A DNA stretch of 34,488 nucleotides from an uncultured Flavobacteriales bacterium (GTDB taxonomy: Bacteria > Bacteroidota > Bacteroidia > Flavobacteriales_G > Salibacteraceae), in NCBI GenBank assembly GCA_913062955.1, contig CAJXZP010000044.1, positions 1 to 34,488 on the forward strand, in the 5' to 3' direction. This document shows positions 1-34,488 of the stretch, one piece after another. A program made the translations under genes and the position numbers. Every line of letters starts with the position of its first letter. Within the stretch, counting starts at the first letter, position 1. The notes below the pieces were generated by a model. That model was not told the origin of the DNA, searched no databases, and was given only the letters and a program-made list of their open reading frames with translations.

Positions 1-3000
1 AAATTGGTATCTTTTGTACATCCATTGGCATCCGTAACTGTTACGGAGTAGGTATTCGCACACAGCCCTGTAATACTTGGAGTAATTGCACCTGTTGACC
101 ATATATAAGAATATGGTAAACTACCCCCCGAAGCTGCGGATGTAATTTCGCCATCACAAACCCCATTACAGGTGATTGCATTTATTAATGAAATATGGAC
201 GAATAACACCGTAGGTTCCGTAATGGTGTAGGTAGAAATCACACTACATCCATTGGCATCTGTAGTCACTAAGGAATAGATACCTGCACATAGATTATTG
301 ACCGTAGCTGAAGTGCTTCCGGTATTCCATAAGTAGCTGTATGGACCCGATCCACCCGTGCTAGTAATAGTTAATGTACCATCACAAATTCCATTACAAG
401 AAACGTGGGTAATTACTTCCGTATTTATAATTGGACTTGGATCAACGATCGTATCCGTTCCTATAAACACGCATCCATTTGCATCGGTTACGGTAACAAA
501 ATAGATACCTTCACATAGACCTGTTTCCGTATCGGCATTCCCGCCAGAAGACCATGCGTATGTATATGGCATTGTTCCTCCAAGAGCACCTACTTGTAAC
601 GAAGCATCACAAACGGAAGCACATGTTGGATTTGTAACCGTAATTGGTGCTGAAGTTGGACCTCCAATATTACTAATTGGAAAGTCTAACATACTTGAAC
701 AACCCAGGCCATCTGTGATCGTCACAGAAAATAATCCCGCACATAAATTTGATATGGAAGTTCCAGTAGTGGCATTGGACCAAGCGTAGGAGTACGGACC
801 TCCGTCTCCACCTGCTGTTCCTGTTAATGTAATTAGGCCATCACATAATCCACAATTTGCATCGGTAATCGATGCGTTTGTGGTAATCATTGTAGGCTCC
901 GTTATCATTGAACTCGCCACAAAAGAACACCCTTTTGCATCGGTAACCGTAACAGAATGGCTACCTGCACACAAACCAATGGCACTATTTCCTAAGCCAC
1001 CATTTGACCAGTTATAGGTATATGGACCTGAACCACCCGTAGCAACCGCTGTCATTTCACCATCACAACTTCCATTACAACTAATGGCCTGTGTAGTGGT
1101 TATTGCTAAACTTAAAATAGGTGGATCAACAATCACAATAGTGTCGGTAACAAAACAATTATTCGCATCTGTAGTGGTCACAATAAAAGTACCCGCACAT
1201 ACCGAAGAAATTTGACTCACATTATACGTAATGGTATAAGGACTTGTTCCTCCTGTGGGGGTTAACGTAATTGAGCCATCGCAAGCTCCATTACAACTTG
1301 GATGGATAGCCACTATATTACTTGCAATTTCATTTGGATTATTTAAAGTATCCGTAGCCACTAAAATACATCCATTATCATCCGTTACGGTCACAAAATG
1401 AATACCTGCTGACATACCCACCTCTGTTGCCGAAACACCTCCGGTAGACCATAAATAAGTAAATGGAGAGGTTCCGCCTGTTGGAGTAATAGTCATAGAT
1501 CCATCCGTCCCATTATTACAGCTTGGATCGGTTGTAGCCATGGTGTATGCATTTGGTCCTCCGAAATTACTAATGATCTCCGTAAATTCTGCCGTACAAC
1601 CAGAACCATCAGTGATGGTTACTGTATAGACACCTGGACATAATGCAAAGGTTATATGAGGTAGGGCACCTAACTGAGTACCGCCACTCCAAACATAGGT
1701 ATAGGGACCTCCATCCCCACCTGAAGTACCCTGCATTCCAATTCTACCCGTACACACCCCACAAAATGCATTTGTTGGATTTGCATTAGAGGTAATAGGA
1801 GTCGGTTCCGAAATAGTCATTGATGTGGAGGTAAAACACCCATTGGCATCCAACACTTCCACAGAATAGGTTCCTTCACAAAGGTTAGTGGCAATCAAAC
1901 CATTTGACCCATTGGTCCAAATCACCGTATATGGTCCGGTACCCCCAGTTACAGATGCTGTTAATTCACCATCACACATAGCATTACAGCTAATAGCTGA
2001 AGAGATCGCAACAGTAACTGCCAATAGATTGGGCTCCGTAATATTAATACTTTGAGTCGTGGTACAACCGTTGGCATCAAAAACCGAAACGGTATACGCA
2101 CCCGCACATAAATTAGTTTTCACATCTGTGGTGTCATTGGATGGCCATACCACTATGTATGGAGCTGTTCCTCCTGTTACAGATGAACTTACAATAGCAT
2201 CACAATCCGAATTACAAAAAATCATTCCGGTTTGGAGTAAATTAAGTGATAATGCATCCACGTCATTAATTACAATAGTCACATCCTTAGAACAACCATT
2301 GGCATCCGTAACCGTAACGGTATGCGCACCTGCACATAAATTAGATTCCGTGGTAGAAGACCCACCACTTGGCCAGGCTATGGTTAATGGAGCAGTACCA
2401 CCTGTTAGCGTAATTGTTGCTTCACCATCACAAACCCCAGGGCATGAAACATGCGAAGTAACATTCGAAATAATTACAATTCCTAATGGGTCTTGAATAT
2501 CCACTAAAACGGAATCACTACAACCATTCGCATCGGTCACTGTGACCATATATCCATTGGCACATAAACCCGTTTGAGTTGCTCCCAATAAACCTCCAGG
2601 CCATACATAGGTCATTCCCGGGGTACCTCCAGTTGCAATAATAGTGGCAGCGGCATCACAATTACCTGCACAACTTATTGTTGTGGTGATATTAGCGGAC
2701 AAGTTTATAGCCGCTGGCCCCGTTGCATTGATCAATTCAATCGATGTACAGCCATGATCATCGGTAGTGGTTACGGAATAATTTCCGGCCCCTGTATTAG
2801 AAATCACTGCCGTGATAGCCCCCGTATTCCACAAGTAGGAATAAGGAGCGGTTCCACCTGTAGAACTTGCCGTTAACGTTAAAGTTGAATCTCCAAAACA
2901 AAGTACCGTTCCTGCTTGAGCAATGGTGGTTACAATTGGAGCAGGCTCGTTCAAGGTGATCGAAACTGTACCTGTACATAAATTACCATCTGTAATGGTC

Positions 3001-6000
3001 ACTTCATAGGTACCATCACATAAATTATTTAGGGTTTGTCCATTAATTCCTCCAGGCCATACATAGGTATAAGGTCCAACTCCACCGGTACCATTTGCAG
3101 TAACCTGTCCATCACATACACCCCCACATGAAATAGGGTTATCGATAGCAATAGTTCCTGAAACTGCCGTTGGCTCTGTTAATAGAATGGTATCATTTAC
3201 GAAACATCCATTGGCATCTGTTAGGGTCACTATAAATTGTGTATTGGCACAAATCCCAGAAGCCGTATCATTGGATACGGTCAATCCAGCGGGCCATGAA
3301 ATAGTATATGGTGCTGTACCTCCAGAAGGAGAATAGGTTACCATTCCGTCACAAACCCCATTACAGTTAATTGGATTTACTACGGTTGCATTGGCGATGA
3401 TCGATGTAGGCTGCGTAACCATGAAATTTGCTTCCACCACACAAAAATTAGCATCGGTAAGAGTTACCGAATAAAATCCAGCCCCTAAATTTGAGATCGT
3501 TGTACTCGATGCCCCTGTGGACCACAGGAAGGTATAGTTCAAATTCCCACCAGAACCTGTGGCTAATAAGGATGCGGTAGGCGAACCTCCACAAGAAATA
3601 AATCCGGTTTGCGTAATAATTACATCTAAAATATCTGGTTCTACCACCGTGCTTGCTGCGGTATCTGTACACCCATTCACATCCGTAACCGTTACGATGT
3701 AGGTTCCCGCTCCTACTTGCGTAAGATTTGCACTTGATTGACCGCTACTCCATAAGTAAGAATAATTGGTTGTCCCACCGGTTACCGTAGAATGGATATC
3801 CACCGTTTCATCGGCATTACATAAAATCGTTCCTGTTTGCGCTAAGGTGACATCTAGAACCGCTGGCTCTGTTAGATTTACTGTCACTGTATTACTACAG
3901 CCATTTGCATCCGTAGCGGTAACTACGTATGAGTTTGCACATAAATTCGTTTGATTCCCACCTGTTAAACCTCCAGGCCAAGTAATTACCACTGGGGAAG
4001 TTCCACCGGTAGAAAAAACAGTCACATCCCCATCGCATACGCCATTACAAGAAATAGACGTATTTATTGTGGAAGTCATCGCAATGGAAGCGGGATCAGC
4101 TAAAATTATAGTTTCCAATGACTGACATCCATTCGCATCCGAAATGGTGACGATATGGGAACCGGCACAAAGACCTGTTTCAGAAAGGCTTGTTCCGCCA
4201 CTTGGCCATAAAATAGTATATCCTGGAGTTCCTCCAGAAACCGTTACTGACGCTTCCCCATCACATACACCATTACAACTAATCAAGGAAGTTATGGTTT
4301 GTGTAGTTAACAAAGCAGTAGGTTCATTTACAATTTCAACAGCTGTATTTGTACACCCATTTGCATCGGTAGCAGTAACGGTATACGTAGCCCCACCAAG
4401 ATTTGGATTCGATGAACCAATTACGGCATTGGACCAGACAAATGTAAAAGGTGCTGTTCCCCCAGTAGCCGTAGCTGTTAAATCCACATTCAAATCACCT
4501 GCACATAAATTTGTTCCGGTAGATGTGATAGTTACCACCACTGCAGCTGGCTCCGAAAGAGTTTGACTGGCCGTAGCTGTACATCCATTCCCATCGGTAA
4601 TAGTTACATCGTAAGGACCTGCACATAAGTTATTCAACCTTCTGGAAGTCGCACCTGTTGACCATGAATAGGTATAAGGTAGCGTTCCGCCAGAACCTGT
4701 TGCACGCACAGAGCCATCACACACACCTCCACATGAAATAGGCACAGGAATATTTGTCGTTGCACTTAATACGGTAGGTTCCGTTAAAAGAATAGCTTCT
4801 ATGATTTGACAATTATTTGCATCCGTAATGGTTACATCATAATTGGTGGCTCCACATAAATTAGTGGCCGAATTCCCAACACTTGTCATTCCTGTTTGCC
4901 AGGAAACGGCATATGGCCCAACACCACCAGATGGAGCAACGCTTACAGCACCATCACAAACACCATTACAAGATACCTGAGTATCCAGCGTAAAATTAGA
5001 TATCAAAGCCGTTGGCTCACTTACAACTATACTCTCCACTTGGGTACATAAATTAGCATCTGTAACGGTCAAGGTATACGTACCGGAACCAATACCTGCA
5101 TTTACAGCGGTAGTCACACTATTAGACCATGCGTAGGTATATCCAGGTGTTGCGCCACTCGCATTCCCAGTAATACTTGCCGTTAAATCTCCATTACATT
5201 GAATAAATACGGTTTGTGTAATTCCCACAACCAATGGTGTAGGTTCACTAACCACCACCTGATCTGTTGCCGTACAACCATGATCATCGGTTACGGTTAA
5301 CGTATACGTACCCGCACCCATATTATTAAGACTAGCAGAAGTTTGACCTCCAGACCACAAATAATTATAAGCCACTGTACCTCCATTTACGGTAGAAGTA
5401 ATATTTACGTTATTATCGCCATTACACAATATGGTTCCAACAGCACTAACGCTAACCCCAAGAACTGCTGGCTCCGTAAGAATCACCGTTTCAATAACAA
5501 AACAACCTGCGCCATCTGTAACGGTCACTGCGTAAGAATTAGCACATAAACTTCCTTGAGTTGCCCCCGTTAAACCACCGGGCCAAGCAAATGTAAACGG
5601 CCCTGTTCCACCCGAGGCAGTCATTGTAATTTGACCATCGCAATCCCCATTACAAGAAACAGGAGTATCAATAGCCGATCCAACTAGGATGGCTGCAGGC
5701 TCGGAAATAATAATAGATTCTGTTACTGTACACCCTTTTGCATCTGTTACCGTAACATTATAGGTACCCGAACATAGGCTAGCGTGTGTTGAATTGGCTG
5801 GCAATCCATTATCCCAAGCATAGGTATAAGGCCCTTGACCACCTGAGGTAGCTACAGAAATACTTGCATCACAAATCCCAGGACAAGAAATAGCACTAGT
5901 TAAAGATATAATAGGATCAATAATAGCGGGTTGATCAACGGTAATCGTGGTATCTGCGGTACATCCATCACCATCAGAAGTTACCGTTACGGTATATGTA

Positions 6001-8435
6001 TTGGCGGTTAAACTCGTGACACTACCTGTGGTTTGTCCAGCAGCTGGGGAAGGAGTCCATGCGTAGGTAAATGTAGATTCACAATTCCCAAATCTTACAT
6101 TAGGCCTATTGGCAGAAGTTGCTGTTAAATTAGAACTGGTACAAACCCCCGTATTATTATCATGGTAATATCTAACCGATTGATTAGCGGTCGTGCTATA
6201 TTTAGATAAAGCATTACCAGACCCCGTGGCGTTTGGATTATTAAAACATACCTCTACCACAATATTGGTAACACCATCCCAAAAATATTTCACATCAAAA
6301 TTATGGGTATTCCAACCGACACTTACTTGATGCGTTACCGGAAACAACACTTCGGTCAAACCGGTTTCCCAACCACCCGTTAAATCACTCACCGAGGTAC
6401 ACCCCATTTTGATCGTGAAATTTGCATAATTAATGGTCGTTCCAATACCCGTAACCTCCATGGCTAAAGACTTAATTGTCCCAGGTAACACCCCAGCAGC
6501 CGTTAGTTCAGCAGCCGTGTATAAAATTTGATGCTTGGCTCCATTAGAAGAATTACCATAAGGGGCTGGGTACGTAGAAAAGGTATTCGTGGAAGTACCC
6601 GTTCCTAAAGTAATATAATTTGGACTGGTACACGCATCGGTACTTACACCACAAGTAGGGGTTCCATGGGTATAAATAGCACCATCAGCCCCTCCAAAAC
6701 AGGTAACAGAATCCACACTATCAATAACAATAGTAGGGGGAGTTGGCTCTTGCACTATTGCCGAAATCAATTGAGTACATCCATTACCATCTGTAACAGT
6801 AAGTGTATAAGAATCAGCACAAACACCCAGTAAATTCTTTGTTGTTTGCCCACTACTCCATAAAAACGAATGAGGCGTAGTACCACCATAGGTTAATACC
6901 CCCACGGCTCCGACACAAGTGGCGGAACAGTCATCATCCGTAACACCTTGAACAAAACCACCAAACACAGGAGCTGTAGCAATATTATAACCAATAATCA
7001 CGTAATTTGTAGATGGATCTGGATCACCCAAATCAGTTAGGATCAAAATTCCACCGCCATCGCACAACCCGGTAACAGCGGATAAACCTTGACAACATCC
7101 CGATCCAATAGGATCCCAATAATAACTATAGGGACCTACACCTCCAGAAGCAATAGCAGTTGCAGTTCCATCACACATCCCGAAACAAGAAATACCAGTA
7201 GTGGTAATTACTCCAGTTAAATTTGACGGAGGAGGAATAATTATCGTTACCGCAACCGAGTTCCCTCCAGATATTGGACACGCATTATCTCTCGCTTGAA
7301 AAGTAATAATATTATTGGTATTCATTCCAGCAGGCACGGTCCAACAAACGGTAGCGGTAGTAGGATTAATCCCCGTAATAGTAGTAATTGAACCTGGTAA
7401 AGCATTACCTGCATTGGTAGTCACCACCACAGTATCTAATACATCCACATCTGTAAAAATCACATCAAAACAAAATTGATCACCCACCTGAGCAGTAATT
7501 TCTAATGGGTTTGAATGAACCACAGTACCCACGGTATTCACAATATTTTGAACCGAAGTAGGTGCAGTTGGGATGGTATTTGTAAATCCTGAAATAGTAC
7601 AATCCAGGACTACAAATTGAATATCACGTAAAACGGTCCCGATAATTTGACCCGCCCCATTATATTCAGTTACTTCGACAACGACAACAAAACTTCCTGT
7701 TAATGTTGGTGTGAAATTTAACTCACCCGATTGACTATTAATGGTAATTCCAGGAAATGGTAATAAAGCTGAATAACCAGGTATGTATGGCACATTTACT
7801 CCTCCAGAATTCTTTCTTGCAGATACCAAACTATAACTCAAACTATCTCCATCATTTTCAACTACTCCGTAATTATAATTTACCGCCTGATTGTTACACA
7901 CATATGGAATTGGGTCAGCAGTATACTCCGGAGAGCTATTATTAGGATATAAAATAGAATTCAATGTAGCCTCGAAATAATAACCTTGACTTAAAGGATT
8001 GCTCAGGTTAATAATTGCATTATTTCTACAACAACTATTATAGGAAAAAGTATACTCAGTACAATGAGTAGTCAGCTGAATTAATCCCTGATACACGTAC
8101 TTTTCCATCCCCGGCAAAGAACCTCCACTACAAGAACTTTGACTAATCATCGCATCGCAAATTTGCGAAACCTCCTCCCCAAAAGGAGCTTGAAGCACCA
8201 TATTTATAGGTGCTGGCTGAATAGACAAACAAGAACCTACCACATTCACCTGAGGACTAGGTGGCGCCCCAAGGGTGGCTTCACAATCTCGATACAAAGT
8301 CAATGTAACCAAAAAGGAATCATTGCCTAAATGCTCATAGGTGATTTCACCACCAGAAATATGAGTGGCCAAAACATTAGAAGGGAGAAGCCAAGTTCCT
8401 AAAGCGACAAGTAAAATGAGTATAATTCTTTTCAT
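1..8435 (-). CDS. Giant secreted SprB-repeat surface protein, N-terminal 2,811 codons (runs off left edge)
   Basis: The frame is open from the ATG at 8435-8433 down to base 1, so the C-terminus is outside the window. Residues 1-23 form a signal peptide (MKRIILILLVALG, cleavage near NVLA/THIS). Residues 24 to about 270 begin with a THxxGGExxY motif and a conserved xLYRDC, a module I recognise from other Bacteroidota repeat proteins. An Ig/cadherin-like module follows (to about residue 400). Then come 29 SprB-like repeats of about 76 residues: CNG-x-CDG, GGxxPYxYxW, LCAGxYxVTVTDANGC, linker TEP. Repeat 3 is split by a ~200-residue insert. SprB of Flavobacterium is a mobile gliding adhesin exported by the type IX secretion system. 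A T9SS C-terminal sorting domain is expected beyond the left edge but is not seen. No good -7 box lies in 8436-8585; the closest is CAAAGACA at 8496-8503. Adhesin or scaffold role is inference. Confidence 0.92.
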   Translation of the reverse strand, partial: MKRIILILLVALGTWLLPSNVLATHISGGEITYEHLGNDSFLVTLTLYRDCEATLGAPPSPQVNVVGSCLSIQPAPINMVLQAPFGEEVSQICDAMISQSSCSGGSLPGMEKYVYQGLIQLTTHCTEYTFSYNSCCRNNAIINLSNPLSQGYYFEATLNSILYPNNSSPEYTADPIPYVCNNQAVNYNYGVVENDGDSLSYSLVSARKNSGGVNVPYIPGYSALLPFPGITINSQSGELNFTPTLTGSFVVVVEVTEYNGAGQIIGTVLRDIQFVVLDCTISGFTNTIPTAPTSVQNIVNTVGTVVHSNPLEITAQVGDQFCFDVIFTDVDVLDTVVVTTNAGNALPGSITTITGINPTTATVCWTVPAGMNTNNIITFQARDNACPISGGNSVAVTIIIPPPSNLTGVITTTGISCFGMCDGTATAIASGGVGPYSYYWDPIGSGCCQGLSAVTGLCDGGGILILTDLGDPDPSTNYVIIGYNIATAPVFGGFVQGVTDDDCSATCVGAVGVLTYGGTTPHSFLWSSGQTTKNLLGVCADSYTLTVTDGNGCTQLISAIVQEPTPPTIVIDSVDSVTCFGGADGAIYTHGTPTCGVSTDACTSPNYITLGTGTSTNTFSTYPAPYGNSSNGAKHQILYTAAELTAAGVLPGTIKSLAMEVTGIGTTINYANFTIKMGCTSVSDLTGGWETGLTEVLFPVTHQVSVGWNTHNFDVKYFWDGVTNIVVEVCFNNPNATGSGNALSKYSTTANQSVRYYHDNNTGVCTSSNLTATSANRPNVRFGNCESTFTYAWTPSPAAGQTTGSVTSLTANTYTVTVTSDGDGCTADTTITVDQPAIIDPIISLTSAISCPGICDASISVATSGGQGPYTYAWDNGLPANSTHASLCSGTYNVTVTDAKGCTVTESIIISEPAAILVGSAIDTPVSCNGDCDGQITMTASGGTGPFTFAWPGGLTGATQGSLCANSYAVTVTDGAGCFVIETVILTEPAVLGVSVSAVGTILCNGDNNVNITSTVNGGTVAYNYLWSGGQTSASLNNMGAGTYTLTVTDDHGCTATDQVVVSEPTPLVVGITQTVFIQCNGDLTASITGNASGATPGYTYAWSNSVTTAVNAGIGSGTYTLTVTDANLCTQVESIVVSEPTALISNFTLDTQVSCNGVCDGAVSVAPSGGVGPYAVSWQTGMTSVGNSATNLCGATNYDVTITDANNCQIIEAILLTEPTVLSATTNIPVPISCGGVCDGSVRATGSGGTLPYTYSWSTGATSRRLNNLCAGPYDVTITDGNGCTATASQTLSEPAAVVVTITSTGTNLCAGDLNVDLTATATGGTAPFTFVWSNAVIGSSNPNLGGATYTVTATDANGCTNTAVEIVNEPTALLTTQTITSLISCNGVCDGEASVTVSGGTPGYTILWPSGGTSLSETGLCAGSHIVTISDANGCQSLETIILADPASIAMTSTINTSISCNGVCDGDVTVFSTGGTSPVVITWPGGLTGGNQTNLCANSYVVTATDANGCSNTVTVNLTEPAVLDVTLAQTGTILCNADETVDIHSTVTGGTTNYSYLWSSGQSSANLTQVGAGTYIVTVTDVNGCTDTAASTVVEPDILDVIITQTGFISCGGSPTASLLATGSGGNLNYTFLWSTGASSTTISNLGAGFYSVTLTDANFCVVEANFMVTQPTSIIANATVVNPINCNGVCDGMVTYSPSGGTAPYTISWPAGLTVSNDTASGICANTQFIVTLTDANGCFVNDTILLTEPTAVSGTIAIDNPISCGGVCDGQVTANGTGGVGPYTYVWPGGINGQTLNNLCDGTYEVTITDGNLCTGTVSITLNEPAPIVTTIAQAGTVLCFGDSTLTLTASSTGGTAPYSYLWNTGAITAVISNTGAGNYSVTTTDDHGCTSIELINATGPAAINLSANITTTISCAGNCDAAATIIATGGTPGMTYVWPGGLLGATQTGLCANGYMVTVTDANGCSDSVLVDIQDPLGIVIISNVTSHVSCPGVCDGEATITLTGGTAPLTIAWPSGGSSTTESNLCAGAHTVTVTDANGCSKDVTIVINDVDALSLNLLQTGMIFCNSDCDAIVSSSVTGGTAPYIVVWPSNDTTDVKTNLCAGAYTVSVFDANGCTTTQSINITEPNLLAVTVAISSAISCNAMCDGELTASVTGGTGPYTVIWTNGSNGLIATNLCEGTYSVEVLDANGCFTSTSMTISEPTPITSNANPTNAFCGVCTGRIGMQGTSGGDGGPYTYVWSGGTQLGALPHITFALCPGVYTVTITDGSGCTAEFTEIISNFGGPNAYTMATTDPSCNNGTDGSMTITPTGGTSPFTYLWSTGGVSATEVGMSAGIHFVTVTDDNGCILVATDTLNNPNEIASNIVAIHPSCNGACDGSITLTPTGGTSPYTITYNVSQISSVCAGTFIVTTTDANNCFVTDTIVIVDPPILSLAITTTQAISCNGSCDGEMTAVATGGSGPYTYNWSNGGLGNSAIGLCAGSHSVTVTDAKGCSFVASSMITEPTMITTNASITDANCGLCDGLITLTGTAGGDGGPYSYAWSNATTGTSISNLCAGLFSVTITDGLGCSSMLDFPISNIGGPTSAPITVTNPTCASVCDASLQVGALGGTMPYTYAWSSGGNADTETGLCEGIYFVTVTDANGCVFIGTDTIVDPSPIINTEVITHVSCNGICDGTLTITSTGGSGPYSYLWNTGSTSATVNNLCAGIYSLVTTDANGCSVISTYTITEPTVLFVHISLINAITCNGVCDGEITSAASGGSLPYSYIWSTGAITPSITGLCANTYSVTVTDANGCTKDTN
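246..2063 (-). repeat. Two tandem copies of a four-repeat superunit (909 bases each)
   Basis: Repeats 21-24 (2063 down to 1155) and 25-28 (1154 down to 246) are each 909 bases long and match in order. The second unit of each starts with a compact C-G-x-C motif, contains GGDGGPY and ends in an ISNxGGP linker instead of the usual TEP. The third unit of each ends in a TDT-containing linker (DTLNNP / DTIVDP). Internal spacings differ slightly, so the copies have diverged by small in-frame indels. Confidence 0.7.
2748..5960 (-). repeat. Two tandem copies of a seven-repeat superunit (1,605-base offset)
   Basis: Counting from the N-terminus, repeats 4-10 and 11-17 match one to one in order. All seven anchor pairs differ by exactly 1,605 bases (5730/4125, 5502/3897, 5274/3669, 5046/3441, 4809/3204, 4581/2976, 4353/2748). 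Both copies have the class order four-, four-, two-, two-, four-, four-, two-cysteine. Both carry a 79-residue unit at the fifth place. Paired units share private motifs, for example WPGGLTG with LCANSY in units 5 and 12, ISCGGVCDG with LNNLC in units 9 and 16, and GTILCN in units 6 and 13. Units 18-20 look like a degraded start of a third copy. Confidence 0.82.
6075..6665 (-). other. ~197-residue beta-rich domain inserted in SprB repeat 3
   Basis: This segment of the left giant protein covers about residues 590-787. Repeat 3 starts normally (CFGGADGAIY at about 6701-6670), is interrupted, and resumes with FTYAWTPSP at 6072 and a normal VTVTSDGDGC end. The insert contains motifs such as ITLGTGTST, YPAPYGN, AKHQILY, NFTIKMG and VVEVCFNN. 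It resembles a beta-sandwich module that I recall from other Bacteroidota secreted proteins, often next to fibronectin type III or sorting domains. No named family can be assigned with certainty. Confidence 0.6.
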
Positions 8436-8585
8436 GAGGTATGGATAGGTGTACGTTTATCTAATTAATTTCCCGTGGTTTATAGCGTAGTATAACAAAG
8501 ACAAAGACGTAACAATAGTGTACGGGGTTGCCATTATTACCATCGGGCTAAAATACACGGAAATTTTGTTAATAAAAATTTTTTT

Positions 8586-10670
8586 CTAACCGATTAAATC
8601 ACCGGCAGAATTCGCGTCTGAACCCCGCAACTCACTTAACTCACCATTTTCGTTTTCAGCCATTAACAACATCCCTTCAGATACCACTCCACGAATTTTT
8701 CGGGGAGGCAAATTCATCAAAACAGTCACCTGTTTATTAACAATTTGCTCGGGTGTAAAATGCTCCGCAATCCCTGAAACGATGGTTCTTATATCTATTC
8801 CAGTATCTACTTTCAATTTTAATAATTTATCCGTTTTCTTCACCTTTTCGGCTTCTAAAACGGTACCCATTCGAATATCCATTTTTTGAAAATCTTCAAA
8901 AGTGATATTCTCCTTAGGCTCTAAAACCGGTTTGACTTTGGCGGCTTTTTCTTTTTCTGCTTTACGAATATTTAATTTTTCTACCTGCTTTTCAATTTGC
9001 TCCTCTTCAATTTTGGCAAATAACAAACTTGGTTTTTCAATTTGTTGGCCAGCAGCCAATAAATCCGATTTACCTGCATGGGACCAATCCAATTCTGGCT
9101 GTCCCAAAAACTGGTTTAATTTACCACAAGTATTGGGTAAGAACGGACGTAAAACAATCGCTAAATTAGCCACAATTTGATTGGAAATATGCAAGATCGT
9201 TTCCACACGAATCGGGTCGGTTTTAGCCAGTTTCCAAGGCTCCGTATCCGCAAGGTATTTATTACCTAAACGTGCCATAGTCATAGCTGCAGCTAAACCA
9301 TCTCTATATTTATGTGCTTTAATTTTTTCCGCAATTCGGGTTGGGATCGCTCCCATTTCATCCATTACCTTTTTATCAATCTCAGCCAATTCACCCAAAG
9401 CAGGCATGGTCCCTTCGTAGTATTTTTGAGTCAATACTAACGAACGGTTGACAAAATTCCCTAGGATAGCCACCAGCTCATTATTCACACGGCTTTGGTA
9501 ATCTTTCCAGGTAAACTCACTGTCTTTATTTTCTGGGGCGATGGAAGTTAACACGTATCTTAGTTCATCTTCTTTTCCCTCAAAATCGGCAATGTACTCA
9601 TGTAACCAAACGGCCCATTCTCTAGACGTGGAAATTTTATCTCCTTCTAAATTCAAGAACTCATTTGCAGGAACATTAAAGGGTAAATTAAACTCGCCAT
9701 GTGCTCTTAGAAGAATAGGGAAAATAATGGCATGAAACACAATATTATCCTTTGCAATAAAATGCGTTAAATGAGTATTCTCATCTTTTTTCCAGTAATC
9801 TTTCCAATTCTTTCCATTATCGGCCGCCCATTGTTTGGTGGCTGAAACATACCCAATTGGCGCATCCAACCACACGTATAAAACTTTCCCATCTGCACCT
9901 TTTAACGGTACGGGCACCCCCCAATCTAGGTCACGAGTCATTGCACGAGCACCTAATCCACCGTCAATCCAACTCATGCATTGGCCCTGAACTTGGTTCC
10001 GCCATTGCGCAGGGATATGTTGATCTACCCCATCTAATTTACCGGTAGTAATCCATTCTTTCAACCATTGTTCATCCCGATTCATTGGTAAAAACCAGTG
10101 TTTCGTAGTTCTCATTTCCGGAGATTTCCCCGATAAGGTAGATTTTGGATTAATCAATTCGGTTGGACTTAAAGCCGAACCACATTTTTCACATTGATCG
10201 CCATACGCATTATCATTGGCACACTTTGGACACGTACCGGTTACATACCTATCGGCTAAAAACTGATGGTATTCCTCATCGTAAAACTGTTCTGATTCTT
10301 CTACTTCAAAAACATTATTCTCTTCCAATTTCAAAAAGAATTCGGAAGCTGTTTCATGGTGTAGTTTCGAAGAGGTACGATGGTAAATATCGAAATCAAT
10401 ACCAAAATCAGCAAATGCCTTTTTATTGATCTCATGGTATTTATCTACAATTTCTTGCGGTGTGATCCCTTCTTTTTTAGCCCGAAGGGTAATAGCCGCA
10501 CCATGCTCATCTGAACCACATACAAAAACCACATCTTCGTTACACATTCGAAGAAACTTCACGTAAATATCGGCCGGTAAATAAGCCCCAGCGATATGTC
10601 CAATATGAAGCGGTCCGTTTGCGTATGGCAAGGCCGATGTTACAAGATGTCTTTTTGGATTTGTAGTCAT
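8586..10670 (-). CDS. metG: Methionyl-tRNA synthetase with C-terminal tRNA-binding domain
   Basis: This cytosolic enzyme charges tRNA-Met using methionine and ATP. The 694-residue product has the class I signature HIGH at residues 22-25 and the KMSKS-equivalent KISTS at 345-349. A zinc knuckle carries Cys147, Cys150, Cys160 and Cys163, typical of the long four-cysteine MetG type. An anticodon-binding helical domain follows, and the last ~107 residues are a fused EMAP/Arc1p-like OB-fold tRNA-binding domain (FQKMDIRMGTV ... SEGMLLMA), which also mediates dimerisation in homologues. It is transcribed alone, diverging from the OmpA-family gene. A perfect -7 box in reverse complement lies at 10692-10699, giving a leader of about 15 bases. 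The giant gene starts 150 bases downstream of its stop. Confidence 0.98.
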   Translation of the reverse strand: MTTNPKRHLVTSALPYANGPLHIGHIAGAYLPADIYVKFLRMCNEDVVFVCGSDEHGAAITLRAKKEGITPQEIVDKYHEINKKAFADFGIDFDIYHRTSSKLHHETASEFFLKLEENNVFEVEESEQFYDEEYHQFLADRYVTGTCPKCANDNAYGDQCEKCGSALSPTELINPKSTLSGKSPEMRTTKHWFLPMNRDEQWLKEWITTGKLDGVDQHIPAQWRNQVQGQCMSWIDGGLGARAMTRDLDWGVPVPLKGADGKVLYVWLDAPIGYVSATKQWAADNGKNWKDYWKKDENTHLTHFIAKDNIVFHAIIFPILLRAHGEFNLPFNVPANEFLNLEGDKISTSREWAVWLHEYIADFEGKEDELRYVLTSIAPENKDSEFTWKDYQSRVNNELVAILGNFVNRSLVLTQKYYEGTMPALGELAEIDKKVMDEMGAIPTRIAEKIKAHKYRDGLAAAMTMARLGNKYLADTEPWKLAKTDPIRVETILHISNQIVANLAIVLRPFLPNTCGKLNQFLGQPELDWSHAGKSDLLAAGQQIEKPSLLFAKIEEEQIEKQVEKLNIRKAEKEKAAKVKPVLEPKENITFEDFQKMDIRMGTVLEAEKVKKTDKLLKLKVDTGIDIRTIVSGIAEHFTPEQIVNKQVTVLMNLPPRKIRGVVSEGMLLMAENENGELSELRGSDANSAGDLIG

Positions 10671-10691
10671 TTCAGATAATTATTTAGCTTG

Positions 10692-10699
10692 CAAATATA
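10692..10699 (-). promoter_or_regulatory. Putative Bacteroidota -7 box of metG
   Basis: CAAATATA on the plus strand is TATATTTG on the minus strand, a perfect match to the TAnnTTTG consensus. Its 3' end is 22 bases from the metG ATG, predicting a leader of about 15 bases. No clear -33 TTG lies at the right distance. The rest of the 223-base metG/OmpA gap shows no gene. Confidence 0.45.
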
Positions 10700-10840
10700 G
10701 CAATTACATAGGACTGTAAACGCCCATTTTTAGTGGCAAAGTACACTCCCTAAATCCCAATACTTCCTTAAGAATTGTTAGGGGAAGGATACCATTCCAT
10801 ATATCTCACCGTTATTTGTTTAAAACTATTGAAACGACCA

Positions 10841-10871
10841 TTGTTTTGGGACGATTTGATCGTGAAATTTG
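10841..10871 (+). promoter_or_regulatory. Putative promoter of the OmpA-family gene
   Basis: TTG at 10841-10843 and GAAATTTG at 10864-10871 (seven of eight bases of TAnnTTTG) are separated by 20 bases, the usual -33/-7 spacing in Bacteroidota. The ATG at 10894 would follow a start site near 10878 by about 15 bases. Confidence 0.4.
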
Positions 10872-10893
10872 CAGTGTATTATAAAGTATCATT

Positions 10894-11931
10894 ATGACAT
10901 CTAAGTTTTTATCGCAAGGATTATTTATCGCAGTAATAGGCGCCAGTATAACCTCTTGTGTCCCCGCAAAAAAGGTAAGTGAAATCACCGACAACTATGA
11001 GAAGTGTGAAGAGAACAGAAGTTACCTAGCCGCTGAGAATGCGCGTTTAGATAAATCCAATATGGAAAATGAGTGGAATTTAAAACGTGCAGATGAGAAA
11101 TTAATTCAATTAACCAAAGACACCGCTAGAACAGGAGAACAATACCGTCAGCTAGATTACCAATACCATCAATTACTAAAAACCAACACGGCTCTTTTAG
11201 AAAAACAAGAGGTTTTAAAGTCTGGTTCACAGAGAGAAAACAAGGAGTTGATGGCCCAACTCTTGCAAACCCAAGAGGTTTTACAGGCCAAAGAGGATAG
11301 CTTGAAGTTACTGGCGTACGATTTGAATATTCAAAAAGGAGAATTATCTCATTTGAACTCCGACTTAAAAGCACGGGAGGCACGAGTTAAGGAATTGGAA
11401 GATTTATTAGCCCAAAAAGATGCGGCAGTCAACCGTCTTAAAAACCAAATCAAAGAAGCTTTAATTGGATTTGAAGACAAAGGAATTACGGTAGAACAGA
11501 AAAATGGTCGGGTGTACGTTTCCATGGAAGCGCAATTACTATTTGGAAGTGGAAGCACTGCCGTAGGGTCGGAAGGAAAAAAAGCGGTTGTTCAATTAGC
11601 GAAAGCATTGGAAGGACAGGAAGATTTAACGGTTTTAGTGGAGGGCCATACCGATAGCGACAAATTAAGCGGTACCGGGAAATACAAAGACAACTGGGAG
11701 CTTTCATCCGAAAGAGCGACATCCATTGTTCGGATCATGTTATCCAGTAGCGAACTCGACCCAAGCACACTTACAGCTGCAGGAAGGGGCGAGTTTAGTC
11801 CAATTGCGGATAACGATTCCCCAGAAGGAAAAGCAATAAATCGAAGAATCGAAGTGATTTTAACCCCTAACTTGGATAAACTATTTGAGATTTTGGAAGA
11901 AGGCAGTACCGATCCTCGGGCAGAACACTAA
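10894..11931 (+). CDS. OmpA-family outer-membrane lipoprotein with coiled coil
   Basis: The 345-residue product has a lipoprotein signal peptide with lipobox ITSC, so Cys22 would be acylated. Residues ~30-180 are charged, Gln/Glu/Lys-rich and heptad-like, predicting a long coiled-coil stalk. Residues ~205-330 form an OmpA_C/MotB-type peptidoglycan-binding domain, shown by EGHTDSD, an NWELSSERA segment, GRGEFSP and NRRIEVIL. In the family the Asp of GHTD and the first Arg of NRR contact diaminopimelate in the cell wall. The protein probably tethers the outer membrane to peptidoglycan from the periplasmic face. Its partner, if any, is not shown by the neighbours, since metG and uvrC are unrelated. 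It is likely monocistronic, with its own promoter and an 82-base gap before uvrC. Confidence 0.9.
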   Translation: MTSKFLSQGLFIAVIGASITSCVPAKKVSEITDNYEKCEENRSYLAAENARLDKSNMENEWNLKRADEKLIQLTKDTARTGEQYRQLDYQYHQLLKTNTALLEKQEVLKSGSQRENKELMAQLLQTQEVLQAKEDSLKLLAYDLNIQKGELSHLNSDLKAREARVKELEDLLAQKDAAVNRLKNQIKEALIGFEDKGITVEQKNGRVYVSMEAQLLFGSGSTAVGSEGKKAVVQLAKALEGQEDLTVLVEGHTDSDKLSGTGKYKDNWELSSERATSIVRIMLSSSELDPSTLTAAGRGEFSPIADNDSPEGKAINRRIEVILTPNLDKLFEILEEGSTDPRAEH

Positions 11932-11986
11932 GATAGTCCATTGATTTTGTGAAAAATATTAACGCTTATTTAGGTTCTCCGAAAGG

Positions 11987-12006
11987 TACGAAATAGTAAT
12001 TTCGTA
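11987..12006 (+). promoter_or_regulatory. Perfect 8-bp inverted repeat just upstream of uvrC
   Basis: TACGAAAT at 11987-11994 and ATTTCGTA at 11999-12006 are exact inverted copies with a four-base AGTA loop. They end seven bases before the uvrC ATG. The palindrome TTTCGAAA follows at 12007-12014 and overlaps the start codon. The element could be an operator or a leader hairpin affecting translation. There is no T-tract, so it is not a good terminator for the upstream gene. Confidence 0.5.
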
Positions 12007-12013
12007 TTTCGAA

Positions 12014-13813
12014 ATGGAGACTCCTGAACGCATCAAAGAAATTGTACGCCACCTGCCCAAAAAGCCAGGTGTATATCGATTTTATGACAAAGATCGAAAA
12101 ATCCTATATGTAGGGAAAGCGAAATATTTGAAGAATCGGGTGTCTTCGTATTTCAATAAAATCAAGTACGAAAACCACAAAACGAAACTGTTAGTTCGGA
12201 AGATTGATCACATCGAATACATTGTGGTTGACACGGAATACGAAGCGCTTCTTTTAGAGAATTCTCTAATCAAAAAACATCAACCGCACTACAATGTAGC
12301 CCTTCGTGATGACAAAACCTATCCTTGGATCTGTATCAAAAAAGAACCGTTTCCCCGAGTTTTCTCCACCCGAAACGTTATCAAGGATGGTTCCGAATAT
12401 TACGGTCCCTATGCTTCGGTAAAAATGATGCATACCATTTTGGGTATTATTGGGAAGTTGTATAAACTTCGTACGTGTACGTATAATTTATCACAATCCA
12501 ATATCGCAAAGAAGAAATACCGTTTGTGTTTAGAGTATCATATTGGTAATTGTTTGGGCGGATGTGAAAACAAGCAATCGGAACATGATTACGACAAAAG
12601 CATCGCTGAGATTCGTCATATTTTAAAAGGAAACCTGGGGGATTTAACCAAGGACCTGAAACAAACCATGTCTGGTTATGCCGAAAATTTGGAGTTTGAA
12701 AAAGCGCATGAATTAAAAGACCGTATTGGACTACTGGAAAACTACCAAGCCAAATCGACCGTAGTGAATTACAAAATTCATGACGTGGACGTGTATAGCA
12801 TTGTATCGGATAGCTATGGCGGGTATGTGAATTTCATGAAGATTAATAGTGGTGCAGTCGTTCAACTTCATACCCTAGAAATAAAGAAAAAACTAGAAGA
12901 AACAGACGAAGAGTTATTGGCAATGGGCATTGCCGAAATTCGTCAGAAATTTAAAAGCACCTCTCAGGAAATTTACTTATCGCAACCCATTGATATACCG
13001 ATCGAAAACGCACACATTTCGGTACCGAAAATTGGAGATAAGAAAAAGTTAATAGATATGTCTTTACGTAACGCGAAGTACTACATGATGGATCGTTACA
13101 AAGCCATGGAAAAAGTAGATCCAGAAGCCCACTCAAAAAGGGTAATGGCGCAGATTCAAAAGGATATTCGTTTAACCGAACTCCCTATCCATATTGAGTG
13201 TTTTGATAACTCAAATATTCAGGGCGAGTTTCCGGTCGCTGCTTGTGTGGTTTTCAAAAATGCCAAACCATCAAAAAAGGATTACCGTCACTTTAATATC
13301 AAAACCGTAGTGGGGCCAGATGATTATGCATCTATGGAGGAAGTCGTGGAACGAAGATACAGTCGTTTATTACGAGAAGGGGAATCACTCCCCCAGCTCA
13401 TTGTTATTGATGGTGGAAAGGGACAGTTACACTCTGCTGTTAATAGCCTAGACCGATTAGGGTTAATGGGTAAAATTGCGGTAATAGGCATTGCTAAACG
13501 TCTCGAGGAAATTTATTTCCCAGGCGATCCTATTCCTTTGTATTTAGACAAAAGATCGGAAAGCTTAAAGGTCATTCAATCCTTACGAAATGAAGCGCAT
13601 CGATTTGGCATTACCCACCATCGAAACCAACGAGGTAAGTCTATTGTGAAAAGTGAGCTCCATGAAATAAAAGGTATTGGCCCAAAAACGGCTCAGGAAT
13701 TACTTTCAAATATTGGATCTGTCAAACGGGTAAAGGAAGCCACCAAAGACGAATTGGCTATCGTTATTGGGGAAGCCAAAGCCCAAATAGTGTGGCAACA
13801 CTTTCAAGCCTAG
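12014..13813 (+). CDS. uvrC: Excinuclease ABC subunit C (UvrC)
   Basis: UvrC makes both incisions around DNA lesions in nucleotide excision repair, acting with UvrA and UvrB. The 599-residue length is normal. A GIY-YIG nuclease domain starts at KPGVYRFYD with VGKA (residues ~17-95). Four cysteines (155, 172, 180, 184) match the cluster reported to bind [4Fe-4S] in UvrC. A UVR motif for UvrB binding lies at about 212-241. The RNase H-like endonuclease domain contains ECFDNSNIQG with Asp398 and the later VIDGGKGQL motif. The C-terminus is a tandem helix-hairpin-helix domain (IKGIGPKTAQELL). No other SOS or repair gene is adjacent, and the downstream gene starts 95 bases after the stop. Confidence 0.98.
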   Translation: METPERIKEIVRHLPKKPGVYRFYDKDRKILYVGKAKYLKNRVSSYFNKIKYENHKTKLLVRKIDHIEYIVVDTEYEALLLENSLIKKHQPHYNVALRDDKTYPWICIKKEPFPRVFSTRNVIKDGSEYYGPYASVKMMHTILGIIGKLYKLRTCTYNLSQSNIAKKKYRLCLEYHIGNCLGGCENKQSEHDYDKSIAEIRHILKGNLGDLTKDLKQTMSGYAENLEFEKAHELKDRIGLLENYQAKSTVVNYKIHDVDVYSIVSDSYGGYVNFMKINSGAVVQLHTLEIKKKLEETDEELLAMGIAEIRQKFKSTSQEIYLSQPIDIPIENAHISVPKIGDKKKLIDMSLRNAKYYMMDRYKAMEKVDPEAHSKRVMAQIQKDIRLTELPIHIECFDNSNIQGEFPVAACVVFKNAKPSKKDYRHFNIKTVVGPDDYASMEEVVERRYSRLLREGESLPQLIVIDGGKGQLHSAVNSLDRLGLMGKIAVIGIAKRLEEIYFPGDPIPLYLDKRSESLKVIQSLRNEAHRFGITHHRNQRGKSIVKSELHEIKGIGPKTAQELLSNIGSVKRVKEATKDELAIVIGEAKAQIVWQHFQA

Positions 13814-13908
13814 TTCTCTGGATCCATTTGCACTACGCAAATCCGCCCCCTTCATTTTGGTATGAACTTTGGACACAGACCTGTTCCAATGTACTAAAAA
13901 ACAATCGA

Positions 13909-14919
13909 ATGAAAATCCTATTCTACGCTTCTATGTTATCCCTTCTGTTCCTTTCATGTTCCCCAAGGATACTTCGAGTTATTCCGCCACATCAACTGGC
14001 TAATTTAGAATTAGAGGTACCTAATACCCATGGTTTGAATCCCGGGATGGAAATTCCTTTAAGAGCAACGGTAACCCTCACGAACGGGAAAATTTACAGT
14101 ACACACCCAAACTCAAACGAGCAACGTTTGTTACTTTGGGATGACTTATTGGTCCAATCAGATAAGGCACAATTCCAGTACCATAACCAGAAACTATTAA
14201 TAGATCAAAACTTAGTGTATACCGGAAGTCCGGACACCGTAGAAATTTTCTTAAAAATAAATAGTTATCCGAGTAGGTACGATTCAAAAAAAGTAATTGT
14301 GGACTACAAAAGTGATTATCATTTTAATGCCAATGGCACCCATGGATACCACGGACAAAATGGATACGAAGGATCAGATTCAAGGGAAGATAAAGACGAT
14401 GGTTGCCAAGGAGGAGATGGTTCAGACGGCAGAAGTGGCTCCCCAGGCAGGCATGTTACCGCCTATATTACGGACACCATCGTACATGGGGCTAGACTTT
14501 TTAAATGTCAATTTGAAACCGAAAACCAAACCCGTAAAACCATGCTATTTGCGAACCATCAAATTACCATTACGGCCAATGGAGGCCATGGCGGAAACGG
14601 AGGAGATGGTGGAGATGGCGGAAGACGAAATTCTAATGCGTACTACAAAGGCGGACATGGTGGTAATGCAGGGCACGGAGCATCTGGGGGAAACATCACT
14701 CTTTATTTATCCGATTCGGTATATCTACTACAAAATCAATTCCACCTCGAAAGTCGAGCTGGACATCGGGGTAAAGCGGGAAGAACGGGACGAGGAATCC
14801 AAAACTCACCGGGCCTAACAGGTTTCTTGATCGATGCCATTCTTTTTCCTAAAAAAGCTGGAACTCCGGGTGCCAATGGTTTTACCGATGGCAAAATTCA
14901 GGTACTAAAAATGAAGTAA
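13909..14919 (+). CDS. Glycine-triplet-rich surface lipoprotein
   Basis: An upstream in-frame ATG at 13792 overlaps uvrC. The ATG at 13909 is preferred because it directly begins a lipoprotein signal peptide (MKILFYASM, lipobox LFLSC, Cys17), giving 336 residues. The N-terminal ~120 residues look like beta-rich sequence without a recognised family. The C-terminal half alternates glycine-rich blocks with beta-strand-like segments: GYHGQNGYEG, then GGDGSDGRSGSPG, then GGHGGNGGDGGDGG, then KGGHGGNAGHGASGG, then GHRGKAGRTG. These G-G-X and G-X-Y triplets suggest a collagen-like or polyglycine-II fold. Function is unknown; an extracellular or periplasmic lipid-anchored role is inferred from the lipobox only. 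It converges on the peroxiredoxin gene with a three-base gap. Confidence 0.8.
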   Translation: MKILFYASMLSLLFLSCSPRILRVIPPHQLANLELEVPNTHGLNPGMEIPLRATVTLTNGKIYSTHPNSNEQRLLLWDDLLVQSDKAQFQYHNQKLLIDQNLVYTGSPDTVEIFLKINSYPSRYDSKKVIVDYKSDYHFNANGTHGYHGQNGYEGSDSREDKDDGCQGGDGSDGRSGSPGRHVTAYITDTIVHGARLFKCQFETENQTRKTMLFANHQITITANGGHGGNGGDGGDGGRRNSNAYYKGGHGGNAGHGASGGNITLYLSDSVYLLQNQFHLESRAGHRGKAGRTGRGIQNSPGLTGFLIDAILFPKKAGTPGANGFTDGKIQVLKMK

Positions 14920-14922
14920 TGC

Positions 14923-15546
14923 CTATAGCATTTTTAAGATCTCCACGGCACTTGCTCTATTTCTATAATCGTAATCAAACTGCTTGTAAATCACCCAGCC
15001 ATTTTGATCAATAATAAAAGTTGCTGGTACAGGAAGTCTGGCTTTTGAAGTCCCGTTATTTTCATTAATATCCTTTTGTAACTTGGTATTAATCTTCTTT
15101 TGATAGGCTTCCGTTACCGAAAACAAAACATCAAATGACGCACAAATTTCTAAACTTGTATCGGAAATAAAGACGAATTCAGATTGGCTATTTCTCTTAG
15201 TTTTCGCTGCGTTAATGGCCAATTCGGGGGATATTACCAAAACAGTCGCTCCTTTTTCTTTCATGGCCGAAAGCGAATTATTAAGTTCGGATAAATAGCG
15301 ATTACACACCGGACACCATTCACCCCGATAGAACAAAATCACCACGGGACCCGATTTCAATAATTGATTTAATTCCACCCGATTCCCATCCAAATCGGTA
15401 GTTACAAAAAGAGGTGCACGCCCCCCTAATTCAATTCCCTGAGGTAATGTTTGCGTGCTATCCATACCGTAATCATAAGGCGACATTTGCGCATGAGTAC
15501 TTAAAGAATAGACGATTAAAAAACATAGAAGCAAAATCGATTTCAT
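14923..15546 (-). CDS. Secreted peroxiredoxin-like (AhpC/TSA, redoxin) protein
   Basis: The 207-residue product starts with a Sec signal peptide (MKSILLLCFLIVY, cleavage near THAQ). A thioredoxin-fold domain follows, with FYRGEWCPVCN placing Cys78 and Cys81 in a CxxC after the first strand, and the cis-proline segment PVPATFIID near the C-terminus. This layout fits the Prx-like/AhpC-TSA family that reduces peroxides or thiols. Most two-cysteine peroxiredoxins lack a CxxC, so a thiol-disulfide oxidoreductase role is an alternative. The signal peptide puts it in the periplasm. It lies 84 bases after the glycan cassette on the same strand and could be separately transcribed, although no clear promoter was seen. 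The stop is three bases from the stop of the convergent lipoprotein gene. Confidence 0.88.
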   Translation of the reverse strand: MKSILLLCFLIVYSLSTHAQMSPYDYGMDSTQTLPQGIELGGRAPLFVTTDLDGNRVELNQLLKSGPVVILFYRGEWCPVCNRYLSELNNSLSAMKEKGATVLVISPELAINAAKTKRNSQSEFVFISDTSLEICASFDVLFSVTEAYQKKINTKLQKDINENNGTSKARLPVPATFIIDQNGWVIYKQFDYDYRNRASAVEILKML

Positions 15547-15630
15547 AGCATCTTATTTTTGGTGGCACAGCCACATAAATCCCATATAGATTGTACATGG
15601 ATCGCACATAGATCAAGGTAGTCAAAACGA

Positions 15631-17289
15631 CTATTTAATTTGATATAGATACAGATTCCAATAGCCTGGATTTTTAGCTGAATCCAAAATTAAATCCAAT
15701 TGCGGGTTATTTTTTATTTTTGCCGTGGAAATCAGATACTTTCCTTTCAATGCCTTAAAAGCGGCCAAATCATAGTCTAAATTCTCAATTGGGCTTGGGT
15801 TTGGATTCATAAAATCCTTCCCCAATTCAGAAGAAAAGGAATAACACCTGGAGCCCCATTCATCGAAATATTTTTCCAATCCAGGATTTTTATCCAGCTC
15901 TCCAGAAATCACCTTTCTAAATTGGTATTTATACGCCAATGGATAACTAGGCAAATAACCATCCAGTGTATACAATCCATTAAACTGAGATATAGAAGGA
16001 TGCAGCCCCACGCTTATTACTTTATTCTCCTTAAATGAGGCTCCCATCGCATTTTTTATTTCATTAAATTGATCAGTCGCAAAAAACTGTTTAAATGTCG
16101 GATTTGTCTCTTGGCTAAAAACCTCGTGAAACATTGCGACATTTCCTAATTGGAATAGAATCAACGCCATCGCTAAATATTTACCCCATATCCATTTTTC
16201 AGAAATTGCGACTAAACCTAAACCAAATAACAAGTACCAGAACATCGGATGTAAAAAATGAAATCGTTGAAGTTGAATTGGAATTACTGCCATTAGATTC
16301 TCTACTACAATCGCAAGACCTTCATAACGTAGCAGTCCGTATAAAATAGATGTAAATATCAAAAACAAAAAAACAGAGATCAACAACTTCACGTGCTTTT
16401 TCAAGGCAATACTTATTATGGACACCCATAAAATAGGATATATCATTAGCTCATGTAAACTATGTGCGTGGTACTGTCCCTCCTGAAAGATGGATAGTAT
16501 CAATCCCCTAGAGGCATCCCAATCACCCATGATCCATTTCATTTCCACCCGATGAGATAAAACACTGGACTGAATCACGAATGTATAGAACAAAGGAATA
16601 TGACTTAAAATATACATCACTCCAAAAAGCACCATGCCAGAAAAATACAACCCATTTATTTTTTTGGTTCTGAGAATATCATATACCCAAATGAGCCCCA
16701 ATAAAATGGCTATAAAAAACCCGGAAAGAACTAAAGAAGAATACCAGGGAATAATCCCAATCACAACCCAGTTGAACTTGGAATAATTTGGTTTTCTTAG
16801 ATTCAAAAAAGCCCACATAACAGCTGGCATTCCAGCTACACTAAGCGTAAAAGACCAAAATGGCAAGCATGAATAAATGAGAGCAACTCCAACAATGATG
16901 TATTTGCTGATCCCCTTAGGACTAACAAAGTGATATAGCAACCCAAACATGCCCCAAAAAGCCACTCCCCCCATGATTACCTTATTGGCCACATATCCCC
17001 AATACATTCCAAAAACCTGAAACCACAGAAGACTTATGTCATATGTACCAAAAACAGACGACCGAGGAACGCCCCCTAAAATTTGAGGAATATGTGTATC
17101 CGGGCTAGAAAAAATCCCGCCATTTTCAAGGACTAATTTCACCCAAACCAAATTAGAATCTAGGTTGTCATGAATTAAAATAGGGGCATCTGTCCCTAAA
17201 ACAAAATAAGGCAAGAAATAGACCAGTAACAAGATCATTGCTACTCCTAACAGTTGCTGTAATGTGATTTCAGAAATAGGTTTTAGCAT
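15631..17289 (-). CDS. Polytopic membrane protein, DUF6044/YkoS-like, probable GT-C-type glycosyltransferase
   Basis: The 552-residue product has about 10-12 hydrophobic segments over residues 10-385, then a soluble C-terminal domain of ~165 residues. The first external loop carries an acidic HDNLDSN motif after TM1. In GT-C enzymes, acidic residues in this loop are catalytic. The pattern resembles DUF6044, the family of Bacillus YkoS, as I recall it. It is the last gene of the glycan cassette, nine bases after the aminotransferase, and is preceded by a GT2 of the polyprenyl-phosphate-loading type. That context supports transfer of a lipid-linked sugar to an acceptor outside the membrane. The acceptor is unknown. 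An O-antigen-ligase or mannosyltransferase-like role is the main alternative. Confidence 0.7.
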   Translation of the reverse strand: MLKPISEITLQQLLGVAMILLLVYFLPYFVLGTDAPILIHDNLDSNLVWVKLVLENGGIFSSPDTHIPQILGGVPRSSVFGTYDISLLWFQVFGMYWGYVANKVIMGGVAFWGMFGLLYHFVSPKGISKYIIVGVALIYSCLPFWSFTLSVAGMPAVMWAFLNLRKPNYSKFNWVVIGIIPWYSSLVLSGFFIAILLGLIWVYDILRTKKINGLYFSGMVLFGVMYILSHIPLFYTFVIQSSVLSHRVEMKWIMGDWDASRGLILSIFQEGQYHAHSLHELMIYPILWVSIISIALKKHVKLLISVFLFLIFTSILYGLLRYEGLAIVVENLMAVIPIQLQRFHFLHPMFWYLLFGLGLVAISEKWIWGKYLAMALILFQLGNVAMFHEVFSQETNPTFKQFFATDQFNEIKNAMGASFKENKVISVGLHPSISQFNGLYTLDGYLPSYPLAYKYQFRKVISGELDKNPGLEKYFDEWGSRCYSFSSELGKDFMNPNPSPIENLDYDLAAFKALKGKYLISTAKIKNNPQLDLILDSAKNPGYWNLYLYQIK

Positions 17290-17298
17290 GCCAAATTT

Positions 17299-18441
17299 CT
17301 ATTCAAAAGAAAATGAATTAATCGCTTTCACAATGAGGTTTTGCTCCTCTTCCAACAGATCAAAATACAAGGGTAATCGAACCAAAGTATCTGCATACCG
17401 ATCACATTCCATTAAGGCCCTACCATCATGTTTATTTTGATAGAATTCACTTTTATGCAAACTTAAATAATGAAAAACGGATAAAACATCGTGGTCCTTG
17501 AGGTACTGTATTAACTGAGAACGTTGCTTTTTACTTTCGCAAACTAAATAAAACATATGTGCATTATTTGTGGCATACTCAGGCACCCTAGGTAACTTGA
17601 TATTATTAGATCTACACCAATGGGCAAGTTTATTTTGATAGGTATACCAAATCTGGGTTCTACGGGCCTGAATGCCTTCTAAGGACTCTAATTGCGCAAA
17701 TAAAAATGCCGCTACCATTTCCGAAGGTAGAAACGAAGAACCTACATCTACCCAACCATATTTATCGACCTCACCTTTAAAAAAAGCGGATCTATTCGTC
17801 CCTTTTTCCCAAATAATTTCAGCTCGATCATAAAATTGGGCATCGTTGATCGCTAACATTCCACCCTCCCCAGAGATGATGTTTTTGGTTTCATGAAACG
17901 AAAAAGCCGCTAAATGACCTATTGTACCCAGAGCTTTTTTCTCTCCTCTTTTATTGATAAAATAACTATCTATGGCTTGGGCCGCATCTTCGACAACAAA
18001 AAGCTTGTGTTTTTGAGCTACTTCCATAATGAGGTCCATATCACAAGCTACCCCCGCATAATGTACCGGGACGATGGCCTTGGTTTTGGACGTAATTAAA
18101 TCTTCAATTTTGGATTCATCCATACCCGGGTGATTGGGTTTACTATCCGCAAAAACAATTTTCGCCCCCCTTAAAACAAATGCATTCGCAGTACTTACAA
18201 AGGTATAGGAAGGCATAATCACTTCATCACCCTCTTTAATATTCAATAATATTGCGGCCATTTCAAGCGCATCTGTACAAGAGGTCGTCAACAAACACTT
18301 TCCAAACCCAAATTTATGCTCCATCCACTCCTGACACATTCGTGTATATTTTCCATTACCGGATAATTGCCCAGAGTTGACCGCATCATATATATAATGC
18401 GTCTCTTTTCCTGTTAAATGAGGTTTGTTAAATGGTATCAT
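17299..18441 (-). CDS. wecE: dTDP-4-amino-4,6-dideoxygalactose transaminase-like (WecE/RffA, DegT family)
   Basis: This PLP-dependent sugar aminotransferase of the DegT/DnrJ/EryC1/StrS family would convert a dTDP-4-keto-6-deoxyhexose to the 4-amino sugar with glutamate. The 380-residue length matches WecE. The PLP-binding lysine is predicted at Lys186 in the FSFHETKN motif, followed by GEGG. Other family signatures are EDAAQA (151-156), PSYTFVSTANA (78-87) and the N-terminal IPFNKPHLTGKE typical of the WecE subgroup. It lies 22 bases after the GT2 gene and nine bases before the membrane protein gene, so it is surely in one operon with them. RmlA and RmlB, which supply the substrate, are not in the window. 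The exact sugar (galacto or gluco) is inferred from the subgroup. Confidence 0.9.
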   Translation of the reverse strand: MIPFNKPHLTGKETHYIYDAVNSGQLSGNGKYTRMCQEWMEHKFGFGKCLLTTSCTDALEMAAILLNIKEGDEVIMPSYTFVSTANAFVLRGAKIVFADSKPNHPGMDESKIEDLITSKTKAIVPVHYAGVACDMDLIMEVAQKHKLFVVEDAAQAIDSYFINKRGEKKALGTIGHLAAFSFHETKNIISGEGGMLAINDAQFYDRAEIIWEKGTNRSAFFKGEVDKYGWVDVGSSFLPSEMVAAFLFAQLESLEGIQARRTQIWYTYQNKLAHWCRSNNIKLPRVPEYATNNAHMFYLVCESKKQRSQLIQYLKDHDVLSVFHYLSLHKSEFYQNKHDGRALMECDRYADTLVRLPLYFDLLEEEQNLIVKAINSFSFE

Positions 18442-18463
18442 TTGCTTTACAAGTGAATTTGAA

Positions 18464-19402
18464 TTAATCGATGTTTACTACTTCAGATACGATATACAAT
18501 TGACGTCCTTTTACTTCATCAAATATTTTGCCGACATATAAACCAATAATTCCTAGAACAGTTAATATTAAACCACCTAGAAACCAAATTGAAAATACCG
18601 TTGTCGTGAATCCAGGAACCTTAATAACGCCCATGAAATAGGCCAAAACATTATAAAGCGCCACTACAAATGAGAAGATAGAAATCGTAAAACCTAATTT
18701 CACAATTTGCTTTAAAGGTTTATTACTATTAGATAAAATCACGTCTCCTGCTAAGCTCAAAAGAGTCGCAAAAGAATAGGACGAAGTACCTTCTAAACGT
18801 TCTGCATGTTTTACATCAACGGCCGTTGATTTATACCCAAGGTATTGAATTAAAGAAGGGAAAGATCTCGCCCCTTCTTTCATGGCATTAAACTGATGAA
18901 TCACCTTGGCATTATATATTCCAAAGTTGGCAATACTTCCATCAAATTTTAGTCCGCTTAGATAATTATATGCTTTATAAAAAAACTTGGACATCAACTT
19001 CTTACGGAAGCTATCTTTCCTTTGTGTTCTTTTGGCAAAAACAATATCCCAGCCCTCCAACGCCTTATGGTAAAGTTTCGGGATTTCATCTGGACGATCT
19101 TGAAGGTCACAATCCATAACAATGACCCATTCGCCTTTTGCATAGCTTAAACCGGCAGTAATAGCATAGTGCTGTCCAAAATTTCGACTTAAATTAACCC
19201 CCTTTACTCTCGATTCTTTTTCCGCTTCTTTTGAAATAAAATCCCATGAATTATCAGGAGAACAATCGTTCACTAAAATAATTTCGAAATTGGGCGTAAT
19301 TTCGCCAACCGAAGCTAGAATACCTGACACCAAGGCACTGACCATTTTTTCGGCTCGATATACGGGTGACACAATAGATATAAGAGGTTTTTCGCTTGAC
19401 AT
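18464..19402 (-). CDS. GT2 glycosyltransferase with two C-terminal TM helices (GtrB/ArnC/DPM1-like)
   Basis: The 312-residue product has a GT-A fold: SIVSPVYRAE at the start, VNDCSPD with Asp46, NLSRNFGQH (70-78) and the metal-binding DCDLQD (97-102). Two hydrophobic helices lie at about 235-257 and 268-292. This is the architecture of polyprenyl-phosphate sugar synthases such as GtrB, ArnC, CsbB and YkoT, which load one sugar from a nucleotide donor onto undecaprenyl phosphate on the inner leaflet. It starts 10 bases after the acyltransferase stop and is followed by the aminotransferase. The likely donor is therefore the amino sugar made by this operon. This substrate is inference, since GT2 sequences do not reveal their sugar by eye. 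Confidence 0.88.
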   Translation of the reverse strand: MSSEKPLISIVSPVYRAEKMVSALVSGILASVGEITPNFEIILVNDCSPDNSWDFISKEAEKESRVKGVNLSRNFGQHYAITAGLSYAKGEWVIVMDCDLQDRPDEIPKLYHKALEGWDIVFAKRTQRKDSFRKKLMSKFFYKAYNYLSGLKFDGSIANFGIYNAKVIHQFNAMKEGARSFPSLIQYLGYKSTAVDVKHAERLEGTSSYSFATLLSLAGDVILSNSNKPLKQIVKLGFTISIFSFVVALYNVLAYFMGVIKVPGFTTTVFSIWFLGGLILTVLGIIGLYVGKIFDEVKGRQLYIVSEVVNID

Positions 19403-19412
19403 TACTTTCTGA

Positions 19413-20195
19413 TTAAAAAGGTACTGGAGTGAATTTTATTAATTTGGATTGCAATTGGCGCATAAAAGCCACCTCATTTTCCGATCTACGTTTAGTATAC
19501 GTTCTGTCCACAATATTAAAGTAGGAGATATTTTCAGGATCCTTAATCTCCGAAACATCTTCAATAATTTGAATATCATTTGCTATTTCGAACTGGGACA
19601 TTAACGCCCTCTTTTCACCCATAGTAATGGGCGAAAATTGAGGCTTTATTTTCCCTGTTAAATCCTTTGCAGGAGAACCTCCATACACATGATTTTCTTC
19701 CATATTAGAAGTAATTACACTTCCTACTAATGCCATGGACTTATTGGCTGCCACAATTGGAGAAACAATACAATGGCCTACAAACCAAACATCATTTCCG
19801 ATGGTTAATGGGTGGCTACCTTCATAATTACAACCTTCTAAAGGGTCTCCATACCTGATGTGACTCCATAATTGAGAATAAGCACCTATTCCACAATTGT
19901 CACCAATGGTAGTCCCTCCAATACTATCAATTAAAGTGCTTTGACCAATCCATGCATTGTGACCAATACTTAAAGGTTTGTAGCCATGAAAATTTGAGTT
20001 ATGATGAACTTTACAGTAATCACCAATGCTAAAATCATCCATTATTATTTGCACATTTTCGCCAATAAAGGTATTATCCCCAATTTCAATTCTTTTAGCT
20101 TTTCCATTCAGTCCTCTAATAGATGCCGAAGGAGCAATTTGAACATTCTCGCCTAAAATAATTTCTTCTGCTTGGATATTAGTCATATTACTCAT
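19413..20195 (-). CDS. Left-handed beta-helix (hexapeptide) acyltransferase, likely sugar N-acyltransferase
   Basis: The 260-residue product has hexapeptide repeats from about residue 12 to 175: IEIGDNTFIGENV, SIGDYC, LSIGHNAWIG, TTIGDNCGIGAYS and LTIGNDVWFVG. This is the LbH acetyl/acyl-CoA transferase fold. His112 in LWSHIRYGD is a candidate general base. YGGSPAK (171-177) is the usual end of the beta-helix, and an ~80-residue non-repeat tail follows. It is the first gene of the cassette, with the aminotransferase two genes downstream. N-acylation of the 4-amino sugar is therefore the likely role (compare FdtC, VioB), with O-acetylation the alternative. M1 or M4 could be the start. A candidate promoter at 20236-20263 precedes it. 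Confidence 0.85.
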   Translation of the reverse strand: MSNMTNIQAEEIILGENVQIAPSASIRGLNGKAKRIEIGDNTFIGENVQIIMDDFSIGDYCKVHHNSNFHGYKPLSIGHNAWIGQSTLIDSIGGTTIGDNCGIGAYSQLWSHIRYGDPLEGCNYEGSHPLTIGNDVWFVGHCIVSPIVAANKSMALVGSVITSNMEENHVYGGSPAKDLTGKIKPQFSPITMGEKRALMSQFEIANDIQIIEDVSEIKDPENISYFNIVDRTYTKRRSENEVAFMRQLQSKLIKFTPVPF

Positions 20196-20235
20196 CTCAA
20201 AACTTCAATAAAAGAGTTCATTCAACCCCTCTAAA

Positions 20236-20263
20236 CAAAAATAGCCTTTGTGGCCTATTTCAA
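20236..20263 (-). promoter_or_regulatory. Putative promoter of the glycan cassette
   Basis: On the minus strand TATTTTTG (plus-strand CAAAAATA at 20236-20243) is a perfect TAnnTTTG -7 box. TTG (plus-strand CAA at 20261-20263) lies 17 bases upstream. The acyltransferase ATG is about 34 bases beyond the expected start site. The box overlaps the T-tract of a predicted terminator, which lowers confidence. Confidence 0.35.
20238..20260 (-). terminator. Putative intrinsic terminator of the DUF4837 transcription unit
   Basis: On the minus strand AAATAGGCC, loop ACAAA and GGCTATTT form an eight-pair stem with one bulged G, followed by a short T-rich run (TTG then TTT). It lies about 48 bases after the DUF4837 stop and before the glycan cassette. 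Confidence 0.45.
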
Positions 20264-20307
20264 TGCACCCCATGAATGGAAATCAGGTTTATGTTATCTG
20301 AAAGTCC

Positions 20308-21336
20308 TTAAAATGTCACCGACTTAGCAATGGCTTCAATTTCACGGTAATACTCTCGTTTATTAAACTGAGGTGCAAAGGCATATCCAGAGATACAATA
20401 AATCATCCCTTCTTCTTCATTTAAAACAAAATAGGTAACCATTGGCCCACCCATAAAGTCGTTTTCCATACGCCATAAACCATGAAATTCTTTCCCGAAA
20501 TGACTGTAGTAATCCACTTCTTTTGAGGTGGGCGGGTAATAACGGAATTCTGTAGACATGTAACTACCTTCACTAGGACCAGGAATGTATTTCTTTAATA
20601 CCATGTCTCGTTGCTTCAACAATGCTGAATCGAAGAACTGTTGTTTGGCAACGTACGCGTACTTTGTAATCAGTAAACCTTGACTAACTTGATGTTGATA
20701 ACCACCTTTGAGTTTCTCTCTTTCAATTCGAATCCATGCATGGGTTGAATCAATGGTAGCGAGTACGGCTTCTTTGGGAATAAGAGCATCAATACCTAGG
20801 TATTTCTTCAATTGACTTTTAATTTTCTTATTCGGATGTGCTTTATATTTAGCGGCCAAACGATTCAGTTCTTTGGTTTGAATAATGCGAATCATTTGTT
20901 TCGCATTCTCATTAATCAGTTCCACTACTTCATCTCTTGAGCTCCCTTTAATCCGGATCACCAATTGCCCTTTTGCCCACACATCTTTTCGGTATTCGAT
21001 TTCTCCTTTCGCAAAACGATTGGTATCCATTTCTACAATCACTACGCTCCGGAAAGTTTCAAAGATTCGTTCAAAATCGGACGGTTTTGTTTGGACTAAA
21101 TCAAACAAGGCTTCCTCTTGGGGCATTCCATACACAGGAGCTAGAAAATGAGATTTGATAGCGATTCCAATTTGGCCGTTCCATTGACTGTTTGTGCTTA
21201 CAATGAGTACGTCTCCCGGATTACCAGAAACCGACATAAACATCTGGTTTTTCTCATCCCCATCGCATGACGAGAACAGTACTAAAGCCACGGAAAATAC
21301 AAAGCCTATAAATTTAAAATATCGCATAGATTTCAT
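20308..21336 (-). CDS. DUF4837-family lipoprotein
   Basis: The 342-residue product has a lipoprotein signal peptide with lipobox FSSC (Cys24) and no further membrane segments. Early GNPGDVLIVSTNSQW and late HGLWRMENDFMGGP with a YCISGYAFAP segment match what I know of DUF4837, a Bacteroidota-specific lipoprotein family of unknown function. The gene starts eight bases after the stop of the MltD-like gene, so the two are cotranscribed. A periplasmic or outer-membrane role linked to cell-wall remodelling is suggested only by that pairing. A putative intrinsic terminator follows at 20238-20260. Confidence 0.85.
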   Translation of the reverse strand: MKSMRYFKFIGFVFSVALVLFSSCDGDEKNQMFMSVSGNPGDVLIVSTNSQWNGQIGIAIKSHFLAPVYGMPQEEALFDLVQTKPSDFERIFETFRSVVIVEMDTNRFAKGEIEYRKDVWAKGQLVIRIKGSSRDEVVELINENAKQMIRIIQTKELNRLAAKYKAHPNKKIKSQLKKYLGIDALIPKEAVLATIDSTHAWIRIEREKLKGGYQHQVSQGLLITKYAYVAKQQFFDSALLKQRDMVLKKYIPGPSEGSYMSTEFRYYPPTSKEVDYYSHFGKEFHGLWRMENDFMGGPMVTYFVLNEEEGMIYCISGYAFAPQFNKREYYREIEAIAKSVTF

Positions 21337-21344
21337 TTTAATGA

Positions 21345-22838
21345 TTACACCGTACCTACTATAATTTTCGTGCCAACTTTAAGACTGTTATCTCGCAGGC
21401 TGGTGTTCCATCCTTTGATTTTCTCAATGGTCGTCCCTTGTGCTTTCGCAATATCCCAAAGGGTATCACCGGATTTAATTTCGTAATACGTATATTTTGT
21501 ATCCTTAGAATTCACCACTTTTTTAGGGGGCGGACTTTTAGTTTTGGCGGACGCTTTATATTTACTACTTGGGTAAATAACCAGTTTTTGGCCAATCCGT
21601 AATTTATTACTTCTCATACCATTCCATTTCATAATACTGGAAACACTCACATGATATCTATTGGCAATTTTACCTAAATAATCACCCGACCGCACTCGAT
21701 AAACCACCCGATCTTCACTGAATTTTTTGACTTTCTTACCTTGATTAGGCTTCGTTGTTTTAGCCATGGCATAAATGGTATCTTCATTCTGAACAAACAG
21801 CTCTGCTTTTTCATGGGGTAAATACAGAATAGCCGTTTTGTTACTATAAGCCGGAATAAAATTCAATTTATAAGTAGGATTAAAATAAGCGACATCCGCA
21901 ATTTGCATATCCAAGTTTTTCGCAATTTGCTCAAAATCAATGGCTTTTTGAACATGTACGGTATCCATTTCAAAATAAGTGGATTTAGGCATTACTGGAT
22001 ATAAATTATGAGCCGCCCCATTGTTCATTATATAGTTTACCGCAATAAAAGCCGGTACATACCCTCTTGTTTCTCTCGGTAAATAGGCATACAAGTCCCA
22101 ATAATTCCCATCGCTAGAACCAGACCTACGCATGGCACGATTTACATTTCCAGGACCACAGTTATACGCTGCCAACGCCAAATCCCATTTGTGATACATT
22201 CCGTACAGATACTTTAAATAACGACAAGCGGCATCGGTTGATTTAATCGGATCCATTCGCTCATCCATGTACGAATTTTGATGCAAACCATGCATTTTAC
22301 CCGTAGCGTACATAAACTGCCACAATCCCACAGCTCCCGCATGCGAACGTGCTTTTGGGTTTAATCCCGATTCAATTACCGCCAAATATTTTAGCTCCAA
22401 TGGCATCTCATATTTAGCTAGCATCTCCTCCATCATCGGGAAATAATAATGCTGCAACCCTAATAATCGGGCCGTTTGTTTTCTTCGTTTTATGGAATAC
22501 AATCTAATAAACGCAGCCGTACGATCATTGTACACCAAATCGAATGGCGTTAATTGATCCATCGAGTCTAAAATAGTTGCGTAATGTGCACTATCAAACC
22601 GGGGAACACTGTCGGTAGCGTATCCATAAATATTTAAAGACTCTCGATTGGTATCCACTTCACTCATCTCCAAATACGGAATCCGAGCCATGTGATCTAA
22701 CGTATAAACGACTTCATCGCCTTTATCAATAGCGACCGTCTTCACAAGAACAGAATCATTTTCTTGGGGAGCTGCCTCCAATTCCAATACAGAAAAAACA
22801 AATAATATGGTAAAAAGAATATACTTCCTCAAGATCAT
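21345..22838 (-). CDS. mltD: MltD-like lytic transglycosylase with two LysM domains
   Basis: An upstream in-frame ATG at 22952 exists. The ATG at 22838 is preferred because a Sec signal peptide (MILRKYILFTILFVF, ending near LELEA) starts there, giving 497 residues. The SLT domain has YLAVIESGLNP with catalytic Glu156, then GAVGLWQFM and ALAAYNCGPGNV, the three classic transglycosylase motifs. Two LysM domains (about 379-424 and 450-494, each with a SGDxL core) bind glycan strands. The enzyme cleaves peptidoglycan to 1,6-anhydroMurNAc products in the periplasm. E. coli MltD has the same SLT-LysM order. It heads a two-gene unit with the DUF4837 lipoprotein. A -7 box candidate lies at 22894-22901. 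Confidence 0.94.
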   Translation of the reverse strand: MILRKYILFTILFVFSVLELEAAPQENDSVLVKTVAIDKGDEVVYTLDHMARIPYLEMSEVDTNRESLNIYGYATDSVPRFDSAHYATILDSMDQLTPFDLVYNDRTAAFIRLYSIKRRKQTARLLGLQHYYFPMMEEMLAKYEMPLELKYLAVIESGLNPKARSHAGAVGLWQFMYATGKMHGLHQNSYMDERMDPIKSTDAACRYLKYLYGMYHKWDLALAAYNCGPGNVNRAMRRSGSSDGNYWDLYAYLPRETRGYVPAFIAVNYIMNNGAAHNLYPVMPKSTYFEMDTVHVQKAIDFEQIAKNLDMQIADVAYFNPTYKLNFIPAYSNKTAILYLPHEKAELFVQNEDTIYAMAKTTKPNQGKKVKKFSEDRVVYRVRSGDYLGKIANRYHVSVSSIMKWNGMRSNKLRIGQKLVIYPSSKYKASAKTKSPPPKKVVNSKDTKYTYYEIKSGDTLWDIAKAQGTTIEKIKGWNTSLRDNSLKVGTKIIVGTV

Positions 22839-22893
22839 AAAGTGGTAATTATCAATGAATAAACGCCCTGTTTTCAGGAACGAACACAAGCTA

Positions 22894-22901
22894 CAAAGGT
22901 A
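22894..22901 (-). promoter_or_regulatory. Putative -7 box upstream of the MltD-like gene
   Basis: CAAAGGTA on the plus strand is TACCTTTG on the minus strand, a perfect TAnnTTTG match 55 bases before the ATG. The nearest upstream TTG (plus-strand CAA at 22929-22931) is 27 bases away, which is longer than usual. Confidence 0.3.
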
Positions 22902-22971
22902 AACACAGGGACTCCCCTTATCGCGCTGCAAATATTGTTTTTTAACGGCCAAATGTTCAATGAAAATAACG

Positions 22972-24075
22972 TTAAATTTCCCCTATTAATTGCCCAAGGA
23001 CTTGGGTATTTTTTAACACGTCCAATTTCGAGTTCCTCGTTAATTTTTCCAGCGAAACTAAAGCCTCCGCCACCTTTAAGTTTTTCTGACTCCGTACTAC
23101 AAAAACAGGGTGCTGTTTCAAATACATTCCCAAATATTCTTGCTCCGTTTGGCCTGGAGTGGGTACGATTATAGCTGTTTTTCGCAAGGTTACCAAATCC
23201 ATTAGTGTAGAGTACCCCGACCGACAAATAATTCCATGACTGTGTTGCATCAACCATTTCAATTGGGCTGAATTGGCAAAACCCATGGAATAGATATTTC
23301 CATTTTTAACAGTGACTTGGTTTTCCAGCTTCCCGCCTACCATAACCACATCCCGATTCAAAGAAGAGAACTGCTTCACTAAATCTCTTTCAAAATATGA
23401 ACGCATTGGCTCTGGACCAGAAAGGACCGCCAATACAAAACCCGCTTGAAATGGGAAATTCTTCGGTTTCTGTTCGCTCAAGCTAGCCCCCATTCTACTC
23501 AGGATACCGGTATATTTAGGAGTAATTCCCTTTACCTCTGAATGGCCTAATTTACCGGACAGATTAATTAGTCCCCCATTATCGGGTACCCAAACATCGT
23601 CAAAATTAGACAACATTTGCCTCACTCTAGAACAAACAAAAGCCTCAAAAAAAGGAACAATTACCCGAACCTGATGGGTCAGAATAATCGATTTTATTTT
23701 CCGGGAATACATCCCATATCGGTTATCGGAAATTACCACATCCAGCTGCAACTCCGGTATCCAGTTGGCCAGTACCTTATTTTCTTTTTTTATCGCTTTC
23801 AGGATTTTGGGAACCAGCCTAATCATATGCCACAGGAACATAAAACCAGCTTTGGGATAAGTAATTTGATAACTCGGTAAATCTCGAACGGATAAATCGG
23901 GATATTGCGATTCCAAAAACTTTTTTGCGTCCCCATCGGAGGCTAAAAAAACATGGTGACCCTCTGCTAAAAGAGCATCAATAATGGGTACACATCGGGA
24001 GGCATGTCCAATCCCCCAGTTTAAGGGTGCTACCAATACGTTTTTCTTCAAATCCAGTTTTTCTGCTTTGTCCAA
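22972..24075 (-). CDS. MurG-like (GT28/GT1 fold) glycosyltransferase, TTG start
   Basis: The 367-residue product starts with VLVAPLNWGIGHASRCVPII, the glycine-rich loop of GT-B glycosyltransferases related to MurG. The C-terminal half contains ICRSGYSTLMDLV and PTPGQTEQEYL, the GT28-like donor site. There is no transmembrane segment, so it is probably cytosolic or peripheral. The first codon is TTG at 24075-24073; a stop lies seven codons upstream with no in-frame ATG between, and the next in-frame ATG is deep inside the fold. The acceptor and sugar are unknown. It diverges from trmB and is followed by the mltD unit 133 bases on. Confidence 0.82.
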   Translation of the reverse strand: MDKAEKLDLKKNVLVAPLNWGIGHASRCVPIIDALLAEGHHVFLASDGDAKKFLESQYPDLSVRDLPSYQITYPKAGFMFLWHMIRLVPKILKAIKKENKVLANWIPELQLDVVISDNRYGMYSRKIKSIILTHQVRVIVPFFEAFVCSRVRQMLSNFDDVWVPDNGGLINLSGKLGHSEVKGITPKYTGILSRMGASLSEQKPKNFPFQAGFVLAVLSGPEPMRSYFERDLVKQFSSLNRDVVMVGGKLENQVTVKNGNIYSMGFANSAQLKWLMQHSHGIICRSGYSTLMDLVTLRKTAIIVPTPGQTEQEYLGMYLKQHPVFVVRSQKNLKVAEALVSLEKLTRNSKLDVLKNTQVLGQLIGEI

Positions 24076-24118
24076 AAATACTTCATCCCAGGGCTATCTC
24101 CCTTCTGCTCACCTCGCT

Positions 24119-24126
24119 TATTTTTG
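24119..24126 (+). promoter_or_regulatory. Putative -7 box of trmB
   Basis: TATTTTTG is a perfect TAnnTTTG match ending 17 bases before the preferred trmB ATG. No -33 TTG is seen at the expected place. Confidence 0.4.
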
Positions 24127-24143
24127 CACAAAATTTTTTAAGG

Positions 24144-24854
24144 ATGTCGAATAAGAATAAGCTGAACAGATTTGCCGATTGTGCCAAATTTGAAAACGTG
24201 ATGGAACCTTCATTGAAAGATGTTATTGATGACCAAAATGGCGGTGCTATCCTCCCCCATCCCATCCAAGGGAATTGGCGGAGTGAATTTTATTCCAATG
24301 ACAATCCTGTGGTTTTAGAATTGGCCTGTGGAGGGGGTGAATATACAGTAGCCTTGGCCCGACAAAATGCCGAGAAAAATTATTTGGGAGTGGATATTAA
24401 AGGAGCTCGTTTATGGAAAGGAGCCAAAATCGCTTTGGATGAAGGTTTAGGTAATGCAGGTTTTTTACGTACTCGAATTGATTTTATCACCTCGTTCTTT
24501 AAGAAGGATGAAGTAGACGAAATTTGGATTACGTTTCCGGACCCTCAACCCCAAAAAAACCGGGCTCGAAAACGATTAACCGCTCCTATGTTTATTGAAC
24601 GTTACCGGGAATTTTTAAAACCTGGTGCGGTTATTCATCTGAAACATGACAACGATTTTTTCTTTAATTATACTTTGGAGCAAATTGATGAGTGTGGATA
24701 TACTTTAGAGTTTTGCTCGCATGATATTTATGCTGAATTAGATAAAGTGGAAGATGAAAAACTAAGAGAGGTATTACAAACCAAAACCTATTATGAGGAC
24801 AAGTTCTCCGAAATTGGGCATGTAATTAAATACCTCCGTTTTAGAATTTCGTAA
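24144..24854 (+). CDS. trmB: tRNA (guanine-N7-)-methyltransferase
   Basis: TrmB uses S-adenosylmethionine to make m7G46 in the tRNA variable loop. The ATG at 24144 is preferred over an upstream in-frame ATG at 24027, because the latter lies in the divergent neighbour and adds 39 residues absent from TrmB. The 236-residue product has the SAM-binding motif LELACGGGEYT, then YLGVDIKGARLWKGA, and the family signature FPDPQPQKNRARKRL. The usual FPDPW has Gln in place of Trp here, as I recall from other Bacteroidota TrmB. The C-terminus ends in TKYE-like YYEDKFSEIGH. The alkyltransferase-like gene begins two bases after its stop, so the two are cotranscribed. Confidence 0.95.
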   Translation: MSNKNKLNRFADCAKFENVMEPSLKDVIDDQNGGAILPHPIQGNWRSEFYSNDNPVVLELACGGGEYTVALARQNAEKNYLGVDIKGARLWKGAKIALDEGLGNAGFLRTRIDFITSFFKKDEVDEIWITFPDPQPQKNRARKRLTAPMFIERYREFLKPGAVIHLKHDNDFFFNYTLEQIDECGYTLEFCSHDIYAELDKVEDEKLREVLQTKTYYEDKFSEIGHVIKYLRFRIS

Positions 24855-24856
24855 GG

Positions 24857-25222
24857 ATGACTACCATTAAATTATCTGAAAAAAACAAAGATTTTTTTGA
24901 TAGAGTATATCAGGTGGCACGGCTCATCCCGTACGGTAGAGCCACCAGTTACGGAGCAATAGGCAAATACCTGGGCTCTGCCCGTTCGGCTCGAATGGTG
25001 GGTTGGGCCATGAACGGATGTACCCAAACGGATAGCGATATCCCTGCACATCGAGTGGTGAATCGATTAGGGGTGCTTTCTGGCAAAAACCATTTTACGA
25101 CTCCTACGTTAATGCAAGAAAAACTGGAAGCCGAAGGAATTCAAGTTAAGGACGACCAAATTGTTGGTTTTAAGAATGTTTTCTGGGACCCAGAGATAGC
25201 GTTAGCTATTGATAACTGTTAA
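24857..25222 (+). CDS. Alkyltransferase-like protein (ATL), MGMT fold without acceptor cysteine
   Basis: The 121-residue product is the DNA-binding domain of the O6-alkylguanine-DNA alkyltransferase (MGMT) family. PYGRATSYGAIG (25-36) and the arginine-finger helix SARMVGWAM (44-52) are present. The catalytic PCHRV motif reads IPAHRVV, with Ala64 in place of the acceptor Cys. ATL proteins with Trp or Ala here bind O6-alkylguanine without removing the alkyl group and hand the lesion to nucleotide excision repair. UvrC is in the same window but 11 kb away and not in the same operon. It follows trmB by two bases. Cys55 and Cys121 are not in the active-site position. Confidence 0.92.
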   Translation: MTTIKLSEKNKDFFDRVYQVARLIPYGRATSYGAIGKYLGSARSARMVGWAMNGCTQTDSDIPAHRVVNRLGVLSGKNHFTTPTLMQEKLEAEGIQVKDDQIVGFKNVFWDPEIALAIDNC

Positions 25223-25265
25223 AATCACCCGTTCAATAATTAAACCCCTATTCAAAAGTTAATCC

Positions 25266-25273
25266 TATTTTTG
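25266..25273 (+). promoter_or_regulatory. Putative -7 box of the two-component operon
   Basis: TATTTTTG is a perfect TAnnTTTG match ending 21 bases before the kinase ATG at 25295, predicting a leader of about 15 bases. No TTG is present at the ideal -33 position. Confidence 0.45.
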
Positions 25274-25294
25274 AAATAGAATTACTGCTAAACT

Positions 25295-27421
25295 ATGCTT
25301 CATAATTTCAAGGACTGTTACTCGCACTTTACCGTCATTGTTCTTCTTGTTCTTTTTGCAATTGGAAACACCACCCCCTGCATTGGCCAAGTTGATTCCT
25401 TGCTTCAAGAATTAAACACGACCTCTGATGACTCCTTAAAATATGATGTCCTGGTCAAGCTAGCCATCGAACTAGAGCCATCTAACTCAGACTCCAGCTT
25501 CAAGTACTACCATGCAGCGGCCAATCTCACCCAAGGTAATAATTGGCATAAAAAAACAGGGAATGTATATTACAATATGGGAATGTTTACCCATTACACT
25601 CTTTGGTCGGATACATGTATTCAATTGGTTCGAAAGGCAGCGTATTGGTACCGTAAAGCCAATTACCCTTTGGGAGTATTAAATTGTCAGTTTACGGAAG
25701 GTACGTATTGGATGAATTTTGAAATATTAGATAGTGCCATTACCAATCTTGAGAAGGCCGCTACCTATGGACAAGAAATAAATGACACCCTTTATTTACA
25801 CAAAATATACAACAACTTAGGACTCGCATATCAATATACCGGGCAATTGGAAAAGGCAATTGCATATATGCTTCTTTCTATTCAGGAAAAGAAAAAATAC
25901 ACGCCAAACAGGCTGGCTTCTGCATTCATAAACCTTGGCGTTAATTATTTAAATACATCCAATAGTACGGAGGCCATTTATTATTTCAAAAAAGGATATG
26001 AGGAAAGTGTGAAATTAGAATATCAATTAGGTATGGGACTTTCACTTAAAAATACGGGAGATGCATTTGCACAAGACCACCTATTGGATAGCACTTTTTA
26101 TTATTACAAAAAGGCAAAATCCGTATTTGTTCAAATGAATGACTCCAACCATATTTCACGGTATTATATGTCGACAAGTGAAGTTTTGGCCAATCAAGGA
26201 CTTACTCAACAAGCAGCAGATAGTTTAGAAATGGCTATTGCTTATTTTCCTTCCAACGGGAGTCCTCGATTAAAAATTCACACCTTAATTACGCAATGTA
26301 ATTTCAAGTTATCTGATTCCCCGAATTCATTGGAGCTTACGAAAATTGAAGAAATGGCATTAGAAGCCTATCAGTTATCTCAGAAAACGGGTTTAATTCA
26401 GGAGACGGCCAGAGCATCAAAGTTGCTATTTAGCGTGTATTCGATGACCCGTAAAAATGGCCTAGCCGTGCAATATGGAGAAACCTATATGCGTATTAAT
26501 GACTCCCTTTTCAATGAGCAACAGTCGGAAGCACTGGCTGAGCAAAGAACCAAATTTGAGACCGAAAAAAAAGAAATTGAAATTGATTTTTTAAATAAAG
26601 AGAATCAGTTAAAATCGATTGAACTGGCGCAAAATGCCCAACTTCAAGAAAAGCAACAAACCATTATCTACTTACTCGTTTTTGGCGTTATTATTACCCT
26701 CGTGTTTATCGGAATAGTTTTCAAACTCTATTCCAAACAACAACGCACGAACCATGTTTTAATTCAAAAAAACACACTCATTCAAAAGCAAAATTCGGAA
26801 AAAGAGATTCTTTTAAAAGAAATTCATCATCGCGTAAAGAACAACCTCCAAATTATTTGGAGCTTGCTTGATTTGCAATCCCATAGCATAGATGATCCAG
26901 GCGTTAAATTGGCTATTACGGATGGTAAGAACCGAATTAATTCCATGTCTATGATCCACCAAATGCTCTATCAAAATGACGATGCTGGGAATATTCAATT
27001 CAAAGATTATTTACACCAACTTATTCTTCAAATAAAAAGCACGTTTACAAACGCTTCCGATACCGAAATAATTTTAAATGTGCCCGAAGGATTACAGTTT
27101 GACATGGATACCTCTATCCCTCTTGGGTTGATTATCAATGAAATAATCACGAATGCGTTTAAATATGCATTTACCAATCACCCTTCCAAAATTATTCGAG
27201 TAGAAGTAATATCTCTTGGATCCAATCAATTCCAGCTTAAAATAAGTGATAATGGCGTTGGGTTTCCAGAAAACTTCGATATTACAAAATCAAAAAGTTT
27301 AGGTTTACGATTGGTAAAGAACCTCAGTAAACAACTCAAAGGAAACCTGGAAATAGAAAGTGAAAACGGAACCACGTTTATCATCCATTTCAAAGGCAAA
27401 ACATTCAAATTAGAAAACTAG
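25295..27421 (+). CDS. TPR sensor histidine kinase (HisKA_2 type)
   Basis: The 708-residue product has an N-terminal signal or anchor helix (about 12-26), then an extracytoplasmic region of tetratricopeptide-like helices to about residue 410, with motifs such as KIYNNLGLAYQYTGQLEKAI. A charged coiled coil and a TM helix (about 456-478) connect to the cytoplasmic kinase. The dimerisation/phosphoacceptor helix reads LLKEIHHRVKNNLQ, with His511 and His512, typical of HisKA_2. The ATPase domain shows INEIITNAFKYAF (N box), SDNGVGFP (G1) and SLGLRLVKNL (G2). The stop codon directly abuts the regulator's ATG, so the pair is translationally coupled. The signal sensed is unknown. Confidence 0.93.
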   Translation: MLHNFKDCYSHFTVIVLLVLFAIGNTTPCIGQVDSLLQELNTTSDDSLKYDVLVKLAIELEPSNSDSSFKYYHAAANLTQGNNWHKKTGNVYYNMGMFTHYTLWSDTCIQLVRKAAYWYRKANYPLGVLNCQFTEGTYWMNFEILDSAITNLEKAATYGQEINDTLYLHKIYNNLGLAYQYTGQLEKAIAYMLLSIQEKKKYTPNRLASAFINLGVNYLNTSNSTEAIYYFKKGYEESVKLEYQLGMGLSLKNTGDAFAQDHLLDSTFYYYKKAKSVFVQMNDSNHISRYYMSTSEVLANQGLTQQAADSLEMAIAYFPSNGSPRLKIHTLITQCNFKLSDSPNSLELTKIEEMALEAYQLSQKTGLIQETARASKLLFSVYSMTRKNGLAVQYGETYMRINDSLFNEQQSEALAEQRTKFETEKKEIEIDFLNKENQLKSIELAQNAQLQEKQQTIIYLLVFGVIITLVFIGIVFKLYSKQQRTNHVLIQKNTLIQKQNSEKEILLKEIHHRVKNNLQIIWSLLDLQSHSIDDPGVKLAITDGKNRINSMSMIHQMLYQNDDAGNIQFKDYLHQLILQIKSTFTNASDTEIILNVPEGLQFDMDTSIPLGLIINEIITNAFKYAFTNHPSKIIRVEVISLGSNQFQLKISDNGVGFPENFDITKSKSLGLRLVKNLSKQLKGNLEIESENGTTFIIHFKGKTFKLEN

Positions 27422-28144
27422 ATGGAAAAAGTAAAAATTCTAATCGTTGAGGATGAAATGGTAATCTCCATGAATTTGGTTTCCATTTTAGAATCCTTGG
27501 ACTATGATGTACTTGAACCTGCGGCCACTTTTGAAGAAGCCTTAGAAGTTTTAGCCACCGATAAACCAGATATTGCGCTTTTAGATATTGAACTAGGAGA
27601 AGTAAAAAACGGAATAGACATTGCCCGGATATTGAATGACAAATATAAAATTCCGTTCATTTTTCTAACCTCAAACGCTGATTCTCATACCTTAAACGAA
27701 GCCAAAGAGACCCACCCTGCATCCTATTTGGTCAAACCATTTAATCAAGACGATTTATTTACATCGATAGAAATAGCCATTCATAATTACCGTAAAATAA
27801 GATCAACGACATCCAACTTTCCAAAAATTATCGAAGACTCATTCTTCGTAAAGAACAAAAACATGTTCTACAAAGTTCGATTTAATGAGATTCTATACCT
27901 AAAAAGTGATCATGTTTACATCGAATTACATACCATCCATCAGAAGAAGCATTTGATTCGGGGTAGTCTTACTTCATTTACAGAACGGCTCCCCAAAAAC
28001 TTTTTTCGTACCCATAGAAGTTATGTCGTTAACCTAGATTTTTTAGAGGCCATCAATTCCATTAGCGTTATCATCAAAGGTGAAAACGTTCCTATTGGCA
28101 AAACATTCAGAACGGCATTAATGAATCAAGTACATATTGAGTAA
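27422..28144 (+). CDS. LytTR-family response regulator
   Basis: The 240-residue product has an N-terminal receiver domain with acidic pocket VEDE (Glu10, Asp11), phosphoacceptor Asp55 in ALLDIEL, Thr83 and Lys105 in LVKPF. Residues ~140-237 are a LytTR DNA-binding domain: FFVKNKNMFYKV, ILYLKSDHVYIELH, FFRTHRSYVVNL and IPIGKTF-like VPIGKTF. LytTR regulators bind direct repeats spaced by about two helical turns. It is certainly cotranscribed with the kinase. The next gene, 150 bases downstream, is the second giant surface protein, an obvious candidate target. CCCAAT boxes in the gap are described separately. Confidence 0.95.
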   Translation: MEKVKILIVEDEMVISMNLVSILESLDYDVLEPAATFEEALEVLATDKPDIALLDIELGEVKNGIDIARILNDKYKIPFIFLTSNADSHTLNEAKETHPASYLVKPFNQDDLFTSIEIAIHNYRKIRSTTSNFPKIIEDSFFVKNKNMFYKVRFNEILYLKSDHVYIELHTIHQKKHLIRGSLTSFTERLPKNFFRTHRSYVVNLDFLEAINSISVIIKGENVPIGKTFRTALMNQVHIE

Positions 28145-28151
28145 CCATTTC

Positions 28152-28191
28152 CCCAATGTAATATGAGAAAAAACCCAATTAACTCCCAATT
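28152..28191 (+). promoter_or_regulatory. Three helically phased CCCAAT direct repeats
   Basis: CCCAAT occurs at 28152-28157, 28174-28179 and 28185-28190, at steps of 22 and 11 bases, i.e. two turns and one turn of the helix. The last two share CCCAATT. A fourth partial TCCCAT follows at 28192-28197. They lie between the regulator stop and the promoter of the giant gene. The sequence does not match the published LytTR consensus known to me, so regulator binding is only a possibility. Confidence 0.35.
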
Positions 28192-28242
28192 TCCCATATT
28201 CTATTACTTCAGAACAAAAAATGCCGTATTCAGAACATTTAT

Positions 28243-28274
28243 TTTGGTAACAACCTAAAGTTCATGTTGTTTTG
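28243..28274 (+). promoter_or_regulatory. Putative promoter of the second giant gene
   Basis: TTG at 28244-28246 and TTGTTTTG at 28267-28274 (seven of eight bases of TAnnTTTG) are 20 bases apart. The expected start site is near 28281, 14 bases before the ATG at 28295, the same leader length as seen for other genes here. Confidence 0.35.
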
Positions 28275-28294
28275 TTCCATCTAAACAAAACACC

Positions 28295-31200
28295 ATGAAA
28301 AAACTATTACTATTCGGACTCCTCCTCTTTTTCGGTTTAATCTCTAACCTTCAAGTAAAGGCCCAAGGCACCACTGTCTCCAACCCAATTGTTATTAATA
28401 GCTTTCCACATACTGAAACTAACTTTAATTCAGAGTTAGGTGCATCGATTGTAGTTCCCGGTTGTGCGACTGCATGTTGTTCCACTTTTGTATTCAAAGT
28501 GACAATACCCGTTAATGGAACCTTACGGGCACAGATGACCAACTTCCAACCCTTAGCAGGCTCCATTATTGCATTTACATCAACGATAACAAACCCTACA
28601 ACAGCCAATGATCTAACACATTACAACGTCCAAGGTAATTTTTGTGGGTTTAGAGACACGCTTAGAATAAGCAACCTCTCCGCAGGAGACGTTTATTACA
28701 TCACCGTTTTCAACAATAACCAACAATCTGGTAATACTAGTAATATTAGCGATATCACTTTCGAATTTATACCAGGTTGTGCTCCATTAACCGTTCCTTC
28801 CATTGTGAATTTTGATACCTTAGAATACAATAGCCAAAGGGATACTACGAATTTTTATGTAACGAACAACAGACCATTGGATGTAATCATTGACACTTCC
28901 AATATGGTTCTATCCGGTACTAACGCTTCCGAATTCACTATCATTCCTCTTTCCAGCACCTCTATTACAGTTGGAGATTCCATATTGATTCAAGCAATTT
29001 TCACCCCTACCAATGGCGGATTGCGAACAGCATCCCTTGAGATTCCATTTGCAGACAATAGTTGTAACACCAGTAACACTATACCGTTTCAAGGCCTAGG
29101 AGCTGAACCCGAAATCAAGATTCTTGGAAATTCTGTATCCATATCTAATAATGATTTAACCCCATCCACTTCCAACTATACTAATATGGGGAGTATAGTT
29201 ACCCATACGGGTTCCCTATCCAAAGAGTATTTTATTACCAATATAGGGACAGATACATTAGAGTTAACGGGTAGTCCTTTGGTTCAACTTACTGGAAACG
29301 CTCAATTTGTAGTTACCACCCCACCAAGTAACCAAGTTCTTCCAGGCGACACCACTTCATTCATTATTACCTTCACCCCCACAACCGATGGATTGGCGAG
29401 CACCGATATTTCCATCATAAATAACGATGCCACCAAGTCCCCATTTACCTTTAGGGTAGAAGCTACAGGAACCGAAAGAAACGGACTCCACTTTGATGGT
29501 TCAAACGATTATGTTACCATAAATAATGTGGCCACATCCATGAATGGAGTTACTACTTGGAGTATTGAAAGCTGGATTAAAGCCGACCCATCTCAAACCG
29601 GTAACGACCATATTATTAGTTCGAATACCACCGGTACTGGAACCCTATTTCTATTTAGAGTGGATGATGGTATTCTTAGCTTTTATGACGGAAGTAACAG
29701 CCATTTAGGAGGGAACATAGACTTACGTGACGATACTTGGCACCATGTGGCCACTACCTATAATAATGGTTTGATCAAAATGTATATTGACGGTGATTTG
29801 GTAAACGAATCCACGGGTGCAACCATATCTTTCGCTTCCAATAACAGATGGAGTTTAGGTCAAGAATACGATGGCAGTTCAAAAAGTGAATTTTTTAAAG
29901 GAGCACTAAACGATGTACGTATTTGGAATACCGTAAAAACTGACCAAGAAATTGCAGACCACAAATACTGTGAGATTTCAAGTCCAGAAACAGTTACCGA
30001 CTTGGTTGCTTATTACACTATGAACCAAGGAGTTTCAAATGGGAGTAACACCACCATTTCGTCATTGATTGATGTTTCCAGTAATGCGTATCATGGAGTG
30101 CTAACTAGTTTTGCTAAAACGGGAACCACTTCCAACTTTGTACCTGCCATTAATGTAGGTGTTAATTGTAATTCGGTAAGTGTAACTATCTGTGATAACA
30201 GCACTTATTCTGTTGGGGGTAATTCATACACTACTTCTGGTGTACATATTGATACACTTACCAGTTCTCAAAATCAAGATAGCATTGTATACTTAGATCT
30301 TAATCTAGCCTATACCAATCAACTGGTGGATACCATTCTTGATTTTTCTACTTGCGAAAACGCTAATACCACTCAATATACTGCTTCTACGGATTATGTA
30401 TCCTACGCTAATTTTAACAAAGCAAATGCGAACTGGATTGAATGTAATAGTCTCGTTCCATCATTGATCAATACCAATCGATCCGTATTTACTTGGATGA
30501 AGAAGGCAACCACTGTTTCAAGTAGTTCACAGTATATAGTATCCATGAATACCTCAGGTACTGGAAACATTTGTTTGTTAGGTGTAGGCACAAACGAAAA
30601 ACTTCTCGTTTATGATGGGTCAAATGCAAGATACGGGACTACAATTATTACCGATGGAAATTGGCATTATGTGGGGTACACATACGATGAAGCAACAAAC
30701 GAAACTAAAATGTACGTAGATGGCGTGTTAGAAAACACCTATACCAATAGCCAATCTATTACCGCTACTACCGACCGTATTTCGTTTGGTCAAGAATTTG
30801 ACGGATCTAGTACGGGAAACTACTTTGATGGAATTTTAACAGAATTATCCATATGGAATGAAGTTTTAACCATTGCTGACATTACCATGATTAAAGATTC
30901 TGTAATTTCTAGCTCACATCCTAAATATGTAAACCTTCAAGGGTACTATCCTATGATCGGAGATTGTGGGGCAGACCTTAAGATGATAAAGGATTTTAGC
31001 GCTAACGGGAATGACGGAAATGCAACATCAAGCAGTATTCAAATTATAAACCAATTAGAACGCTTAACAGGTTTTAATGCTACAAGTCATTATGCTAAAA
31101 ACTGGTTGAAAAATGGCTCTGTAATATCTACAGGGAATAACTTAAGCTTATTGCATCAAGCGAGTAATTCAGGAATGTACGAATTGAAATTAAAAAGAGG

Positions 31201-34200
31201 TTTCTTTGCCATTTCCGATTCATTCAATGTAACGATAACGGCTTTACCGGTTATTACGCAACAACCTTTAAACACTACGACTCCAGTAGGGAGCACTGCA
31301 GTATTTTCAGTAACTGCTAGCGGAGGACCATATAATTATCAATGGAGGCGACTAGGAGAAGGAAATACATTTATTAGTAAAACTACATCCGATGGTATTG
31401 GTGATGATCAAGTCAATAGTGTTTACCAAAATAGTACAGGAATTTATCTAGCTACAAAAAATGGACTCTCTATTTCAACAGATGGTGGAAATACCTATAC
31501 TAATAAAACTACTTCTGACGGCTTAGGACATAATGTATGTAACGATGTATTTGAAGTGAACGGAATAATTTATGTGGCAACTCAAGGTGGCCTTTCCATT
31601 TCCACAAATGGAGGAGCATCATTTTCGAATAAAACAACTACAGATGGATTATTAAGTAATAATTGCAAGAGTATTTCGATTTATAACAACACCATTTATG
31701 TAGCAATTAACGGAGGATTATCCTTTACAACCGATGGCGGGAACACCTTTACGAATAAAAATACTATAAACGGTATCGGGGCTGGTAGTATCCATTCTGT
31801 ATTCGTAAATGCTAATGGGGTTTACTTGACTAGTACCTGGCTAGGGGCTCCTGGAGGACTTTCAGTTTCAACAGATGGAGGAGCTTCATTTACACATACG
31901 TACTCTTCAGGTGGTTCGGGGTTTCCATCTTTCTATGGGGTTGTTGAAAGTAATGGCATCATCTATGTCGCCACGAATTTTGGCTTGGCCACTTCTTCAG
32001 ATGGCGGAACCACATTTACTAACTTTACAATTGCAAATGGGATAGGTGGTTCTATATGTAAAGATGTTATTGTTGATCAAGGAACAATCTATTTAGCTTC
32101 TTCGAATGGGGTTTCTACCTCAACCGATGGCGGAACTACATTTACTAATAAAACGACTGCAGATGGATTAGCCGATAATGAATGTTTGGGCATTTTCCGT
32201 GGAACGAAAGGATTATTTGTAGCAACCAAAGGAGGGGTTTCAAATTTGGAATCAAGTATAGAAATTCCCGGAGAAACTTCCAGTATTTTAACGCTTACCA
32301 ACGTTGTTACAGCTCAAGATTTAAATGAATATTTTGTTAATATAACCTCTCAAGGCACTAGTTGTTCCGTTAGTTCAGATACCGCTATATTATATCTAGG
32401 AGCAGCTATTCTTACCGTTTCAATTACTAACGATGCAAACGTAACCTGTAATGGATCTGCAAACGGTGGAGCTACCGCTTCCGGATTGAACGGGACAACT
32501 CCTTACACTTACGCTTGGAATAATGGAGTAACAACAGCGACAATTTCTGGCTTGAATGCTGGGGCTTATACAGTAACTGTAACAGATGGTTTAGGAGATA
32601 CTAGTTCTACAACAATTTCCATTACTGAACCTAATATTCTTGAGGCAAACCCAATAATTGCTACCAACATCAGCACAGCGGGATCTTCAGATGGGTCTGC
32701 TACAGCATCATCTACCGGAGGAACAACCCCATATACCTATTTATGGAGCAATGGAGGAACTACTACAAACATTTCCAGCCTTTCGGCAGGAACATATACG
32801 GTAACGGTAACCGATGCCGGTGGCTGTGTAGATAATGAATCAGTTACCTTTATTACACCAGTTGCGCCAACACCGGGTGTTATTGTTATCACTGAAATTA
32901 GCTACAATCCACCAGAAGCTGGAACAGATTCAACGGAGTTCATCGAATTACATAATACGAGTTCCTCCCCGATAAGCCTTTTAGGATGCACATTCACAAG
33001 TGGAGTGGTATACACCTTTCCAGATGTTACAATTAATGCAGGGGGATACCTAGTGGTTGCTGTCGATTCAGCAGCCATAAACAATCGATATGGAATAACC
33101 AGCTATCAATGGACTGGTGGTGGATTAAGTAATGGAGGCGAATCCATTACTCTTAAGGATGCTTCCAATAACTTAATTGATTCTCTTAGGTATGACGATG
33201 TTTCACCTTGGCCCACTGATCCTGATGCGGGTGGCTCCACACTTGTTTTATGTGATCCAAGTTCAGACAATACTATTGGCTCCAACTGGAGTGCTTCAAC
33301 ATCTATTGTTTCAGGAATAATTATTAATACTAAGCAAGTATATGGTTCCCCAGGAACTGCTAACACATGTGTCTCAAACTTTATGGCCAATATAAGTGTT
33401 GACGCAAACGTTACCTGTAACGGATTAGCAAATGGTGGTGCAACCGCTTCCATTACTGGGGGTACAACTCCTTATACATACGCTTGGAGTAATTCAGCCA
33501 CCACTGCATCTATAACGGGTGTTGTAGCAGGGACTTATTCTGTGACCGTTACGGATGCACTAGGCGACACCAATTCCACTTTTGCTACCATCACCCAACC
33601 AATCGCCTTAATCGCATCCAGTTCAGTAAGCTCAAACATAGATTGTAATGGATTAAGCAATGGTCAAGTAACTGCCAGTGCAGCAGGCGGCACCAGCCCA
33701 TTTACATACCAATGGAATACGGGTGGTACCGCAGCTTTAGAAACCGGCTTAGGAGCAGGTACATATTCCGTAACGATCACGGATCAAAATGGATGTACAG
33801 ATTCTGCTTCAGTGGTAGTCTCCGAACCAATAACATTAATTGCCTCCAGTAGTGTAACGAGTTCGATATCTTGTAATGGAATAACCAACGGACAGGTAAC
33901 AGCAAGCGCAGCAGGCGGCACAAATCCGTATACTTACCAATGGAATACAGGAGGTTTTGCCGCTTTAGAAACCAATTTAGGTGCAGGTACATATTCGGTA
34001 ACAATAACCGATCAAAATGGCTGTACCGATAGTGCTTCAGTAATAATCACCGAACCGGATGCATTTGTAGTCTCTAGTTCAGTAACCACAAATATTACGT
34101 GTAATGGAATTACCGATGGACAAGTATCCGCCAGTGAAATTGGTGGTACAAGTCCATATACCTACCAATGGAATACGGGTGGAACTGCCGCTTTAGAAAC

Positions 34201-34488
34201 TAATATAGGAGCAGGAACATATAGTGTAACGATCACCGATCAAAATGGGTGTACCGATTCCGCCTCCGTGCTTGTTTCCGAACCAATAACATTAATTTCC
34301 TCTTCATCCGTAACGAGTTCGATATCTTGTAATGGCGTATCCAACGGTCAAGTAACCGCGAGTGAAACAGGCGGTACAAGTCCGTTTACCTACCAGTGGA
34401 ATACCGGGGGATTTGCCGCTTTAGAAACTAGTGTACCCGCAGGAACATATTCCGTAACGATCACTGATCAGAATGGATGTACAGATTC
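28295..34488 (+). CDS. Giant multidomain surface protein with LamG, Asp-box propeller, lamin-tail and SprB repeats (runs off right edge)
   Basis: The frame is open from the ATG at 28295 to the window end, at least 2,064 codons. Order: signal peptide (MKKLLLFGLLLFFG, cleavage near VKAQ); an N-terminal Cys-containing beta domain; HYDIN/choice-of-anchor-D-like Ig modules (to ~394); a LamG/concanavalin-like domain (~397-560, GLHFDGSNDYV, WHHVATTY, MYIDGD); a second LamG (~712-860, WHYVGYTYD, MYVDG); Ig-like domains (~940-1369), with a propeller inserted at ~1023-1323; two SprB-like repeats; a lamin-tail domain (~1526-1694); then at least five SprB repeats. LamG and lamin-tail modules bind glycans or act as surface adhesin parts in homologues. 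Export by the type IX system is likely, but its signal is beyond the edge. The two-component pair is immediately upstream. Confidence 0.92.
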   Translation, partial: MKKLLLFGLLLFFGLISNLQVKAQGTTVSNPIVINSFPHTETNFNSELGASIVVPGCATACCSTFVFKVTIPVNGTLRAQMTNFQPLAGSIIAFTSTITNPTTANDLTHYNVQGNFCGFRDTLRISNLSAGDVYYITVFNNNQQSGNTSNISDITFEFIPGCAPLTVPSIVNFDTLEYNSQRDTTNFYVTNNRPLDVIIDTSNMVLSGTNASEFTIIPLSSTSITVGDSILIQAIFTPTNGGLRTASLEIPFADNSCNTSNTIPFQGLGAEPEIKILGNSVSISNNDLTPSTSNYTNMGSIVTHTGSLSKEYFITNIGTDTLELTGSPLVQLTGNAQFVVTTPPSNQVLPGDTTSFIITFTPTTDGLASTDISIINNDATKSPFTFRVEATGTERNGLHFDGSNDYVTINNVATSMNGVTTWSIESWIKADPSQTGNDHIISSNTTGTGTLFLFRVDDGILSFYDGSNSHLGGNIDLRDDTWHHVATTYNNGLIKMYIDGDLVNESTGATISFASNNRWSLGQEYDGSSKSEFFKGALNDVRIWNTVKTDQEIADHKYCEISSPETVTDLVAYYTMNQGVSNGSNTTISSLIDVSSNAYHGVLTSFAKTGTTSNFVPAINVGVNCNSVSVTICDNSTYSVGGNSYTTSGVHIDTLTSSQNQDSIVYLDLNLAYTNQLVDTILDFSTCENANTTQYTASTDYVSYANFNKANANWIECNSLVPSLINTNRSVFTWMKKATTVSSSSQYIVSMNTSGTGNICLLGVGTNEKLLVYDGSNARYGTTIITDGNWHYVGYTYDEATNETKMYVDGVLENTYTNSQSITATTDRISFGQEFDGSSTGNYFDGILTELSIWNEVLTIADITMIKDSVISSSHPKYVNLQGYYPMIGDCGADLKMIKDFSANGNDGNATSSSIQIINQLERLTGFNATSHYAKNWLKNGSVISTGNNLSLLHQASNSGMYELKLKRGFFAISDSFNVTITALPVITQQPLNTTTPVGSTAVFSVTASGGPYNYQWRRLGEGNTFISKTTSDGIGDDQVNSVYQNSTGIYLATKNGLSISTDGGNTYTNKTTSDGLGHNVCNDVFEVNGIIYVATQGGLSISTNGGASFSNKTTTDGLLSNNCKSISIYNNTIYVAINGGLSFTTDGGNTFTNKNTINGIGAGSIHSVFVNANGVYLTSTWLGAPGGLSVSTDGGASFTHTYSSGGSGFPSFYGVVESNGIIYVATNFGLATSSDGGTTFTNFTIANGIGGSICKDVIVDQGTIYLASSNGVSTSTDGGTTFTNKTTADGLADNECLGIFRGTKGLFVATKGGVSNLESSIEIPGETSSILTLTNVVTAQDLNEYFVNITSQGTSCSVSSDTAILYLGAAILTVSITNDANVTCNGSANGGATASGLNGTTPYTYAWNNGVTTATISGLNAGAYTVTVTDGLGDTSSTTISITEPNILEANPIIATNISTAGSSDGSATASSTGGTTPYTYLWSNGGTTTNISSLSAGTYTVTVTDAGGCVDNESVTFITPVAPTPGVIVITEISYNPPEAGTDSTEFIELHNTSSSPISLLGCTFTSGVVYTFPDVTINAGGYLVVAVDSAAINNRYGITSYQWTGGGLSNGGESITLKDASNNLIDSLRYDDVSPWPTDPDAGGSTLVLCDPSSDNTIGSNWSASTSIVSGIIINTKQVYGSPGTANTCVSNFMANISVDANVTCNGLANGGATASITGGTTPYTYAWSNSATTASITGVVAGTYSVTVTDALGDTNSTFATITQPIALIASSSVSSNIDCNGLSNGQVTASAAGGTSPFTYQWNTGGTAALETGLGAGTYSVTITDQNGCTDSASVVVSEPITLIASSSVTSSISCNGITNGQVTASAAGGTNPYTYQWNTGGFAALETNLGAGTYSVTITDQNGCTDSASVIITEPDAFVVSSSVTTNITCNGITDGQVSASEIGGTSPYTYQWNTGGTAALETNIGAGTYSVTITDQNGCTDSASVLVSEPITLISSSSVTSSISCNGVSNGQVTASETGGTSPFTYQWNTGGFAALETSVPAGTYSVTITDQNGCTD
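31363..32262 (+). repeat. Asp-box (BNR-like) beta-propeller blades, about 42 residues each
   Basis: Six blades carry the Asp-box pattern S/T-x-D/N-G-G-x-T/S-Y/F. The D/N codon starts at 31481, 31607, 31733, 31874, 32000 and 32126, so steps are 126, 126, 141, 126 and 126 bases. Blades run GIYLATKNGLSISTDGG, then TNKTTSDGLG. A partial seventh blade (GLFVATKGGVS) ends the set, and the segment before blade 1 (NTFISKTTSDG) matches the outer strand it lacks. This suggests a closed seven-bladed propeller with N- and C-terminal strands sharing a blade. Confidence 0.75.
32419..34488 (+). repeat. SprB-like repeats of the right giant protein
   Basis: Seven units are visible: two before the lamin-tail domain and five after it. 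The last four have their CNG cysteine codon at 33644, 33872, 34100 and 34328, exactly 228 bases apart, the same period as in the left giant gene. All are of the class without the CDG/LCAG cysteine pair. Units 1 and 3 of these four are closest, as are 2 and 4 (GGTAALET versus GGFAALET), so a two-unit, 456-base duplication is indicated. Confidence 0.88.
32872..33378 (+). other. Lamin-tail domain in the right giant protein
   Basis: The segment begins VIVITEISYNPP, continues EFIELHNTSSSPISLLGC, VYTFPDVTINAGGYLVV and GGESITLKDASNNLIDSLRY, and ends near YGSPGTAN. This is the standard LTD (lamin tail, Ig-like) pattern common in bacterial secreted proteins. It splits a run of SprB-like repeats. Confidence 0.85.

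Follow-up and report, generated by a model that had tools for sequence, protein, structure and literature searches.

Known adhesins and the repeats of this locus

Filaments of the SprB type transmit gliding force, and many of the giant proteins on Bacteroidota surfaces contain repeats like theirs. The closest described relative of the proteins considered here is SprB, the gliding adhesin of Flavobacterium johnsoniae (PF13573), which has the same repeat sequence, the same repeat length and the same organization in giant tandem arrays. The open-access papers on SprB that we searched describe no disulfides, no repeat types and no staples between repeats; all of these are proposed here.

Regarding the fold, the best match to our model of three repeats, taken along the full length of the model, is GhpA, the grappling hook protein of Aureispira (PDB 9flw, 9flp), with a Z of 11.3 and an rmsd of 5.3 for 214 residues. 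The similarity in sequence is weak (E 0.003) and gives no useful residue-level alignment with SprB repeats. The trapped RemZ structure (8gl8) gives no structure of a repeat, since only the C-terminal domain of RemZ is well resolved (PMC10994853).

Covalent cross-links in tandem Ig-like domains, such as we propose here, are known from the cross-linked adhesins of Gram-positive bacteria (PMC10619420). In those proteins, isopeptide, ester or disulfide bonds are described as lying within domains, whereas the main pair considered here spans neighbouring domains. The giant adhesin of Mobiluncus, for instance, has 51 Ig-like domains, and a flexible interdomain linker is reported (PMC10619420). In the gliding of F. 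johnsoniae, experiments showed that stable periplasmic disulfides between SprF/PorG and GldK carry load (PMC12635249); those disulfides link the carrier to the track, whereas the ones discussed below would link the adhesin's own repeats.

The two giant proteins

The window, that is, the stretch of 34,488 nucleotides that was analysed, is a complete contig from a draft genome of Bacteroidota; the two giant genes each extend past one of its ends (Table 1). The left protein matches the SprB family of Pfam in 19 stretches (E = 5.4e-147, 477.6 bits for a cut-off of 28), and the right one scores 168.7 bits (same cut-off). The repeats of the left giant are about 76 residues long. We refer to their cysteine sites as C1 (in the motif CNG, position 17), C2 (CDG, 21), C3 (LCAG, 53) and C4 (DANGC, 67).

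Table 1. Positions of the repeat proteins, repeats and repeat blocks in the window
Feature	Positions	Strand	Basis or remark
Left giant SprB-repeat protein P0001, 2811 aa	3..8435	-	open frame; 3' end cut by contig start
29 SprB repeats, aa 408-2811	3..7214	-	profile search and manual segmentation
Unit 1, array start; C1, C2, C3 present, C4 absent (LTDLGDPDPST)	6963..7214	-	
Unit 3, two-cysteine, split by insert	5934..6749	-	profile search and segmentation
Units 4-10, first copy of seven-unit block	4326..5933	-	offset-7 identity
Unit 6, two-cysteine	5247..5474	-	
Unit 7, two-cysteine	5019..5246	-	
Units 9-11, modelled as three Ig-like domains	4098..4781	-	AlphaFold2
Unit 10, two-cysteine	4326..4553	-	
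Units 11-17, second copy of seven-unit block	2721..4325	-	offset-7 identity
Unit 13, two-cysteine, copy of unit 6	3642..3869	-	
Unit 14, two-cysteine, copy of unit 7	3414..3641	-	
Unit 17, two-cysteine, copy of unit 10	2721..2948	-	
Unit 23, two-cysteine	1341..1571	-	
Right giant SprB-repeat protein P0002, 2064 aa	28295..34486	+	3' end cut by contig end
Right repeat 1, first of two-repeat array; C1 present, C4 lost	32405..32626	+	
Right repeat 2, last before lamin-tail domain; C1 lost, C4 present	32627..32854	+	
Right repeat 3, first after lamin-tail domain; C1 present, C4 lost	33362..33595	+	
Right repeats 4-7, all with C1 and C4, none with C2 or C3	33596..34486	+	

A preliminary description of this DNA had counted 29 repeats in the left giant, 21 with four cysteines and eight with two, and our segmentation and cysteine calls agree with it, down to the list of two-cysteine units (3, 6, 7, 10, 13, 14, 17 and 23). 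C2 and C3 occur together in 21 units and are jointly missing from eight; as had been claimed, there are no mixed units. The readings given there for two-cysteine units, GDNNV/NADET/GDST at the C2 place and GAG at the C3 place, do not apply to all eight: the two places read GGADG and LTAN in unit 3, GDLT and IGSG in unit 7, GGSPT and LGAG in unit 14, NNGTDG and MSAG in unit 23. Unit 3 also carries an insert of about 190 residues (about 6078-6659 of the window). The statement that the right giant uses only repeats devoid of the C2-C3 pair holds for all seven of its repeats in the window.

The units of the left giant are not independent. The mean identity between units seven places apart is 0.50, against 0.38 overall (permutation p ~1e-4), and the order of four- and two-cysteine units, 4-4-2-2-4-4-2, is common to units 4-10 and 11-17, which on the sequence evidence are the two copies of an old block duplication. 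A short insertion ahead of strand F is likewise common to units 8 and 15. The probability of a perfect 21/8 split by chance, 1 in 4.3 million, is valid for independent units, which those of the left giant are not. Because of the block duplication, the eight two-cysteine units do not represent eight events, so that the window alone cannot carry a claim about C2 and C3; the strong statistics on this pair come from other genomes.

Fold of the repeat

Units 9-11, submitted to AlphaFold2 together with 103 related triples, are modelled as three Ig-like domains (pLDDT 97.5, pTM 0.81), whose fold matches are Ig, PKD and GhpA. Direct-coupling analysis was run on 2802 two-repeat windows, with an effective number of 2264, and its strand couplings fit an Ig-like sandwich; self pairs such as 40-40' reflect repeats that evolve together, not contacts. 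The model thus predicts that the SprB repeat is a small Ig-like beta-sandwich and that the array is a series of tandem domains. By the couplings between strands A' and G (12-73, 15-75), C1 lies next to where strand G ends, C4 being at the start of that strand, while couplings 18-1' and 18-4' indicate that C1 adjoins the next repeat.

A probable cysteine pair within the repeat

The repeats were collected in two ways. In the first set, a repeat profile was read over 80 stretches (102 ORFs) of the present genome and of others from Bacteroidota. The second set consists of 78 further loci from named GTDB genomes, found with a two-repeat query. In the first set, C2 and C3 are both present in 35 repeats and both absent from 1012, with five repeats having only C2 and four only C3; the corresponding numbers in the second set are 446, 1625, six and five. 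The survey of other genomes recommended in the preliminary description therefore returns the same co-variation, with mismatches in well under 1% of approximately 3,150 repeats, and many homologous repeats with only one of the two cysteines, which had been named there as the case against a bond, were not seen. Several of the mismatches have features of their own: in the first set, none of the five C2-only repeats has C1, and their C2 looks like a displaced C1, three of the four C3-only repeats of that set look like PKD domains, and three C3-only repeats of the second set have an extra cysteine in the C-D region, which could be an alternative partner of C3.

It may be argued that this co-variation merely reflects the inheritance of repeat types by duplication, in the absence of any physical pairing. 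Blocks of repeats do duplicate, as in our window, and neighbours tend to share their type, with an odds ratio of about 90 between C2 of one repeat and C3 of the next. However, the odds ratio within the same repeat is about 24,000-31,000, and when similar repeats (at least 60% identity, 35 ORFs) differ in C2, C3 flips as well in 114 of 117 pairs, and no columns other than 21 and 53 change in nearly all of these close pairs. Rarer cysteine pairs (58/72, 26/48, 7/71, 56/74) are also found on coupled strand positions. We therefore consider inheritance alone to be a highly improbable explanation.

In the direct-coupling analysis, C2-C3 is the first of 2556 pairs within the domain, with a score of 11.1, the next being 5.4. 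Two cysteines can also bind a metal, and C1 stands close to C2 (C-x3-C or, in some cases, C-x2-C), so that C2 and C3 might be considered as part of a metal or redox site rather than as a structural disulfide. However, no co-varying column of histidine, aspartate or further cysteine ranks with C2-C3 in the couplings, and the residues that replace C2 are usually serine, asparagine or alanine, those that replace C3 alanine, threonine or serine; a site of this kind is extremely unlikely. Taken together, the co-variation, the flips in close pairs and the top coupling make the intradomain C2-C3 disulfide proposed in the preliminary description a well-supported prediction.

Four-cysteine repeats are rare. 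Since the two-repeat query enriches the second set in them, their prevalence was taken from a phylum sample that was not chosen for repeat type, where they make up 15 of 950 repeats, in 8 of 91 ORFs. A strict DNA pattern for CNGxCDG, which is too narrow, was found in 3 of 395 genomes. In the genome that holds the window, four-cysteine repeats are almost confined to the left giant.

A proposed cysteine pair between neighbouring repeats

C1 and C4 are almost universal, so that only their losses are informative. The natural reading of a four-cysteine repeat is that both pairs are intradomain, with C1 bound to C4 and C2 to C3. Most repeats indeed hold both C1 and C4, and over all units there is a weak association between the two (odds ratio 3.5, with nine units lacking both). 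On the contrary, when contiguous repeats are compared, a repeat that has lost C1 has never lost its own C4 (0 of 48 losses; C4 is absent from 71 of the repeats that have C1 and present in 2689), while the C4 of the next repeat is lost in 35 of the 48 cases. The couplings agree with this: C1 and C4 of the same domain rank 209 of 2556, whereas C1 and the C4 of the next domain are the first of 5766 pairs between domains. A bond between the two is unlikely on geometrical grounds as well, since strand G has the C1 of a repeat at one end and its C4 at the other, 8-9 residues apart (approximately 25 Å by our estimate). A C1-C4 disulfide within the repeat was rejected on these three counts, and we regard the reading with two intradomain pairs as very unlikely.

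The association of C1 in repeat i with C4 in repeat i+1 is found in both sets. Among the contiguous repeats of the first set, both cysteines are present in 819 pairs and both absent from 27, with five pairs lacking only C4 and nine lacking only C1; in the second set, these numbers are 1922, 8, three and four. Pooled (2752, 35, 8 and 13), they give an odds ratio of 926 and p = 7e-62, a value that treats repeats as independent, which they are not. When losses are permuted within genes, the mean number of paired losses is 9 and the maximum 18 in 2000 trials, to be compared with the 35 observed. Counted by gene, the partner is lost at least once in 18 of the 26 genes that show a loss of C1, and every time in 17. 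In the 48 two-repeat contrasts where C1 flips, C4 of the next repeat flips in 35 and C4 of the same repeat in none. If displaced cysteines are allowed for, 16 of 2808 adjacent pairs are exceptions to the rule. Hence C1(i) co-varies with C4(i+1) but not with the C4 of its own repeat, which is the pattern that we propose as the signature of stapled repeats. In the genome of the window, 144 adjacent pairs have both cysteines, three have neither and none is mixed, and the right giant displays the rule on a small scale: repeats 1 and 3, each the first of its array, lack C4, repeat 2, before the lamin-tail domain, lacks C1, and the other repeats have both.

The ends of arrays behave in the same way: first repeats without C4 mostly have no cysteine upstream (p = 6e-9), and last repeats without C1 mostly have none downstream (p = 1e-9). 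This bears on the possibility that the disulfides are interchain cross-links between filaments lying side by side. An offset of one repeat could result from chains in staggered register, but the array ends lose exactly the cysteine that has no neighbour in the same chain, and couplings 18-1' and 18-4' locate C1 where the following repeat of that chain begins, so that we give cross-links of this type very little credence. From the loss pattern and the couplings, we infer that C1(i) and C4(i+1) form disulfide staples between successive repeats. We found no description of inter-repeat disulfides in such adhesins in the open-access literature searched.

In two loci (L200 and L148), the C4 of the next repeat is missing and the repeat has gained a C2 without a C3, i.e. 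a CxxC motif, as if C1 had been repartnered. In a third locus (L091, ORF +0, after aa 699), a repeat with C1, C2 and C3 but no C4 follows a repeat without C1, which would be the intradomain and the inter-repeat rules seen at once.

Offsets of -2 and +4 repeats are also associated (odds ratios 32 and 120). This comes mostly from genes in which the staple is missing with a period of three, although a residue remains when these genes are left out (odds ratios 10 and 38). L089, L072 and L095 lack every third staple, L109 and L130 partly so, which would leave the repeats stapled in triplets; this periodic omission occurs in some Flavobacterium-like proteins.

Proposed mechanism and mechanical consequences

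We consider it very probable that the filament is tied by two kinds of disulfide, an optional intradomain one (C2-C3) and a nearly universal inter-repeat one (C1(i)-C4(i+1)), so that it is stapled junction by junction. C2 and C3, which precede strands B and F and share one pole of the domain, would bond with each other, thereby locking a single domain. C1, which follows strand A' at the C-terminal pole of repeat i, would bond to C4, in the F-G turn at the N-terminal pole of repeat i+1. That these bonds form and have a mechanical role is inferred from the co-variation, the couplings, the Ig-like model and the losses at the array edges. Under load, the shortest covalent route would bypass most of each domain, and the filament would therefore stay short even if domains unfold.

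The covalent path can be estimated with 0.36 nm per residue and 0.56 nm per disulfide. The computed limit of extension per repeat is 27 nm for the bare chain, about 16 nm with C2-C3 alone, about 5 nm for the stapled chain and about 9.5 nm when every third staple is missing. The C2-C3 bond thus adds little to the extension limit of a stapled array. The preliminary description had suggested that the two repeat types, with and without C2-C3, could differ in stiffness along the filament; this idea is not supported, since C2-C3 lies off the force-bearing covalent path of the stapled array, and stiffness is more likely to be set by the staple, C1(i)-C4(i+1), a pair absent from that description. Unstapled junctions, at array edges and at every third position in some proteins, are probably more flexible, and the obvious reading of the omission at every third junction is that it provides flexible hinges. 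A broader proposal, which we regard as possible and put forward tentatively, is that SprB-repeat adhesins across Bacteroidota are nearly inextensible load lines with a disulfide staple at nearly all junctions, in which staples omitted at fixed intervals encode hinges, that is, a mechanical code that can be read from the sequence.

If the staple exists, the filament would be nearly impossible to stretch. The staple would also account for the ability of a filament longer than 100 nm to pull a cell and not unravel, and a simple sequence rule would tell rigid from hinged segments. It would also imply that disulfides are formed efficiently in bacteria that have no recognisable oxidase, and it bears on whether these adhesins pass the T9SS pore in a folded state.

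Disulfide formation and secretion

VKOR and DsbB were not found in the genome of the window, and the only match to DsbA is below the cut-off; VKOR is also uncommon across the class (2 of 40). The exported repeats of this genome are nonetheless rich in paired cysteines. Since disulfides are formed in the F. johnsoniae periplasm (PMC12635249), we regard the lack of a known oxidase as puzzling, not as refuting the proposed bonds.

The genome has 26 matches to TIGR04131 (T9SS type B sorting domains), which lie outside the left giant as sequenced, and the C-terminal sorting domain of this protein would lie off the contig; the label of gliding adhesin therefore rests on the repeats and on the T9SS components of the genome. 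There are also six genes of the PorP/SprF family, none of them in the window, the adjoining side of the left-giant gene being beyond the contig.

Other cysteines of the repeats

A lone cysteine at position 59 of the repeat, in the middle of strand F, occurs in L153 (32 repeats) and in 28 other loci; no partner was found for it in the 82 repeats that have no other extra cysteine.

Last, terminal repeats that precede an SdrD-B-like domain (in L172, L206, L215, L061 and others) lack C1, and several of them have a different pair of cysteines, one near the start of strand A and one in strand G (CSIEV...CETTC).
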